Shown here: positions 1-64,000 of the stretch, piece by piece
Layout of the letters: every line of letters starts with the position of its first letter
How positions within the stretch are numbered: the stretch's first letter is position 1
Assembly (NCBI RefSeq): GCF_900176425.1
Contig: NZ_FWXS01000003.1
Coordinates: 248,001 to 312,000 of the forward strand
Reading direction: 5' to 3'
DNA from: Moheibacter sediminis
Lineage (GTDB): Bacteria > Bacteroidota > Bacteroidia > Flavobacteriales > Weeksellaceae
DNA: 64,000 bases
The notes under the pieces: generated by a model
The model's input: the letters and a program-made list of their open reading frames with translations, nothing else
Databases searched by the model: none
What the model was told of the DNA's origin: nothing
Translations under genes and position numbers: made by a program

Positions 1-1
1 T

Positions 2-337
2 CAATTTGGGCAGAGAATTGCAGATTTTCAAGCGATTAATTTCAAATTGGCTGAAATGGCAACGGAAATTGCAGCTTCAGAACTGTTGATTCAAAAAGCT
101 TCTCACTTGAAAAATAACCATCAGGAAATGACAACGGAAGGAGCGATGGCGAAATATTACGCATCTGAAGCCTGTGTGAGAATTGCGAACGAAGCGGTTC
201 AGATTTTTGGTGGATATGGTTATACAAAAGATTTTCCGGCGGAGAAATTTTACCGAGATTCCAAGCTTTGTACCATCGGAGAAGGAACGACTGAAATTCA
301 AAAATTGGTTATAGGTAGAAATATTTTAAAAGATTAA
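2..337 (+). CDS. Acyl-CoA dehydrogenase, C-terminal part (cut by window start)
   Basis: This is the C-terminal alpha-helical domain of an FAD-dependent acyl-CoA dehydrogenase, an enzyme of fatty-acid or branched-chain acyl-CoA oxidation that puts a double bond between C2 and C3. The frame is open from base 2 and reads QFGQRIADFQAI, so the gene starts before the window. The family signature is visible near the end: IFGGYGYTKDFPAEKFYRD followed by IGEGTTEIQ. The Glu of EGT is at the position of the catalytic base in many family members. The substrate class cannot be told from this fragment. It ends about 60 bases before rpsU, which has its own promoter. Confidence 0.93.
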   Translation, partial: QFGQRIADFQAINFKLAEMATEIAASELLIQKASHLKNNHQEMTTEGAMAKYYASEACVRIANEAVQIFGGYGYTKDFPAEKFYRDSKLCTIGEGTTEIQKLVIGRNILKD

Positions 338-345
338 TAAATAAG

Positions 346-376
346 TTTGTAGGAATAATAATCTTTCCTATATTTG
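346..376 (+). promoter_or_regulatory. Promoter of rpsU (TTTG-N19-TATATTTG)
   Basis: A TTTG at 346-349 and TATATTTG at 369-376 are separated by 19 bases, matching the Bacteroidota/Flavobacterium primary sigma factor consensus (TTG-N17-23-TAnnTTTG). The predicted start is near 380, giving a short leader before the rpsU ATG at 400. Confidence 0.75.
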
Positions 377-399
377 CAACCTCAAAAATAAGAGTCAAT

Positions 400-594
400 A
401 TGTTAATTATACCAGTAAAAGACGGAGAATCAATCGACAAAGCATTGAAAAAATACAAACGTAAGTTTGACAAAACTGGAGTTGTACGTCAATTGAGAAG
501 TCGTCAGCAATTTATCAAACCATCTGTAACAAACAGACAACAACGTCTTAGAGCTGCTTACAAACAGCAGATGATCAGCCGCGAGGAGGATTAA
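400..594 (+). CDS. rpsU: 30S ribosomal protein S21 (bS21)
   Basis: A 64-residue basic protein that starts MLIIPVKDGESIDKALKKYK and contains the RQLRSRQQFIKPS segment typical of bS21. It is a late-assembling component of the small subunit; in Bacteroidota bS21 is part of the 30S region that holds the mRNA 5' side and the anti-Shine-Dalgarno sequence. The length is normal for the phylum. It has its own promoter at 346-376 and is followed by a strong hairpin terminator whose T-tract runs into the xerC start codon. Confidence 0.97.
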   Translation: MLIIPVKDGESIDKALKKYKRKFDKTGVVRQLRSRQQFIKPSVTNRQQRLRAAYKQQMISREED

Positions 595-620
595 GATTTT
601 TGTTTTCTCAAAAATATACA

Positions 621-664
621 CCTGTTTAACTTAGTTTCTATAACTTTGTTAAACAGGTTTTTTT
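621..664 (+). terminator. Intrinsic terminator after rpsU
   Basis: CCTGTTTAAC (621-630) pairs with GTTAAACAGG (648-657) in a perfect 10-bp stem, followed by seven T residues (658-664). The T-tract touches the ATG of xerC at 665. Confidence 0.85.
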
Positions 665-1576
665 ATGTCTATAGTTAAATTTTTAGAGTATCTCGAATTC
701 GAGAAAAATTATTCTCCCCAAACAATTCTTAATTATAAATTGGATTTGGATGAATTTCAGAAATTCTATCAAATTGAAACTTCAGATTCCAACATTCATA
801 AAGCTTCTAAAATTCATCTTCGTTCGTATTTGATGAAATTGTCCGGAGAGTCTCTTTCGGAAAGAAGCATCAACCGTAAAATCAGTTCGCTCAAAAGTTA
901 TTACAAATACCTTTTAAAGATTGAGCAAATTAAGATTTCTCCTGTTTCGGGCATCAAAACAATAAAACAATACAACAAAGTTCAACTTCCTTTTTCGGAA
1001 GACGAATTGAATTCGTTATTTGCTTCGGAAGAAATTTTCCCAAATAGTTTTGGCGGAGTTCGGGATAAATTAATTATGGATTTATTTTACCAAACCGGTA
1101 TGCGTCGTAATGAATTAATCCAATTGAAAATTTCAGACATCAATTTTTCCGATAAAAACATAAAAGTTTTAGGGAAAAGAAACAAAGAGCGCATCATTCC
1201 TTTGAATGATGATTTATTAAATCTATTAAAGACCTATATATATTCGAGGTTAATTCAGTTTTCCGACAGTCAGGAATTACTTTTTCTAACTCCAAAAGGA
1301 AAACCTTTATACGATAAATTTGTTTATAACATCGTTAATCATTACCTTAGTGTTGTAAGTACGAAGCATAAAAAAAGCCCTCATATGTTGAGGCATAGTT
1401 TTGCTACCCACTTGCTAAACCGTGGCGCAGAGTTGAATGCGGTCAAAGAATTATTGGGGCATTCAAGTTTGTCCGCCACGCAAGTTTACACACATGGTAG
1501 CATAGAACAATTAAAAAATGTGTTTAACGATGCACACCCTCGGGTGGCTAAAAAACGAAACGATTATGACAATTAA
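665..1576 (+). CDS. xerC: Tyrosine recombinase XerC/XerD type
   Basis: A 303-residue site-specific tyrosine recombinase, of the type that resolves chromosome dimers at dif. The N-terminal SAM-like core-binding domain covers about residues 1-90. The catalytic set is complete: R147 (TGMRRNEL), K171 (GKRNKERIIPL), H240 and R243 (HMLRHSFATHLL), H266 (LLGHSS) and the nucleophile Y275 (TQVYTHG). The length matches chromosomal XerC/XerD rather than phage integrases, and the conserved neighbourhood (rpsU, hpf, tRNAs, tuf) supports a housekeeping role. XerC versus XerD cannot be settled from sequence alone. The ATG at 665 follows directly on the rpsU terminator, so expression probably depends on readthrough. 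Its last 11 bases overlap hpf. Confidence 0.92.
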   Translation: MSIVKFLEYLEFEKNYSPQTILNYKLDLDEFQKFYQIETSDSNIHKASKIHLRSYLMKLSGESLSERSINRKISSLKSYYKYLLKIEQIKISPVSGIKTIKQYNKVQLPFSEDELNSLFASEEIFPNSFGGVRDKLIMDLFYQTGMRRNELIQLKISDINFSDKNIKVLGKRNKERIIPLNDDLLNLLKTYIYSRLIQFSDSQELLFLTPKGKPLYDKFVYNIVNHYLSVVSTKHKKSPHMLRHSFATHLLNRGAELNAVKELLGHSSLSATQVYTHGSIEQLKNVFNDAHPRVAKKRNDYDN

Positions 1577-1865
1577 CCTTCAAACAGTAAATTTCAACGC
1601 GAAAGATGGATTAGAGGAGTACGTTGAAAAGAAATTAAGCAAATTAGATCAATACTATGATAAAATAATTGCGGCTCAAGTTTATTTAAAAGTTGAGAAC
1701 ATTTCAGAGAAAGAAAACAAGACAGTAGATATAAAATTAGAAGTTCCGGGAGACGATATCGTCGTGAAGAAAACTGGGCAGTCATTTGAGGAATGTATTG
1801 ATTTATCGGTAGATACATTGAAGAAATTAATCATCAGAAAAAAGGAGAAAGTAGGCGACAGATAA
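1566..1865 (+). CDS. hpf: Ribosome hibernation promoting factor, short form
   Basis: A 99-residue HPF/RaiA (YfiA) family protein starting MTINLQTVNFNAKDGLEEYV. It is expected to bind the 30S decoding channel and hold 70S or 100S ribosomes inactive in stationary phase. Only the N-terminal ribosome-binding domain is present, so it is the short form without the dimerisation tail. I chose the ATG at 1566, inside the end of xerC, because an upstream in-frame start at 1518 would add 16 residues that are only xerC read in another frame. The 11-base overlap suggests translational coupling with xerC. Confidence 0.93.
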   Translation: MTINLQTVNFNAKDGLEEYVEKKLSKLDQYYDKIIAAQVYLKVENISEKENKTVDIKLEVPGDDIVVKKTGQSFEECIDLSVDTLKKLIIRKKEKVGDR

Positions 1866-1890
1866 AACTTAAAAAATATTTTTCCAAAAA

Positions 1891-1921
1891 TTTGGAGAAT
1901 TCGTAAAACTTCGTACATTTG
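1891..1921 (+). promoter_or_regulatory. Promoter of the tRNA-tuf cluster (TTTG-N19-TACATTTG)
   Basis: TTTG at 1891-1894 and TACATTTG at 1914-1921 are 19 bases apart. The sequence continues CAGTCC, giving TTTGCAGTCC, which also occurs at the rplK and rpoB promoters in this window. Confidence 0.8.
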
Positions 1922-1953
1922 CAGTCCGTTATAGAAAAACGGACTGTTCTTTT
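1922..1953 (+). promoter_or_regulatory. Hairpin at the 5' end of the tRNA-tuf transcript
   Basis: CAGTCCGTT (1922-1930) pairs perfectly with AACGGACTG (1938-1946) around a 7-base loop, followed by TTCTTTT. It lies directly at the predicted transcription start and could be a processing signal or a weak attenuator. Confidence 0.55.
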
Positions 1954-1974
1954 ACATAAAAATGAAGATTTTTT

Positions 1975-2048
1975 GCCGGCATAGCTCAGTTGGCCAGAGC
2001 ACGTGATTTGTAATCTCGGGGTCGTGGGTTCGAATCCCTCTGCCGGCT
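1975..2048 (+). tRNA. tRNA-Thr (TGT)
   Basis: Acceptor arm GCCGGCA (1975-1981) pairs with TGCCGGC (2041-2047); the T-arm carries GTTCGAAT. The anticodon loop TTTGTAA gives anticodon TGT. The discriminator base is T2048 and CCA is not encoded. The third anticodon-stem pair is a T-T mismatch, but the fold is otherwise complete. Confidence 0.95.
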
Positions 2049-2073
2049 CTTAAAATAAACATCTATAAATCTT

Positions 2074-2155
<82 letters not shown>

Positions 2156-2228
2156 CAATGATGTTTTTAAGAGAAAATCTTTATTCTGATATTGGACAAA
2201 GTCAATTCAGTTGACTAATTAAGTATAA

Positions 2229-2301
2229 GCGGGAATAGCTCAATTGGTAGAGCATCAGCCTTCCAAGCTGAATGTTGCGAGTTCGAGTCTCGTTTCCCGC
2301 T
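2229..2301 (+). tRNA. tRNA-Gly (TCC)
   Basis: Acceptor GCGGGAA (2229-2235) pairs with TTCCCGC (2294-2300). The anticodon arm TCAGC-CTTCCAA-GCTGA gives anticodon TCC; the T-loop is TTCGAGT. CCA is not encoded. Confidence 0.95.
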
Positions 2302-2310
2302 CAACTTTTG

Positions 2311-2382
2311 GCCGATGTAGCTCAGGGGTAGAGCGCTTCCTTGGTAAGGACGAGGTCACGGGTTCAATTCCCGTCATTGGCT
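2311..2382 (+). tRNA. tRNA-Thr (GGT)
   Basis: Acceptor GCCGATG (2311-2317) pairs with CATTGGC (2375-2381), with one G-T pair. The anticodon arm CTTCC-TTGGTAA-GGACG gives anticodon GGT; the T-loop is TTCAATT. It is the second threonine tRNA of the cluster and is 141 bases before tuf. Confidence 0.94.
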
Positions 2383-2522
2383 CAGGGTAGAGTAGCGACT
2401 CATGGTTAGTATGAAGAAGATTTAATGAAGATAAAAAAATAGGTGTTGGGCACGAAAGCTCACCACTTTTCGTGTTGAAACAATTTAGAAATTAAGTATA
2501 ACAATAGAAATTATTTAAAACA

Positions 2523-3710
2523 ATGGCAAAGGAAACCTTTCAGCGTAATAAGCCGCACTTGAACATTGGTACTATCGGTCACGTTGACCACGGTAAAACC
2601 ACATTGACTGCAGCTATTACAAAAGTATTATCAGATGCAGGATTGTCGGAGGCGAAATCATTCGACCAAATCGACAATGCACCAGAAGAAAAAGAAAGAG
2701 GTATTACAATCAATACTTCACACGTTGAATATGAAACAGCTAACCGTCACTACGCTCACGTTGACTGTCCAGGTCACGCGGATTACGTAAAGAACATGGT
2801 TACAGGTGCCGCTCAGATGGACGGTGCAATCTTGGTTGTTGCTGCAACTGATGGTCCAATGCCACAAACTCGTGAGCACATCCTTTTAGGACGTCAGGTA
2901 GGTATTCCAAGAATCGTTGTTTTCATGAACAAAGTTGACATGGTTGACGATCCAGAATTATTGGAATTGGTTGAAATGGAAATCAGAGATTTATTGTCTT
3001 TCTACGAATATGATGGAGACAATGGTCCTGTAGTTCAAGGTTCAGCTTTAGGTGCATTGAACGGTGAGCCTAAATGGGTTGATACTGTAATGGAATTGAT
3101 GAATGCAGTTGATGAGTGGATCGAGCAGCCAGTTCGTGAGCAAGACAAACCATTCTTGATGCCGGTTGAAGACGTTTTCTCTATCACAGGTCGTGGTACT
3201 GTAGCAACAGGTCGTATCGAAGCAGGTGTTATCAACACAGGTGACGGTGTAGATATCGTTGGTATGGGAGAAGAAAAATTAACTTCAACAATTACAGGAG
3301 TTGAGATGTTCCGTAAAATCCTTGACAGAGGTGAAGCTGGAGACAACGTTGGATTGTTGTTGAGAGGTATTGAAAAAGGAGATATCCGTCGTGGTATGGT
3401 TATCGCTAAAGCTGGTTCAGTAAAACCTCACAAAAAATTCAAAGCTCAGGTTTATATCTTGACAAAAGAGGAAGGAGGTCGTCACACACCATTCCACAAT
3501 AAATACCGTCCTCAATTCTACGTTCGTACAACTGACGTAACAGGAGAAATCCAGTTGCCAGAAGGCGTAGAGATGGTATTGCCTGGAGATAACTTGACAA
3601 TCACTGTTGAATTGCTTCAACCAATCGCGTTGAACGATGGTTTACGTTTCGCTATTCGTGAGGGTGGTAGAACTGTTGGGGCAGGTCAGGTTACTGAAAT
3701 CCTTGATTAA
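2523..3710 (+). CDS. tuf: Elongation factor Tu
   Basis: EF-Tu delivers aminoacyl-tRNA to the ribosomal A site in a GTP-dependent way. The 395-residue protein has G1 GHVDHGKT (19-26), switch II DCPGH (81-85) and NKVD (136-139), followed by the two beta-barrel domains, and it ends with the conserved [13 protein letters not shown]. It lies between four upstream tRNAs and tRNA-Trp, the usual flavobacterial order, and is likely co-transcribed with them from the promoter at 1891-1921. The 140-base leader contains a small hairpin, CACGAAAG (2451-2458) with CTTTTCGTG (2466-2474). Codon use is that of a highly expressed gene. Confidence 0.99.
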
Positions 3711-3780
3711 TTCTTAGAATTAAATAATACAAAATAAAGGTGTTTTCGGTTTTCGAATTCGAGAACACCTTATTTTACTT

Positions 3781-3852
3781 ACGGGCATAGTATAATGGTT
3801 AGTATCGCGGTCTCCAAAACCGCTGGTCAGGGTTCGAATCCTTGTGCCCGTG
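3781..3852 (+). tRNA. tRNA-Trp (CCA)
   Basis: Acceptor ACGGGCA (3781-3787) pairs with TGCCCGT (3845-3851). The anticodon arm GCGGT-CTCCAAA-ACCGC gives anticodon CCA; the T-loop is TTCGAAT. It lies between tuf and secE as in many Bacteroidota. Confidence 0.95.
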
Positions 3853-3920
3853 CAACAAGTGGACTGAGAATATCATTTAATAATTAATTGGAATTCTTTA
3901 AAACTTTAAAAAATTAACAG

Positions 3921-4115
3921 ATGAAAATAGTAAACTATATAAAATCATCCTATTACGAATTCAAAGACCATGTAACTTGGCCATCTTGGTCAAGCCTGCA
4001 GCAAGACACGATTATCGTGGCTATTGCAACGGTTATCTTAGCAATCTTTTTGTATTTAGTAGATACTTTCTTCGGAGATGTAGTTATTAAAAACATCTTT
4101 ACCTTCCTAAGATAA
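3921..4115 (+). CDS. secE: Preprotein translocase subunit SecE
   Basis: A 64-residue single-span SecE, the short form found outside enterobacteria. It begins MKIVNYIKSSYYEFKDHVTW; the amphipathic helix with its Trp-Pro pair (VTWPSW) precedes one membrane helix (about residues 29-48). SecE clamps SecY in the SecYEG channel. It is 26 bases upstream of nusG and follows tRNA-Trp, as expected. Confidence 0.95.
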   Translation: MKIVNYIKSSYYEFKDHVTWPSWSSLQQDTIIVAIATVILAIFLYLVDTFFGDVVIKNIFTFLR

Positions 4116-4141
4116 AACAGTAATTTGATAAGAAAGAGATT

Positions 4142-4687
4142 ATGGCTAATAGAAAATGGTACGTTTTAAAAACTGTCAGCGGACAGGAAATCAAAGTAAG
4201 AACTTACATTGAAAATGAAATTCAGTACCATAAATTAGAAGATTTCATAGGGCAGGTTGTCGTTCCTATGGAAAAAGTAATTCAAATCAGAAACGGTAAA
4301 AAAGTACAAAAAGAAAAAGTGCACTATCCGGGCTATGTGATGATTGAAGCAGAACTTCAAGGGGAAATTCCTCACATAATCAAAAACATTCCGGGTGTTA
4401 TCAGTTTTTTAAGTGCAACCAAGGGAGGTGATCCATTGCCGATGAGACAGGCCGAAGTCAACAGAATGTTGGGTAGAGTAGATGAATTGGCAGAATCAGA
4501 TGACAATTTGGTAAGCATTCCTTATTTAGTAGGAGAAACTGTAAAAGTTATCGACGGACCATTCAACGGATTCAACGGAACAATTGAAAAAATCAACGAA
4601 GACAAACGTAAGTTGGAGGTGATGGTTTTGATTTTCGGACGCAAAACTCCGCTTGAATTGAGCTTCATGCAAGTAGAAAAAGTTTAG
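4142..4687 (+). CDS. nusG: Transcription termination/antitermination factor NusG
   Basis: A 181-residue NusG with an N-terminal NGN domain (KWYVLKTVSGQEIKVRTYIE, then YPGYVMIEAE) and a C-terminal KOW domain (GETVKVIDGPFNGFNGTIE, about residues 126-175). It binds the RNA polymerase clamp and links transcription to Rho and the ribosome. It follows secE closely. In most related genomes rplK comes directly after nusG; here a terminator and some 15.6 kb of other genes intervene. Confidence 0.97.
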   Translation: MANRKWYVLKTVSGQEIKVRTYIENEIQYHKLEDFIGQVVVPMEKVIQIRNGKKVQKEKVHYPGYVMIEAELQGEIPHIIKNIPGVISFLSATKGGDPLPMRQAEVNRMLGRVDELAESDDNLVSIPYLVGETVKVIDGPFNGFNGTIEKINEDKRKLEVMVLIFGRKTPLELSFMQVEKV

Positions 4688-4710
4688 TGTTTTTTTTATA
4701 AAAAAATATA

Positions 4711-4739
4711 AAGTGCTTCCCACAAGAAGCACTTTTTTT
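4711..4739 (+). terminator. Intrinsic terminator after nusG
   Basis: AAGTGCTTC (4711-4719) pairs with GAAGCACTT (4726-4734) around a 6-base loop, with a T-tract at 4733-4739. It closes the secE-nusG transcript just before the accessory region. Confidence 0.88.
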
Positions 4740-4947
4740 ATTTTAGAAATCCAATATTTTCTTATAAATTCTTCATAATTTTTTATTAGATTTTTAATAA
4801 ATAATCATGGATGTCAATTTTGCTTGACTTATTTCAAATGTTATAATTATTAAAAAATTCAACATTTATTCTATATAAAACTTTAACCTCATGAAATTCT
4901 AAAATCTGAAATCTAAAATATAAATTTGCAACCAAACAAAAATAGAA

Positions 4948-5811
4948 ATGGCATCAGGAATTTTTGCAGTATTAGACGACATCGCAGCACTCATGGACGA
5001 CGTAGCAGTCGCAAGTAAATTAGCAACCAAAAAAACTGCAGGAATCCTTGGTGATGATCTAGCTGTCAATGCCGAAAAAGCAACTGGATTTCTCGCTTCA
5101 CGTGAAATCCCTGTTCTTTGGGCGATTACAAAGGGGTCTTTCATCAATAAACTGATTATAGTTCCCGTAATTTTATTAATGAACGTATTTCTTCCGATAG
5201 CTACAACCATAGCATTGGTGATTGGAGGATTTTACCTCGCCTATGAAGGCGTTGAAAAGATCATCCATTTCCTATTCCACCGTGAAAAAAAAGGCGAAGA
5301 AGTTATCACTGAAAATACAGTAGATGACCGCGAAGCAGAAAAAAAGAAAATCCGTTCAGCCATAATCACTGATTTCATTCTTTCTGTAGAAATTGTAATC
5401 ATCTCGCTTGGAAGTGTTTTACAAAGCGAACTGACAACACAAATCCTTACCGTTTCCGTAGTAGCTATCATAGCTACAATCGGCGTTTATGGAATCGTCG
5501 CACTCATTGTCAGAATGGACGATGCAGGTTATCAATTAATCAAAAAATCAGATGGAAAAGGCTTCTTCAATACATTAGGGAATTTACTTGTAAAAGCTTT
5601 GCCAATTGTAATAAAATCGTTGGGTGTAATAGGAACAATTGCATTGATTTTGGTTTCCGGTGGTATTTTTGTACACAATATTGATTACTTCCATCACTTA
5701 TTACCGAACATTCCGTCAATATTCAAAGAAATTGGATTTGGTTTGATCGCCGGAATTTTGACGTTATTGGTTGTGGAAGGAGGTAAAAAAATCATAAAAT
5801 TATTTAAATAA
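4948..5811 (+). CDS. DUF808 (YedI-type) inner membrane protein
   Basis: A 287-residue protein of the DUF808/YedI family. It has the family's N-terminal hallmark FAVLDDIAALMDDVA, then SREIPVLWAITKGSF before the first membrane span. About six hydrophobic segments follow (near residues 70-100, 135-160, 170-190, 215-240, 260-280) with a charged cytoplasmic loop REKKGEEVITEN. The function is unknown; the family is annotated only as membrane protein. A -7 element TAAATTTG lies at 4921-4928, without a clear -33 box. It is the first gene after the nusG terminator. Confidence 0.88.
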   Translation: MASGIFAVLDDIAALMDDVAVASKLATKKTAGILGDDLAVNAEKATGFLASREIPVLWAITKGSFINKLIIVPVILLMNVFLPIATTIALVIGGFYLAYEGVEKIIHFLFHREKKGEEVITENTVDDREAEKKKIRSAIITDFILSVEIVIISLGSVLQSELTTQILTVSVVAIIATIGVYGIVALIVRMDDAGYQLIKKSDGKGFFNTLGNLLVKALPIVIKSLGVIGTIALILVSGGIFVHNIDYFHHLLPNIPSIFKEIGFGLIAGILTLLVVEGGKKIIKLFK

Positions 5812-5818
5812 ACTGCCT

Positions 5819-6580
5819 TTGAAATTTTTAGTTTATATAGGACTTATTGTTTCTACAATTTCTTATGCTCAAAAAAATTTAGTATTGGATTTAGCTACAG
5901 TTGATTCGAAATTTGATGTTTCAAAATATTATTATACCGCATTGGAATCAATACATGGAAATCTACCTAAAGAACATAAAAATCTAAGTAGAAGGACAGG
6001 CGCATCTAAATTTGAAACTATGCGTCCCATTTTTGTAAAAGATACTTTATACTCTGTATCAAAAGACAATACACCATTTTCACTTGTAGAAAGTTATGTG
6101 TTAAGCGATGTGAAATCTTATAATATATATGGTTATGTATATAGTATAGGTTTCAAACCTAAGAATGATACCGTAGCAAAAATCAATGATTTGTATCTGA
6201 ATGAATTGGTAATGATTGAAAAACCAGAAAAAAATAAAATGGTTTTTCTTGTTGGTTCAACTACAGTACCGAATGAAGAATCAAATCAAATCAAAAATAA
6301 AGATTTGATTGATCAATTGATTTTAAATTTGAGTTCAAAATATGGAAAAGTAAAATCATATAAATCCACAATTACTGAATACATGTTATATGATTGGGAA
6401 TTCAAAAATCATGTTTTGAGGATTATTCCAAGCGGATATAATGTTGGAAGAATAAACCAGCCCACAAAAAAATATTTAGAATTACAAATAATGGTAGTCA
6501 ATAAAAAATACATACCTGAACTCAAATCCTTGAAACATCCATATGTAACAGGTTTTGCTATTGATTTTTCGATGTATTAA
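5819..6580 (+). CDS. Secreted hypothetical protein
   Basis: A 253-residue protein I do not recognise. It begins with a signal peptide (MKFLVYIGLIVSTISYAQ, cleavage after about residue 17) and so is probably periplasmic or surface-exposed. No T9SS tail is visible. The start is TTG at 5819, only 7 bases after the DUF808 stop; no ATG lies early enough to keep the signal peptide. The gene is AT-rich compared with DUF808. Confidence 0.72.
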   Translation: MKFLVYIGLIVSTISYAQKNLVLDLATVDSKFDVSKYYYTALESIHGNLPKEHKNLSRRTGASKFETMRPIFVKDTLYSVSKDNTPFSLVESYVLSDVKSYNIYGYVYSIGFKPKNDTVAKINDLYLNELVMIEKPEKNKMVFLVGSTTVPNEESNQIKNKDLIDQLILNLSSKYGKVKSYKSTITEYMLYDWEFKNHVLRIIPSGYNVGRINQPTKKYLELQIMVVNKKYIPELKSLKHPYVTGFAIDFSMY

Positions 6581-6591
6581 ACTAAACTCTG

Positions 6592-6978
6592 ATGATTATT
6601 AATTCCATCCATCACATCGCCATCATCTGTTCCGATTATGAAGTTTCGAAGAAATTTTATACAGAAATTTTAGGACTGGAAATCATTAGAGAAGTTTACC
6701 GCGAAGAAAGAGAATCGCACAAATTGGATTTAGCTTTGAATGGAAATTACATCATCGAATTGTTTTCATTTCCCGATCCGCCCGAAAGAGTTTCCCGTCC
6801 TGAAGCTGCAGGATTGCGTCATTTGGCTTTTGGAGTGAATGATTTGGACAAGGCTGTTAAAGAATTAAATTCAAAAAATGTAACCACAGAAACCATTCGC
6901 ATTGACGAATTTACGGGAAAAAGATTTACTTTTTTCTCAGATCCCGATGGACTTCCGTTGGAATTTTATGAGAAATAA
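6592..6978 (+). CDS. gloA2: VOC-family (glyoxalase-like) metalloprotein, YaeR type
   Basis: A 128-residue single-domain vicinal-oxygen-chelate protein. It closely follows the YaeR/SMU1112c pattern: HHIAIICSDYEVSKKFY at the start, LALNGNYIIELFSFPDPPER in the middle, GLRHLAFGVNDLDKAV, and FTFFSDPDGLPLEFYE at the end. Likely metal ligands are H7 or H8, E56, H77 and E126. Proteins of this type are glyoxalase I-like, but their substrate is not established. It is 11 bases after the preceding gene and converges on the desaturase. Confidence 0.88.
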   Translation: MIINSIHHIAIICSDYEVSKKFYTEILGLEIIREVYREERESHKLDLALNGNYIIELFSFPDPPERVSRPEAAGLRHLAFGVNDLDKAVKELNSKNVTTETIRIDEFTGKRFTFFSDPDGLPLEFYEK

Positions 6979-6996
6979 AATTTGGATAAAAAACAA

Positions 6997-7731
6997 TTAA
7001 ACTGCCAATCTTTTAATTTTTATAATTCTGAAGAGTTGCAATAAACGCATCGACTGAAAACCCATATCCCATTCAAACCATCTTCTTGCATTATTGGGGG
7101 TAGTTGGATATTTGTGGTGATTGTTATGGTAAGCTTCACCCCAAAAAATGAAATCAAACGGAAGGATATTTTTGGAAGTATTACTCATCTTAAAGTTTTC
7201 ATAACCAAATTTGTGTGCCCACCAGTTGACAGCCATTCCCTGAAAAGAACCCATAATAATGGTTATCGGTAGAAAAAGCCATTGCCACCAAGCAGTCGCC
7301 AGCCAAGCATAAATCAAAATATAAATCAAAATCCAAAGAACACGTACTACCCAATTATGGGCAATTTTGTCAAATGATTCCCATTCCGGCAGATCTTTCT
7401 TATACTTATTTTCAACCAAAGTATTTCCCACATGAATATTGATGTAACTGTTTCGAGTTGTCCACATCATCAAAAAAGGATTAGGGTCATTGTGCGGCGA
7501 ATGCGGATCTTCAGGTTTATCTGTATGTACATGATGCAGGCGATGCATCAGACCGTAAGCATAAGCGCTGATGTAAGATGAACCTTGAGTTAGAAAACAG
7601 CCTATGTAAAAAATTCTTTCCCAAAATTTAGACATCGTAAACATATTATGTGCTGCATAACGATGGTGAAAAACGGATTGGAAAAATAAAGAAAAATACC
7701 AGTGAAGTATCAGAAATACTAAAATAGCCAT
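6997..7731 (-). CDS. Membrane fatty acid (acyl-CoA type) desaturase
   Basis: A 244-residue membrane-bound diiron desaturase. All three histidine boxes are present: FHHRYAAH (21-28), HRLHH (63-67) and HNNHH near residue 205. Hydrophobic segments between the boxes fit the stearoyl-CoA desaturase-like fold, which inserts a double bond into acyl chains using oxygen. The protein is somewhat shorter than usual and starts close to the first box. Directly upstream of the start codon is an 11-bp perfect inverted repeat (7738-7775) that would fold in the mRNA leader. Regiospecificity cannot be read from the sequence. Confidence 0.9.
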   Translation of the reverse strand: MAILVFLILHWYFSLFFQSVFHHRYAAHNMFTMSKFWERIFYIGCFLTQGSSYISAYAYGLMHRLHHVHTDKPEDPHSPHNDPNPFLMMWTTRNSYINIHVGNTLVENKYKKDLPEWESFDKIAHNWVVRVLWILIYILIYAWLATAWWQWLFLPITIIMGSFQGMAVNWWAHKFGYENFKMSNTSKNILPFDFIFWGEAYHNNHHKYPTTPNNARRWFEWDMGFQSMRLLQLFRIIKIKRLAV

Positions 7732-7737
7732 AAGAAA

Positions 7738-7775
7738 GAATGTTGTTTTAAATAATTAATAACGAAACAACATTC
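7738..7775 (-). promoter_or_regulatory. Perfect 11-bp inverted repeat before the desaturase start
   Basis: GAATGTTGTTT (7738-7748) is the exact reverse complement of AAACAACATTC (7765-7775), with a 16-base AT-rich spacer. It ends 6 bases from the start codon at 7731. It could be an mRNA hairpin controlling translation or a dyad operator. Confidence 0.6.
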
Positions 7776-7868
7776 AGGGTTTTACGACGGATTGTTGAAT
7801 AATTGTGGCAAGGTAGTATTTTAATTCATTGAAAAGAAATTAATTAACCCAAAGAAATATTAAATTAA

Positions 7869-8687
7869 TCATCCCAACAAAACATCCAGCGACATCATCA
7901 CCACAAATCCTGCAACAAAACCTAAAGTAGCAATGTCGGTATTTCCGCTTTGCTGTGTTTCAGGAACGACTTCTTCAATCACCACATAAATCATCGCAGC
8001 TGCCGCAAATGCTAAAGCATAAGGTAAAATGGGTGTGAAAAATGTAACTGCAAGTGCACCCAAAACCCCAAATATAGGTTCTACAATTGCAGAGCCCTGC
8101 CCATACATAAAGCTTTTTCGGCGTGAAAGTCCCATTCTTCTAAGGGGCATCGCAACGGCAATTCCTTCAGGAAAATTCTGAATTCCGATTCCAATTGCCA
8201 AAGTAACTGCGCCTGCAATCGTAGCTTCAGGAATTCCGGCAGCTACGCCACCGAATAATACCCCGACCGCCAATCCTTCCGGTATATTGTGTAAGGTAAT
8301 TGCTAAAGTCAGTAAAGTAGTTCGCTGCCACGGTGTTTTCACACCTTCTGATTGTTTGAAATTGATGTGTAAATGGGGTAATAATTTGTCTAACCCAAAA
8401 AGAAACATCGCACCCATGATAAATCCAACCGCTACGGGGACGATTTTCATGAAACCTCCTCCCGTACTCATTTCTATTGCAGGCGCAAGCAAACTCCAGT
8501 AACTTGCTGCAATCATAACTCCGCCCGTGAAACCCAGCATTCCGTCCAGCAAAACACGGTTCATGTTTTTGAAAAAGAAAACAAATGAGGCGCCCAAAGC
8601 TGTCAATCCCCACGTAAAAAGTGTTGCATACAACGCTGCCAAAATAGGAGAAATACTTTCAAAATAATCAATCAGGCTTTGAAACAT
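7869..8687 (-). CDS. ZIP-family metal transporter
   Basis: A 272-residue ZIP (ZupT-like) permease that would import zinc or another divalent metal across the inner membrane. The two signature metal helices are clear: TLHNIPEGLAVGVLFGG (helix IV) and GIGIQNFPEGIAVAMPL (helix V), both holding the His/Asn-x-x-x-Glu metal ligands. About eight membrane segments are present. The promoter region carries a TATATTTG -7 element (8710 to 8703) with a palindrome just upstream, which suggests metal-dependent repression. It is divergent from the Crp/Fnr-type gene at 9032. Confidence 0.92.
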   Translation of the reverse strand: MFQSLIDYFESISPILAALYATLFTWGLTALGASFVFFFKNMNRVLLDGMLGFTGGVMIAASYWSLLAPAIEMSTGGGFMKIVPVAVGFIMGAMFLFGLDKLLPHLHINFKQSEGVKTPWQRTTLLTLAITLHNIPEGLAVGVLFGGVAAGIPEATIAGAVTLAIGIGIQNFPEGIAVAMPLRRMGLSRRKSFMYGQGSAIVEPIFGVLGALAVTFFTPILPYALAFAAAAMIYVVIEEVVPETQQSGNTDIATLGFVAGFVVMMSLDVLLG

Positions 8688-8702
8688 TTTTTTAATTTAA
8701 TA

Positions 8703-8733
8703 CAAATATATAAAATTGTTAGACAAATCTAAC
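8703..8733 (-). promoter_or_regulatory. ZIP transporter promoter with palindromic operator
   Basis: On the minus strand, TATATTTG runs from 8710 to 8703 (-7 element; start expected near 8699). Just upstream, 8718-8733 reads GTTAGACAAATCTAAC, a perfect 6-bp dyad around CAAA. The position between -7 and -33 is ideal for a repressor, and the shape resembles operators of DtxR/MntR-type metal regulators. The regulator's identity is inference. Confidence 0.55.
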
Positions 8734-8894
8734 TTTTATTTGATTTTTGAATTTTTTAATAAATTTCAATTTAATTCAAATTAAAACATAAAATACTCAA
8801 TTTATTATCTTGGGTTAATAAAATTCAAACTCGAAATCAAAAAGAGAAAAATTTCACAAAAATTGCTGTAATATCGCGGAACCAATTAAAAATA

Positions 8895-8954
8895 TAGGTT
8901 TGGTTTAGGTTAAGGTAGCTGCTCCGGCAGATTATTCTTCCGGGGCAGTTTTTA
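8895..8954 (+). ncRNA. Terminator-like hairpin without an upstream gene (leader or small RNA)
   Basis: Within the 344-base gap between the divergent ZIP and Crp-type genes, AGCTGCTCCGG (8917-8927) pairs with CCGGGGCAGTT (8940-8950), then T-rich sequence to 8953. The plus strand has no coding region upstream of it. A -7-like TAGGTTTG lies at 8895-8902, so a very short RNA or an attenuator for the gene at 9032 is possible. Nothing else was seen in the gap apart from the ZIP promoter. Confidence 0.45.
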
Positions 8955-9031
8955 AAATAACCAATCTCCATCTTATGAATAACTAGCAGCTATTAAGAAT
9001 ATTAATTTTAATACTTACTTGCTAAACTAGA

Positions 9032-9616
9032 ATGGATACCAATTATTTTTCAAAATCATTTTTTGAAACACAGGATTTTTTAAGTGATGATGATCGAAAA
9101 AAATTACTTGAACTCACTACACTCAAAAGATACCCTGCCAATACGATTATCTTAAAATCAGGTGAATTTACAAATGATGTCGGTGTCGTTATGGAAGGGC
9201 TTATACGCGTATACGGTCTCAATGACAAGTCGGTTCATTTTGTAACCGATGGTCAGGTTTTTGGTTCCATGGATACGCTGGTTCTGAAAAAACCTTCACG
9301 TTATAACTATGAAACACTGGAAGATACGGTAATGTTTGTATTGAATTATGAAGAACTGGAAGCATCTACGCAGAAATATCCCAATATCGGTTTGCTGCTT
9401 CTAAACTATTGGAAACAAACGGCAATGAATATTTTTAAGAATTTAAATTCATTTATTAAATATTCTCCCGAAGAGCGTTATGAGCATTTGATAAAGAAAC
9501 AACCTCATCTGGTTTTGCGCGTGAAAAGCAAATACCTCGCTTCTTATCTTGGAATTCATCCCGTTTCGCTGAGCCGTCTCAAAAGCAGATTTCTGAAAAA
9601 TTCTGATGATGAATAA
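9032..9616 (+). CDS. Crp/Fnr-family transcriptional regulator
   Basis: A 194-residue protein with an N-terminal cyclic-nucleotide-binding beta-roll (about residues 10-120; TIILKSGEFTNDVGVVMEG) and a C-terminal winged helix containing KSKYLASYLGIHPVSLSRLK (recognition helix, about 165-184). It is of the short Bacteroidota type in which the ligand is usually unknown. The canonical cAMP-binding Arg-Ser pair is not evident. It is monocistronic, with a 340-base upstream region that contains a terminator-like hairpin. Its targets are unknown. Confidence 0.9.
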   Translation: MDTNYFSKSFFETQDFLSDDDRKKLLELTTLKRYPANTIILKSGEFTNDVGVVMEGLIRVYGLNDKSVHFVTDGQVFGSMDTLVLKKPSRYNYETLEDTVMFVLNYEELEASTQKYPNIGLLLLNYWKQTAMNIFKNLNSFIKYSPEERYEHLIKKQPHLVLRVKSKYLASYLGIHPVSLSRLKSRFLKNSDDE

Positions 9617-9698
9617 TTTAAGTTGAATTCAATTTTAATTTTTGGAAAAATTTGTTTTAAACCTAATTTTAAATTCATCTCGGATTAGAAAATTTATG

Positions 9699-9706
9699 TA
9701 GGTTTG
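9699..9706 (+). promoter_or_regulatory. -7 element of the nucleoside phosphorylase gene
   Basis: TAGGTTTG at 9699-9706 matches TAnnTTTG; no good -33 box was found. A start near 9710 would place the ATG at 9725, not those at 9704/9707, inside the transcript. Confidence 0.45.
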
Positions 9707-9724
9707 ATGTTTGAAATTGATTTT

Positions 9725-10597
9725 ATGAGCAAAGCAGCATCTGAACTTATCTTGAATCCTGACGGAAGTATTTACCATTGTAACATCCGCCCGGAACATC
9801 TGGCAGATTTGGTAATCACTGTAGGTGACCCGGACCGCGTGGAAAAAGTTTCTCAATATTTTGATTCGATTGAATTCCAAACACGCAAAAGAGAAATCGT
9901 AACACATACCGGAAGCTTGAATGGCAAAAGGATTACGGTAATTTCGACCGGAATGGGAACGGATAATATCGATATTGTTTTAAGTGAACTGGACGCTGTT
10001 GCCAACATCAATTTAGAAACGGGAGAATTAAATCCAATCCAAAAAGAACTACAATTTGTAAGATTGGGAACTTCTGGGGCTTTACAGAAAGAAATTCCTG
10101 TAGACAGTTTTGTTTTGAGTTCGCACGGATTAGGCATGGATGGTTTACTTCATTTTTATGAGGATTCTTTGATGGTACGTGACCTGGACATGGAAGAAGC
10201 TTTTTATGACCATTCAGAATGGGATGATTCGAAGCCTGTCCCTTATGTAGTAAAAGGTTCTACTGATTTGTTGGAATTATTGTCATCAGACCAGACAAGT
10301 TTGGGGATCACGGCAACTGCCTGCGGATTTTACGGACCGCAGGGAAGGAAATTACGTTTAGTTCCTTCTCCTGAAAATATCAATGATGTTTTGGCTAATT
10401 TTGAATTCAATGGGCATAAAATCACCAATTTCGAGATGGAGACTTCGGCTATTTACGGTTTGTCAAAAATGCTCGGACATGAAGCGCTTTCATTGAATTG
10501 TATCGTTGCCAATCGTGCCTTGGGAGAATTTAGCAAAGATTCTTACAAGAGCATCGACAAGATGATCCAATATGCTTTGGAGAAGTTGACGAATTAA
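9725..10597 (+). CDS. Nucleoside phosphorylase (uridine phosphorylase-like)
   Basis: A 290-residue PNP_UDP_1 family enzyme expected to cleave nucleosides with phosphate, giving a base and ribose-1-phosphate for salvage. Visible features are the phosphate-binding segment VGDPDRVEKVSQ, the STGMGTDNIDIVLSELDA core, RLGTSGALQ, and the ribose/base site ITNFEMETSAIYGLSKMLGH (Glu-Met-Glu). I chose the ATG at 9725 (MSKAASELILNPDG) because a TAGGTTTG -7 element overlaps the earlier candidates. The last 4 bases overlap the convergent DUF4286 gene. Confidence 0.88.
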   Translation: MSKAASELILNPDGSIYHCNIRPEHLADLVITVGDPDRVEKVSQYFDSIEFQTRKREIVTHTGSLNGKRITVISTGMGTDNIDIVLSELDAVANINLETGELNPIQKELQFVRLGTSGALQKEIPVDSFVLSSHGLGMDGLLHFYEDSLMVRDLDMEEAFYDHSEWDDSKPVPYVVKGSTDLLELLSSDQTSLGITATACGFYGPQGRKLRLVPSPENINDVLANFEFNGHKITNFEMETSAIYGLSKMLGHEALSLNCIVANRALGEFSKDSYKSIDKMIQYALEKLTN

Positions 10598-10920
10598 CTC
10601 AAAACGGAATAAAAATCCTCTATAATGTCAAGTTCCGTGCGAAATGCAAGCATCTTGTCTGCGAACTTTTCAAGAGACTTTTGTTGCAGCATGGGTGCGA
10701 AATTGTCCTGATAATCCTGTAAATCTTCTTTTGAGTGGCAAACGTATTGTGCTGAATAATTTTGACTTCCGTCTTCTTTGTGGGAAGTAAGTTTAGAAAA
10801 TCTGCATGAGATGAATTTACCTGTATTCATGACTTCGGGAATATGCGTTTTGCGCATCCAATGGAGCCATTCTGTTTCTATTTTTTCGTCTATGTTGATG
10901 GTTACGTTGTAAATGATCAT
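10594..10920 (-). CDS. DUF4286 family protein
   Basis: A 108-residue cytosolic protein of the DUF4286 family, which is widespread and uncharacterised in Bacteroidota. It starts MIIYNVTINIDEKIETEW and has the HIPEVMNTGKF segment. The fold is probably a ferredoxin-like alpha/beta barrel half (ABM-like). It is convergent with the nucleoside phosphorylase gene, whose stop codon it overlaps by 4 bases. Confidence 0.85.
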   Translation of the reverse strand: MIIYNVTINIDEKIETEWLHWMRKTHIPEVMNTGKFISCRFSKLTSHKEDGSQNYSAQYVCHSKEDLQDYQDNFAPMLQQKSLEKFADKMLAFRTELDIIEDFYSVLS

Positions 10921-11245
10921 TTGAAATCTATTTCTGAAACGAAGATAAAGGATTTAATTTAAAAACTTGAAGATTGGGAAATTTCAAAATCTAAAACTGT
11001 ATTTTTAAAATAAGAAAATGGGTCGTGCCGGAATGCTTTTCTAATGCAGGTTTCAGAGATTATTTAGAATGATTGTGCGTTAGCCAACGCGAGTGAAGGA
11101 AATGACAATATAAGTGAAGAACTTACCTAGGCGAGTAAAGAAGCTGCCATCGTGAGTGCAGGGAATGACATGGCTAGTGCAGGAGTAGCTAAGAGGATTG
11201 TAGAATTACTTAGTGGAGTGCGTATTAAACTCTGATAGTTTAATT
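10921..11245. other. Intergenic region with degenerate repeats
   Basis: No gene was seen. The segment 11030-11215 contains degenerate direct repeats, best seen as GCGAGTGAAGGAAATGACA (11089-11107) and GTGAGTGCAGGGAATGACA (11152-11170), with partial units near 11131 and 11174. Read on the minus strand these begin TGTCATT and look related to the dispersed repeats near 22690, 26885 and 60319. Confidence 0.5.
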
Positions 11246-11276
11246 TATATTTGTGCTATCAACCTTAAAAATAATC

Positions 11277-11849
11277 ATGAAACAAATAATTGTTTTAATA
11301 TTTTCATTGAGTATTTTATTTTTCTGCAATTGCAAAGGACAAGAAAAAGAAAAATCTTTAAAAATTACTGATTTTGAATTTAATTTGATATTCGGATCGA
11401 ATGCTAATTATCCCAAAAACACTTATTGTTTACTGGGTTCAGGTTTTTTTAGACCGCCCAGTGCAGAGAATACTAAGAGTTTAATAAGTGAATGGTTAAA
11501 AAAGCACCCAGATGCTATAGTCGTTTCGGTATCTTCTTTTGGACCTGTAGATGTTGATGAGCCTGAATCTAAAATTGTTTATAGTTGGGTAATTGATAAG
11601 CAAGATACATTGAACAATTATTTAATCAGAAATGGTAGTTTTCCAGGTGGAACCATGATGAGACCAAAAACTTGGGATGAAATGGAAAAATGGCAAAAGG
11701 AATTGTATGAGGATAGTGATGAAAAATCTGATGTAGAAGTTTATATCGATCACAAAACGTATGATAATTTCATAGAACAAATAAAAAGTGCTGAGCTATA
11801 CGCAAGGAAAAATAAGGTTAGAATCTGGAAAAATGAGGGAGATGAATAG
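11277..11849 (+). CDS. Lipoprotein of unknown function
   Basis: A 190-residue protein with a lipoprotein signal (MKQIIVLIFSLSILFFCNC; the acylated Cys is the one at about residue 17 or 19). I do not recognise the mature part, which has a conserved-looking GSGFFRPPSAENTKSLISEW segment and a basic C-terminus (ELYARKNKVRIWKN). The ATG at 11277 is preferred because TATATTTG at 11246-11253 acts as a -7 element and would overlap the earlier TTG at 11253. It stands 18 bases before the CrtA-like gene. Confidence 0.72.
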   Translation: MKQIIVLIFSLSILFFCNCKGQEKEKSLKITDFEFNLIFGSNANYPKNTYCLLGSGFFRPPSAENTKSLISEWLKKHPDAIVVSVSSFGPVDVDEPESKIVYSWVIDKQDTLNNYLIRNGSFPGGTMMRPKTWDEMEKWQKELYEDSDEKSDVEVYIDHKTYDNFIEQIKSAELYARKNKVRIWKNEGDE

Positions 11850-11867
11850 CAATGTAAGAATTAATTC

Positions 11868-12578
11868 ATGAGTGTATTTACTTTTCATCTTGCCACCACA
11901 ACATTTACTTCCGGGTTAAAGGGAATTATAAATCCAACTGTTCTAAAAAATATTCCTGGATTGTTGCATGCTGAATGCATGACTACTATGACATTGGGGG
12001 CTCCACTATTTTCCCAATCACGAATATTGATCGGGGAATTGGCTGTGTTTGCGCAATGGGAAAATGAAGAAGCAATAGATAATTTTTTAGAGAATGATAA
12101 GTTTGGGAAAATGCTGGCAACGGGTTGGCATACGCGTTTATTGTTTTTGCGTCAATGGGGAACAATAAGTGGATTTGAAATGCCTGAAGAAGTCGATGAA
12201 TTGAATGATGCGGATGCTCCTGTGGTTGCATTTACCCTTGCACGCATGAGGCTTTTGCAGGTTCCGAGATTTATTCATTGGGGCAGACCTGTTGAAAAAT
12301 TGGTGCGTGACCATCCCGGAATTACGTTGGCGTTGGCTGCTATCCGATTTCCGAATACTGTTTCAACTTTTTCAGTTTGGAAATCTCAAAAGGAAATGAC
12401 AGATATGGTTCATGGTCACAGTGCTGTTGAGAAGCCGCAACGTCATGCACAAGCAATGAAAGAACGAGACAGGAAAGACTTTCACTATGAATTTACGACT
12501 CTGCGTTTCAAACCGGTTGCGGAATATGGTGTGTGGAAAGGTCGTAGTCACATTATCCCAAATCTAAATTCTAAATAA
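11868..12578 (+). CDS. Spheroidene monooxygenase (CrtA)-like protein
   Basis: A 236-residue protein with the overall pattern of the CrtA/spheroidene monooxygenase-like family: an N-terminal half with AVFAQWENEEAIDNFLEN, and a C-terminal half with FSVWKSQKEMTDMVHGHSAV and EYGVWKGRSHI. CrtA adds keto groups to acyclic carotenoids, but no other carotenoid genes are nearby, so the substrate is open. It ends with TAA directly followed by the ATG of the next gene, indicating tight coupling. I recognise the family only moderately well. Confidence 0.55.
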   Translation: MSVFTFHLATTTFTSGLKGIINPTVLKNIPGLLHAECMTTMTLGAPLFSQSRILIGELAVFAQWENEEAIDNFLENDKFGKMLATGWHTRLLFLRQWGTISGFEMPEEVDELNDADAPVVAFTLARMRLLQVPRFIHWGRPVEKLVRDHPGITLALAAIRFPNTVSTFSVWKSQKEMTDMVHGHSAVEKPQRHAQAMKERDRKDFHYEFTTLRFKPVAEYGVWKGRSHIIPNLNSK

Positions 12579-13445
12579 ATGAAATTGGCTTCTCCCAAGC
12601 AAAATTTTCAGGATTGGTTTACGCAGCAATGGGCTATCTTTTGGGGCAAGGAAATAGAGTCGAATGATGTTCCTTGGCTGATGGGGGCATTTGGGAAACC
12701 CGGAGCAAAAGCCGATGATTTCATACATGAAATTGCGAAAGACAAAGTTTTGGAAATTGAAAGAAATACTGCATCAAACGGACTTTTGGCATCTATTCAA
12801 GATTTGAATTTTTCAAGTGAAGAATATAACCGTCTTTCCAAAAATGTTGTGGATTTCTACGAAAAAACTGCGGACTATGAATTGAGTTTTGCTGTAAAAT
12901 GGAATCCTTTTTTTAAGTTTTTTGGGAAATTGATTAATTATTTATTCAGCAATAGAATTAATCAACTTAATGTACCAACTAATAATTTTGAAAGTTCAAA
13001 TCAAATCAAGAGTGAAATCATCCGACTCGTAAATCCTGAATCTAAGGAGGTAAAATATACTGTTTGGTACCGAACTTTTGAATCGACTCAGCAGGTTTTA
13101 TATTCAGGTATTTATTCTACTTGTGAACTTCCTTCGGGGAAAACCTGTATCAAAGCCGTGTTTCCCTTGCCCAATGGAAACGCTACGGTCATCATGACGC
13201 CGAGTGTAGGTGTAAACGGGGAACTGCTTTTGATTTCATCGGGGAAAAAGTTTGGTGATGCGGGTTTTTATTTTTTGCTCAATGATTCTAAGGGTAGATT
13301 TTGGTCTCAATACATCCGTTCTTTTCAGGATCGCTTAATTGTGAGTTCTGTGGGTGAAAAGTTGGTGGCAACGCAAAAGTTGACGCTTTGGAATTTGAGG
13401 GTTTTGGAGTTTCAATATGAAATTAAGAGAAAAGGGGAAGATTGA
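12579..13445 (+). CDS. Hypothetical protein coupled to the CrtA-like gene
   Basis: A 288-residue protein with no signal peptide and no family that I recognise. Its N-terminus is Trp-rich (NFQDWFTQQWAIFWGKE), there is a hydrophobic segment around residues 107-122 (FFKFFGKLINYLF), and the C-terminal half is beta-rich with GNATVIMTPSVGVNGELLL. The ATG directly abuts the stop of the CrtA-like gene, so the two are surely translated together. Confidence 0.7.
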   Translation: MKLASPKQNFQDWFTQQWAIFWGKEIESNDVPWLMGAFGKPGAKADDFIHEIAKDKVLEIERNTASNGLLASIQDLNFSSEEYNRLSKNVVDFYEKTADYELSFAVKWNPFFKFFGKLINYLFSNRINQLNVPTNNFESSNQIKSEIIRLVNPESKEVKYTVWYRTFESTQQVLYSGIYSTCELPSGKTCIKAVFPLPNGNATVIMTPSVGVNGELLLISSGKKFGDAGFYFLLNDSKGRFWSQYIRSFQDRLIVSSVGEKLVATQKLTLWNLRVLEFQYEIKRKGED

Positions 13446-13471
13446 TTCTACTTTCTTATAAATCAAACCAA

Positions 13472-13503
13472 TTTGTAATTCTAAATCCAAATACGTATTT
13501 TTG
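13472..13503 (+). promoter_or_regulatory. Promoter of the DUF6364-PIN operon (TTTG-N20-TATTTTTG)
   Basis: TTTG at 13472-13475 and TATTTTTG at 13496-13503 are 20 bases apart. The antitoxin ATG follows at 13521. Confidence 0.7.
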
Positions 13504-13520
13504 AAAATAAAACACGTATA

Positions 13521-13763
13521 ATGACAACTAAACTTACATTGACTGTCGAGAAATCTGTTATTGAACGGGCAAAGTCTTATGCAAAAAGTACCGGACGAAG
13601 TTTGTCTGAATTGATAGAGAATTATTTGGAGACGATTACCCGTGAAAATGGAGACCACGAACTTTCTCCAAGATTAAAAAAAATTGTCGGCGCAGTAAAT
13701 CTTCCTGCAGATTTTGATGAAGAAACTGAATTGAGATCTGCTATGGAAAAGAAACATCTATGA
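13521..13763 (+). CDS. DUF6364 family antitoxin
   Basis: An 80-residue protein of the DUF6364 (ribbon-helix-helix-like) antitoxin family. The N-terminal TKLTLTVEKSVIERAKSYA strand-helix is followed by TGRSLSELIENYL, the typical DNA-binding RHH layout; the acidic C-terminus (ADFDEETELRSAMEKK) is the likely toxin-binding tail. It overlaps the PIN gene by 4 bases and has its own promoter, so it probably autoregulates the pair. Confidence 0.85.
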   Translation: MTTKLTLTVEKSVIERAKSYAKSTGRSLSELIENYLETITRENGDHELSPRLKKIVGAVNLPADFDEETELRSAMEKKHL

Positions 13764-14173
13764 AAAAAGTATTTCTTGACACGAACATAATTGTCGATTT
13801 AATTGCAGACAGAAAGCCTTTCAGTAAATATGCAATTGAAATATTTCAACTGGCGGAAGAAAATAAATTGCAGATTTTCACTTCCTCACATTCTATTGCA
13901 ACTACACATTATTTACTTAAAAAATATCTGGACGAAAAATCGCTTCGTGAGGTTTTGTATAATCTGCTTGATTTTATAACAATTATTGTTGTTGATACCG
14001 ATATAATCAAGAAAGGTCTTCGTTCCAATTACAAAGATTTTGAAGATGCTATCCAAATCTTGTGCGCTTCGTCTATTGAAAACATCAATTGTATCATTAC
14101 TCGTAACGGAAAGGATTTTAAAGGAAGTGAAATTCCGGTTCTAAGTCCGGACGAGTTTTTTTTGAATTTGTAG
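13760..14173 (+). CDS. PIN-domain toxin (VapC-like RNase)
   Basis: A 137-residue PIN-domain protein. The acidic metal-binding residues expected for a ribonuclease are visible: D7 in KVFLDTNIIVDL, an acidic residue in the centre, and DFEDAIQILCA with a downstream RNGKDFKGSEIPVLSP. Together with the 4-base-overlapping DUF6364 gene it forms a type II toxin-antitoxin pair; the toxin would cleave RNA when the antitoxin is lost. The unit lies immediately upstream of the retron-like system. Confidence 0.87.
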   Translation: MKKVFLDTNIIVDLIADRKPFSKYAIEIFQLAEENKLQIFTSSHSIATTHYLLKKYLDEKSLREVLYNLLDFITIIVVDTDIIKKGLRSNYKDFEDAIQILCASSIENINCIITRNGKDFKGSEIPVLSPDEFFLNL

Positions 14174-14266
14174 GTTTTTATGACTTGATTACAATCAGAT
14201 AAATAATTTAAATATTTTTACTTAATCACATATAAGCATTTAAGTTCCATTTTTAGTAATTTCATC

Positions 14267-14274
14267 TATATTTG
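14267..14274 (+). promoter_or_regulatory. -7 element of the retron-like operon
   Basis: TATATTTG at 14267-14274 matches TAnnTTTG; no clear -33 TTG at the right distance. The ATG of the first gene lies at 14309. Confidence 0.5.
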
Positions 14275-14308
14275 TGTAACTGTAATACTTGAAAAGCACA
14301 ATACTAGA

Positions 14309-15166
14309 ATGAGTAGTGAAAAATCAATATCTTATTTAATTGAACTTGATAAGATTTTTGAAGAAAAAAAATGGAAAGAAAAAGAAAATTATACTGATGT
14401 ATTCGAAGCATTGTCAAATTTTTCGAATATAGTATTTGAAAATGATGAGGAATATAATTTATTTCTTGAACTTTTAGAAAGATTTCATTGGATATCATTA
14501 AATGATTATTATAACGCTTGTAGACAGTTATTAATCGATTTGATTACAGAACTCAACACAAATAATCAAAATATTTATATTTTTCCAATAATTACAAAAG
14601 TCCAACAATCGAAAGTCAAAAGTGGAAATTTTATTGCATATCTAATAAAATCTTTGATACCAACCATCCCAAATAGTGATGTATATAAATTCGAAGATAT
14701 TAATGCTTTTTCCCAAATACCTAACATTAGATTTAGGAAATCAGATATTTTACTCTTAGTTGATGATTTTATAGGTAGCGGTGAGACATTGGAAAATTGT
14801 ATAAAAGATATTGGAACTACTAATAAGAATATTGGAGATAAAATTAGAATATTAACAATTGCTATTCGGATGGATACTCATGAGAGATTGTCGAAAAAAT
14901 ATAAAATTTATAAAAATATAGAAGTCTTAAAAGGAATATCAGATTATAATACTGGAGATGATGTTTTGGATAAAAAAAATGTAATGAGAAACATTGAAAA
15001 AAGAATTTTCACATCAATTGACGAATATTCGTTAGGTTTCAAGGAATCTGAAAGCTTAATTACATTATTGAGAACTCCTGACAATACTTTTCCCATATTT
15101 TGGAGCAATTATAAAAAACAAATAAATTTAAGACCACCTTTTCCAAGACAGTATGAAAAAATTTAA
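14309..15166 (+). CDS. PRTase-like retron-associated protein (probable effector)
   Basis: A 285-residue protein with a phosphoribosyltransferase-like core. The diagnostic PRPP-loop motif is DILLLVDDFIGSGETLENC (146-164, with VDDFIGSGET at 151-160), preceded by KVQQSKVKSGNFIAYLI (97-113). The N-terminal 80 residues are helical and acidic. There is no signal peptide or membrane span. Downstream come a small protein, a structured non-coding segment and a reverse transcriptase, so this is most likely the effector or nucleotide-processing part of a retron system. PRTase-like partners are known in retrons; substrate and action are not established. The region is AT-rich. Confidence 0.8.
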   Translation: MSSEKSISYLIELDKIFEEKKWKEKENYTDVFEALSNFSNIVFENDEEYNLFLELLERFHWISLNDYYNACRQLLIDLITELNTNNQNIYIFPIITKVQQSKVKSGNFIAYLIKSLIPTIPNSDVYKFEDINAFSQIPNIRFRKSDILLLVDDFIGSGETLENCIKDIGTTNKNIGDKIRILTIAIRMDTHERLSKKYKIYKNIEVLKGISDYNTGDDVLDKKNVMRNIEKRIFTSIDEYSLGFKESESLITLLRTPDNTFPIFWSNYKKQINLRPPFPRQYEKI

Positions 15167-15479
15167 TAATAATGAATTATATCAATTATTACATATAATT
15201 TGTAATAATGGCAATATTCGAAGACTAGTTAGGGAAGACATAACTTTTATTGAAGTTATTGATAATATTAAAGAATTAACGTTAAAAGGAATACTAAATT
15301 ATCAAGATGCAAAATTATCTTTAACAAAAGACGGTCTAAAACTTTTTGATGAATTATCAGCGAAATACAAAAATATAGATAAAGATAAATGGATTGAGAA
15401 AGAGGAGAAATCAAGATTGGAACATAAAATTGAAATAGATTTTATATATTTACCTGACCAAAATAAATTATATTTTTAA
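15153..15479 (+). CDS. Small winged-helix-like retron accessory protein
   Basis: A 108-residue protein overlapping the PRTase-like gene by 14 bases. The first 75 residues look like a small winged-helix: helix LYQLLHIICNNG, VREDITFIEVIDNIKELTLKG, then LNYQDAKLSLTKDGLKLFDEL, which has the strand-wing pattern of PadR/MarR-like folds. A charged C-terminal tail (KWIEKEEKSRLEHKIEIDF) follows. A DNA-binding or adaptor role linking effector, msDNA and RT is inferred from position and predicted fold. Confidence 0.65.
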   Translation: MKKFNNNELYQLLHIICNNGNIRRLVREDITFIEVIDNIKELTLKGILNYQDAKLSLTKDGLKLFDELSAKYKNIDKDKWIEKEEKSRLEHKIEIDFIYLPDQNKLYF

Positions 15480-15484
15480 TATAA

Positions 15485-15633
15485 TATGGGATGTGAGTCA
15501 CTAACCCTTATTTGGGAACTAAATTTCAAGCTCAATGAGCTTGTAACTAAGCAAAATCTCCGATATTTGCTTAGTTAAAGCTCATTTTTCCGTTTGGGAG
15601 TAATTAATTACTCCCAAACATAAAGGAAACTTT
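15485..15633 (+). ncRNA. Candidate retron msr-msd RNA
   Basis: The 160-base gap before the RT gene is dense in secondary structure. There is an 8-bp stem CAAGCTCA/TGAGCTTG (15527-15534, 15536-15543, tip bases open in practice). Next comes a perfect 12-bp stem TAACTAAGCAAA/TTTGCTTAGTTA (15544-15555, 15566-15577) with a 10-base loop. A perfect 28-base palindrome follows at 15592-15619. The segment CCCTTATTTGGG (15505-15516) can also pair imperfectly with CCCAAACATAAAGG (15614-15627), a candidate a1/a2 closing helix. The exact ends and branching G are not determined. Confidence 0.7.
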
Positions 15634-15639
15634 TTTTGT

Positions 15640-16716
15640 ATGGTAGATTTTGAATTATATAAAAAACATTTTAGAGAAAAGGCACTTAATATTGGGTTTT
15701 CAGAGGAAATTATAATTAAATGTCTAAATTATAGTGAAAATTTGGTATCGAAAAAATTACCGATTATTTATAATTCATATCATTTAGCTGGATTAGTAGG
15801 ATACCAACATTCATATTTAAGTAGAGCTATAAATTCAACTGAATTTTTCTATAGAAAATTCAAAATTCAAAAAAAAAACGGAAATTTTCGTGAAATCTCA
15901 GAACCTCTTCCTAGTTTAAAAGAAATTCAATATTTTATTCTTGAAGAAATTCTCTACAAGCAAAAGGTCAGTAGATATTGTAAAAGTTATACTCCTAAAA
16001 GAAAATTTAGAGAATATTTAAAATATCACACTAACGAAAAACAAATTTTGACATTGGATATTGAAGATTTTTTTCCTTCGATTAAATTCAATAATATTTT
16101 TAATTATTTCCTTGCATTAGGATATGCTAAAGATGTCTCCTATTATTTATCTAATCTTTGTACATATGTAACAAAAGGAAAAAAGGGTCAAAGAGTTAAT
16201 ATTTCAAATAGATATTTACCACAAGGTGCACCTACAAGCCCTTATCTATCAAATCTAATTTTATCAGAATTTGATGATTCAGTCGCAAAATTTTGTATTC
16301 AAAATCAGCTCAAGTATACTCGTTATGCGGATGATATGACCTTTTCAGGAGGTAATATAAATAAAGAAGACTTAATAACCTTTATAATAGTAGAACTAAA
16401 TAAAATTGGTTTGAGATTAAATATCGAAAAAACCAATTTTATGAAACAAAATGTACCACAAATTATTTCTGGCGTAATTGTTAATAAAAAAGTCCAATTA
16501 CCTAAAGCCGAAAGAAATAAAATACGAAATTCAATGTATTACATTTCAAAGTTTGGATTAGAAGATCATCTAAAAAGGACAAATGAAGAGAGAAATTATT
16601 ATGTATTTCATCTTATAGGTAAAATACAATATGGACTTTCACTAAATCCTGAAGATTTAGAATTAAAACGATACAAGGAGATTCTAATCGAAGAGAAAAA
16701 AAAGTACTATAGCTAA
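15640..16716 (+). CDS. Retron-type reverse transcriptase
   Basis: A 358-residue group II-like reverse transcriptase of retron size. RT motifs in order: KFKIQKKNGNFREISEP (73-89), YTPKRKFREYL (117-127), catalytic ILTLDIEDFFPSI (136-148, D140), LPQGAPTSPYLSN (193-205), YADD (229-232), GLRLNIEKTNFM (257-268), IISGVIVN (275-282, at the place of the VTG motif of retron RTs) and the C-terminal GKIQYGLSLNP (327-337). There is no maturase or endonuclease domain, so it is not a group II intron RT. It would copy the RNA encoded just upstream into msDNA. The canonical NAxxH of region X is not evident. Composition is strongly AT-rich. Confidence 0.92.
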   Translation: MVDFELYKKHFREKALNIGFSEEIIIKCLNYSENLVSKKLPIIYNSYHLAGLVGYQHSYLSRAINSTEFFYRKFKIQKKNGNFREISEPLPSLKEIQYFILEEILYKQKVSRYCKSYTPKRKFREYLKYHTNEKQILTLDIEDFFPSIKFNNIFNYFLALGYAKDVSYYLSNLCTYVTKGKKGQRVNISNRYLPQGAPTSPYLSNLILSEFDDSVAKFCIQNQLKYTRYADDMTFSGGNINKEDLITFIIVELNKIGLRLNIEKTNFMKQNVPQIISGVIVNKKVQLPKAERNKIRNSMYYISKFGLEDHLKRTNEERNYYVFHLIGKIQYGLSLNPEDLELKRYKEILIEEKKKYYS

Positions 16717-16875
16717 CGGCTAAATAGAAGTTTAAGATGAATTGAAATTTTCTGTTTCGATTTCCGCCACATTCGCCAAGTCCCAAAATGTTACTAAACA
16801 ATCTTATTCCCCTTCCAATTTCAGAATTTAAAATGAATTTGTTACATTAGCTTTTTATATCAAACAAAAGTAAAA

Positions 16876-18258
16876 ATGGACGAAACCCAGAAGTTTATCA
16901 CAGAAAATAAACAACGTTTTTTAGATGAATTAATTGAATTACTGAAAATCCCTTCGGTAAGTGCTGACCCTGCATTTAACCAAGATGTACTCAATACAGC
17001 AGATAAAGTTGCCGAATATTTGAAAGCTGCAGGCGCAGACAATGTTGAAGTTTGTGAAACCAGCGGTTATCCGGTAGTATATGGCGAAAAATTGATTGAC
17101 GCTTCTCTGCCAACTGTTTTAGTATATGGCCACTACGACGTACAGCCTGCAGATCCGTTGGAATTGTGGGAATCGGGACCATTTGAGCCTGTGATCAAGA
17201 AAACGGAAATCCACCCTGAAGGGGCAATTTTCGCGCGTGGTTCTGCGGACGACAAAGGACAGTTTTTCATGCATGTAAAAGCTTTTGAAGCGATGAACAA
17301 AAGCGGACAGCTTCCTTGCAACATCAAATTTATGATTGAAGGTGAAGAAGAAGTAGGTTCCAGCAGCTTAGGTGAATTTGTGAGAAACAACAAAGAAAAA
17401 TTAAAGAATGATATCATCCTGATTTCCGATACAGAGATTATTTCCAAAGAACAACCTTCTATTTCAGTTGGTTTGCGTGGATTGAGCTATGTAGAGGTGG
17501 AAGTAAAAGGAGCAGATTTGGATATGCACTCTGGTGTTTACGGCGGTGCGGTTCCCAATCCTTTGAATGTTTTGTCGCGAATGATTGCGAAATTGCATGA
17601 CGACGACGGGCGCATTACGATTCCCGGATTTTATGATGATGTGGAAGAATTGTCTGAACAAGACAGAGCAGATATGGCGAAAATCCCATTTAGCTTAGAC
17701 AATTATAAAAAATCAATCGGGATTTCCGATATACAAGGAGAAAAAGGATATTCGACTATAGAGAGAGCATCTATCCGTCCAACTTTGGATGTGAACGGAA
17801 TGTGGGGCGGATACATCGGAAAAGGAGCAAAAACAGTGATTGCTTCGCATGCATTTGCAAAGATTTCGATGCGTTTGGTTCCGGGGCAAGACCCTGAGAA
17901 AATCACGAAATTGTTTGTAGATTATTTCCCGACACTTGCACCAAGTTCGGTTGTGGTAAAGGTAATTCCTCATCATGGCGGACAGGCTTATGTGTTGCCA
18001 ACTTCGGACAAAGGATTCCAGGCGGCTAAGAAAGCAATGACTGAAACTTTTGGGAAAGAAGCTTTGCCTGCAAGAGGCGGAGGAAGCATCCCGATTGTTG
18101 CTTTGTTTGAGAAAGAATTGGGTTCGAAATCTGTGTTGATGGGCTTTGGGTTGAATTCAGATGTGATTCATTCACCAAATGAGCATTTCGGATTGTTTAA
18201 TTTCTACAAAGGAATTGAAACCATACCTTATTTCTTTAAATATTACGTAGAAGGTTAA
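16876..18258 (+). CDS. M20 family dipeptidase
   Basis: A 460-residue zinc metallopeptidase of the M20/ArgE-DapE/CNDP type. The co-catalytic site is complete: YGHYDVQPAD (H86, D88), GSADDKG (D125, D126), MIEGEEEVGS (catalytic E157 and metal ligand E158) and DTE further on; the lid domain has DLDMHSGVYGG. Such enzymes hydrolyse dipeptides in the cytosol. No signal peptide is present. It is monocistronic and closed by a terminator at 18277-18306. Its G+C content is clearly higher than that of the retron genes upstream (28 versus 14 G/C in one 60-base line each). Confidence 0.93.
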   Translation: MDETQKFITENKQRFLDELIELLKIPSVSADPAFNQDVLNTADKVAEYLKAAGADNVEVCETSGYPVVYGEKLIDASLPTVLVYGHYDVQPADPLELWESGPFEPVIKKTEIHPEGAIFARGSADDKGQFFMHVKAFEAMNKSGQLPCNIKFMIEGEEEVGSSSLGEFVRNNKEKLKNDIILISDTEIISKEQPSISVGLRGLSYVEVEVKGADLDMHSGVYGGAVPNPLNVLSRMIAKLHDDDGRITIPGFYDDVEELSEQDRADMAKIPFSLDNYKKSIGISDIQGEKGYSTIERASIRPTLDVNGMWGGYIGKGAKTVIASHAFAKISMRLVPGQDPEKITKLFVDYFPTLAPSSVVVKVIPHHGGQAYVLPTSDKGFQAAKKAMTETFGKEALPARGGGSIPIVALFEKELGSKSVLMGFGLNSDVIHSPNEHFGLFNFYKGIETIPYFFKYYVEG

Positions 18259-18276
18259 TTCTAAAAATAAAGTTTA

Positions 18277-18306
18277 AAAGAGGTATTCAAAGTACCTCTT
18301 TTTTTA
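18277..18306 (+). terminator. Terminator after the M20 dipeptidase
   Basis: AAAGAGGTA (18277-18285) pairs with TACCTCTTT (18293-18301) around a 7-base loop and leads into a T-tract to 18305. Confidence 0.85.
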
Positions 18307-18324
18307 TCTTATAAATTTCAATTT

Positions 18325-19518
18325 ATGAAAAAAATCAAAATTATTTTAAGTTTTCTTATGCTGTCATTTGTTTCGAATGTTTACAGTCAGGAAGAAGAAT
18401 TTCTATCGGGAAAAGCGCCCGAATCGGAGTTTGTTTACAGTCTTCACTTGTATAGTAAAGGATTGAAAGAACTGCCTGATAATTTTTCAGCCTGGAAGGA
18501 AATAGAGATTTTGATTTTGGATGACAATGAATTGAATACTTTACCCCCATCCATTAAAAAGCTTACAAAGCTGAGAGAACTTTCAATTCCCAGAAATCAA
18601 TTCACTTCTTTTCCGGAAGAAATTTTGGAATTAAAAAATTTGAAAACATTGGATGTAGCTAATAACTCGATTCAAAATATTCCGGATGAAATTGGTTCGT
18701 TGAGTCAATTGGAATATTTACTTATTTCTGAAACGGGAATTAAAAATCTTCCTGAATCCATTTGCCGGCTTAAAAACCTAGAGATGTTTGCGTTGAGCAG
18801 CAATCAATTGAAAACGTTGCCTGATTGTTTGAAAGATATGCCAAAGCTGCAATATTTGTATGTGGGGGAAAATCAATTTGAATCATTTCCAAGTGTTATT
18901 ACAGAGTTGGTTCATTTGAAAACGCTTGATATTGAGCAAAAAAAATCATTTGAAATCCCGGCTGAAATCAAGAATTTGAAGGATCTTGAAATCATTTATA
19001 TAGACAAAAATTATTATCAAACTAATAAATCAAAGATTGATAAACTGCTGCCCAAAAAAGCTAAAGTAAATCCTGAACTTCTACCGCCGCCAATTATAGA
19101 GCCCATCATAGAAACAGAAACGCAAGATGTTTTTGGAAACGAAAATTGTTTGAATTTTACTGAAAAGATAAAAAATGGTGACATAGTAAAGGAATCACTT
19201 TATACATTGGATTTTTCAGGAAATAATGTTTATGCCAAACTGGTAAAAGAATCTTCAGAATACAATGAAAAAGATAAATTGGAAGCTGAAAAGGAAGGTT
19301 ATACAATTGTTTCAGCTATGGATATAGAATTCTCAAATGGTAATTCTGAAATAAAAAACGGCAATTTGATTTTCACTCCCGCAAATAGTTCTGATGTAAA
19401 AACGTTTAAAATTAAATATGAAAAAGACAGTAAGACCATTAAGGAACTAATTGATTCTAAAAAACAAGTTTGGAATAAAGGGAATTGTTATGCTGCTCCG
19501 CCAAGCATTGGTTTTTAA
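18325..19518 (+). CDS. Secreted leucine-rich-repeat protein
   Basis: A 397-residue protein with a signal peptide (MKKIKIILSFLMLSFVSNVYSQ) and about eight leucine-rich repeats of 22-24 residues between residues 40 and 245 (for example LTKLRELSIPRNQFTSFPEE). The C-terminal 150 residues form a separate domain that starts with NENCLNFTEKIKNGD and whose fold I do not recognise. No clear T9SS tail is present. LRR proteins of this kind usually bind other proteins on the surface or in the periplasm. Confidence 0.85.
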   Translation: MKKIKIILSFLMLSFVSNVYSQEEEFLSGKAPESEFVYSLHLYSKGLKELPDNFSAWKEIEILILDDNELNTLPPSIKKLTKLRELSIPRNQFTSFPEEILELKNLKTLDVANNSIQNIPDEIGSLSQLEYLLISETGIKNLPESICRLKNLEMFALSSNQLKTLPDCLKDMPKLQYLYVGENQFESFPSVITELVHLKTLDIEQKKSFEIPAEIKNLKDLEIIYIDKNYYQTNKSKIDKLLPKKAKVNPELLPPPIIEPIIETETQDVFGNENCLNFTEKIKNGDIVKESLYTLDFSGNNVYAKLVKESSEYNEKDKLEAEKEGYTIVSAMDIEFSNGNSEIKNGNLIFTPANSSDVKTFKIKYEKDSKTIKELIDSKKQVWNKGNCYAAPPSIGF

Positions 19519-19560
19519 TTATAATTTTTTATTTTTACGCTTAAATTTTATTAACACACA

Positions 19561-20076
19561 ATGAAAAAATTATTTATAATTGCAGGTTTTCTATCGCTGA
19601 CTGCTTGTACTAATGATGAAGGTTTATTTACTATCATCGATGGTCCGGTGACTTTGGAAGGAAGTTGGAAATTGACGTCTATGTTGGTCGAAACCCCTGT
19701 TGATATCAATGGAGATGGTATTTCAGGTACTGATTTTATGATCGAGTCAGAGTGCTACCAAAATGAAACTGCTGTATTCAGCGCCAACCTCACCGGTCAA
19801 ACACAATCTACCTCTTATTTAGAAATAGCCGTTTCCGGTAGTTTTCCTGATGATGTGACATTCACTACTGAATGTGTTTTGGAAAATGAGACTACTGATT
19901 TTACATGGCTTCAGAATGAAAATACTGTCACGGTCATTACAGAGACAGGGACCATGACAGGAACACTTACGGGAAATGTGTTGACATTTGTAATACCGAA
20001 TGGTCAGATTTATATGGATGAAAACTTTGAAGTGGTTTTGATGGAAGATTTGACGATGGTTTATACAAAACAGTAA
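19561..20076 (+). CDS. Lipocalin-like lipoprotein
   Basis: A 171-residue lipoprotein with lipobox LTAC (MKKLFIIAGFLSLTAC, Cys at 16). The mature part starts with a typical lipocalin-like GSWKLTSMLVETPVDINGDG segment, followed by a strand-rich body and a final VLMEDLTMVYTKQ strand. The protein is probably attached to a membrane and may bind a small hydrophobic ligand. It is the last gene before the rplK promoter region. Confidence 0.75.
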   Translation: MKKLFIIAGFLSLTACTNDEGLFTIIDGPVTLEGSWKLTSMLVETPVDINGDGISGTDFMIESECYQNETAVFSANLTGQTQSTSYLEIAVSGSFPDDVTFTTECVLENETTDFTWLQNENTVTVITETGTMTGTLTGNVLTFVIPNGQIYMDENFEVVLMEDLTMVYTKQ

Positions 20077-20203
20077 TCAAATTTTTTATCAACTTATTTT
20101 AAGGTGTATAAATCCATTCTATCTTAATAATTTATAGGTCATCACACTTTTTTTAATTTATATACCTATTAGATTAAATCTTTCTAAAAATCAGTAATTT
20201 ACT

Positions 20204-20234
20204 TTTGCTGGATTAAATTATTTTTATACTTTTG
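20204..20234 (+). promoter_or_regulatory. Promoter of rplK operon (TTTG-N19-TACTTTTG)
   Basis: TTTG at 20204-20207 and TACTTTTG at 20227-20234 are 19 bases apart. The start region reads TTTGCAGTCC, the same as at the tRNA-tuf and rpoB promoters. A leader of about 95 bases precedes rplK. Confidence 0.85.
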
Positions 20235-20332
20235 CAGTCCGAAAGTAAAATAGGTTATTGTGAGTAATCTAAATTACTGAATAATAAATGCTTCCAAATT
20301 CATTTAGTATTCAATTTTATTAAAAAAACAAA

Positions 20333-20773
20333 ATGGCAAAAAAAGTCGAAAAAGTTGTAAAGCTTCAAGTGAAAGGAGGCGCTGCAAATCCATCGCCACC
20401 GGTAGGACCGGCATTGGGTGCTGCAGGTGTCAACATCATGGAGTTCTGCAAACAGTTTAATGGACGTACGCAGGAAAAGCAAGGTCAGGTTTTACCGGTT
20501 GTAATCACTGTATACCAAGACAAATCTTTTGATTTCATTATCAAAACACCACCTGTTGCTATCCAGTTGATGGACGCTGCAAAGCTTAAAAAAGCATCAG
20601 GAGAACCAAATCGTGTGAAAGTAGCAAACATTTCTTGGGATCAAATCCGCACTATTGCTGAGGATAAAATCCAAGATATGAACTGTTTCACTGTAGAGTC
20701 TGCAATGAAAATGGTAGCCGGGACGGCTCGTTCTATGGGTATAACCGTAAAAGGAGGTCAAGCTCCCGAGTAA
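20333..20773 (+). CDS. rplK: 50S ribosomal protein L11 (uL11)
   Basis: A 146-residue uL11, part of the GTPase-associated stalk base that is needed for stringent-response sensing by RelA/SpoT-type enzymes. The N-terminal [20 protein letters not shown] and [15 protein letters not shown] segments are conserved; the RNA-binding C-terminal half holds [20 protein letters not shown] and ends [12 protein letters not shown]. It is the first gene of rplK-rplA-rplJ-rplL and has its own strong promoter because it is separated from nusG here. Confidence 0.98.
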
Positions 20774-20793
20774 AACATTTAAAAGTTTAGAAA

Positions 20794-21489
20794 ATGGCTC
20801 AGTTAACAAAGAAGCAAAAGGAAGCACAAGCTAAAGTAGATAAGAATAAATTATATACTATTGACGAAGCGGCAGCTTTAGTAAAAGATGTAAATACTGC
20901 AAAGTTTGATGCATCTGTAGATATAGCGGTTCGCTTGGGAGTAGATCCTAAAAAAGCGAATCAAATGGTACGTGGTGTAGTTTCCCTACCACACGGAACA
21001 GGTAAAGACGTAACAGTTTTGGCATTGGTTACACCAGACAAAGAAGCTGAAGCAAAAGCTGCAGGAGCAGATTATGTAGGATTGGATGAGTATTTGGATA
21101 AAATCAAAAATGGTTGGACAGATGTTGACGTTATTGTTACTATGCCGGCTGTTATGGGTAAATTAGGTCCATTGGGTCGTGTTTTAGGTCCAAGAGGTTT
21201 GATGCCAAATCCAAAAGCAGGAACTGTAACTACAGAAGTAGGAAAAGCAGTTGCAGATGTGAAAGCCGGTAAAATCGACTTCAAAGTTGACCGTTACGGT
21301 ATCATTCACGCAGCAATCGGAAAAGTATCTTTCGAACCGGAAAAACTCAAGGACAATGCAGCTGAATTAGTTCAGACTTTGCAAAAATTGAAACCAACCG
21401 CAGCAAAAGGTCTTTACATGAGAAGCATTACCATCTCAAGCACTATGAGCCCTGGTATTTCTATTGATCCTAAAAGTTTAAACGTATAA
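20794..21489 (+). CDS. rplA: 50S ribosomal protein L1 (uL1)
   Basis: A 231-residue uL1, the mobile L1-stalk protein that helps release E-site tRNA. Conserved pieces are [51 protein letters not shown] and [20 protein letters not shown]. In many bacteria it also represses its own operon by binding the mRNA. It starts 20 bases after rplK and ends 12 bases before rplJ. Confidence 0.98.
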
Positions 21490-21501
21490 AAGTAAGTAAT
21501 T

Positions 21502-22131
21502 ATGGGAATGACAAAACAACAAAAAGCGCAAATGATCGACGATCTAACCGCTGTATTAGAAGTGTCAAACATAGTTTATCTTGCTGATATCTCAGGTTTA
21601 AACGCATCTAATACCACCGAATTGAGAAGGGCTTGCCACAAAGGTGACATCTCTCTTCGTGTAGTTAAAAACACTTTATTGCAAAAAGCAATGGAGCGTA
21701 TCGAGGATAAAGATTTTTCAGGTTTATATGATTCATTGGCAGGTAACACTGCTTTGATGATTGCTGAAAAAGGAAATGCTCCCGCAAAAGTAATCGAAAC
21801 ATTCAGAAAAAAATCGGACAAACCGGTTTTGAAAGGTGCTTGGATTGAATCAAGTGTTTACGTTGGTGACGACAAATTAGCAGCATTATCAGCATTGAAA
21901 TCTCGCGAAGAGATGATTGCAGACATCGTTGCATTGTTGAAATCTCCAATCCAGTCTTTGGTTTCTCAATTGCAGAACAAAGACAACGCATCAAAAGAAG
22001 AAGGAACTACGGAAGTGGCAGAAGAAACTCCGGCTGTAGAAGCAGCTGCAGAAACTGAAACTCCTGAAGCAACTGAGGCTCCGGCTGAAGAACCTTCTGA
22101 ATCAGCAGACGAAACACCTGCTGGCGAATAA
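21502..22131 (+). CDS. rplJ: 50S ribosomal protein L10 (uL10) with acidic tail
   Basis: uL10 is the stalk protein that anchors L7/L12 dimers. The N-terminal 155 residues are a normal L10 core (ISGLNASNTTELRRACHKGD, LRVVKNTLLQKAME). The protein is longer than usual, 209 residues against about 165-175. The extra C-terminal part, from about residue 166, is almost only Glu, Ala, Thr and Pro (EVAEETPAVEAAAETETPEA). The start ATG at 21502 begins MGMTKQQKAQMIDDL. A role for the acidic tail is unknown. Confidence 0.97.
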   Translation: MGMTKQQKAQMIDDLTAVLEVSNIVYLADISGLNASNTTELRRACHKGDISLRVVKNTLLQKAMERIEDKDFSGLYDSLAGNTALMIAEKGNAPAKVIETFRKKSDKPVLKGAWIESSVYVGDDKLAALSALKSREEMIADIVALLKSPIQSLVSQLQNKDNASKEEGTTEVAEETPAVEAAAETETPEATEAPAEEPSESADETPAGE

Positions 22132-22246
22132 GCGCACTCATAATAATTATAAACGTTTGAAGTTTAATGTGAATTTTTTAATTAATTGAAACTTAGATTT
22201 TGAACAAACAAAAAAAAGTTGTAAAACCAAAAAAAAACATTTAAAA

Positions 22247-22618
22247 ATGGCAGATGTTAAAAAATTAGCTGAAGAGTTAGTAAACTTGACAGTTTTAGAA
22301 GTAAATGAATTATCAACAATCTTGAAAGATGAATACGGAATCGAACCAGCTGCTGCTGCAGTTGTAGTTGCTGCAGGTGGTGGTGAAGGTGCTGCTGTTG
22401 AAGAGCAAACTGAATTCGACGTAATCTTGAAATCAGGTGGTGCTAGCAAATTGGCTGTAGTTAAATTGGTAAAAGATTTGACAGGTAAAGGTTTGAAAGA
22501 AGCAAAAGACTTAGTTGATGGTGCTCCTCAACCAGTAAAAGAAGGAGTTTCTAAAGACGAAGCTGAAGCTTTGAAAAAACAATTAGAAGAAGCTGGTGCT
22601 GAAGTTGAATTGAAATAA
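22247..22618 (+). CDS. rplL: 50S ribosomal protein L7/L12 (bL12)
   Basis: A 123-residue bL12, the multi-copy stalk protein that recruits translation GTPases. The N-terminal dimerisation helix ([19 protein letters not shown]), an Ala-rich hinge ([19 protein letters not shown]) and the globular domain ([20 protein letters not shown]) are complete. A 115-base gap follows rplJ, and a strong terminator closes the operon at 22642-22672. Confidence 0.98.
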
Positions 22619-22641
22619 TTCTTATTCACCAAAATAACAAA

Positions 22642-22672
22642 AGGCTGTCTCATACGAGGCAGCCTTTTTTAT
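22642..22672 (+). terminator. Terminator of the rplK-rplL operon
   Basis: AGGCTGTCTC (22642-22651) pairs with GAGGCAGCCT (22656-22665), one G-T pair, loop ATAC, followed by TTTTTT. Confidence 0.9.
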
Positions 22673-22689
22673 TTTTTAAATTTCTAATA

Positions 22690-22712
22690 TCATTTCGGCG
22701 AAGGAGAAATCT
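22690..22712 (+). repeat. Copy of dispersed repeat (TCATTTCGGCGAAGGAGAAATCT)
   Basis: The segment resembles 60319-60342 and, more loosely, 26885-26920: a TCATT start, a CGGnCGAAGG core and an AATCT end. It sits between the rplL terminator and the rpoB promoter. Confidence 0.5.
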
Positions 22713-22750
22713 GTTTTTATTAGGATTGAAATTTAATTATAGAAAATTCA

Positions 22751-22782
22751 TTTGATAAATAATAGATTAATTCGTAGATTTG
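22751..22782 (+). promoter_or_regulatory. Promoter of rpoBC (TTTG-N20-TAGATTTG)
   Basis: TTTG at 22751-22754 and TAGATTTG at 22775-22782 are 20 bases apart, and the start region again reads TTTGCAGTCC. A leader of about 250 bases follows. Confidence 0.85.
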
Positions 22783-22786
22783 CAGT

Positions 22787-23036
22787 CCTTTTGAGAACAA
22801 TAAATAGTTGTAATTAAGTAAGTTTCTGATTTTGAACTCTTTCGTGTAAACGGAAGAGGAATTTTCATTTATAGCTGCCTCAACTTTTGTTGAATCTAAA
22901 AAGGAATAAGAAATATTTTGCACTACACTGTGAAAAGATATACCAGTGTTGCAGTTAAACAAGAGCTAATTTAAGGCAATTGTTTAATATTTTTTGAGCA
23001 TCAAAATATTTTTTTAACCCATTTCTTAAAATTTTT
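22787..23036 (+). promoter_or_regulatory. Long structured leader of rpoBC mRNA
   Basis: No ORF was seen. Two hairpins stand out: CTCTTTCG (22837-22844) with CGGAAGAG (22851-22858), and ACACTG (22925-22930) with CAGTGT (22944-22949). No T-tract follows either, so they are not classical terminators. The leader could hold a control site, but this is inference. Confidence 0.4.
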
Positions 23037-26000
23037 ATGAGTAAAAAAGACAACAAAACTCAGGGAAATCAGAGAATCAGTTTTTCTTCGACCAAAGTTC
23101 AATCCGAGTTTCCGGACTTTCTTGACATCCAGATCAAATCTTTTGAAGATTTCTTCCAGTTAGAGACACGTCCAGATCAGAGAGGGAACGAAGGTTTGTA
23201 CAAAACGTTTGCTGAAAACTTTCCGATTACAGACACCAGAAACCAGTTCGTGCTGGAATTTCTTGATTATTTTGTAGATCCGCCGCGTTACACTATTGAC
23301 GAGTGTATCGAAAGAGGGCTGACTTACAGTGTTCCGTTGAAAGCACGTATGAAACTTTTTTGTACAGACCCTGAACACGAAGATTTCGAAACCGTTGTAC
23401 AAGACGTTTATTTGGGGACTATTCCTTATATGACGGCCTCTGGTTCGTTCATCATAAATGGAGCTGAGCGTGTAATCGTTTCTCAGTTGCACCGTTCACC
23501 AGGTGTTTTCTTCGGTCAGTCATACCACGCAAACGGTACTAAATTATATTCATCCAGAATTATTCCTTTCAAAGGATCTTGGATTGAATTTGCTACTGAC
23601 ATCAACAGCGTAATGTATGCTTACATCGATCGTAAGAAAAAATTACCTTTGACGACTTTGCTTCGTGCAATCGGATATGAAAGAGATAAAGAAATCTTGG
23701 AAATTTTCGACTTGGCAGAGGAAATCAAAGTAAGCAAAGCTTCTATCAAAAAAGCAATGGGAAAAAGACTTGCCGCACGTGTTTTGAACACTTGGCATGA
23801 GGATTTCGTAGATGAAGATACAGGAGAAGTTGTTTCTATCGAGCGTAACGAAATTATCCTCGATCGTGAAACAATTATCGAAAAAGAACATTTGGATCAA
23901 ATCGTTGATTCAGGTGTGAAAACAATTCTTGTTCACAAAGAAGATAACAAATCGGCAGATTATGCCATCATCCACAATACACTTCAAAAAGACCCGACCA
24001 ATACGGAGAAAGAAGCTGTGGAATATATTTACAGACAATTACGTAACGCAGAACCACCAGATGAGGAAACGGCAAGAGGAATCATTGACAAATTATTCTT
24101 CTCTGATCAACGTTATTCATTGGGTGAGGTAGGTCGTTACAGGTTAAATAAAAAATTAGGTTTAAACATTTCTGAAGAAACTCAGGTTTTAACCAAAGAA
24201 GACATCATTTCCATCATTAAATATTTGATCGAATTGGTGAATTCAAAAGCTGAGGTTGATGATATCGACCACTTGTCAAACCGTCGTGTAAGAACAGTTG
24301 GTGAACAAATGGCAGCTCAGTTCGGAGTAGGTTTGGCGCGTATGGCAAGAACCATCCGTGAAAGAATGAACGTTCGTGACAATGAGGTGTTTACGCCTAT
24401 TGATTTGATCAATGCAAAAACACTTTCATCTGTTATCAATTCATTCTTCGGAACAAATCAGCTTTCTCAGTTCATGGACCAAACAAATCCACTTTCTGAG
24501 ATTACGCACAAACGTCGTTTGTCAGCCCTAGGACCTGGAGGTCTTTCCCGTGAAAGAGCAGGTTTCGAGGTACGTGACGTTCACTATACACACTACGGAA
24601 GACTTTGTCCGATTGAAACGCCTGAGGGTCCGAACATCGGTTTGATTTCTTCACTTTGTGTATTTGCAAAAGTTAATAATTTAGGTTTCATCGAAACTCC
24701 TTACCGCAATGTAAATGATGGTAAAGTTGATTTGTCACAGGAGCCAATTTATCTTTCTGCTGAAGAAGAAGAAGAAAAAGTAATTGCGCAGGCAAATGCT
24801 CCGATCAACGAAAAAGGAGAATTCATCAACGACAGGGTAACTGCTCGTGAAGACGGTGATTTCCCGGTTGTTGAGCCAAATCAAGTTCAGTTGATGGACG
24901 TTGCTCCCAACCAGATTGCATCTATTTCTGCATCTTTGATTCCTTTCCTGGAACATGATGATGCGAACCGTGCATTGATGGGATCTAACATGATGCGTCA
25001 GGCCGTTCCTTTGTTGAAGCCACAAGCTCCAATCGTAGGTACAGGTCTGGAAAAACAAGTTGCAAAAGATTCTCGTATTTTGATTAATGCAGAAAGAGAA
25101 GGTACTGTAACTTATGTTGATGCGGACAAAGTTTCTATTCAATACGATAGAACTGAAGATGAAGACATGGTAAGTTTCGATTCTCCGGAAAAAACATACA
25201 AATTAACCAAATTCAGAAAAACCAATCAGGGAACTACAATTACTTTGAAACCAATTGTGAAAATTGGAGACAGAGTTTCAAAAGGACAAGTTCTTTGTGA
25301 AGGTTATGCAACTGAAAATGGTGAATTGGCAATCGGTCGTAACTTGGTTGTTGCGTTCATGCCTTGGAAAGGATTTAACTTTGAGGATGCGATTGTGATC
25401 AACGAAAAAGTTGTTCGTGAAGACTGGTTTACATCGATTCATATTGACGAGTATTCATTAGATGTTCGTGATACAAAATTAGGAATGGAGGAATTGACCC
25501 CGGACATTCCAAACGTTTCGGAAGAAGCTACAAAAGATTTGGACGAAAACGGTATGATCCGTATCGGTGCTGAAGTAAAACCTGGCGATATTTTGATCGG
25601 AAAAATCACTCCAAAAGGAGAGTCTGATCCAACGCCGGAAGAAAAATTATTGCGTGCAATCTTTGGTGACAAAGCAGGTGATGTAAAAGATGCTTCATTG
25701 AAAGCTTCTCCATCTTTGAGAGGTGTAGTAATTGACAAAAAATTATTCTCACGAAGCATCAAAGATAAGAGAAGAAGATCTCAGGACAAAGCAATCATCG
25801 ACAGCGTTGAAGGAGAATTTGATACTAAATTTGACGAATTACGTGAAAGATTATTAGACAAATTATTCATTCTTTTAGACGGAAAAACTTCTCAAGGTGT
25901 ATTCAACGACTTGAATGAAGAAGTTATCAAAAAAGGAACGAAATATTCTAAAAAAGCATTGTCAAGTGTTGAAGATTATTTGAACTTAACAGGAGCAGAA

Positions 26001-26870
26001 AGTGTTTGGGTAGTTGACGAAGACAAAAACGACCAAGTAAAAGAATTGCTTCACAATTATAAAATCAAACACAATGATTTGCAAGGTGCATTGAACCGTG
26101 AAAGATTTACTATTTCGGTTGGAGATGAATTACCTGCAGGAATCGTGAAATTGGCTAAAATCTACATCGCTAAAAAACGTAAGTTGAAAGTGGGTGATAA
26201 GATGGCAGGCCGTCACGGTAACAAAGGTATCGTGTCTAGAATCGTTCGTGATGAAGACATGCCTTTCTTAGAAGACGGAACACCGGTTGACATTGTATTG
26301 AATCCACTTGGGGTACCTTCTCGTATGAACATCGGTCAGATTTTCGAAACTGTATTAGGTTGGGCTGGTATGAAATTGGGTGAAACCTATGCAACGCCAA
26401 TTTTTGACGGAGCTAAAATTGAACAAATCAACGAGTTAACTGACAAAGCAGGTGTGCCAAGATTCGGTACAACATACTTGTACGATGGTGGAACAGGAGA
26501 AAGATTTGCGCAGCAAGCAACCGTTGGTGTGATTTACATGTTGAAATTAGGACACATGGTAGATGACAAAATGCACTCGCGCTCTATCGGACCATACTCT
26601 TTGATTACGCAACAGCCTTTGGGTGGGAAAGCACAATTTGGTGGTCAGCGTTTCGGAGAGATGGAGGTTTGGGCACTCGAAGCATTCGGTGCATCTAACA
26701 TCCTTCGTGAAATTTTGACTGTGAAATCAGATGACGTGATTGGTAGAGCTAAAACTTACGAAGCAATCGTAAAAGGTGAGCCGATGCCAGAACCTGGAAT
26801 TCCAGAATCGTTCAACGTATTGTTGCACGAATTACAAGGTCTTGGATTAGACATAACATTGGAAGAATAA
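23037..26870 (+). CDS. rpoB: RNA polymerase subunit beta
   Basis: A 1277-residue beta subunit. Diagnostic pieces include the rifampicin-region segment [40 protein letters not shown], given here only by position near residues 480-520, then [20 protein letters not shown] and [15 protein letters not shown] near the C-terminus (about 1055-1070). The rifampicin-cluster residues look wild type ([16 protein letters not shown]). It is transcribed with rpoC from the promoter at 22751-22782. The length is normal for Bacteroidota. Confidence 0.99.
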
Positions 26871-26884
26871 ATTCTTACTTTTCG

Positions 26885-26920
26885 TGTCATTCTTAACGAG
26901 TGAAACGGAGTAAAGAATCT
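26885..26920 (+). repeat. Dispersed-repeat copy between rpoB and rpoC
   Basis: The sequence starts TGTCATTCTTAACGAGTGAA and ends GTAAAGAATCT. This is the TGTCATTC...GAATCT pattern also seen at 22690 and 60319, here placed inside the rpoBC operon. Confidence 0.5.
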
Positions 26921-26965
26921 AAATTCAACCATTATTAAATTTATAATTGATTAGAAAAAATCATT

Positions 26966-29900
26966 ATGTCAACAAAAAACAAAACAAGTAAATTTACAAA
27001 AATCCGTATCGGGTTAGCATCTCCCGAATCTATTTTACAAGATTCAAGAGGAGAAGTTCTAAAACCTGAAACGATTAACTATAGAACACACAAACCTGAA
27101 CGTGACGGTTTGTTTTGTGAGAGAATTTTCGGACCTGTAAAAGATTACGAATGTGCCTGTGGTAAATACAAAAGAATCCGATACAAAGGAATAGTTTGTG
27201 ACCGCTGTGGTGTAGAAGTTACAGAAAAGAAAGTTCGTCGTGAGCGCATTGGACACATCAATTTGGTGGTTCCGGTTGCACACATTTGGTACTTCCGTTC
27301 ATTGCCAAACAAAATTGGTTATGTATTGGGATTGCCATCGAAAAAATTGGATATGATTATCTATTACGAAAGATACATCGTTATCCAAGCCGGTATTGCT
27401 AAAGCTCCTGAAGGTGGAGAATTGGCAAGATTGGAATTCTTGACAGAAGAAGAATACCTTGATATTTTAGAAACACTTCCTTCTGACAACCAGTATTTGG
27501 AAGACACCGACCCTAACAAATTCATCGCGAAAATGGGAGCGGAAGCATTAGAAGATTTGTTGAGAAGAACAGATTTAGATGCTTTGTCTTACGAATTGCG
27601 TCACAAAGCGCACCACGAAACTTCGAAACAAAGAAGAACCGAGGCGTTGAAAAGATTGCAGGTTGTGGAATCACTTCGTGAATCTAACATCGACCACGTA
27701 AACCGTCCGGAATGGATGATCATGCGTGTCGTTCCTGTAATTCCACCAGAATTGAGACCATTGGTGCCGCTAGATGGTGGACGTTTCGCAACTTCGGATT
27801 TGAATGACCTTTACCGTCGTGTGATTATCCGTAACAACCGTTTGAAAAGATTGATGGAAATCAAAGCGCCGGAAGTAATCTTGCGTAATGAAAAACGCAT
27901 GTTGCAGGAATCTGTCGATTCATTATTTGACAACACAAGAAAAGCTTCTGCGGTAAAAGCAGATGGAAACCGTCCGTTGAAATCTCTTTCTGATTCATTG
28001 AAAGGTAAGCAAGGTCGTTTCCGTCAGAACTTACTTGGAAAACGTGTGGATTATTCTGCTCGTTCGGTAATTGTCGTAGGGCCAAGCTTGAAATTATACG
28101 AGTGTGGATTGCCAAAAGACATGGCAGCTGAATTGTACAAACCATTCATCGTTCGTAAATTGATCGAAAGAGGAATAGTAAAAACAGTTAAATCTGCAAA
28201 GAAAATCATCGATAGAAAAGAGCCTGTTGTTTGGGATATCTTGGAAAATGTATTGAAAGGACACCCGGTTTTATTGAACCGTGCTCCAACTTTGCACCGT
28301 TTAGGAATCCAGGCATTCCAGCCAAAATTGATTGAAGGTAAAGCAATCCAATTGCACCCATTGGTGTGTACTGCATTCAACGCCGATTTTGACGGTGACC
28401 AGATGGCGGTTCACTTACCATTAGGGCCGGAAGCGATTTTGGAAGCGCAGTTATTGATGTTGGCTTCTCAAAACGTATTGAACCCTGCAAATGGTTCACC
28501 GATTACGGTACCTTCTCAGGACATGGTTTTGGGTCTTTATTACATGACCAAAGCTTCGAAACAAGGAAAAGGACACGGAATTACGTTCTATTCTCCGGAA
28601 GAAGTGGAAATTGCTTACAATGAAAAAAGTGTTGAATTAAATGCTCAGATCAAAGTAAAAACTACAGTTCGTGAAGGTGAAGAATTAGTTCAAAAAATAA
28701 TTGAAACTACAGTTGGTAGAGTTTTGTTCAACCAAATCGTACCAAAAGAAGTTGGATATGTAAATGAAGTTCTTACAAAGAAATCTTTGAGGACTATTAT
28801 TAATAATATCTTGAAAATCACTGACTTCCCTACAACTGCAGCTTTCCTTGATGAAATGAAAGATCTTGGATTTAAAAATGCATTTGAAGGTGGATTGTCA
28901 TTCAGTTTAGGTGATATTTTGATTCCGGATCAGAAAAAAGATTTGATTGATGATGCGATTAATCAAGTTGAAAATATCAAGGTAAACTACAACATGGGAT
29001 TGATCACCAATAACGAACGTTACAATCAGGTAATCGACGTTTGGACCAATACCAACGCGACTTTGACTGAAATCGTAATGAAACGTATGATAGAAGACAA
29101 AGACGGATTTAACTCAGTTTACATGATGCTTGATTCTGGGGCGCGTGGTTCGAAAGAGCAGATTCGTCAGTTGTCAGGTATGCGTGGATTGATGGCGAAA
29201 CCGCAGAAAGCAGGTTCGTCAGGAGGGGAGATCATCGAAAATCCGATTGTATCAAACTTCCGTGAAGGTCTTTCTATCTTGGAGTACTTTATTTCAACGC
29301 ACGGTGCACGTAAAGGTTTGGCAGATACCGCTTTGAAAACGGCGGATGCGGGTTACTTAACTCGTCGTTTGGTTGACGTTGCGCAAGACGTAATCGTGAT
29401 GGAAGAAGATTGTGCTACTTTGAGAGGAACACAAGTTGCAGCATTGAAGAAAAACGAAGAAATCGTTGAATCTCTTGCATCTAGAATTTTAGGTAGAACT
29501 TCGTTACACGATGTTTACAATATGGATACGGGAGAGAAATTAATTTCTGCCGATCAAATTATCAAAGAAGAAGCTGCAGATGCTATCCAAGCTGCCGGAA
29601 TCGAAATCGTAGAAGTTCGTTCTCCATTGACTTGTGAAGCTAAAACAGGTATCTGTGCAGCATGTTACGGTCGTAACCTTGCAACCGGAAAACCGGTTCA
29701 GAAAGGTGAAGCTGTTGGTGTTGTTGCCGCTCAGTCAATTGGTGAGCCGGGTACGCAGTTGACACTTCGTACGTTCCACGTTGGAGGAACTGCAGGTAAC
29801 GTTTCTGAACAGTCTTCATTACTTGCAAAAGCAAACGGACGTGTAGATTTCGACGATTTGAGAACTGTAAAAAGTGAAGATGAATCAGGAAATATAGCTG

Positions 29901-31225
29901 ACGTTGTAGTTTCTCGTTCAACTGAGATGAAATTAATCGATGCGGACGGAAACGTTCGTATGACCAATAACATCGCGTATGGTTCGATTTTGAGAGTTCA
30001 GGATGGTGCAACAGTTTCAAAAGGAGATGTCATCTCTAGCTGGGATCCATATAACGGGGTAATCATTGCTGAATCTGCCGGTAAGGTTGAATATGAAAAT
30101 ATTGAACAAGGTTCAACTTTCCAATTGGAAATTGACGAACAAACCGGATTCCAGGAGAAAGTAATTTCTGAATCTCGTAACAAAAAATTGATTCCTACCC
30201 TGAAAGTAATTATTTCAGGAGAAGAAGAAAAGAATTATAACCTTCCGGTTGGTGCCCACTTGATTGTAAATGATGGTGAGAAAATTAAAGCCGGTAAAAT
30301 TTTGGTGAAAATTCCTCGTCGCTCTGCAAAATCAGGAGATATTACAGGAGGTTTACCGCGTGTTACCGAGTTGTTCGAAGCACGTAACCCTTCCAATCCT
30401 GCAGTTGTTGCTGAGATTGACGGTGTGGTTTCTTTCGGTAAAATCAAACGTGGTAACCGTGAAATCATGGTGGAGTCAAAAACAGGAGAAAAATCTACTT
30501 ATTTGGTTAAATTATCTAACCAGATTTTGGTTCAGGAAAATGACTTTATCCGCGCCGGTTTCCCATTGTCAGAAGGGGCAACTACTCCGGAAGATATCTT
30601 GAGAATCAAAGGGCCAACTGCCGTTCAGGAATATTTGGTTAATGAAATTCAGGAGGTTTACCGTTTGCAAGGGGTAAAAATCGATGACAAACACTTTGAA
30701 ATTATCGTTCGTCAGATGATGCGTAAAGTTAGAATCGTTGATTCTGGTGATACAAGATTCTTGGAAGACAGCTTGGAACACAAAGATGATTTCTTGGAAG
30801 AAAACGACAGAATTTTCGGAATGAAAGTCGTGGAAGATTCTGGAGACAGCACCGAATTGAATCCGGGACAAATCATTTCTTCAAGAGAATTACGCGATGA
30901 AAATTCTAAATTGAAACGTGAAGATAAAAACCTTGTTTCTGCAAGAGATGCTATGCCTGCAACGGCTCAGCCAATTTTACAAGGTATCACAAGAGCTTCA
31001 CTTCAAACGAAATCATTCATGTCAGCGGCATCTTTCCAGGAAACAACAAAAGTATTGAACGAAGCTGCTGTTGCCGGGAAAAGAGACGACTTAAACGGTT
31101 TGAAAGAAAACGTTATCGTTGGTCACTTAATCCCTGCAGGAACAGGATTGAAAGAATACCAAAGCATCATCGTGGGTTCTAATAAAGAATATGAAGAATT
31201 GGTAAATGCTAAATCAGTACTATAA
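26966..31225 (+). CDS. rpoC: RNA polymerase subunit beta prime
   Basis: A 1419-residue beta-prime subunit that carries the catalytic Mg site NADFDGDQM (472-480) and the N-terminal zinc ribbon (C63, C65, C78, C81 in CACGKYK...CDRCG). The second zinc site appears in [19 protein letters not shown]. The trigger loop [11 protein letters not shown]... region and bridge helix are intact. Its stop overlaps the next ATG by one base (TAATG), coupling it to DUF3467. The 95-base gap to rpoB holds a dispersed repeat. Confidence 0.99.
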
Positions 31226-31530
31226 TGAGCGAAGAAAAAAAACAAAACATAGACATCGAAATCAATGATCAGGTATCAGACGGAATTTATTCAAACCTGG
31301 CAGTGATCAATCATTCACCTACCGAATTTGTGGTAGATTTCATTCAGATGATGCCCGGCGTTCCAAAAGCGAGAGTGAAGTCAAGAATTATCCTGACACC
31401 TCAGCACGCGAAACGTTTGGTCAATGCACTGGCTGAAAATGTTCGCCGATATGAAGCTCAATTCGGTGAAGTAAAAGAGCAGCAATCAACCGCGATGCCA
31501 TTTAATTTTGGCCCTCCGGGAGAAGCATAA
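31225..31530 (+). CDS. DUF3467 family protein
   Basis: A 101-residue protein that almost always follows rpoC in Bacteroidota. It contains GIYSNLAVINHSPTEFVVDF and MPGVPKARVKSRIILTPQHA, the core of DUF3467. The function is unknown; the tight linkage to rpoBC (1-base overlap) suggests a link to transcription. It is followed by a terminator. Confidence 0.92.
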   Translation: MSEEKKQNIDIEINDQVSDGIYSNLAVINHSPTEFVVDFIQMMPGVPKARVKSRIILTPQHAKRLVNALAENVRRYEAQFGEVKEQQSTAMPFNFGPPGEA

Positions 31531-31538
31531 ATTTTCTA

Positions 31539-31567
31539 AAAACCTCGTCGAAAGACGGGGTTTTTTT
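31539..31567 (+). terminator. Terminator of rpoB-rpoC-DUF3467
   Basis: AACCTCGTC (31541-31549) pairs with GACGGGGTT (31554-31562) around a GAAA tetraloop, one T-G pair, with flanking A- and T-tracts. Confidence 0.9.
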
Positions 31568-31608
31568 ATGGTTTAATTTTAAGTATATTAGTTTTAATTT
31601 TAATAATA

Positions 31609-32487
31609 ATGAAAAATCTTTTATTCCTTTTTTTCATAATGTTTCACATCTGCGTCAATTCGCAGAGCTATACACCTTTGCTAGATAATCGAAATGAGTG
31701 GAATCTGATAAGTTGTTACTTAGGGGATTGTTTCAAAGATGTATATTATACTGATGGTGATACGATTGTAAATGCTCAAAATCACAAAATCCTCGATGGT
31801 TACCATTATATTTCAAGAACTTTTCTTTTGCGGGAAAATGTTTCTGAAAAAAAGGTTTATCTGACCACAACAATTGATGGGAATATTAGAGAATATTTGA
31901 TGTATGATTTTAACTTAGAAGAAGGAGATTCAATTAATTTAGAAAATCCAATCACACCCTTTCCCCCAGAAGGCGGATATTTTCGCCTTGATTCAATTAG
32001 AATTAATCCAATTACTCAGAGCGAAACAGGTAAGTTTTTTTATTTTTCTCCTACAATTTCAAATACTGAAAGTCAGGGATACTATCCGATTTGGGTAGAA
32101 GGAATGGGGTCGCTTTCGATAATCAATGCACCGGGCGGTAATCCGGATTATGATGGGGTAGGTAAAGTTAGCTGTTTCTTTAAAAATGAAAATTTATTTT
32201 ATTTCGATGATGAAATGACTGATCAGTGTACTTCTACAATGTCAATAAAATCAGAAGATTTTTCAGGTTTTAAATTTACAGTTCATAATTCTAAAGGAAT
32301 TCTAAAAGGGACAACACCTATAGATAAAATTGAAATTTATGATTTATCAGGAAAAAAACATCTTTCAAAATTTGTATCAAAAAAAGATTTTTTAGAATTT
32401 GATTTAAGAGGATTGAGCAAAGGAATTTATGTATTGCAGATTCATGAACCTAAAAAAATAACTAAGATTTCATTTATTATGAAATAA
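31609..32487 (+). CDS. T9SS type A sorting domain-containing protein
   Basis: A 292-residue secreted protein with a signal peptide (MKNLLFLFFIMFHICVNSQ) and a C-terminal type IX secretion sorting domain: KIEIYDLSGKKHLSK, then FDLRGLSKGIYVLQIH and a final KITKISFIMK. The middle part (YTDGDTIVNAQNHKILDGY) resembles other flavobacterial small cargo proteins of unknown function. It should be exported through the outer membrane and anchored or released. Confidence 0.88.
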   Translation: MKNLLFLFFIMFHICVNSQSYTPLLDNRNEWNLISCYLGDCFKDVYYTDGDTIVNAQNHKILDGYHYISRTFLLRENVSEKKVYLTTTIDGNIREYLMYDFNLEEGDSINLENPITPFPPEGGYFRLDSIRINPITQSETGKFFYFSPTISNTESQGYYPIWVEGMGSLSIINAPGGNPDYDGVGKVSCFFKNENLFYFDDEMTDQCTSTMSIKSEDFSGFKFTVHNSKGILKGTTPIDKIEIYDLSGKKHLSKFVSKKDFLEFDLRGLSKGIYVLQIHEPKKITKISFIMK

Positions 32488-32560
32488 TTAATCCATACCT
32501 CAATAAAAGTATAAGAAACATATATGCTTAGATTGAATTATAACTTTCCTAAAAATTAAG

Positions 32561-32568
32561 TAAATTTG
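32561..32568 (+). promoter_or_regulatory. -7 element of the E2 gene
   Basis: TAAATTTG at 32561-32568, then GCCACTC; no clear -33 at 17-23 bases. The ATG lies at 32591. Confidence 0.5.
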
Positions 32569-32590
32569 CCACTCAAAACAAATAAAAGCT

Positions 32591-33898
32591 ATGTCAGATT
32601 ATAAATTGATTTTGCCTGCAATGGGTGAGGGCGTGATGGAAGCCACAGTAATCAGTTGGTTAAAAAAAGTAGGCGATCCGATTGCTGAAGACGAATCAGT
32701 AGTAGAAATTGCAACTGATAAGGTGGATTCAGATGTTCCGTCTCCTGTAGCCGGTGTTTTGAAGGAGATTTTGATCGATGTAGATGGCGTTGCAAAAATT
32801 GGTGAGCCGATTGCTATACTCGAAATAGAAGGAGGTACAGCTTCAACTCAAAGTTCCGAACCTTCTCAGGCTTCTTCTCCTCAATCTGAGCAAGCTGTTG
32901 TTGCAGAACTAGAAAAAACATTGACTCAAAATACAGAGAACTTTGATGCTTCAACTTCCGATAAATTTTATTCACCTTTGGTAAAGTCCATCGCACAAGC
33001 AGAAAATATATCTGTTTCTGAATTGGATCAAATAAAAGGTTCAGGAAAAGAAGGCAGAGTTACTAAGGAAGATTTGCTGAAATTTGTGGAAGATAAGAAG
33101 TCAGGAAAAGCTTCTGCTCCTGCTCAGGCTTCAACAACCGTTCAAGTTCAGGCTCCAACTTCAACTGCGCAGCCTCAGGTTATTTCAGGTGGTGATGAAA
33201 TCATCGAAATGGACAGAATGCGTAAGATGATAGCACAAAACATGGTGGCAAGCAAACAAACAGCTCCTCACGTTACTTCATTCATCGAAGCTGATGTGAC
33301 AAATATTGTTCTTTGGAGAGAGAAAAACAAGGATGAATTTCAAAAGAAAAATGGTGAGAAAATTACTTTTATGCCGATTTTCATTGAAGCCATCGCAAAA
33401 GCAATTAAAGATTTCCCAATGATCAATGTTTCGGTCAACGGAGACCAAATCATCAAAAAGAAAAATATAAATATAGGTATGGCGGCAGCTTTACCAACAG
33501 GAAATTTAATTGTTCCTGTAATAAAAAATGCAGATCAATACAGTTTGGCCGGACTAGCAAAACAAGTCAATGATTTGGCCAATCGCTCACGTCAAAATAA
33601 ATTGAAACCAGATGAAATTCAAGGTGGAACTTATACGATTACCAATATCGGAAGTTTCGGAAATACATTGGGAACACCAATCATTCCACAACCGCAAGTT
33701 GCAATTTTAGCTGTAGGAGCGATCATCAAAAAACCGGCGGTGATTGAAACGCCGCAAGGTGATGTGATTGCCATCCGTCACAAAATGTATCTGTCTCATG
33801 CTTATGACCACCGTGTTGTGGATGGTGCTTTGGGAGGAATGTTTGTGCAGCGGGTGGCTCAGTATTTGGAAGCATTTGATTTGAATACTTCGTTTTAA
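32591..33898 (+). CDS. 2-oxo acid dehydrogenase E2 (dihydrolipoamide acyltransferase)
   Basis: A 435-residue E2 core protein. The N-terminal lipoyl domain carries the lipoylated K44 (EIATDKVDSDV). A flexible Ala/Ser/Gln linker follows, then a peripheral-subunit-binding domain (YSPLVKSIAQAENISVSELD...GRVTKEDLLKFV, about 128-168). Last is the catalytic CoA-acyltransferase domain with active-site H407 in AYDHRVVDGALGG. It passes acyl groups to CoA in a mitochondrial-type oxo acid dehydrogenase complex. E1 and E3 are not adjacent, so whether the substrate is pyruvate, a branched-chain keto acid or another cannot be fixed; the single lipoyl domain favours branched-chain or general use. Confidence 0.93.
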   Translation: MSDYKLILPAMGEGVMEATVISWLKKVGDPIAEDESVVEIATDKVDSDVPSPVAGVLKEILIDVDGVAKIGEPIAILEIEGGTASTQSSEPSQASSPQSEQAVVAELEKTLTQNTENFDASTSDKFYSPLVKSIAQAENISVSELDQIKGSGKEGRVTKEDLLKFVEDKKSGKASAPAQASTTVQVQAPTSTAQPQVISGGDEIIEMDRMRKMIAQNMVASKQTAPHVTSFIEADVTNIVLWREKNKDEFQKKNGEKITFMPIFIEAIAKAIKDFPMINVSVNGDQIIKKKNINIGMAAALPTGNLIVPVIKNADQYSLAGLAKQVNDLANRSRQNKLKPDEIQGGTYTITNIGSFGNTLGTPIIPQPQVAILAVGAIIKKPAVIETPQGDVIAIRHKMYLSHAYDHRVVDGALGGMFVQRVAQYLEAFDLNTSF

Positions 33899-33931
33899 AT
33901 AAAAAAAACCACTCTCAAAGAGTGGTTTTTT
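33899..33931. terminator. Bidirectional terminator between convergent genes
   Basis: AACCACTCT (33906-33914) pairs with AGAGTGGTT (33918-33926), flanked by A7 on the left and T7 on the right, so it can stop transcripts from both the E2 gene and the minus-strand T9SS gene. Confidence 0.88.
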
Positions 33932-33953
33932 TGTTAAAATAGCTTTGTTAGAG

Positions 33954-35558
33954 TTATTGTTTGATAAATTTCATGGTAGTTTTCTTACCTTGATTTTCAA
34001 CAGAAATTACATAAATTCCTTTGGCTAAATTAGAAACATTAACTTTGTTATCAGTTAATTTTGATTTAAGAACCAAGCTTCCTGTCAAATGAAATATTTC
34101 AACATTTGATCCATTTAATGATTTTCCTTGAACGTAAAGAATATCTTTTACAGGATTTGGATAGATGGAGATTTTCTCTGCCGCTGTATCGTTTACACCC
34201 AAGATACTTTCGCCTTCCACTATAACTAAGGTGGAATTGATTTCCGGATTTTCAATAGTATCTACAATTCCTGAAGGCCATCGAACAATTACCTTGTCAA
34301 TTTCGGCATCGGTACCAATTCCAAAATGAGTGTTAAGCGTACTCATAAATGAGAAACCTTCACCGCTTCGTACGTCTCGGATTTGCATTCCCAACTCACT
34401 ATAAAGTTCAACACGGGCACCGATACCATTTAAATTACTTTCAGTACCGATTGTATTTATTTTAAGCCAATTGTTAGAATTTCCACTATTGTAATAAACC
34501 CAACCAAAAGCATAAGCGTCTAAAAACCCATCATTGTTCAAATCCCCAATTGAAGCATCGGAGAAAGGTGCATTGATTGGCGTAAAAGTCATATCACCAT
34601 TATTGATGAAAATTTTATTACCGTTTCCTGCGATGTCCAAATATCCATCATTGTTGAAATCATAAGTAAAATGTTCTCTGCTTGTGCCATTATAAATATC
34701 GAAGCCCGAACCTGCTGTGACATTTGTAAAAGTTCCATCACCATTATTTACCATCAATTCATGACTTCCTTGTCCACCCATTTGAGCATTTTTTCCGTTG
34801 AAAACATCCATCCATCCATCATTATTAAAATCACCCCAAGCAGAAGACCATTGTTCTGAAGTGCTATCCAAATTTGCTTCTCCGGCAACATTGGTAAATG
34901 TTCCATTACCATTGTTTCTATACAATTCGTTTCTTCTTCTTTCTTCCTCACCTCCGCATTTTGCAATATATAAATCTTGCTTACCATCGTTATTATAATC
35001 AATCCAAATTGAACCATAATGTCCACCTGAAGGATAATCTCCTAAACCTCCTTGATGGAATACGGGTGAATTATTTTCATTTGTATAATAAACACTTGGT
35101 TCGGTATCGTGACATACATAAGCATCAAGATTACCATCGTTGTCAATGTCAATGAAGTTAGAACGTTGAGCAAATACATATTGGTTGCCAGCATGAGTAC
35201 TGTAGGAAACATTCATACCATTGACCTGCGTAAGCATAAAGGTAACTCCTTGAGAAGAACCGTATAACAAATCATTATATCCGTCTCCATTAAAATCTCC
35301 TGCAGCTAAAGACCAACCCGGAAGATATAACACATTACTTGTCGGGAAGTTTTGAGAAGTAAAAGTACCGTCCTCATTTTGGAATAGTACATGAATCTTG
35401 TTGCTGGAAACACTTACAATATCATCCAAAAAATCTCCGTTCATATCTACGACACACATTTTATAAGTCCCGTCAGCAGGAACATTTTGTGAAGTAAATG
35501 TAATTTGTCCATTTAAACTAAATGAAGCAAACATTAATAGTAAATAAAAGTTTTTCAT
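33954..35558 (-). CDS. FG-GAP/ASPIC repeat protein with T9SS sorting domain
   Basis: A 534-residue secreted protein. After the signal peptide (MKNFYLLLMFASFSLNGQ) come several FG-GAP/VCBS repeats with Ca-binding-type loops such as DFNGDGYNDL, DYNNDGKQDLY and DFNNDGWMDVF. An ASPIC/UnbV domain follows (NGIGARVELYSELGMQIRDV, VIVRWPSGIVDTI, about 385-450). The T9SS type A sorting domain is at the end (ISIYPNPVKDILYVQG, LAKGIYVISVENQ). It should be a surface beta-propeller protein. It lies 12 bases after the diheme cytochrome gene and is probably in one transcript with it. Confidence 0.9.
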   Translation of the reverse strand: MKNFYLLLMFASFSLNGQITFTSQNVPADGTYKMCVVDMNGDFLDDIVSVSSNKIHVLFQNEDGTFTSQNFPTSNVLYLPGWSLAAGDFNGDGYNDLLYGSSQGVTFMLTQVNGMNVSYSTHAGNQYVFAQRSNFIDIDNDGNLDAYVCHDTEPSVYYTNENNSPVFHQGGLGDYPSGGHYGSIWIDYNNDGKQDLYIAKCGGEEERRRNELYRNNGNGTFTNVAGEANLDSTSEQWSSAWGDFNNDGWMDVFNGKNAQMGGQGSHELMVNNGDGTFTNVTAGSGFDIYNGTSREHFTYDFNNDGYLDIAGNGNKIFINNGDMTFTPINAPFSDASIGDLNNDGFLDAYAFGWVYYNSGNSNNWLKINTIGTESNLNGIGARVELYSELGMQIRDVRSGEGFSFMSTLNTHFGIGTDAEIDKVIVRWPSGIVDTIENPEINSTLVIVEGESILGVNDTAAEKISIYPNPVKDILYVQGKSLNGSNVEIFHLTGSLVLKSKLTDNKVNVSNLAKGIYVISVENQGKKTTMKFIKQ

Positions 35559-35570
35559 ATATGTTAATTA

Positions 35571-36671
35571 TTAATTGCATTCTCCTTCTAAAGAATTGAT
35601 CCATTGCGTAGTCAGAGTCACAGCCTCGTCATGGACTAAACTTCTGCCAATCATAGGCATTCTGATATTTTCTAAATCTGATTTAATTCTATGGTACATA
35701 GCAGATTTCCCTGGATTATTAGGAACCACTATATGTGTCACCTCTTCTCCAACAAATCCGCTGATGTTAATGTTTGGAACAATGCATACTCCTAAATTCA
35801 GCGGATCAGCCGTTTCAGAATAAGCAAGTTTTATAGGTAGGTAATTGCAGTGTCCGGTTTCGTTGTGGCAATGTGCACAGTTGATATCTAAGTAAGAACG
35901 GATCCGTTGATCCAGTGATTTTGAATTGTCAGTATAATTGACCATAGATACTATATTGCCAGGGGAACCTATATTCAGATACCCAAACTCTTCCCATTTT
36001 TCAATTTGGTTTTTATTTCCGTCAGAATAATTAATATTAAAATTCAAATTTTGTGGCTTAGGTCCAATCGGAATTGCAGCTTCAATTTGTTTGTGGCAAG
36101 TCAAACATTCTGATTTCGAAGGAATTCGATAAAGTACATTCTTAGTTTCCCCGTTTTGCGACCATTCAACGGGTACAAAACTTCCTTCCATATCGAGAAC
36201 AGCTTCGTCTTGGGTATCATTCCATTTATAATTCGCAAATATCCATTCACTCCCTTTCTTGATCATCAAACGTGTTTCCAATATTTTTTTTGAATTATTC
36301 GGAGCTACATTATTGTAATAAAAATTTTTAATCAAAACTGTGCTTGAAGGGAAATTGAAAATTTTATCATCGGCAACATAATTGGCGCTTACACCATCTG
36401 GCATCCAGACAAATCTAGATTTCAATGCATAGTCAGTAAAAAGAGAAGAAATAGGTTCATAGGGTAAAACTCCATAAACAGGATCTAAATTAGCTAAGTT
36501 TCCTTTGAAAAAATTATAATCGGAAAGTTTAGGATAAGGTACTGCATTGATATCGAAAATAACCGGAGAAACTTCCGTTGGAGTTTCGTCAATTGGTCCG
36601 TCATTATCTGAAGAGCAGCCAACTATTGTAAAAAGAATAATTAAAAAAAATAAAGAATAAATTTGTCTCAT
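35571..36671 (-). CDS. Diheme c-type cytochrome lipoprotein (SO2930-like)
   Basis: A 366-residue lipoprotein (lipobox IVGCSS, Cys at about residue 19) with two c-type haem-binding motifs: CLTCH (in SKSECLTCHKQIEAA) and CAHCH (LDINCAHCHNETGHC). The N-terminal half has FDINAVPYPKLSDYNFFKGN and LFTDYALKSRFVWMP, which fit the SO2930/TIGR03806 diheme cytochrome family. It is likely an electron-transfer protein on the periplasmic or outer face. It is followed on the same strand after 12 bases by an ASPIC/FG-GAP T9SS protein. Confidence 0.82.
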   Translation of the reverse strand: MRQIYSLFFLIILFTIVGCSSDNDGPIDETPTEVSPVIFDINAVPYPKLSDYNFFKGNLANLDPVYGVLPYEPISSLFTDYALKSRFVWMPDGVSANYVADDKIFNFPSSTVLIKNFYYNNVAPNNSKKILETRLMIKKGSEWIFANYKWNDTQDEAVLDMEGSFVPVEWSQNGETKNVLYRIPSKSECLTCHKQIEAAIPIGPKPQNLNFNINYSDGNKNQIEKWEEFGYLNIGSPGNIVSMVNYTDNSKSLDQRIRSYLDINCAHCHNETGHCNYLPIKLAYSETADPLNLGVCIVPNINISGFVGEEVTHIVVPNNPGKSAMYHRIKSDLENIRMPMIGRSLVHDEAVTLTTQWINSLEGECN

Positions 36672-36754
36672 GTGTAGTTATGTGTGTAAAAAACAATCGA
36701 AGTTAAGAAAATATTAATGACATTAGTCATGTGTGATAAATTATTTTCACATCA

Positions 36755-36786
36755 TTTGACTAATTTAATTTCACTCTATATATTTG
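36755..36786 (+). promoter_or_regulatory. Promoter overlapping the Smr gene start (TTTG-N20-TATATTTG)
   Basis: TTTG at 36755-36758 and TATATTTG at 36779-36786 are 20 bases apart. The -7 element contains the TTG at 36784-36786, and the expected transcription start near 36790 coincides with a GTG codon. Confidence 0.7.
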
Positions 36787-36789
36787 GCT

Positions 36790-37284
36790 GTGTTTAAAGT
36801 AGGAGATAAAATAAAAATAATCGATGACGACCAGACCGGTACTGTCATAAAAGTTAGTAAACAAGGCGTTTCAATCCTGAATGAACATGGATTTGAAGAA
36901 ACTTTCAGTGCCTCGGAACTCATTCTCAATCAGGAATTGCTTATCAATGATTTTAATCCAAAACCCGAAACCAAACCCATCAAAAGTAAACCTCATCAAA
37001 GCGATGCTCCTAAAGAAATCGATTTGCACATAGGTCATTTAGTAGATTATCCTTCCGGTTTAAGCAATTATGAAATGTTGCAAATTCAATTGAATAAAGT
37101 AAAATACGAAATTGATTCCGCAAGAACTGACAAACGGAACCGAATTATTTTCATCCACGGACACGGCAGTGGAAAACTCCGTGAAGAACTGTATAAATTG
37201 CTCGAAGCCCAGTCTCGACTTGAATACTATGACGCATCATTCCAAAAATACAAACTTGGCGCCACCGAAGTCCGACTATTTTAA
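36790..37284 (+). CDS. Smr-domain protein (DUF2027/MutS2 C-terminal type)
   Basis: A protein of about 164 residues with an N-terminal SH3-like part (VFKVGDKIKIIDDDQTGTV) and a C-terminal Smr domain: EIDLHIGHLVD, then RIIFIHGHGSGKLREEL (the HGxGxG-type nuclease loop) and the final GATEVRLF. Smr domains bind or nick nucleic acids and also act in ribosome rescue. No ATG exists near the start. TTG at 36784 lies inside the -7 promoter element, so I prefer GTG at 36790, which would make the mRNA leaderless or nearly so. Confidence 0.82.
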   Translation: MFKVGDKIKIIDDDQTGTVIKVSKQGVSILNEHGFEETFSASELILNQELLINDFNPKPETKPIKSKPHQSDAPKEIDLHIGHLVDYPSGLSNYEMLQIQLNKVKYEIDSARTDKRNRIIFIHGHGSGKLREELYKLLEAQSRLEYYDASFQKYKLGATEVRLF

Positions 37285-37348
37285 ACCAATAAAAAAGAGA
37301 ACCCAATCCAATTGAATTCTCTCATATTATAAAAATGGAAAATTAAAA

Positions 37349-37597
37349 TTACATCATCGCCGTTCTTGGGTACCAAACACTGCACAAAATCCCCTCACTT
37401 GCTTTCTGAGGATGCGCGCAATTAATAGTCTGAAATTTCACACATTTCAAACAATCATCATCTCTGTGCAAAACCGCTTTGAACTGATATGCCTCACAAA
37501 CCTGATTTTCACTCACCACGATTTCCTGCACAGCACAAATCTGCCCATTTATAAAATTCTCACAGTTTCCACAACATTTTGCCAATTGAACATTCAT
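37349..37597 (-). CDS. Small cysteine-rich protein
   Basis: An 82-residue protein with 10 cysteines, including KCCGNCENF, GQICAVQ and DCLKCVKF, plus CAHP and a C near the end. The spacing suggests zinc or Fe-S binding. I do not recognise the family. There is no signal peptide, so it is cytosolic. A -7 element TAAATTTG lies upstream on the minus strand (37630 to 37623). Confidence 0.72.
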   Translation of the reverse strand: MNVQLAKCCGNCENFINGQICAVQEIVVSENQVCEAYQFKAVLHRDDDCLKCVKFQTINCAHPQKASEGILCSVWYPRTAMM

Positions 37598-37892
37598 AAC
37601 TAAGATTTTTAAAATTATAAATCAAATTTAAGAATTACCAAATCAAGAATAATTTTAAATAACTGAATTTCAGTTATTTGTATTTAGAATGAATTAAATT
37701 AGGATTTTAAACCCTCTTAAATCAAATCTCTAAGTTCTTATTTTTAACCTCTGAATTTATAATTTGGACGCCTTATCGCGCTTCTCCGGGGTACGCTGTC
37801 GCTTCCGTCTTCCGCTTCGCTTCAGACCGACTCGTTCCTCGCCGCCCTGCATATCGCGGGCGCAAATCCGCTTACACTGATATTTAACCCAA
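37598..37892. other. Intergenic region with GC-rich island
   Basis: No gene was seen. The segment 37768-37871 is strongly GC-rich for this genome (37 of 60 bases are G or C at 37781-37840) and pyrimidine-rich on the plus strand. The heptamer TATCGCG occurs at both ends (37774-37780 and 37852-37858). It looks like an extragenic repeat element. Confidence 0.5.
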
Positions 37893-37926
37893 TAAAAAAA
37901 TGCCATCTTCAAAAACAGACGGCATT
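37893..37926 (-). terminator. Terminator of the accB-accC operon
   Basis: On the minus strand ATGCCGTCT (37925 to 37917) pairs with AGATGGCAT (37908 to 37900), one G-T pair, followed by seven T residues. Confidence 0.88.
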
Positions 37927-37954
37927 TTCATTATTTATAGAATGAATAAATTCC

Positions 37955-39313
37955 TTAAAAACGATCCGCGTAAGTTGGATCCAACACAAAATCTTCCATA
38001 AACTTCGTCGTGTAATTTCCTGCGATAAAATCAGGATTGTCCATCAACTGTCTGTGGAAAGGTACTGTAGTTTTGATTCCTTCGATGTAGAATTCTTCCA
38101 AAGCACGACGCATTTTCGCCAAAGATTCCTCACGCGACTGAGAAGTCACAATCAACTTCGCAATCATCGAATCATAAAACGGTGGAATCTGGTAACCTGC
38201 GTAAACATGCGTATCCACACGAACACCGTGTCCACCCGGAATGTTGATATTCGTAATCAATCCCGGTGAAGGACGGAATCCTGCGTAAGGATCCTCCGCG
38301 TTGATTCTACATTCAATCGAATGTAATTTCGGGAAATAATTTTTTCCGGAAATTTTCTGACCCGCAGCCAAAAGAATTTGTTCTTTAACTAAGTCGTAGT
38401 CAATTACTTGTTCTGTAATTGGGTGTTCCACCTGGATTCTCGTATTCATTTCCATGAAATAAAAATCTCCGTGTTTGTCTACCAAAAATTCAATGGTTCC
38501 AACACCTTCATATCCGATATATTCAGCCGCTTTTACAGCCGCATTCCCCATTCTTTCTCTCAAATCATCTGTCATGAAAGGAGAAGGCGTTTCTTCAACC
38601 AATTTCTGGTGACGACGCTGAACCGAACAGTCTCTTTCAGACAAGTGACAAGCTCTTCCGGTATAATCTCCTGCAACCTGGATTTCAATATGACGAGGTT
38701 CCTCGATTAATTTCTCCATGTACATGCCACCGTTTCCGAAAGCAGCAGTTGCTTCCTGAACCGCAGATTCCCAGTGTTTTTCAAGCTCATTTTCTGCCCA
38801 AACAGCACGCATTCCTTTTCCACCCCCACCGGCAGTAGCTTTGATCATTACAGGATATCCGATTTTTTTCGCGATTTTTTTCGCTTCAGCATAATCTTTC
38901 AAAATCCCTTCAGAACCCGGAACTACAGGAACTCCAGCTTCGATCATCGTAGCTTTTGCAGTTGCTTTGTCACCCATTTTGTCTATGTGTTCCGGAGAAG
39001 CACCGATGAATTTGATGCCATGTTCGCGACAAGTTTTGGAAAATTTAGAATTTTCTGAAAGAAATCCGTAACCCGGATGTATAGCGTCAGCATCTGTAAT
39101 TTCAGCAGCTGAAATGATATTGGTAATTTTTAAATAAGACTCAGCACTCGATGGTGGTCCGATACAAACGGCTTCGTCTGCAAAACGTACGTGCAAACTG
39201 TCTTGGTCTGCAGTAGAATAAACCGCTACGGTTTTGATTCCCATTTCTTTTGCGGTACGGATTACGCGCATCGCAATCTCACCTCGGTTTGCAATTAATA
39301 TTTTTTTAAACAT
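37955..39313 (-). CDS. accC: Biotin carboxylase subunit of acetyl-CoA carboxylase
   Basis: A 452-residue ATP-grasp enzyme that carboxylates the biotin on AccB using bicarbonate and ATP, the first step of fatty-acid synthesis. It has the N-terminal [20 protein letters not shown], the glycine-rich ATP loop [28 protein letters not shown] and [16 protein letters not shown] with the catalytic/Mg residues. The length is that of stand-alone AccC. It is 20 bases downstream of accB and is followed by a terminator. Confidence 0.97.
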
Positions 39314-39332
39314 ATTTTGCTTTTTTGGTGAT

Positions 39333-39818
39333 TTAAGAAGGATCGATTAGAAACAATGGCTGATCGTACTCGATTGGAGTCGCATCGTCTGCCAGAATTT
39401 TCACAATTTTACCTGAAACTTCAGATTCAATTTCATTGAATAATTTCATGGCTTCCACAATACAAAGTACACTTCCCGGTGAAACGCTGTCTCCTACAGA
39501 AACAAATGCATCTTTTCCAGGTCCTGATGAACGGTAAAAAGTTCCGATCATTGGAGATTTTACAGTGATGTATTTTGAATTGTCCTCAGCAGGTGCTGCT
39601 TCAGCTTTGCTTTCGCCGACTGCAGGAGCAGAAGGTTGAAATGCCTGTGGAGCTTGTTGCATCATTGGTTGCTGCATCATTTGTGGTTGTGCATACGTAA
39701 TGGTTTGTCCGCCAATGTTTTTGATTTTTATTTCAAATTCTTCAAGTTTCAAACTGACTTCAGCAACTTCTGATTTTGATACGAATCTGATCAGGTTTTG
39801 TATTTCTTTAATGTCCAT
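39333..39818 (-). CDS. accB: Biotin carboxyl carrier protein
   Basis: A 161-residue BCCP. The N-terminal part ([20 protein letters not shown]) is followed by a Gln/Met/Pro-rich flexible linker ([17 protein letters not shown]) and a biotinyl domain with the biotinylated K125 in [11 protein letters not shown]. It carries CO2 from AccC to the carboxyltransferase. A TACTTTTG -7-like element lies upstream on the minus strand (39865 to 39858). The accB-accC pair is standard. Confidence 0.96.
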
Positions 39819-39989
39819 AACTGTGTTTTATTTTTATAAAAATTGCGGTAGGAATTTCAAAAGTAAAATAAAAGTATGAAATGAGCATAAAAATCTACCT
39901 TTAAGATGGCGATTTTTTACACAAACTTCTGTGTCTGCTGACATGCAGGCATATGACTTTTAATTTAATTAAAATAGAATAGATGAAAA

Positions 39990-40030
39990 AATTGAAAAAG
40001 CTGTCTCTAAATTTTAGAAACAGCTTTTTA
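39990..40030 (-). terminator. Terminator after rpmF
   Basis: AAAAAGCTGT and ACAGCTTTTT (39995-40004 and 40020-40029) form the outer stem, and TCTAAA/TTTAGA extends it inside, with one mismatch. T-tracts exist for both strands. Confidence 0.8.
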
Positions 40031-40048
40031 ATTTTCTTATCAATAGAA

Positions 40049-40249
40049 TTATTCTACTTCTTCGTCTTGTTGTTTTGACATTACGACTTTCCCTCTGTAG
40101 TACATTTTACCGTCAAGCCAGTAAGCTCTGTGGTAAAGATGTGCTTCTCCGGTTGCTTTGTCAACAGCCAATTGAGGTGCTTCGATTTTGTAATGCGTTC
40201 TACGTTTATCTCTTCTCGTAGTGGACTGTCGTCTCTTAGGATGTGCCAT
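40049..40249 (-). CDS. rpmF: 50S ribosomal protein L32 (bL32)
   Basis: A 66-residue bL32 starting [20 protein letters not shown] with the [19 protein letters not shown] segment. The zinc-binding cysteines of some L32 proteins are absent, as is common in Bacteroidota. It lies 15 bases after the DUF177 gene, the usual partner in fatty-acid/phospholipid clusters. Confidence 0.97.
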
Positions 40250-40264
40250 AACTTATATTATTTC

Positions 40265-40822
40265 TCAGTTATTATTTTTTAGTTTTTTCAATTGTTCCCA
40301 ACGAGGGTCTATTTCTTCGTCGTTTGAATTTTCTTCTTCAATTATTTCACTTTCATTGTCAAGGCTGTATTGGTTAAGCAATTCCAACATTTTAGAATGG
40401 CTTTTTCCACTTTCAACATCCGGATGAATTCTTTTTATGGGCAAAGCCAGCAAAGTCATTTCATATACCATCTGTGCGATATTGACAGAATGTTCTCCTT
40501 GCGGAATCACCCAAACTTCATCATCAGAATAGTCGTGTTCTTCTCCGAATTTTACAATGACATCAGATTTCCCTTTAATTTTCTGACTATAAGGCTCGTT
40601 GGTCAAATCACAATTGAGTTCGACTGTACCTTTTAATTTGAAATGCAATTCAAGAAAATTATTTTTCTTATCCAGAACTAATTTCAATTTCAAATCAGGT
40701 TTTTGGAAATCCTGTTCAAATTCAAACAAATCAAAGAACGGCTGAGTGATGTGAAATTCGAAATCATGCTCTCCCAAATTCAATCCTGAAAAGGAAACAT
40801 TATAATATCTAAACTTTTCCAT
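40265..40822 (-). CDS. DUF177 (YceD) family protein
   Basis: A 185-residue protein of the YceD/DUF177 family, which nearly always precedes rpmF; members have been linked to 23S rRNA accumulation. It has ELNCDLTNEPYSQKIKG in the middle, and the acidic C-terminus (NDEEIDPRWEQLKKLKN) carries the conserved DPRW motif. I chose the ATG at 40822 because the upstream TTG at 40840 lies inside a TATCTTTG -7 element. Confidence 0.9.
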   Translation of the reverse strand: MEKFRYYNVSFSGLNLGEHDFEFHITQPFFDLFEFEQDFQKPDLKLKLVLDKKNNFLELHFKLKGTVELNCDLTNEPYSQKIKGKSDVIVKFGEEHDYSDDEVWVIPQGEHSVNIAQMVYEMTLLALPIKRIHPDVESGKSHSKMLELLNQYSLDNESEIIEEENSNDEEIDPRWEQLKKLKNNN

Positions 40823-40837
40823 AACCCAAACGGACGG

Positions 40838-40866
40838 CAAAGATAATACATCTACTTGAAATACAA
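40838..40866 (-). promoter_or_regulatory. Promoter of DUF177-rpmF (TTG-N18-TATCTTTG)
   Basis: On the minus strand TTG (40866 to 40864) and TATCTTTG (40845 to 40838) are 18 bases apart. The leader to the ATG at 40822 is about 12 bases. Confidence 0.65.
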
Positions 40867-40881
40867 TGAAGTTTTGTGAAA

Positions 40882-42477
40882 TTATTTTTTGATAAACTTC
40901 GTCGAAAATGTTTGTTTGTCTGTCATCACTTTTACAATATAATTTCCGCTGGGTAAAGCAGATACGTTGACAGAAATTTTTGAATTCATTTTTTTCAGAA
41001 TTAATTTTCCAGAAAGGTCATAAATCTGTGTTTCCTTTATGATGGATCCTGCTGGCAGGTTCAAGTGCAATTCATTATTTACAGGATTCGGATAGATTTC
41101 AAGTTTGTTCACTTGACCCAATTCTACCGTTCCCATTTCAGAAAACTTCAACTTCCACAATTCAACTCCATGATTATCAAATTCTGCTTTGAAATATAAT
41201 TCATCATTGAAAACCGTAAAAAATGGTAAAAAGTACAATGGACTCTGTGCCGTATTTCCTTCAGGAACAATCTTTACTGTTCCTTCTTCTGTTCCATTGG
41301 TCATCCAAAGTTCGCTTCCATTGGTTCCGTCAATGGCAACGAAAAAGAGTTTGTTCTGATAAGTTCCAAAGAAATTTGGCGCAGAATACCCGTTGGGGTT
41401 GATATCTTTAAGCATAAAGGTTCCTGCTTCGGTTCCATCAGTTACCCACAATTCTTCAGAATGAGTTCCATCTGTTGCTTGGAAATAAATTTTACCGTTA
41501 AATGCAATCAAAGCGCCCGGAAAAGAGTCTTCCATTCCTGGATTGATGTCTTTCACCATCATCGTTCCTTCTTCAGTTCCGTCCGTTACCCACAGTTCCC
41601 TTCCGTGTTCGCCATCATTGGCCCTGAAATAAATTTTTCCATTTAAAACCGTCAACTCATTCGGACCTGAACCTTCGTTTGGATTGATGTCTTTTATTTT
41701 AACAGTTCCAGTTTCGGTACCATCGGTCATCCACAATTCATCGCCATATTGGTCATCTGCACGGAAAAACATTTTGTCATTTAAAACCATAAAATTGCGC
41801 GGATAAGAATCAAACGAAGTGTCAATATCTTTTACCATATATGTTCCGGTTTCCGTGCCATCCGTAACCCAAAGTTCTGAGCCATGAATGCCATCAGCTG
41901 CCTGAAAGTAAACCTTCCCATTGAATTCTGTGAACCCATAAGGATAAGAACTGTCTGAAGGGTGGATGTTTTTTAGCATGGTCGTTCCTTCTGCTGTTCC
42001 GTCACTGATCCAAACTTCTTCTCCATTAGTTCCATCGTTGGCAGTAAACAAAACTTTTTCTCCAAATTTGAAAAAATTCAAAGGAACTGAACTGTTACCA
42101 CCTACCAAAATATCCTTCAGTATATAGGTTCCAGCTTCCGCTCCATCCGTAATCCATAATTCAATTCCGTGAGAATCATCATTGGCAGAGAAAATCAATT
42201 TCCCGTTTATTTCAGTCAAATTGGAAATGCTGGAATTTCCATCAGGGTTTAAATCTTTGATAAGCAAAGTTCCTGATTCAGTTCCGTCAGTGAACCACAA
42301 TTCTTCATTGTGAACTCCGTCATCTGCGGAAAAATATAATTTATCATTGAAAACTTTGAGTTGTGAAATGCTGCTTTCTCCGTTAGGATTGATGTCTTTG
42401 AGTAAATTAATTTCAGTTTCCTGACTCCAGGCATTGATCAATAACAAGGATACTAAAATTGTAAAAGTCTTTTTCAT
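40882..42477 (-). CDS. ELWxxDGT-repeat protein with T9SS sorting domain
   Basis: A 531-residue secreted protein. The signal peptide MKKTFTILVSLLLINAWSQ is followed by about ten near-regular repeats of 47-48 residues containing ELWFTDGTESGT or variants, each ending with a KDINP-type motif. The C-terminus is a T9SS type A domain (KLEIYPNPVNNELHLNLPAG, ALPSGNYIVKV). Such repeats probably form a beta-propeller on the cell surface. The gene sits between DUF177 and pdxA on the same strand. No enzymatic residues are evident. Confidence 0.9.
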   Translation of the reverse strand: MKKTFTILVSLLLINAWSQETEINLLKDINPNGESSISQLKVFNDKLYFSADDGVHNEELWFTDGTESGTLLIKDLNPDGNSSISNLTEINGKLIFSANDDSHGIELWITDGAEAGTYILKDILVGGNSSVPLNFFKFGEKVLFTANDGTNGEEVWISDGTAEGTTMLKNIHPSDSSYPYGFTEFNGKVYFQAADGIHGSELWVTDGTETGTYMVKDIDTSFDSYPRNFMVLNDKMFFRADDQYGDELWMTDGTETGTVKIKDINPNEGSGPNELTVLNGKIYFRANDGEHGRELWVTDGTEEGTMMVKDINPGMEDSFPGALIAFNGKIYFQATDGTHSEELWVTDGTEAGTFMLKDINPNGYSAPNFFGTYQNKLFFVAIDGTNGSELWMTNGTEEGTVKIVPEGNTAQSPLYFLPFFTVFNDELYFKAEFDNHGVELWKLKFSEMGTVELGQVNKLEIYPNPVNNELHLNLPAGSIIKETQIYDLSGKLILKKMNSKISVNVSALPSGNYIVKVMTDKQTFSTKFIKK

Positions 42478-42549
42478 TTTTCAAAATTAGATGGCAAGTT
42501 AAAGAATCCAAATGAAAATCTGGATGAGATTACGTTTTCTTAACACATA

Positions 42550-42912
42550 TTATTTCTGAGAATTTTCAATTATCTGAATGTCTTTCTCCGATTTCAAAAT
42601 AATTTCAGGTTTGTCTTTGTAAAGAATCAATTTGCCTGTTACACAAAATGATTTTTCTGGTAAAAAATCAGCCGGAATATAACTGAAATTTTTCAAATCT
42701 TTTTCAAAAATGGCCAATGTCAAAGGATTGTCGGGATAAGATTTTCCGACATTCAGTAAAGTCATTCCGTTGCTTTTGATGATGTAAGAGCCATAGATTT
42801 TATCGCAAATCGTAACTTTTTTGTCAAAATTTTGTGGAATTTCTTCAAGTGAAATTTGTTTTTGAGCAAATGAAATTGAACTCAATAAAAGCATAAAATA
42901 AAGTATTTTCAT
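42550..42912 (-). CDS. Secreted OB-fold-like hypothetical protein
   Basis: A 120-residue protein with a signal peptide (MKILYFMLLLSSISFAQ). The mature part has KSFCVTGKLILYKDKPEIIL, a pattern found in small OB-fold proteins of Bacteroidota whose role is unknown. It is likely periplasmic. Its position between pdxA and the ELWxxDGT gene gives no strong functional hint. Confidence 0.7.
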   Translation of the reverse strand: MKILYFMLLLSSISFAQKQISLEEIPQNFDKKVTICDKIYGSYIIKSNGMTLLNVGKSYPDNPLTLAIFEKDLKNFSYIPADFLPEKSFCVTGKLILYKDKPEIILKSEKDIQIIENSQK

Positions 42913-42956
42913 AATAGGGTAAACTTGTTGGTTTTACTAAACTATGAAAAATAATT

Positions 42957-44024
42957 TTATCTGCTCTCTCTTTCTAATTTTATTTCTCTCGTTTTCAAAA
43001 CATTTTGGGTAAGTTCTGCATATTCTGTTCGGTTTTTAAAAATTTCAATTGCCGTAAAAACAGCTTCTTTGAACGAAGTTTCATCTGCGATTCCTTTTCC
43101 TGCTATGTCATAAGCTGTTCCATGATCGGGCGAAGTGCGTACGAACGGAAGCGAAGCCGTGTAGTTCACACCTTCTTCAAAACACAAAGTTTTAAACGGA
43201 ATCAAAGCTTGGTCGTGGTACATGCCCAAAACTGCATCAAAAGTTTCGATGTTTGAAGACGTGAAAAAACTATCAGCCGCATAAGGTCCAAAAACCAACA
43301 TTCCTTTTTCATAAAGGGATTGAATGGCAGGCATGATAATTTCTTGTTCTTCCGAACCGAGCAATCCATTGTCGCCCGAATGAGGATTTAATCCTAAAAC
43401 GGCAATTTTTGGTTTTCTGACGCCAAAATCAACTTTTAAACTTTGATGCAAGGCTTCAACTTTTTCAGTAATATTTTCTTTGTTGATTTTTTGCGCCACA
43501 TCTTTAAGCGGAATGTGCTGCGTTACCAAGCTTACTTTCAGCATTTCCGTAACCAAAAACATAAGAGGTTTTCCTTTCCAAACTTCTCCTAAATATTCGG
43601 TGTGGCCAGGGAAGTTGAAGTTTTCTGATTGGATGTTTTTCTTATTAATTGGCGCGGTTACCAAAACATCACAAACTCCATTCTGAACGGATTCTGCAGC
43701 GGCTTTTAAAGATTCGTAAGCGTATTTTCCAGAAGTTTCAGTGGGGTTTCCAAATTCCAATTTTGCAGGCTCTTTCCATAGATTCACCACATTGATCTTA
43801 CGGTCAACAGCTTGTTCAGCAGAATTAATTCCAAAAAACTGCAGTGAATTGTCATTCAACAAATCTTTGTATTGCGACAAATGTTTGGTCGAGCCAAAAA
43901 TTACAGGAGTGAAAAAATCGAGGATATTTTTATCAAGCAAAGTTTTTACGATGATTTCATATCCGATTCCGTTGGCATCACCGACTGAGATTGCTACACG
44001 TATTTTTTTATCTGGAGTTGTCAT
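42957..44024 (-). CDS. pdxA: 4-hydroxythreonine-4-phosphate dehydrogenase
   Basis: A 355-residue PdxA, which oxidises 4-phosphohydroxy-L-threonine in pyridoxal-phosphate synthesis with NAD. Family motifs include ISVGDANGIGYEIIVKTL, VTAPINKKNIQ, FPGHTEYLGE (metal His), LGLNPHSGDNGLLGSEE, YHDQALIPFK and RTSPDHGTAYDIAGKG. Its own promoter lies upstream at 44050-44083. Close homologues often sit directly before DUF177-rpmF; here two extra genes are in between. Confidence 0.96.
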   Translation of the reverse strand: MTTPDKKIRVAISVGDANGIGYEIIVKTLLDKNILDFFTPVIFGSTKHLSQYKDLLNDNSLQFFGINSAEQAVDRKINVVNLWKEPAKLEFGNPTETSGKYAYESLKAAAESVQNGVCDVLVTAPINKKNIQSENFNFPGHTEYLGEVWKGKPLMFLVTEMLKVSLVTQHIPLKDVAQKINKENITEKVEALHQSLKVDFGVRKPKIAVLGLNPHSGDNGLLGSEEQEIIMPAIQSLYEKGMLVFGPYAADSFFTSSNIETFDAVLGMYHDQALIPFKTLCFEEGVNYTASLPFVRTSPDHGTAYDIAGKGIADETSFKEAVFTAIEIFKNRTEYAELTQNVLKTREIKLERESR

Positions 44025-44049
44025 TAATTCTGTGTAAAATAAATTTGAA

Positions 44050-44083
44050 CAAAGGTAAGGTTAAAAAATGAGTGAAAAGTCAA
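44050..44083 (-). promoter_or_regulatory. Promoter of pdxA (TTTG-N22-TACCTTTG)
   Basis: On the minus strand TTTG (44083 to 44080) and TACCTTTG (44057 to 44050) are 22 bases apart, within the accepted 17-23 range. Confidence 0.55.
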
Positions 44084-44215
44084 AAGTGAAAAGTAGAAAA
44101 TGGGAAGATTTTGTAAGGTAATATTAAGTTGTAAAATAAAAACATCTAGCTTCTAACATCACTCATCCAACAAAAATCCGTACCTTAGTCAATCAAAACA
44201 AACAATACAAAAGTG

Positions 44216-45991
44216 ATGTCATACGAAGAAAATGAAGTTCTGAAACGTCTGCCCGAACACCTTAAACAATTTATCAATAACCAAGATTATAATTCATATA
44301 CGCCTGTTGATCAAGCGGTTTGGCGTTATGTGATGCGTAAAAATGTAGATTATTTGAAGCAGGTTGCGCACGGAAGTTATGTGGAGGGATTGCAAAAAAC
44401 CGGAATTTCTACCGAAAATATTCCGAGTATGTATGGTATGAACCGTATTCTGAAAGACATTGGATGGGCTGCCGTTGCGGTGGATGGATTCATCCCGCCG
44501 ACAGCTTTTATGGAATTTCAGGCTTACAATGTTTTGGTGATCGCACAAGATATCCGCCAGATTGAAAACATGGAATATACACCAGCTCCCGACATCATTC
44601 ACGAATCTGCAGGTCACGCACCGATTATAGCCAATCCTGAATATGCGGAGTATTTAAGAAGATTCGGTGAGATTGGAAGCAAAGCGATTTCCTCTTCACT
44701 CGATTATGAAATGTATGAAGCGATTCGCCATTTGTCTATCGTAAAAGAAGACCGTGATAGCGACCCGAAAGTGATTGACATTGCCAATCAGCGTGTTTTG
44801 GATTTGCAGAATTCAATGACGGAATTGTCTGAAATGGCAAAAATCAGAAATTTACATTGGTGGACAGTTGAGTATGGCTTGATTGGAACTTTAGAAAATC
44901 CAAAAATTTATGGAGCGGGATTGCTTTCTTCGATTGGTGAAAGTAAATGGTGCATGGGAACTGAAGTAAAAAAAATGCCTTATGATCTTTCTGCTGCGGA
45001 AGTTTCTTTTGATATTACGCAGCCACAGCCGCAATTGTTTGTCACGCCGGATTTTTCACATTTGAATTTTGTGTTGGAACAATTTGCCAATAAAATGGGA
45101 TTGAGAAAAGGTGGAACGGAAGGAATCGAACAATTAATTGAATCTAAAAATTTAGGAACAATTGAATACAATACAGGAATTCAGGTTTCAGGATTTTTCA
45201 AAAGAGTAATTACGGACAATCATGGAAATCCGGTTTACGTTCAAACGGAAGGAAAAACTGCTTTGTCTTACCACGAAAAAGAATTAATCGGTCACGGAGC
45301 CACTTATCATTCAGAAGGATTTGGCTCGCCAATCGGTAAGTTGAAAAATATAAATATTGCGATTGAAAACATGTCGCCCAACGACTTGGAAGCCTACAAA
45401 ATCAAAGAAGGCAATATGACCAAATTGGAATTTGAAGGTGGAATTACTGTGGAAGGCGAAGTCATCACCGGAGCACGCAACCGAAAAGGAAAAGTACTTT
45501 TGATTTCATTCAAAAATTGTACGGTGAAACATTATGATGAAATCTTATTTCATCCGGATTGGGGCGTTTATGACATGGCGATTGGCAAAACGATTGTGGC
45601 GGCTTATGCCGGCCCGGCAGATTTTACTTCGTTTGATATGAAAACGCATCATTTGGAATCCAAAGAAAAGAAAACGGAAATAGATTCGAGTGAACAAACA
45701 CTTCGCGATTTGTACCAAAAAGTTCGATTTTTAAGAGAAAACAATTCCGCTTCGGAAAGTATGCTCAATGAGATTTTCCAGAAATTAAAATTGGAATATC
45801 CAGAAGAATGGCTGCTTCCGGTTGAAATTTATGAACTTTCTTATTTGAATAAATATTTAATTCAAAATGAAATTAAAGAATATTTACATTCCTTAATTTC
45901 AAAAAGAAAAGATGTCGCGCATTTGATCGAAGACGGAATTTTCCTTTCTGAAAATCCCGTTATAACTTCACCTGAGCCAATTTCTTTGTGA
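44216..45991 (+). CDS. Long aromatic amino acid hydroxylase (phenylalanine 4-monooxygenase-like)
   Basis: A 591-residue protein whose first 330 residues match biopterin-dependent aromatic amino acid hydroxylases. Iron ligands are H129 and H134 in PDIIHESAGHAP and E219 in WWTVEYGLIG; GLLSSIGESKWCM and VTPDFSHLN follow. The distance from H134 to E219 is 85 residues, against about 41 in bacterial PheH from memory, so a helical insertion sits between the ligands. The C-terminal 260 residues (GFFKRVITDNHGNPVYVQTEG onward) are an extra domain I do not recognise. ATG at 44216 is preferred over GTG at 44213. The last 32 bases overlap the convergent gene. Confidence 0.88.
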   Translation: MSYEENEVLKRLPEHLKQFINNQDYNSYTPVDQAVWRYVMRKNVDYLKQVAHGSYVEGLQKTGISTENIPSMYGMNRILKDIGWAAVAVDGFIPPTAFMEFQAYNVLVIAQDIRQIENMEYTPAPDIIHESAGHAPIIANPEYAEYLRRFGEIGSKAISSSLDYEMYEAIRHLSIVKEDRDSDPKVIDIANQRVLDLQNSMTELSEMAKIRNLHWWTVEYGLIGTLENPKIYGAGLLSSIGESKWCMGTEVKKMPYDLSAAEVSFDITQPQPQLFVTPDFSHLNFVLEQFANKMGLRKGGTEGIEQLIESKNLGTIEYNTGIQVSGFFKRVITDNHGNPVYVQTEGKTALSYHEKELIGHGATYHSEGFGSPIGKLKNINIAIENMSPNDLEAYKIKEGNMTKLEFEGGITVEGEVITGARNRKGKVLLISFKNCTVKHYDEILFHPDWGVYDMAIGKTIVAAYAGPADFTSFDMKTHHLESKEKKTEIDSSEQTLRDLYQKVRFLRENNSASESMLNEIFQKLKLEYPEEWLLPVEIYELSYLNKYLIQNEIKEYLHSLISKRKDVAHLIEDGIFLSENPVITSPEPISL

Positions 45992-46409
45992 CGACATCGG
46001 TAAGTAAACCGCCGAGCCAAGAGAAAAAGAAAAAAACGGGCATGATAGAAAGTTCGTACCAGGTTGGGTGATGCGGTGTGAAAATCACATCGCCCAATGC
46101 AATCAGGAATAGGATGAATCCAACAAATGCAGCGTATGCTTTTTTGGCGCGTTTAACGATAATTGCTGTTACCAATCCACCCACCATCGCACCGATTCCG
46201 CATGAAAAAAGCAATACTGCAAAGAATTCATTTCTGACCTCCTCACTTCTTGCGGCATGTTTGATGACACGGTTCCAGTGTTCATAAGGGAAGCGTATAT
46301 AATCGTATTCGATCCAGTTTTTATCAAGGGTAATTCCCAGCATGATGATTGCCAGAGCGGCAGCCAGACCGAGAATGACCCCAAAAGAATTTCGTAAAAT
46401 GTGAATCAT
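45960..46409 (-). CDS. Four-helix membrane protein of unknown function
   Basis: A 149-residue integral membrane protein with four hydrophobic helices (near residues 9-27, 63-85, 90-107 and 118-140). Between them lie WIEYDYIRFPYEHWNRVI and TPHHPTWYELS. I do not recognise the family. Its end overlaps the hydroxylase gene by 32 bases on the other strand. It lies 3 bases downstream of ridA, so both are likely co-transcribed. Confidence 0.75.
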   Translation of the reverse strand: MIHILRNSFGVILGLAAALAIIMLGITLDKNWIEYDYIRFPYEHWNRVIKHAARSEEVRNEFFAVLLFSCGIGAMVGGLVTAIIVKRAKKAYAAFVGFILFLIALGDVIFTPHHPTWYELSIMPVFFFFSWLGGLLTDVVTKKLAQVKL

Positions 46410-46412
46410 CTT

Positions 46413-46793
46413 TTATAAGTGAGCAATCATTGAAATTTCAACATTTACATTTTTTGGCAATTTTGAAACTTGAACGGTTTCACGTGCCGGATAATTTCCT
46501 GCTTCGAAATAAGAAGCATAAATTTCATTTACCAAAGCAAAATCATCCATGTTTTTCAAGAAAATACTTGTTTTTACAGCATTTGAAAAAGTTGCCCCTG
46601 CTTCTTCCAAAATTGCTTTCAGATTTTTCATTACCTGATGCGCTTCTTCGCCTACGCCGCCTGTAACGATTTCTCCCGTTTCCGGATCGGCAGGAATTTG
46701 ACCTGAAATAAACAATAAATTATTGATAGAAACTGCTTGGCTATATGGTCCGATGGCTTGTGGTGCTTTTGTAGTGTTGATTGTATTTTTCAT
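46413..46793 (-). CDS. ridA: RidA family enamine/imine deaminase
   Basis: A 126-residue RidA (YjgF) protein that hydrolyses reactive 2-aminoacrylate and related imines from PLP enzymes. The motifs are IGPYSQAVSINNLLFISGQIP, ETGEIVTGG, QVMKNLKAILEEAG and YPARETVQVSKLPKNVNVEI, with the conserved Arg of PARETV. A TATATTTG -7 element lies upstream (46818 to 46811, minus strand). Confidence 0.95.
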   Translation of the reverse strand: MKNTINTTKAPQAIGPYSQAVSINNLLFISGQIPADPETGEIVTGGVGEEAHQVMKNLKAILEEAGATFSNAVKTSIFLKNMDDFALVNEIYASYFEAGNYPARETVQVSKLPKNVNVEISMIAHL

Positions 46794-46826
46794 TTAGTTT
46801 TTTTCTTTTGCAAATATATTGAACTT

Positions 46827-49421
46827 TTAGAAGTTCGATTGATTGATTAACTGAGAAGATCTGTCGTCGTACTTAACCGCATCACTCAAAATGCTTGCTT
46901 TGATTCCGATAAAGAAATTCCATGTTTTGTATTGTCCAAAAGGAACCCACGAAAAAGTCAAGTTGAAACTTCGTAAATCCCTTGTGAAATTAAATGTAGC
47001 CTGAGAAAATCTTTGCGAAACAAAATCATATGAAGTATTGGTTGATAAACTCCAGTATGGCGATGGCGAAATCGCTGCATTGATACCTAAAACGGTATTG
47101 TTTGTCCCCACTAAGGTATTGTCTTTTATGTAACTGTGATTTAATGATAATCCTAATTTCCAAGGAATTGTAAAGTGAGCGTAATCATAGTCGTCAAAAT
47201 AGAAATTTTCGTTTCTGACGCTTCCTCGTTTTTTATATTTTTTTGAATCCATTTCTCCTCCACCAAAAGTTTTGTTGTCGAAGTTGTAACCAAAATTTAC
47301 ATTGTATCCTGTCAATCGGAATGCGCCTATTTTGTCAATTTCCGTACCTCTTGTGGAACCATCTTCAAATACAATTTTATAGGGGCTGAAACTTGCTCTG
47401 AACTGTAAATTGAATTGGTCAAATAATCTGGTCATTCCTGAAACGCTGATATCGCCCATTTTGAATGATTCGGCAGCTAAATTATAAGAAGAACTGATGT
47501 CGAGATATTCAAAAATTTTGATTTTTTTAAACCCTGTAGAATCTGATTTTGAACGAACTTTCATTTCGAGATTATTTCTCAAGCTGAAATTCAATCCTGC
47601 ATTTTGACCCCGGCTTGGTGGTGCAAACGCGCCATTGTCAAATCTTGAGTAGATGACCCTTTTTCCATCTGCACCTCTGTATGTGGTGTAGTATCCCCAT
47701 TCTTCAGCTCCGAAATCCGGTCTGTAACTAAATCCAACTGTTGGAGATATCACGTGTCTGATTCCTTTGATGGTGGCGTTTTCATTTTTGGAAATGTAAG
47801 TTCCGTACAAATTGGTACTGACGCTGGTTCCCATGTTAAATTCGCGGTAAGCATCAAAGCCATTTATGTTGGTGTCCACAATTTTCCTTTCTTCAAAATC
47901 GTATCTTCTGTCGATTGTCTTTAGTGCCCAAACTTCATCATAGCCCGCACTGAAGCTCACCGGAAAATAGCTTCCCAATGTTACACCTGTATTTAAAGTT
48001 ACGGCATGTTTTGCACCATTTTTTGCATTGTCCCACATACGGCTTGTAAAGGCCTCTTCTTCTGTTGTGTTGATGCTGTTGATTACATTTAAATTATATC
48101 CGACTGCAAGGTTGTTTAATAAACCTTTTTTACTTCCTACTTTTGGTGCAAAAGGATAAATCCTGCTCATGTTGAAAGTAAGCTGAGGTAATGTGAATAG
48201 CATATCTCCTGTGTTGAAATTCAAATTGTTATTAGCAGTGACTGCTAACGAAAAAGGAGAATTTGGAAATATTTTATTAATTGAAATAGATGAACTGCTA
48301 TTATTGTCATAAATATTTCCGTTTATGATATTATTGTTGTTGATACCATCGCGGTAAAACGTTGAACTTCTATAGTTAATACCAATGTTAAATGTTAAGT
48401 TAGGATTTGCTTTTGCGTCTTGTGAATGGTTCCATGTCAAAGCATAGGTGGTTGACTTGCTGTAGTTGTCCAGTCCTTTGATTCCGGTAACTCGGTTTTG
48501 GTAGTCAAACGCAAAACTACCATTGAATCGGTATTTTTTTCGGTAAGCTGATGCAGCTCTTACCTGCCAGCTTCCTTTGGTATACAATCCTCCTGTAACC
48601 GCTAAGTCGAGATAATCACCGATGGGTAAATAAAATCCCATTCCCTCCAAAAAGAAACCTACATCGGTTCTTTCTCCAAATGAAGGGATAATGATTCCCG
48701 CACTTCTTGTATCGCCCATTGGTAAATAAGCAAAAGGTAAAGTCAGTGGAGTAGGAACATCATAAATCCTCATATTGATTGGACCGGTAATCATGACTTT
48801 ATTTTTTTTGCCATCGATAAATTTTGCACGGCTGGCTCTCAAAACATAATCCGGTTCTTCTGTCTTCCTTTCGATAAAATAAGTATCTGTCGTATAATCA
48901 GCACCACGAATGTACATCAAACTGTCGTTGGCACGTTTTACACGGTTTCCGACCAGAACACCTTCGCCTTCATTGATTCTTACATTGTAAGCAACGCCCA
49001 CTTTTGTTTTGAAATTGACTTTGAAACTGTGCTGTTCGTATTCTTTTCCGGCCTGTTTGAAAATCGTAGGTTCTATGATCATTCCGGTAGAATCACGTTT
49101 TCCATCTGCGTAAACATCACCCGTTTCCCAATTGATTTCAACATAATCTGCACGGATTTCCATGTCGGTATAATTCACTACGGCATTTCGCATGAGGTAA
49201 CTCATTTTTTTTCTCCACTCGTGAATCTGGTCATCAGAATTATAAGCCAATACATCTTCTAAGCGTTCTTCTCGCTGAACGGTATCAATTTTGATAGAGT
49301 CAACAGCAATAACCGAACTGTCACTCACGTTTTGATTAGGTTCAATTTGTGAAAACACCCAACTGTTAATAAACAGTAGAAAAAATAATACAATTACGTA
49401 TTTAAATACTCTTTTATACAA
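46827..49421 (-). CDS. lptD: LPS assembly outer-membrane protein LptD (Bacteroidota type)
   Basis: An 864-residue outer membrane protein. After a signal sequence (VIVLFFLLFINSWVFSQ) comes an OstA-like periplasmic beta-jellyroll (NYTDMEIRADYVEINWETGDVYADG, about 75-200), then a large beta-barrel with many aromatic-ended strands up to the C-terminus. LptD places lipopolysaccharide in the outer leaflet. The jellyroll keeps the typical alternating pattern; the inter-domain cysteines of enterobacterial LptD are not evident. It is divergent from the amidase gene, with both -7 elements in the 61-base gap. Confidence 0.88.
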   Translation of the reverse strand: MYKRVFKYVIVLFFLLFINSWVFSQIEPNQNVSDSSVIAVDSIKIDTVQREERLEDVLAYNSDDQIHEWRKKMSYLMRNAVVNYTDMEIRADYVEINWETGDVYADGKRDSTGMIIEPTIFKQAGKEYEQHSFKVNFKTKVGVAYNVRINEGEGVLVGNRVKRANDSLMYIRGADYTTDTYFIERKTEEPDYVLRASRAKFIDGKKNKVMITGPINMRIYDVPTPLTLPFAYLPMGDTRSAGIIIPSFGERTDVGFFLEGMGFYLPIGDYLDLAVTGGLYTKGSWQVRAASAYRKKYRFNGSFAFDYQNRVTGIKGLDNYSKSTTYALTWNHSQDAKANPNLTFNIGINYRSSTFYRDGINNNNIINGNIYDNNSSSSISINKIFPNSPFSLAVTANNNLNFNTGDMLFTLPQLTFNMSRIYPFAPKVGSKKGLLNNLAVGYNLNVINSINTTEEEAFTSRMWDNAKNGAKHAVTLNTGVTLGSYFPVSFSAGYDEVWALKTIDRRYDFEERKIVDTNINGFDAYREFNMGTSVSTNLYGTYISKNENATIKGIRHVISPTVGFSYRPDFGAEEWGYYTTYRGADGKRVIYSRFDNGAFAPPSRGQNAGLNFSLRNNLEMKVRSKSDSTGFKKIKIFEYLDISSSYNLAAESFKMGDISVSGMTRLFDQFNLQFRASFSPYKIVFEDGSTRGTEIDKIGAFRLTGYNVNFGYNFDNKTFGGGEMDSKKYKKRGSVRNENFYFDDYDYAHFTIPWKLGLSLNHSYIKDNTLVGTNNTVLGINAAISPSPYWSLSTNTSYDFVSQRFSQATFNFTRDLRSFNLTFSWVPFGQYKTWNFFIGIKASILSDAVKYDDRSSQLINQSNF

Positions 49422-49432
49422 GTAATAAAACT

Positions 49433-49461
49433 TATTTTTGCGCTAAATTGGGTCAAAAGTA
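49433..49461. promoter_or_regulatory. Divergent -7 elements between lptD and amidase
   Basis: TATTTTTG on the plus strand (49433-49440) points to the amidase gene and TACTTTTG on the minus strand (49461 to 49454) to lptD. Neither has an obvious -33 box. Confidence 0.4.
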
Positions 49462-49482
49462 ATCAAAAAATGTGGCTGTAGT

Positions 49483-50787
49483 ATGAGATTAACAATGATT
49501 AACAAACAAATTTTTTTTAGTACACTCTTCTTCCTTTTATTCATAGGGAATTCATTCGCTCAAAAAAAGCAAAATTTCGTAATTGTAATCGATGCCGGAC
49601 ACGGTGGGAAAGACTCCGGAGCCAAGGGTGTAGTGGAAAACGAAAAAGATATTGTACTAGATGTTTCGCTTCAGGTCGGTAAATTAATCGAAAAAAAATA
49701 CAAAGATGTAAAAGTGGTTTATACCAGAACTACCGATGTCTTTTTGGAATTATATGAAAGAGCCTCTATTGCCAATAAAAATCACGCAAATTTATTTATA
49801 TCCATCCATTGTAATTCAGCAAAAAACAACAGTGCTTACGGTTCGGAAACCTATGTGATGGGTATGCGTCGAATGCAGGATAATATTGAGGTTTCGCAGC
49901 GTGAAAACAACGTAATTCTTTTGGAAGATAACCAGGAACGTTACCAGAGATTTAATCCAAACGATCCTGAAGCGGTTATAGCATTTGAGATTATGCACTC
50001 TGCATACCAAGGACAAAGCATCAGATTTGCCCAATTGGTGGAAAATGAATTTGTGAAAAATGGTCGTTCAAGCCGCGGTGTGAAACAAAATATTTTTCAC
50101 GTTCTCAGAGAAAATGCCTCTCCTTCAGTTTTGATTGAATTGGGATTTATCAATAATTATGACGAAGGAACTTACCTCGCAAGTTCAAAAGGAAAAGAAG
50201 AAATGTCAGAAGCGATTTTGAAAGCTTTTGATGTTTATAAAAAAGAATACGACAGCAAAAGCGGAATTGGCGAAGAAGTTGTCGAAGAAAAACCAAAAGA
50301 AGTTGAGAAACCGGTTCCCGGAAAAACATTCAAGATTCAGTTTTTGGTTTCGAAAAATAAATATTCTGCAAGTGCAGCACAATTGAAAGGTTTGACGGGT
50401 GTCGAAATTGTGCAGACCGGAGATACTTACAAATATTATTACGGCAATACGAATATGGCGTCTGAGCGTGATGAATTGCTTGAGCTGGTCAAAAGAAAAG
50501 GCTTTAAAGATGCTTTTGTTGCAGAATTTACAAACAATGAAAAGCTTCAGGGAAAACAGAATTACCGCATTCAATTCCTTACTTCCAATCAGAAATACAG
50601 AGACAAAGACCAGAAATTTGCCGGCTTGAAAAATGTGTTGCGAATCAAAGATGGTAAGTTGTATAAATATTTCCATGGTTCCGAGAAAACCTATGATGCA
50701 GCGCAAAACACTTTGAAACAAGTTCAGGACAAAGGATTCAAAAATGCGTTCGTAGTTACCTTTGACGGAGAAAAAATAATTGAGTAA
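49483..50787 (+). CDS. N-acetylmuramoyl-L-alanine amidase with two SPOR-like repeats
   Basis: A 434-residue periplasmic amidase that cleaves the stem peptide from muramic acid during cell separation. The signal peptide (IFFSTLFFLLFIGNSFAQ) is followed by an Amidase_3 domain with zinc ligands in IDAGHGGKDSGAKG, the Glu of NEKDIVLD and SIHCNSA, and the catalytic Glu in VLIELGFINN. After an acidic linker (EEVVEEKPKEVEKP) come two similar repeats, FKIQFLVSKNKYSASAAQLK and YRIQFLTSNQKYRDKDQKF, which look like SPOR-type septal peptidoglycan-binding domains. The first ATG at 49483 and another at 49495 are both possible. Confidence 0.92.
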   Translation: MRLTMINKQIFFSTLFFLLFIGNSFAQKKQNFVIVIDAGHGGKDSGAKGVVENEKDIVLDVSLQVGKLIEKKYKDVKVVYTRTTDVFLELYERASIANKNHANLFISIHCNSAKNNSAYGSETYVMGMRRMQDNIEVSQRENNVILLEDNQERYQRFNPNDPEAVIAFEIMHSAYQGQSIRFAQLVENEFVKNGRSSRGVKQNIFHVLRENASPSVLIELGFINNYDEGTYLASSKGKEEMSEAILKAFDVYKKEYDSKSGIGEEVVEEKPKEVEKPVPGKTFKIQFLVSKNKYSASAAQLKGLTGVEIVQTGDTYKYYYGNTNMASERDELLELVKRKGFKDAFVAEFTNNEKLQGKQNYRIQFLTSNQKYRDKDQKFAGLKNVLRIKDGKLYKYFHGSEKTYDAAQNTLKQVQDKGFKNAFVVTFDGEKIIE

Positions 50788-50835
50788 TTTCTACTGAAAC
50801 ACTTTTCCATTAAGAATCTTTGGTTTTTTTTGGCA

Positions 50836-50864
50836 TTTGTTTTGTATAAATTACCCTACTTTTG
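50836..50864 (+). promoter_or_regulatory. Promoter of the MlaD-like gene (TTTG-N17-TACTTTTG)
   Basis: TTTG at 50836-50839 and TACTTTTG at 50857-50864 are 17 bases apart. A start near 50868 fits translation from the ATG at 50881 and not from an upstream codon. Confidence 0.6.
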
Positions 50865-50880
50865 CATCAAAATTTCGAGA

Positions 50881-51840
50881 ATGAGAATTTCCAAAGAAGT
50901 GAAGACAGGCGTTGTAGTAATTCTTACATTGGTAGGATTTTATTCTCTTTTTAATTTTCTAAAAGGAAAAAATTTATTTGCTTCCGGCAATACCTACTAT
51001 GTAAAATACGATGATGTGAGCGGTCTTGCTCCTTCAAAACCTGTTTCTGTAAATGGGTTGAGAGTGGGGCGTGTGGACGAAATCAAAATCATGGACAAAC
51101 AGTCGCCGATTTATTTCGTTGTGAAAATTTCATTAGAAAGAGACATTGATTTCTCTAAAAATACAGTTGCTGAAATCTACGAACCAGGACTTATGTCCGG
51201 TCCGGAAATCAGACTTTTATTGGATTATAAAGGTCCTAAAGCACGGAATGAAGATACTCTTCGTCCTTTGGTAAAGCCATCTTTGACTTCTATGTTTTCG
51301 AAAGAATTGGAACCAACCAAAAGAAAAATAGATTCCTTATTGGTTTCGGTTAATTCGACCATGATGAGTGTTGATAAGCTTTTGGACGAAGAAAACAGAC
51401 AAAGTTTGAAAAATGTATTGAGGAATTTAGATGCAACTTTGGTTACATTTAACGGAACTGCACAATCAATTACCAGAACTTCTGACAATGCCAATTCATT
51501 GATTATTGATAATAAAGCCCAATTGAAAAATACATTGGCTTCTGCTGAACAAGCAATCGCTAAGTTTGGGACAATGGCAGACAAGATTAATAATTTAGAA
51601 TTAGAAAAAATTATTAAAAATTTCGAAGAAGCATCTGTCAATCTAAACACAGTTTTAGCGAAGGTAAACAGTGGCGAAGGCACGCTGGGCGCGATGATGA
51701 ACGATAAGCAGCTTTACGATAATTTGATTCAGACTTCAAAAACGCTTGATGCATTGCTTTTAGATCTCAAGGAAAATCCAAACAGATATGTACAATTTTC
51801 TATCTTTGGGAAAAAGCAGAAACCCACAGAAGAAAAGTAA
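50881..51840 (+). CDS. MlaD/MCE family lipid-transport protein
   Basis: A 319-residue MCE-domain protein with one N-terminal membrane anchor (VKTGVVVILTLVGFYSLFNF) and the MCE core YYVKYDDVSGLAPSKPVSVN...GLRVGRVDEIKI (about 35-120). The C-terminal 190 residues are helical (coiled-coil-like; TLASAEQAIAKFGTMADKIN) and probably oligomerise. MCE proteins shuttle phospholipids between membranes with an ABC transporter, but none is visible here. The start is placed at 50881 because of the promoter just upstream. Confidence 0.9.
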   Translation: MRISKEVKTGVVVILTLVGFYSLFNFLKGKNLFASGNTYYVKYDDVSGLAPSKPVSVNGLRVGRVDEIKIMDKQSPIYFVVKISLERDIDFSKNTVAEIYEPGLMSGPEIRLLLDYKGPKARNEDTLRPLVKPSLTSMFSKELEPTKRKIDSLLVSVNSTMMSVDKLLDEENRQSLKNVLRNLDATLVTFNGTAQSITRTSDNANSLIIDNKAQLKNTLASAEQAIAKFGTMADKINNLELEKIIKNFEEASVNLNTVLAKVNSGEGTLGAMMNDKQLYDNLIQTSKTLDALLLDLKENPNRYVQFSIFGKKQKPTEEK

Positions 51841-51930
51841 ACTGCTTTAAAAGTATTAATGATTTTTTTGCAATTAAAAGCCCTTTGATAAAGAGTCAAT
51901 TACAAAAAATTTAAATAGGTATTATACCTT

Positions 51931-53262
51931 ATGCAGTACATAGACAACATTATTTTTACAATTTTATTGATTGCGGCCATTTGGTTTTTCAGCAAAAATG
52001 TAGGAAAACTGATTCGCAACATCAAATTAGGCAAACCCAATACCCGTTTTGATCGCCCGGCAGACCGTTGGCGAACCATGGCGAGAGTAGCATTGGGACA
52101 AGGTAAAATGGGCGTTCGTCCGATTCCAGCAATCTTACACGGATTTGTTTACGTAGGATTTTTACTCATAAACATCGAAGTTTTAGAAATTCTCATTGAT
52201 GGAATTTTTGGAAGCCACCGTGTCTTGAGTTTCATGGGAGGTTTTTACAATGGGATGATTGGATTCTTTGAAATCCTCGCATTGCTGACATTGGTTTCAT
52301 GTGTCATTTTCCTTATCAGAAGAAATGTTATCAAAGTAAAACGTTTCCTCAACCGCGAAATCAAAGGTTGGCCCAAAAGTGATGCAAACTACATCCTTTA
52401 CATGGAAATTGCTTTCATGGTAGCTTTACTGACCATGAACGGTGCCGATTCACTTTTGCAGCAAACGGGAAGTGCACATTACAGCGAAGCGGGTGGATTC
52501 CCGATCAGCAGCTGGCTGACAGCTCCATTGTTAAGTGGTTTAAGCGAATCAAGTTTAATTTTGGTGGAAAGAATTGCATGGTGGTTTCACATCATAGGGA
52601 TTTTGTTCTTCCTTAATTATTTATATTATTCTAAACATTTACACATCATATTGGCGTTTCCAAATACTTATTTCTCCAAGTTAAAACCAAAAGGAGAATT
52701 CAATAATTTGGAATCAGTGACACGTGAAGTAAAATTGATGATGGATCCCAATGCAGATCCGTTTGCTGTACCGGCAGCGGATGCTGTGCCGGCAGAACCT
52801 GAAACATTTGGTGCAAAAGATATTTTTGATTTGAATCAAGTTCAATTATTAAATGCTTATACGTGTACCGAATGTGGTCGTTGTACGGCAGAATGTCCGG
52901 CAAATATCACAGGGAAATTGCTTTCTCCTCGTAAAATCATGATGGATACCCGTGACCGAATTGAAGATATAAGCAAAATTTTGGACGAAAAAGGGAAGTG
53001 GGAAGATGACGGAAAAACATTGGTTCACGATTATATAAAACCGGAAGAATTATGGGCTTGTACAACTTGTAATGCTTGTACGCAGGCTTGTCCGATTAAT
53101 ATCGATCCGCTTTCAATCATCATGGATTTGAGAAGGTATTTGGTGATGGAGCAGTCTGCTGCACCTCAGGAATTAAATCTCATGATGGCAAATGTCGAGA
53201 ACAACAGCGCGCCGTGGCAGTTTAACCAACAGGATAGACTGAACTGGGCAGAAAAAGATTAG
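51931..53262 (+). CDS. Heterodisulfide reductase-like membrane Fe-S protein
   Basis: A 443-residue protein with an N-terminal membrane domain of about five helices and a C-terminal ferredoxin-like domain with two [4Fe-4S] motifs: CTECGRCTAECP (C312, C315, C318, C322) and CTTCNACTQACP (C377, C380, C383, C387). It resembles the HdrE/HdrC or NarI-ferredoxin fusion of membrane electron-transfer complexes. The CCG-domain partner is encoded at 54389 with two genes in between. The donor and acceptor are not known; the membrane part suggests quinone contact. Confidence 0.85.
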   Translation: MQYIDNIIFTILLIAAIWFFSKNVGKLIRNIKLGKPNTRFDRPADRWRTMARVALGQGKMGVRPIPAILHGFVYVGFLLINIEVLEILIDGIFGSHRVLSFMGGFYNGMIGFFEILALLTLVSCVIFLIRRNVIKVKRFLNREIKGWPKSDANYILYMEIAFMVALLTMNGADSLLQQTGSAHYSEAGGFPISSWLTAPLLSGLSESSLILVERIAWWFHIIGILFFLNYLYYSKHLHIILAFPNTYFSKLKPKGEFNNLESVTREVKLMMDPNADPFAVPAADAVPAEPETFGAKDIFDLNQVQLLNAYTCTECGRCTAECPANITGKLLSPRKIMMDTRDRIEDISKILDEKGKWEDDGKTLVHDYIKPEELWACTTCNACTQACPINIDPLSIIMDLRRYLVMEQSAAPQELNLMMANVENNSAPWQFNQQDRLNWAEKD

Positions 53263-53323
53263 AACAAACAAAGTGTAAAGTATTCATTACTACCTTAATT
53301 AAAAATTTAAATTAATTAATAGT

Positions 53324-53758
53324 ATGAAAAAAGAAGAAGTAGAAAAATTGTTGCATGAAAAAGTAGAGCAGGGACAGCACGTGAGTCCTGTTTTGCCGGA
53401 AGACATCAAAAACTATCTGATAGATATTGATGGAACTATTTGTGACGATATTCCAAATGAGGAACCGGAGAGAATGCTTACGGCTGAATTGTACCCGGAC
53501 GCTTTGGAAACGCTCAACAAATGGTTTGACGAAGGTCACATCATTACATTTTTCACATCAAGAACAGAAGCGCACAGAGAATATACGGAAATCTGGTTGA
53601 AAAAACACGGATTCAAATACCACGGAATTCTCTTTGGAAAACCGCGTGGAGGAAATTACCACTGGATTGACAACCATTTGGTAAAAGCGACGCGTTACAA
53701 AGGGAGATTTACGGATTTGGTTGACAAAGAAGTGACCATTCAGGTTTTTAATGATTAA
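53324..53758 (+). CDS. HAD-like phosphatase
   Basis: A 144-residue HAD-superfamily protein. The nucleophile motif is IDIDGTICDD (D34, D36), motif II is FFTSRTEAHREYT and a late acidic site is HWIDNH. The N-terminal 30 residues form a helix rich in Glu and Lys. Related flavobacterial proteins are sometimes named phosphoheptose isomerase, which the HAD motifs do not support. The substrate is unknown. It is part of the iron-sulfur gene cluster. Confidence 0.78.
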   Translation: MKKEEVEKLLHEKVEQGQHVSPVLPEDIKNYLIDIDGTICDDIPNEEPERMLTAELYPDALETLNKWFDEGHIITFFTSRTEAHREYTEIWLKKHGFKYHGILFGKPRGGNYHWIDNHLVKATRYKGRFTDLVDKEVTIQVFND

Positions 53759-53772
53759 GAATTAATATTAAA

Positions 53773-54399
53773 ATGAATAAAATCTGTTTCATATTTATTT
53801 TCCTGATTTCATTTGCTGTAACTGCGCAGCAAAAGGATAAGGAACAGATTTTAAAAGATTCGAAATCTTTCATCACTGCACTTGAAAAGAAAGATTACAA
53901 TCATTTTTTGGATTTGATGTATCCGACAATTTTCGAATATGTCAACAAAGAAAAATTTCTTGAGTTAATTAAAAGCGTTTACGAAGGAAATGATGAATAT
54001 TCTATAGAAATTATAGATGCCGAAAAGATAAAATTTACAGCATCAGACGTTTTCACCGATGTTCCGGAAACAAAATATGCTTTCGTTTCTTATCCACTTT
54101 CCATGAAAATGATTTTTCTGGATCAATCTTTCAAAGATGAAGAAGAAAAAAAAATGATGAAGGGTTTGATGGAATTGCAGGGGATGAAAGTAGAGTTCAT
54201 CAATGATAATACCATCAAAATAGAAATGCAAAGCATGACAATTGCCATAAACGATAAAGTGACAGGCAATAAATGGAAATATTTGAATCATGAAGAAGAT
54301 AATCCGCACAGAACGATGTTTGTTTCAGCAACAATTCTCAAAAAGGCAAAGGATTATTATTATGATTTTATTCTAAATCAAAAGGAAAATGGAAGTTAA
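53773..54399 (+). CDS. Secreted hypothetical protein
   Basis: A 208-residue protein with a signal peptide (MNKICFIFIFLISFAVTAQ) and a helical alpha/beta body resembling DUF4878/NTF2-like small periplasmic proteins (SKSFITALEKKDYNHFLDLM). I do not recognise the family with certainty. It ends inside the start of the next gene (11-base overlap), so it is in the same operon. Confidence 0.68.
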   Translation: MNKICFIFIFLISFAVTAQQKDKEQILKDSKSFITALEKKDYNHFLDLMYPTIFEYVNKEKFLELIKSVYEGNDEYSIEIIDAEKIKFTASDVFTDVPETKYAFVSYPLSMKMIFLDQSFKDEEEKKMMKGLMELQGMKVEFINDNTIKIEMQSMTIAINDKVTGNKWKYLNHEEDNPHRTMFVSATILKKAKDYYYDFILNQKENGS

Positions 54400-55171
54400 A
54401 ACAATGGCACAATATATGGCAGAAGGCAAGCAACCCGAGGTTTTGTTTTGGGTAGGCTGTGCCGGAAGCTTTGATGACAGAGCGAAGAAAATTACAAGAG
54501 CTTTTGTCAAAATATTGAATAAAGTAGGGACTGAGTTTGCAGTTTTAGGAACAGAGGAAGGCTGCACAGGCGACCCCGCAAAACGTGCCGGAAACGAATT
54601 TGCATTTCAGATGCAGGCGATGATGAACATAGAAGTCCTCAATGCCTACGAAATCAAAACCATTGTGACGACTTGCCCGCATTGTTTCAATACTTTAAAG
54701 AATGAATATCCGTCCTTGGGTGGAAATTATGAAGTTTTACATCATTCGCAGTTTCTTCAGAAATTGATCAACGAAAACAAATTGACTATAGAAGGAAATC
54801 AACCTTTCAAAGGAAAAAGAATTACTTTCCACGACCCGTGTTATTTGGGAAGAGGAAATAATATTTACGAAGCGCCACGTTCACTCATCGAAAAACTAGA
54901 TGCCGAATTGGTAGAAATGAAACGCTGCAAAACTCGCGGATTGTGTTGTGGAGCGGGAGGAGCACAGATGTTTAAAGAACCCGAGCCGGGAAAAAAAGAC
55001 ATCAACATCGAACGCACCGAAGAAGCATTGGAAACCGCTCCGCAAATCATCGCGACGGGTTGTCCTTTTTGCAATACGATGATGACTGACGGCATCAAAA
55101 ATAAAAATAAGGAAACCGAGGTTTTGGTAAAAGATTTAGCAGAATTAATCGCTGAAGCACAGGATTTATAA
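54389..55171 (+). CDS. Heterodisulfide reductase-like CCG-domain protein
   Basis: A 260-residue protein with two cysteine-rich CCG-type domains: VGCAGSFDDR...TCPHCFNTLKNEYP and FHDPCYLGRG...GLCCGAGGAQMF...GCPFCNTMM. These bind the non-cubane or linear 4Fe-4S clusters of HdrB/HdrD-type proteins. It is the expected partner of the membrane Fe-S protein at 51931, together forming an HdrDE-like complex. ATG at 54404 (MAQYMAEGK) is an alternative start. It is coupled to mgsA by a TAATG. Confidence 0.85.
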   Translation: MEVKTMAQYMAEGKQPEVLFWVGCAGSFDDRAKKITRAFVKILNKVGTEFAVLGTEEGCTGDPAKRAGNEFAFQMQAMMNIEVLNAYEIKTIVTTCPHCFNTLKNEYPSLGGNYEVLHHSQFLQKLINENKLTIEGNQPFKGKRITFHDPCYLGRGNNIYEAPRSLIEKLDAELVEMKRCKTRGLCCGAGGAQMFKEPEPGKKDINIERTEEALETAPQIIATGCPFCNTMMTDGIKNKNKETEVLVKDLAELIAEAQDL

Positions 55172-55536
55172 TGGAACTAGCAATCATCGCACACGACGGA
55201 AAAAAAGCAGAAATGGTCAACTTTCTCATGAAAAATATTGAGAAATTGAGAGAAAATAATGTAGAAATCATCGCGACCGGAACCACCGGAAGCTTTGTAG
55301 AACAAGCCGGACTCAAAGTAACCAAGATGCTTTCCGGTCCCAAAGGTGGTGATGCGCAGATTGCTGCAAGAGTCGCTGAAGGAAAAACGCACATGGTTTT
55401 CTTTTTTCGTGACCCGATGGGCAAACACGTTCACGAACCCGATATCAATATGCTGCTCAGAATGTGCGATGTGTGGAATGTACCTTTGGCAACCAATCCT
55501 GCAACCGCTTCATTACTCATCGACCATTTGAAATAA
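55171..55536 (+). CDS. mgsA: Methylglyoxal synthase
   Basis: A 121-residue MgsA that converts dihydroxyacetone phosphate to methylglyoxal and phosphate. The motifs are IAHDGKKAEMVNF, ATGTTGSF, GPKGGDAQIAARVAEG (the catalytic Asp of GGD) and FRDPMGKHVHEPDI (conserved His). It is shorter than the 152-residue E. coli enzyme but contains all active-site segments. Its ATG overlaps the CCG protein stop. A terminator follows. The link of methylglyoxal synthesis to the Hdr-like complex is unexplained. Confidence 0.92.
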   Translation: MELAIIAHDGKKAEMVNFLMKNIEKLRENNVEIIATGTTGSFVEQAGLKVTKMLSGPKGGDAQIAARVAEGKTHMVFFFRDPMGKHVHEPDINMLLRMCDVWNVPLATNPATASLLIDHLK

Positions 55537-55551
55537 CAATAAATTTGATAA

Positions 55552-55582
55552 AAAAACATCCGCCAATTTGACGGATGTTTTT
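55552..55582. terminator. Terminator between mgsA and the convergent gene
   Basis: AAAACATCCG (55553-55562) pairs with CGGATGTTTT (55572-55581), with A- and T-tracts usable in both directions. Confidence 0.85.
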
Positions 55583-55609
55583 CATTATATATCAGTTTTT
55601 TAGAGCTAT

Positions 55610-55996
55610 TTAGCTTTTGTAAATCAATACACCGTCTTTCTTTAATTCGTAGCCGCCGTTTATTTCAGACAACTCTATTCCAGATTTTTCCCACCAGATT
55701 TTTCCGTCTTTTTGTTTTCTTTTTAAAACAAAACTATTTGCTTCGTTGGGTAAAAAAACTTCAGCCTTTTTCTTGGTTTCGTTAAAAATTATGCAAGTCT
55801 GTGTAGAATAACTTTCTTCTCCGGTACTTGAAAGTTTGATCTCTTCATTGAAAATCTGGATGCATTCTTTTTTTATTTGTGAATAAGTGTAGCCAGCCGA
55901 ACCGATGCAGCCATGTTTATCGCGGTCACTTCCCGGTACTTGAGAAAAAACCATGAGTGGAATGGTAAGTAAAAAAATAGCAATTAAATTTTTCAT
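55610..55996 (-). CDS. Secreted hypothetical protein
   Basis: A 128-residue protein with a signal peptide (MKNLIAIFLLTIPLMVFSQ). The mature part has GCIGSAGYTYSQIKKECIQIF and a C-terminal YELKKDGVLIYKS; three cysteines may form disulfides. No family is recognised. It is in tandem with the secreted gene at 56038. Confidence 0.68.
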   Translation of the reverse strand: MKNLIAIFLLTIPLMVFSQVPGSDRDKHGCIGSAGYTYSQIKKECIQIFNEEIKLSSTGEESYSTQTCIIFNETKKKAEVFLPNEANSFVLKRKQKDGKIWWEKSGIELSEINGGYELKKDGVLIYKS

Positions 55997-56037
55997 AATA
56001 GATTTTTTAATATTATAAAATTTTGATAATTAATTTC

Positions 56038-56514
56038 TCATCTCATTTTTACACTTTTAATCATATCTACTGCAGTTTTCCAGTTTGAAGAATCGCATAC
56101 AACGGTGTATTTGATAAAACTATCTTCTGTTCCGCCAAACACCAAACCAAATAAAACTGCATTGTTTGCGGAATCTCTGCCTGTAACATAGGCTATTTCA
56201 TTTCCATTAGGGCTAAAATGGCTAATTTGACTTGGAGCATCTATTCCTGCATTGGTGGCACCTTCTAGTAAAATCTCTGATAATTCATCTATTCCTGCAC
56301 CATTGGTATCAAATAATTCAAGGCGAATAAAGAACTGGTCACTTTCAACTTCAAAGACATTTTCAGTATTTTGATTGATGTTTGCACCTACAGGAACAGA
56401 AGTATAAATTCCCCATTGTTCCCAACCATAAGTTGTAAGCTGTGTTTGTGCGTTTATTGCGATAGAGCTTGCACAAAAAATACATAATAGTAATAATTTT
56501 TTCATTTTTTTCAT
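56038..56514 (-). CDS. Secreted hypothetical protein
   Basis: A 158-residue protein with a signal peptide (LLLLCIFCASSIAINAQ). The body is a beta-rich alternation (QFFIRLELFDTNGAGIDELSE) of unknown fold. It is encoded 41 bases upstream of the next small secreted gene on the same strand. The 258-base divergent gap to the sensor kinase holds only a -7 element (TAATTTTG, 56715-56722) on the plus strand. Confidence 0.65.
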   Translation of the reverse strand: MKKMKKLLLLCIFCASSIAINAQTQLTTYGWEQWGIYTSVPVGANINQNTENVFEVESDQFFIRLELFDTNGAGIDELSEILLEGATNAGIDAPSQISHFSPNGNEIAYVTGRDSANNAVLFGLVFGGTEDSFIKYTVVCDSSNWKTAVDMIKSVKMR

Positions 56515-56772
56515 TTTTAAGGTTAATGATGAATTTCCTCGATGTGTTAATTAAAATTTTAATTTGTATTGCAATATTAAATATGAAACACTTGCTTTTA
56601 TTCTAAATTTCAAGCAATAAATAGTATTATTAAGGCTTTGTTTCAAGTATTTTTTGTAAAATAAAAATTTATGTATCTGAAATACAGAAATGTAACGCTT
56701 TTATAACGTTTTTTTAATTTTGCATTTCTTTAACAGTTGATTAATTTTATAAATATTATCTGAAATTAAATA

Positions 56773-59727
56773 ATGCATAAAACCAAATTCAAACCACTAA
56801 CCTTTGAATTTATTAAACCTCTTTTTACAATTCTTCTTATTTATTCATTTTCAGGCTTTTCATTTGCACAAAACACAAAGCCTGAAATAGATTCTTTGTT
56901 GAATGTTTTATCCAAAACCCAGCACGACACAGTCAAGATCAACGCTTGGAATCAATTGGCCTGGTTGATTTACAGAACGAGTGATTATGATTCTGCTTAT
57001 TATTATATCAACAAAGCAATAAAATTATCTGATAAAATTGATTACAAAAAAGGAAAAGCAAAGGCATACAACACGATGGGAACTATCAGTTTAGAAACCG
57101 GAGATTACAACAAAGGCATCGAAAACTTTCTGATTTCCTTAGACTTAAAAAAACAGATTGGGGAAAATAGTGAACTGGCAAGTACATACGGCAATTTAGG
57201 GATTGGTTATGCACAGCAAGGTGCTTACCACGAGGCACTTAAATATTTTCATGATGCTTTGAAAATTGATGAAGAAGCAAATGATGAACAGGGTGTGGCG
57301 GCCTGTCATGCAAACATTGGTTTGCTTTATTATTCCATGAAAGATTATTCCTCTGCACTTAAAAACTATTTCATAGCGCACAAAATTTACAAGGAAAGAC
57401 ATCAAAAGGGAGATTTGGCAATGTCATTTGGCAATATTGGCAATGCTTATAACCAAATGGGAAATTATCCAAAAGCATTGGAACAGCTCAATTCTTCACT
57501 TAAAATTCTAAATGAAATTGAAGGTCGTGAATATGTAATGACACTCACATACAACAGTGTGGGGGAAGTTTATAAGAATATGGGAAATCTTTCCGAAGCA
57601 TTGATTCATTACAAAAAAGCCTTACAAATAAGTGAAGAAATTGGTGATTTATTTGGTGTTTCTTCGTCTCAGGAACACATTGGCGGTATTTATATGCTTC
57701 AGGGAAATCCGGCCGAAGCTAAAAAATGGATATCAAAAGCACTTGACTTGGCGAAAAATATTGGGGCGCATGAATTGAATCAGGACATCTATAAAAGTTT
57801 GTCGGAAGTCAATCATTCATTGGGGAACTACAAAGAAGCTTACGAAAATCACCAGTTATACACTGCTTACAAAGACAGCCTTTTTAACGAAGAAAACACA
57901 CGTAAAATTACACGTCTTGAAATGGATAGAGAATTCGTTGAAAAAGAAAACCAAATTGCCATTCGTGATGCAAAACTAGAAACTCAACGTAAACAGAAAT
58001 ACCTTTATTTAAGCGGGTTAATAGGTTTGTGCGGCGCAGGGGGATTTTTCGTTTATCAAAATAAACAAAGGAAAAAAATAAGCAAACAACAATTAGAAGA
58101 GAAACAAAAAGTTGCCGATGCACTTTTGGAACTCGACAAAACCAAATCGAGATTTCTTACCAATATCACGCACGAATTCCGAACGCCGCTTACATTGATA
58201 AAAGGTCAGGTAGAATTGATGAAGCAAAAAACTGAATTGATTGAAACAGAAAGTGTAAGGTTAAACGAAATTGAAATAAACAGCCAGATACTATTGGATT
58301 TGATTAATAAATTACTCGATTTGTCAAAACTCGAATCAGGAACCTTTCAGCTTCATTTTCAAAATGGAAATTTATTGCAGGAATTGAAAAATACATTTGC
58401 AATGTTTGATTCGTTGGCACAGCAGAAAAATATTGATTTAAAATTTGAAATTGATTGTGAGGCTGAAACATTTTTTGCAAAAGAAAAAATTTCCTACTCA
58501 CGTGATGCTGTTGTTTCCATCACTGCAAATCTGCTTTCAAATGCTTTGAAATTTACACAAGAAAAAGGAAAAATTCAATTGAAAATTTCACACGAATCTG
58601 ATTTTGTGAATATTTATGTAATCGATAATGGACTGGGAATACCAGCTCAACACCTTTCCAAAATATTTGACCGGTTTTACCAGGCAGATGATTCTTCGGT
58701 AAGAAATCATGGCGGATCTGGTATTGGATTAGCTCTGGTGAAAGAACTTGCCATATTACACGGGGGTGATGTATCAGTCAAAAGTGAACAAGGAAAAGGA
58801 ACTGAATTTAAAGTTCAGCTTAATATTTCAAACGAAGTTTCAGATGAAATTTTACGTGAAAATAAACCACAGGATTCGTTCATTTATTCCAAATCTAATT
58901 CAAAAAATGCAGAAAAAGAAATTCTTGAAATTCAGGAATTTCCGATGGTTTTGGTAGTGGAAGACAATGCTGATTTGCAAAAATTCATCCAAGAAAGTCT
59001 AGGTAATTCATTCAACATAAAAATTGCAGAAAATGGCGAACAAGGATTTGAAATGGCAAGAACTTTAATTCCCGATTTGATTATAAGTGATGTCATGATG
59101 CCAAAGATGAATGGAATTGATTTGTCCAAAAATCTGAAATCCAACACCGTGACAAGTCACATTCCGGTCATTTTACTGACTGCAAAATCGGGTGAAGAAA
59201 ATAAGCTCGAAGGACTTCAAACAGGTGCAGATGATTATCTTATCAAACCTTTTTCGGTAAAGGAGTTAATCATCAGAACCAATAATCTAATTCAGCAGCG
59301 GAAATTATTGAGAACTAAATTCAGCACTTCCGTTGTATTAAAACCAGAAGAAATGGAATTGACTTCCCGCGACACAGATTTTCTCAATAAAATAATTTCC
59401 ATCGTAGAAAAAAATATAACCAATGCTGAATTTGGTGTGGAAAATTTGGCAGAAAAAGTGAGCCTCAGTACTTCACAGCTCAATCGAAAATTAAAGGCGA
59501 TTACCAACCAAACGACTGTAAAAATTATCAGAAATGTAAAGCTCCAAAAAGCTTATGAAATGCTCCGTGCCGATACGGATAATATAGCTGGAATTGCCTA
59601 TTCGACAGGGTTCGAATCACCCGGGTATTTCACAAAAGTATTCAAAGAACATTTTGGATTTCTGCCTTCTGACAAAGAAAAAATGAATGAAAAAATAAAT
59701 TATTCACACTCTCAAACTGAAATCTAA
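56773..59727 (+). CDS. TPR hybrid sensor kinase with AraC-type output
   Basis: A 984-residue one-polypeptide two-component system. Order: a signal anchor (ILLIYSFSGFSFAQ), about eight TPR repeats in the periplasm (residues 60-390), one membrane helix (YLYLSGLIGLCGAGGFFVYQ, about 410-430), HisKA with H467 (NITHEFRTPLTLI), HATPase_c (NLLSNALKF, GLGIPAQH, GGSGIGLAL), a receiver with D773 (LIISDVMMPKMNG) and a C-terminal AraC helix-turn-helix. The sensor part is TPR, not the Reg_prop propeller of polysaccharide-utilisation systems. Its signal is unknown; no target operon is adjacent. Confidence 0.93.
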   Translation: MHKTKFKPLTFEFIKPLFTILLIYSFSGFSFAQNTKPEIDSLLNVLSKTQHDTVKINAWNQLAWLIYRTSDYDSAYYYINKAIKLSDKIDYKKGKAKAYNTMGTISLETGDYNKGIENFLISLDLKKQIGENSELASTYGNLGIGYAQQGAYHEALKYFHDALKIDEEANDEQGVAACHANIGLLYYSMKDYSSALKNYFIAHKIYKERHQKGDLAMSFGNIGNAYNQMGNYPKALEQLNSSLKILNEIEGREYVMTLTYNSVGEVYKNMGNLSEALIHYKKALQISEEIGDLFGVSSSQEHIGGIYMLQGNPAEAKKWISKALDLAKNIGAHELNQDIYKSLSEVNHSLGNYKEAYENHQLYTAYKDSLFNEENTRKITRLEMDREFVEKENQIAIRDAKLETQRKQKYLYLSGLIGLCGAGGFFVYQNKQRKKISKQQLEEKQKVADALLELDKTKSRFLTNITHEFRTPLTLIKGQVELMKQKTELIETESVRLNEIEINSQILLDLINKLLDLSKLESGTFQLHFQNGNLLQELKNTFAMFDSLAQQKNIDLKFEIDCEAETFFAKEKISYSRDAVVSITANLLSNALKFTQEKGKIQLKISHESDFVNIYVIDNGLGIPAQHLSKIFDRFYQADDSSVRNHGGSGIGLALVKELAILHGGDVSVKSEQGKGTEFKVQLNISNEVSDEILRENKPQDSFIYSKSNSKNAEKEILEIQEFPMVLVVEDNADLQKFIQESLGNSFNIKIAENGEQGFEMARTLIPDLIISDVMMPKMNGIDLSKNLKSNTVTSHIPVILLTAKSGEENKLEGLQTGADDYLIKPFSVKELIIRTNNLIQQRKLLRTKFSTSVVLKPEEMELTSRDTDFLNKIISIVEKNITNAEFGVENLAEKVSLSTSQLNRKLKAITNQTTVKIIRNVKLQKAYEMLRADTDNIAGIAYSTGFESPGYFTKVFKEHFGFLPSDKEKMNEKINYSHSQTEI

Positions 59728-59786
59728 ATCATGTTTCAGTTGCATTAATTTACCGATATTTGCATATTAAAATTAAACATTATAAA

Positions 59787-60296
59787 ATGAACTCACAATA
59801 TTCAAATACATCTCCCAACTTACCGCCCGATTCAAAAATCTGGATTTTCCAGTCCACAAGAAATTTCAACGAAGAGGAAATCACAGAAATTGAACAAAAA
59901 TTAGACAGTTTCATGCGCGAGTGGAACGCTCACGGAACTGCTTTGACAGGTACATATGCCATTCCTTATGACCGGTTTATTGTTGTAGCTGTTGACGAAA
60001 ACAAAGCGATGGCCTCCGGGTGTTCTATCGACAGCATGACGCGGCAAATCAAATTGCTAGAAGAAAAATACAATTTCGGACTGCTCAACCGTATGTTGGT
60101 TTCTTATAAAATAGATGAAGAAATTATCACAATTCCATTGTCTGAATTCAAACAAAAAGTAAAAGCTAACCAGATTCCGGACGAAGCTTCCGTTTTCCAC
60201 AACGGAATAACAAAACTTTCTGATTTCGAGGAAAGCTGGGAATCTCCGCTTCATGAAAGCTGGGTAAAACATCTTTTGCAAGTAGGGTTGAATTAA
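59787..60296 (+). CDS. Conserved hypothetical protein (often mislabelled ABC transporter ATPase)
   Basis: A 169-residue protein that databases often call ABC transporter ATPase, but it has no Walker A, Walker B or signature motif, so that name is not supported. It has DSKIWIFQSTRNFNEEEITE, ALTGTYAIPYDRFIVVAVDE and GCSIDSMTRQIKLLEEKY, the last with a Cys-Ser pair. It is probably cytosolic. ATG at 59787 is chosen over an upstream codon that would add AT-rich leader sequence. Confidence 0.78.
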   Translation: MNSQYSNTSPNLPPDSKIWIFQSTRNFNEEEITEIEQKLDSFMREWNAHGTALTGTYAIPYDRFIVVAVDENKAMASGCSIDSMTRQIKLLEEKYNFGLLNRMLVSYKIDEEIITIPLSEFKQKVKANQIPDEASVFHNGITKLSDFEESWESPLHESWVKHLLQVGLN

Positions 60297-60318
60297 TTCT
60301 TTCATGTGGATGTAAACT

Positions 60319-60342
60319 GTCATTCGGACGAAGGAAGAATCT
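60319..60342 (+). repeat. Copy of dispersed repeat (GTCATTCGGACGAAGG...)
   Basis: The sequence GTCATTCGGACGAAGGAAGAATCT is the clearest member of the family seen at 22690 and 26885. It lies between the hypothetical gene and lemA. Confidence 0.55.
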
Positions 60343-60437
60343 AATATATTTAACCAAATCATTCCGATTTTCGACAGCGCATAAATATCAAAAAAATAAT
60401 TACATTTACATCTAATAAAATTTAAACTTAAAAACAG

Positions 60438-61043
60438 ATGAAAAAAGGTTGTCTTGTAGGAGGAATAATCGGAGGTGTTATCCTTGTTATTGCTTTGATT
60501 GTAGTATTTTGGGGTGTAGGGATTTACAACGGAATAGTTCCTAAAGATAATGCTGTGAAAAGCCAATGGGGTAATGTAGAAACAGCTTATCAAAAGCGGG
60601 CAGATTTGGTTCCTCAATTAGTTGGCACAGTAAAAGGTGCTGCAAATTTTGAGCAGGAAACTTTGACACAAGTAATCGAAGCACGTTCAAAAGCGACTCA
60701 GACAACGATTGATCCTACGAATTTAACACCTGAAAACATAGCGCAGTTCCAACAAGCACAAGATGGTTTGTCCAGTGCATTGAGCCGTTTGATGGTCGTT
60801 GTAGAAAAATATCCTGAATTAAAAGCAAATCAAAACTTTTTAAATCTTCAAACGTCCCTTGAAAGTATTGCAGATGAAGTTAGATTTGAACAAAGAAAAT
60901 TCAATGAAGCAGCGCAAGGCTATAATAACTATATACAAACTGCTCCCAATAATTTGATTTCTGGAATGTTCGGATTTACAGAAAAAGGATATTTCAAAGC
61001 TGCTGAAGGCGCAGAAAACGCTCCACCTGTTAATTTTGAATAA
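60438..61043 (+). CDS. lemA: LemA family protein
   Basis: A 201-residue LemA protein: one N-terminal membrane helix (CLVGGIIGGVILVIALIVVF) and a helical bundle with NAVKSQWGNVETAYQKRADL and ANQNFLNLQTSLESIADEVR, the two signature blocks. It is topologically N-in with the bulk outside. LemA is regularly encoded with TPM-domain proteins, as here, and the group is thought to work together in the envelope; the activity is unknown. Confidence 0.93.
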   Translation: MKKGCLVGGIIGGVILVIALIVVFWGVGIYNGIVPKDNAVKSQWGNVETAYQKRADLVPQLVGTVKGAANFEQETLTQVIEARSKATQTTIDPTNLTPENIAQFQQAQDGLSSALSRLMVVVEKYPELKANQNFLNLQTSLESIADEVRFEQRKFNEAAQGYNNYIQTAPNNLISGMFGFTEKGYFKAAEGAENAPPVNFE

Positions 61044-61106
61044 CAAATTGTTTTAAGGTTTTTTGAATTAATCATTAAGCTTTAATCATTAAACATTAGA
61101 TTCATT

Positions 61107-61538
61107 TTGGAAGAATTCTTTCTCACAGATAAGCAACAAAAGAAAATTGTAGAGGCCATTCAAAAGGCAGAACGAAATACAAGTGGAGAAATCCGTGTAC
61201 ACATCGACGCGGATTCTTCACAAAACCATGTAGAAACATCTATCGCTGTATTTCATTCACTCAAAATGAATGAAACAAAACACCGAAACGGTGTACTTTT
61301 TCACCTTTGTCCCAAAGACCACAATTTTACAATCATCGGTGATATCGGAATTAATGAAGTTACACCTCATGATTTCTGGGATGAAATCAAACGTACAGTC
61401 ATTTCAAAATTTAAAAAAGGAAAATACGCAAAAGGATTGACCCAGGGAATCAAAATGGCTGGCGAAGCACTTCAGGAACATTTCCCTTACCAAAAAGACG
61501 ACACAAACGAATTACCCGATGAGATCAGTTGGAGTTAA
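61107..61538 (+). CDS. TPM-domain protein (cytosolic type)
   Basis: A 143-residue TPM (YgcG/MOLO1) domain protein without a signal peptide. It has KAERNTSGEIRVHIDADS, HRNGVLFHLCPKDHNFTIIG and PHDFWDEIKRTVISKFKKG. The start is TTG at 61107; no upstream ATG is in frame, and the next Met is too far inside the domain. It is overlapped by the following TPM gene by 20 bases. Confidence 0.83.
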   Translation: MEEFFLTDKQQKKIVEAIQKAERNTSGEIRVHIDADSSQNHVETSIAVFHSLKMNETKHRNGVLFHLCPKDHNFTIIGDIGINEVTPHDFWDEIKRTVISKFKKGKYAKGLTQGIKMAGEALQEHFPYQKDDTNELPDEISWS

Positions 61539-62328
61539 ATTTCTTTTTTTATTTATTTTCATATTTAGTGCAAATCTTTTTGCACAGACTCCTTATGAGG
61601 TAACGGGCGGGGAATTTAAACCTGAAAAAAAACTTGTTCACGACTTCGGTAATATGTTCGACGCTGTGCAACGTGACCAGTTGGAAAGGAAATTAGTAGC
61701 TTACGACGATTCAACTTCGGTACAGATTGCAGTCGTTACATTTAAAAAATTAGACGGTTACCCCATCGAACTTCTAGCCAATGAAATCGGCGAAAAATGG
61801 GGTGTCGGACAGAAAGACCAACACAACGGTATTGTCATCGTTCTCAGCAATGACGACCGAAAAGTTACGATACGTGGTGGATATGGAATTCAGGCAAAAA
61901 TGCCGCCTACCATAGAAAAACTCATTATCGAACAGGAAATGATCCCGTCATTTAAACAAGGAGATTATTATGGTGGTGTAGACAATGCTACCACGGCGAT
62001 TTCCAAAGTATTGGCAGGTAAATACAAAGCCGAACCAAAAAAGGAAGGCGATGACCCTTACGGATTTTTGATTTTTATATTCTTCATTGCCGTTATCATC
62101 ATTTTTATAATCATCGCATCCAAAGGCGGTGGAGGTGGAAGTGGCGGAAACCGTGGCAGAAGAGGTTTCAACTGGACAGATGTGATTCTTACCAGCGGCG
62201 GCGCGAGCTCATGGGGCAGCGGCGGCGGTTTCGGAGGAGGAAGCTCAGGCGGGGGATTTGGTGGTGGAGGATTCGGCGGATTTGGTGGAGGAAGTTTCGG
62301 CGGTGGTGGCGCAAGCGGAAGCTGGTAA
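61519..62328 (+). CDS. TPM-domain membrane protein with Gly-rich tail (YgcG-like)
   Basis: A 269-residue protein with a signal peptide (FLFLFIFIFSANLFAQ), a periplasmic TPM domain (LVHDFGNMFDAVQRDQLERK, STSVQIAVVTFKKLDGYPIE, about 30-165) and a membrane helix (FLIFIFFIAVIIIFIIIASK, about 183-202). A C-terminal tail almost only of Gly, Ser and Phe (GGGFGGGSSGGGFGGGGFGG) follows. This is the classic YgcG/TPM layout. It partners LemA. The GC-rich tail stands out in base composition. Confidence 0.9.
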   Translation: MRSVGVKFLFLFIFIFSANLFAQTPYEVTGGEFKPEKKLVHDFGNMFDAVQRDQLERKLVAYDDSTSVQIAVVTFKKLDGYPIELLANEIGEKWGVGQKDQHNGIVIVLSNDDRKVTIRGGYGIQAKMPPTIEKLIIEQEMIPSFKQGDYYGGVDNATTAISKVLAGKYKAEPKKEGDDPYGFLIFIFFIAVIIIFIIIASKGGGGGSGGNRGRRGFNWTDVILTSGGASSWGSGGGFGGGSSGGGFGGGGFGGFGGGSFGGGGASGSW

Positions 62329-62329
62329 C

Positions 62330-62809
62330 ATGGTACAGTTAGTTCCTTATCAAACGTCCCATTTTGATGAATTGAATTCATTTCAATTAGACGAAACCCA
62401 ATCAAAATTTACTGCTTCAGTTTATGAAAATATTGTAAACAGAAAGATAGAAACCATTCCCGGAAAGTTTCCCGTGACCATTTTGCATGATGAAATTCCG
62501 GTCGGATTTTTCATTCTCGATGATTCCGATGAAAAAACAATTTTTACAGCAGATGAAAATGCTGTTTTGCTCCGCTCGCTTTCATTAAATCCAAAATACC
62601 AGGGAAAAGGAATCGGTAAGGACACCATGATTTTGATGGATGATTTTGTGAGAAATCAATTCCCACATCGTACTCACATTACATTAGCGGTCAATGCCAG
62701 AAACGAACACGCCATCCAGCTTTACGTCAAAACCGGTTACCAAAATACTAACAGAACTTATGATGGTTCCATAGGCCCGCAGTTTATTTTGTCCAAGCAA
62801 GTCAATTAA
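62330..62809 (+). CDS. GNAT family N-acetyltransferase
   Basis: A 159-residue acetyltransferase with the GNAT core: AVLLRSLSLNPKYQGKGIGK (motif A, the Q/RxxGxG/A acetyl-CoA loop, here YQGKGIGKD) and NEHAIQLYVKTGYQNTNRTY at the end. The acceptor is unknown. The ATG at 62330 is 1 base after the YgcG-like stop; an upstream start at 62258 would only read the Gly-rich tail in another frame. Confidence 0.88.
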   Translation: MVQLVPYQTSHFDELNSFQLDETQSKFTASVYENIVNRKIETIPGKFPVTILHDEIPVGFFILDDSDEKTIFTADENAVLLRSLSLNPKYQGKGIGKDTMILMDDFVRNQFPHRTHITLAVNARNEHAIQLYVKTGYQNTNRTYDGSIGPQFILSKQVN

Positions 62810-62820
62810 ATATTTTTACT

Positions 62821-63387
62821 ATGTATAAAATATTCATCCTATTAATTTGTTTTGCAAGATTTGCTTCGGCTCAGGATTCTCTGCAAATTCAAAAATCTGG
62901 TTTACCTGTTTATGAAGAAAATGATTCTGTGAGGATTATTAGATTACAAAATGAAAAACATATAGGTGTCTTAGCATCTTTCAACCAAGGTAGATATAGT
63001 TTTGGAGAAATTGGAATGTCTTTTCTAAGACATACTTTAGTAGGACATCATTCTTTTTCATCTGCTTATTTTTTTTCAAGTGAATTTAGGTTAGGAGATA
63101 AATTGATTGTTGGACCCAAAATAGGTGTATGGTCAGCAGGAGGAATGGGCGGAACTGCATTTGGATTAAATATGATGTATTATACAGATTTCGATGACGG
63201 AGCATTTGTACTGAGACCAGAAATAGGATTTGGAATGTTTAATTTTAAATTGGTTTACGGCTACAATTGGAACCTGACCAATAAGGACTTCAGGGAAATC
63301 AATACACACTTTGCCGGAATTACTTATTCATTCCCCATCAGGATAGCCAAGATAGATAAAGAGATAAGGATTTATTCAACAAAATAA
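62821..63387 (+). CDS. Outer-membrane beta-barrel-like hypothetical protein
   Basis: A 188-residue protein with a signal peptide (KIFILLICFARFASAQ). The mature part has alternating strands rich in Gly and aromatics (LIVGPKIGVWSAGGMGGTAF, FVLRPEIGFGMFNFKLVYGY), typical of an eight-strand outer membrane barrel. The function is unknown. It starts 11 bases after the GNAT gene and converges on the next gene. Confidence 0.72.
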   Translation: MYKIFILLICFARFASAQDSLQIQKSGLPVYEENDSVRIIRLQNEKHIGVLASFNQGRYSFGEIGMSFLRHTLVGHHSFSSAYFFSSEFRLGDKLIVGPKIGVWSAGGMGGTAFGLNMMYYTDFDDGAFVLRPEIGFGMFNFKLVYGYNWNLTNKDFREINTHFAGITYSFPIRIAKIDKEIRIYSTK

Positions 63388-63412
63388 TTTAATGAATTTT
63401 ATTTAAATAAAA

Positions 63413-64000
63413 CTACTTTATACGCTTCCAGTCTCTGTTATAGAGCATCCTCAATTTATCTTTCAGGCTATCGCTGAAAATTTCAACTGGAACTTCATTT
63501 AATTCAAGCACCAATTCAAAAGTTGAAACTTCGTCTTTATCATCAAACAATAAATTTTTATTGCTGTCCTTGGTCACATTCATGATGATTTTTCCTGAAC
63601 TTTTGATGTACTTCCACTTGTCAAGACTGGTATCTGACGGTGATATTTGTCTGAAATTCTTACCTTCTTTATCGGAAACAAAAAGATAAACAGGATCCTT
63701 GCCTGTCAGAAGTTTATCCTCATTGAAATCTTTTTTAGTTACCTCATAAAACATATACTTATCTAGTCCTGTGCCTGAACGTTCATCATATTGATAATCA
63801 AATTGATTGATAATCACTTTTTCTTCTGTCAGAAGATGATATTCACTTGTTTTAGAATTATAAAAAATAATGTTCCAATAATTACTGTAAGACATTTCTT
63901 TGTAATCATATTCATTTCTGCGATTCTTATTCTGTCCCATCTGAAGAGGAAATATTAATATACCTGAACTATCAATTTCGGTGAAATTCATTATTTGTAT
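63413..64000 (-). CDS. Hypothetical protein, probably truncated at its N-terminus by the window end
   Basis: The minus-strand frame is open from the window end to a stop at 63413. The first Met inside is at 63991 (MNFTEIDSSGILIFPLQMG), but the frame stays open upstream to base 64000 and a normal N-terminus is missing, so the gene probably starts outside. It has FDYQYDERSGTGLDKYMFYE, DPVYLFVSDKEGKNFRQIS and NVTKDSNKNLLFDDKDE. I do not recognise the family. Confidence 0.65.
   Translation of the reverse strand: MQIMNFTEIDSSGILIFPLQMGQNKNRRNEYDYKEMSYSNYWNIIFYNSKTSEYHLLTEEKVIINQFDYQYDERSGTGLDKYMFYEVTKKDFNEDKLLTGKDPVYLFVSDKEGKNFRQISPSDTSLDKWKYIKSSGKIIMNVTKDSNKNLLFDDKDEVSTFELVLELNEVPVEIFSDSLKDKLRMLYNRDWKRIK

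Follow-up and report, generated by a model that had tools for sequence, protein, structure and literature searches.

The type III-A retron locus

The window, i.e., the 64,000-nucleotide stretch of Moheibacter sediminis DNA analyzed here, carries an operon for a PRTase-like predicted effector, a winged-helix (WH) accessory protein and a reverse transcriptase (RT) in this order, and a gap between the end of the WH gene (15479) and the RT start (15640) separates the latter two (Table 1). All three proteins match PADLOC profiles of type III-A retrons, a type that reportedly belongs to the retron classification of Mestre et al. from 2020. For the RT, the top five PADLOC profiles are all RT_III-A; it also matches Pfam RVT_1, its YADD catalytic core is seen as RYADD in the alignment, and NCBIfam NF038233 (retron St85 RT) matches at E 6.2e-61 with 206 bits, short of its cut-off of 235 bits. 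Drt2 (E 7.6e-15) and a group II RT model (E 1e-16) also match weakly, which could be taken to mean that the RT belongs to another class of defence RTs (DRT or group II-like) and that the RNA in the gap is the template of that class, but the type III-A RT profile scores 465.6 bits compared with 55 (Drt2) and 61 (group II), and both partner genes are type III-A partners, so that we regard such an assignment as extremely improbable. The RT of the window carries ISG for VTG and YLKYH at the NAXXH-like motif, and its four closest relatives are alike in kind; in the other aligned RTs VTG is found in 11/11 and the N of the NAXXH-like motif in 10/11. Besides ISG and the Y-for-N replacement, RTs in the clade of the window carry additional residues around position 185 (RT gene at 15640-16716). 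Validated retrons with substitutions at both the NAXXH and the VTG motif are on record (PMC6868368).

The genome of the window contains one copy of the RT, and at E 1e-60 RT_III-A matched none of the five other genomes of the genus. At the corresponding site in all five congeners, blastn places the sequence that matches the window from ~16,822-16,843 onward only 53-119 nt from a match ending at window positions 10,881-10,968, and the peptidase downstream of the retron is a flank of this gap site. By these alignments, ~5.9 kb (roughly 10,966-16,835), the retron included, is a block missing from the five congeners. Also within the block are unknown genes and a ribbon-helix-helix/PIN pair; the genes immediately before the retron (13521-14173) are those for a DUF6364 protein, which is weakly ribbon-helix-helix-like, and for a PIN-domain protein, and these likely form a type II toxin-antitoxin pair. 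A promoter was sought in 13401-16800 with TANNTTTG, which we take to be the Bacteroidota-type consensus; the search gave TATATTTG at 14267 with no TTG in the preceding 30 bases. As there was no usable promoter match, the RNA is assumed to be co-transcribed with the PRTase gene.

Table 1. Genes and RNA elements of the retron locus (positions within the window).
Feature	Position	Strand	Description
Retron-bearing block	10966..16835		Edges approximate; by blastn absent at the corresponding site in 5 congeneric genomes
PRTase-like predicted effector	14309..15166	+	285 aa; PADLOC PRTase_III-A, E 2.4e-85; Pfam PRTase-CE PF24390, E 4.9e-17
WH accessory protein	15153..15479	+	108 aa; PADLOC WH_III-A, E 3.2e-35
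Retron ncRNA (msr-msd), core	15483..15629	+	Covariance model score 142.2 bits (E 5.8e-29), with the window among the 17 training rows
P1, first hairpin, msr side	15488..15507	+	GGGATGTGAGTCACTAACCC; GGG..CCC outer, GTG-AGT-CAC inner; aligned in 17 loci
TTTGGGAAC, contains the conserved GNGAA segment	15511..15519	+	Between P1 and TTTCAAGC; four invariant columns (15514, 15516-15518) in the 17-locus alignment
TTTCAAGC motif	15524..15531	+	Invariant across the 17 aligned rows
P2, long hairpin	15534..15586	+	Outer AATGAGCTT/AAGCTCATT, inner TAACTAAGCAAA/TTTGCTTAGTTA; from the fold
P3	15587..15629	+	TTTCC/GGAAA base enclosing the palindrome hairpin 15592-15619; 5-nt bulge on the 3' side; from the fold
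Retron RT	15640..16716	+	358 aa; PADLOC RT_III-A PDLC02942, E 2.1e-140; RYADD and QGAPTSP present

Related loci

The RT_III-A profile was run over whole genomes and matched 25 of 395 genomes of the phylum set and 35 of 320 of the family set at E 1e-60, and 9 of 395 of the order set and 6 of 395 of the class set at E 1e-95; the sets share members with one another, and the genome of the window is among them. The window RT alone as query found no relatives in genome contigs and viral contigs. A 16-row RT alignment as query yielded 80 loci from genome contigs, the best of 253 confirmed, and 57 loci from viral contigs, of which L137 is close. At E 1e-40, the plasmid and phage collections gave only distant RTs, with identities of at most 40% and 35%. 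The set of 82 loci used in the following consists of the window, L057-L136 and L137. It contains near duplicates (L128/L130 and L110/L111/L113/L115), its RT starts were set by a script, mostly at the nearest ATG, and the upstream sequence is short in some loci, with 274 nt before the RT in L118 and less than 1.8 kb in L071, L126 and L130. Among the best 80 of 253 loci, the closest relatives are from Chryseobacterium and Kaistella (L057-L060) with 64-69% RT identity, and other relatives are from Flavobacterium, Mucilaginibacter, Pedobacter and some Clostridia. For the structural comparison, 17 loci that are near the window and have readable anchors were picked by hand and aligned with MAFFT; 4/17 are from Chryseobacterium/Kaistella and several others are mutually close, and as the rows are thus partly closely related, the counts given below are counts of sequences and not of events.

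A conserved RNA fold between the WH and the RT gene

A first-pass annotation of the gap had suggested an msr-msd RNA with more pairing than expected by chance, and the amount of pairing was borne out: as RNA, 15485-15639 has a minimum free energy (MFE) of -54.8 kcal/mol compared with -26.8 +/- 3.3 kcal/mol for dinucleotide shuffles (z -8.5), and 0/200 shuffles reach the value. Two of the hairpins listed there are exact, namely the 12-base arms at 15544-15555/15566-15577 with a 10-base loop, and the palindrome at 15592-15619. P1 was missing from that list; it is conserved in the relatives, starts 8 nt downstream of the WH stop codon and uses the CCC at 15505-15507, bases that had been assigned to a1. 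The gaps inspected share the order P1, GNGAA segment, TTTCAAGC, P2 and P3, followed by the RT, and the pattern T?TTC[AG]AGC occurs within 320 nt before the RT in 74/82 loci compared with 84/4,100 mononucleotide shuffles.

RNAalifold recovers P1, P2 and P3 from the 17-locus alignment. In this alignment 91.6% of the cells are paired compared with 78.5% in shuffles, 17 of 29 pairs have changes on both sides, and no measure was reached by any of 500 shuffles; when the partners are slid by one column, pairing falls to 58-60%. The changes on both sides affect 2/6 pairs of P1, 8/10 pairs of the inner P2 helix and 6/9 pairs of the P3 hairpin, in which three base pairs (UCC/GGA) are invariant. The outer half of P2 was left out of this column-by-column count because it is poorly aligned.

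The remaining short hairpin of the first-pass annotation, an 8-bp stem CAAGCTCAATGAGCTTG at 15527-15543, fared less well. The complementarity is present, but arms of eight bases would leave a loop of a single base, so that at most seven pairs can form; as a part of the fold the stem was not sustained, since it shares GAGCTT with the outer half of P2 (15534-15586) and competes with P2. In 15488-15629 the unconstrained MFE structure (-53.7 kcal/mol) takes the short stem and is 2.6 kcal/mol better than the family fold (-51.1 kcal/mol). Energy alone is therefore indecisive, and conservation decides for P2: the short stem, beginning with CAAGC, reaches at least six pairs in 9/82 loci, namely the window, L057-L060 and four others, and the 38 loci inspected fold with the longer P2 hairpin. 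Two direct repeats are found in the region, TTTGGGA at 15511-15517 and 15593-15599 and AAGCTCA at 15528-15534 and 15578-15584, which let the hairpin arms take a second partner in the msr part and may give alternative folds; they were seen mainly in the window's clade.

Hairpins between two genes could also act as an intrinsic terminator or attenuator, and a run of seven T (15631-15637) follows one base past the TTTCC/GGAAA base of P3 and eleven past the palindrome stem. However, such a T run is present in 0/4 of the closest relatives although P3 is kept, and a terminator leaves P1, P2 and TTTCAAGC unexplained. Rfam, searched with permissive settings, gave as its sole match an antisense His_leader at E 0.23, below the gathering score, which was taken as chance. 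We consider a terminator or attenuator highly improbable as the explanation of the hairpins, and it would moreover be compatible with a retron RNA.

A covariance model of the retron RNA was built from the window and the 16 relatives of the alignment. At E 0.01, 62/82 sources are matched, each once and always ahead of the RT in the same orientation as the RT gene, and 20/82 are without a match at this threshold; as the structure of the model was taken from the alignment, the matches of those 17 rows are by construction, and outside the training set 45/65 sources are matched. In 57/62 cases the match ends no more than 26 nt from the RT start (three overlap the RT by 1-7 nt), and in the remaining 5/62 it ends 81-131 nt before the RT. 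In 56 loci of more distant RTs no match was found at E 0.01, and four matches up to E 1 (best 0.06) are all on the opposite strand. Over the whole genome of the window the model has one match at E 0.001, and it is the 15483-15629 element (E 3e-28). PADLOC has msr-msd models of its own (PMC9252829).

The conserved fold and the model matches upstream of RTs bear out that the segment was correctly read as an msr-msd RNA. It is a well-supported retron RNA of a known type, and we are highly confident that the DNA between the WH gene and the RT gene encodes the structured ncRNA of a type III-A (III-A1) retron. The first-pass annotation was right on what the RNA is and wrong on part of its fold. A gap without annotation and without an Rfam family above the gathering score can thereby be assigned a defined retron RNA, the fold of which is supported by covariation, and the corrected fold matters for mapping or engineering its RT-DNA.

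Candidates for the a1/a2 helix and the priming guanosine

The fold proposed at first had paired CCCTTATTTGGG (15505-15516) with CCCAAACATAAAGG as the a1/a2 helix, in combination with the 15527-15543 hairpin. The two segments are complementary, with the partner at 15613-15626, one base off the place given originally; the complementarity is genuine and kept in the window as well as in L057-L060, and a compensating change, CCTA/TAGG for CCTT/AAGG, was noted in L057 in our own reading, and the short stem of this fold is the one that also appears in the unconstrained MFE structure. As a1/a2, however, the pairing did not hold up, because it needs the 3' arm of the palindrome and thus breaks the palindrome hairpin. 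The resulting energy of -36.8 kcal/mol exceeds the free MFE (-53.7 kcal/mol) by 17 kcal/mol and that of the family fold by 14 kcal/mol. An arm test, which spans more than the exact bases of 15505-15516/15613-15626, compared the best duplex between the 17 nt before TTTCAAGC and up to 75 nt before the RT with shuffles and with arm swaps between loci. Over the 82 loci it gave no excess pairing (mean z -0.12; z<-2 in 3/82), and after the shuffle and swap tests this a1/a2 was dropped for the family. Together with relatives that have a clear a1/a2 and carry it outside P1-P3, this makes the fold proposed at first very unlikely, and the family fold with P1, P2 and P3 is preferred.

Within the window's own clade the arm test gave z -1.6 for the window and -1.5, -1.2, -1.2 and -2.2 for L057-L060, and the own segment ranked 24 for the window and 5, 4, 5 and 3 for L057-L060 among 81 arm swaps. 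Judged from these sequence comparisons, the proposed pairing appears weakly favoured in this clade, and since it is strongest there, it may have a clade-specific role in the window and L057-L060. A family-wide pairing of the GNGAAC segment with the 3' arm of P3 was considered as well and dropped, because L071, in our own reading of the alignment, alters P3 and not the GNGAAC segment.

A duplex search of flank against flank gave a mean z of -0.57 with 11/82 loci below -2, and nothing for the window (z -0.2) or L057-L060. Perfect complementary stretches outside P1-P3 were compared with 100 shuffles, and 20/82 loci had p<=0.05 (~4 expected) and 16/82 p<=0.01 (~1 expected). The longest such stretch of the window is 5 bp (p 0.99) and nothing was found in L057-L060 (p 0.41 to 1.0), with very A+T-rich flanks that weaken the test in these loci. 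Long a1/a2 stretches outside P1-P3 were seen in L116, L120, L125, L126, L128, L130, L132, L134 and L135; many of these distant loci are from Clostridia, and several of the stretches are followed by AGA or directly by G. According to a retron review, the priming guanosine directly follows a1 (PMC6868368), and a G directly after the a1 stretch is found in L116, L120, L125, L126, L128, L130 and L132. The distant loci with long a1/a2 are good entry points for placing the priming G.

Comparison with known retrons and proposed mode of action

Retrons are a known class of bacterial anti-phage systems, and the kind of the feature described here is already known (III-A1). With respect to the type III-A retrons represented by the PADLOC models, the window has the same PRTase, WH protein, ncRNA and RT; no differing part was found, and neither in the window nor in L057-L060 is a1/a2 visible. 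L057-L060 share the RNA fold and the WH gene before the RNA and differ in the P2 loops, L060 also in the P3 sequence. Retron-Eco1 (Ec86) likewise has a structured RNA in the RT cassette, with msr hairpins followed by the msd. In its description the msd is one long hairpin, and the 5' end of the RNA is paired with the 3' end, next to the priming G (PMC6868368). In contrast, the window has two hairpins between TTTCAAGC and the RT, and a pairing of the ends was not found in it.

Experimental data on the type come from a study in E. coli, which describes RT-DNA from all retrons tested except Ppe1, including the III-A retrons Retron-Bpu1 and Retron-Sda1, whose ncRNA is termed type III-A1 (PMC12548924). 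According to this study, transformation of E. coli with the III-A Retron-Ppe1 was not possible, for which the authors presumed toxicity, and the III-A Retron-Bpu1 did not protect E. coli from a panel of 12 phages (PMC12548924). Retron-Sda1 from Sphingobacterium daejeonense is, compared by description, similar to the system of the window in being from Bacteroidota and in having a III-A1-like RT and a type III-A1 ncRNA, and it makes RT-DNA, whereas HipA and DUF3037 replace the PRTase and the WH protein (PMC12548924). Among the literature matches listed, none deals with a Chryseobacterium-type retron RNA or with how the PRTase acts, and most subscription papers are outside the coverage of this search.

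From established retron biology, the RT would be expected to bind the msr part, i.e., P1 and the conserved motifs, and to prime from a guanosine 2'-OH close to the 5' end of the RNA. The 3' part would then be copied backwards into RT-DNA, P3 first and perhaps P2. The resulting RT-RNA-DNA complex together with the WH protein would keep the PRTase-like effector inactive; phage infection would disturb the complex, and the effector would then stop the cell.

The WH C-terminal tail in loci without a detected effector

Searches with iterated profiles detected the PRTase and the WH protein upstream in 50 of the 81 relatives, the WH protein only in 6 and neither in 25; L118, one of the loci without PRTase, is uninformative since only 274 nt precede its RT. 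In 27 of the 31 relatives without a detected PRTase, a short ORF just before the ncRNA corresponds to the C-terminal tail of the WH protein (L081, L082, L084-L089, L091-L098, L101, L102, L104, L106, L109-L113, L115 and L121, nearly all from Flavobacterium). These ORFs start with Met in 26/27 cases; 16 of these 26 have 41 codons and the rest 39-50, and three carry C-terminal extensions. The tail ORF of L086 matches positions 67-101 of the 101 positions of WH_III-A (E 3.5e-7). From 11 non-overlapping pairs out of 23 copies, pN/pS was 0.079/0.344 = 0.23, with L088, L089, L096 and the Met-less L084 excluded and pairs with fewer than three differences skipped; L092/L093 is the one pair with pN > pS. 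These substitution patterns point to selection on the tail ORF at the protein level.

In 48 full-length WH proteins the conservation is 0.47 in the tail third, 0.43 in the first third and 0.37 in the middle. For Retron-Sda1, the C-terminus of DUF3037 is reported to be similar to the DNA-binding protein found in close III-A1 retrons (PMC12548924), and this similarity together with the tail conservation suggests an adapter. We put forward tentatively, at somewhat less than even odds, that the C-terminal tail of the WH protein might be a portable adapter coupling effectors to the RT-RNA-DNA complex, and that the Flavobacterium loci, in which it is conserved on its own as a protein of ~41 residues, might be retrons that lack an effector, are possibly domesticated and have a micro-protein as partner. 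The set of 82 loci thus raises the question why many Flavobacterium keep RT, RNA and tail peptide without a predicted toxin. The integrity of the RT was checked in part of these loci, and in L093 a stop occurs early in the RT. A gene that we read from its sequence as CbpA/DnaJ-like lies downstream in 7 of 10 inspected among the 31 loci.
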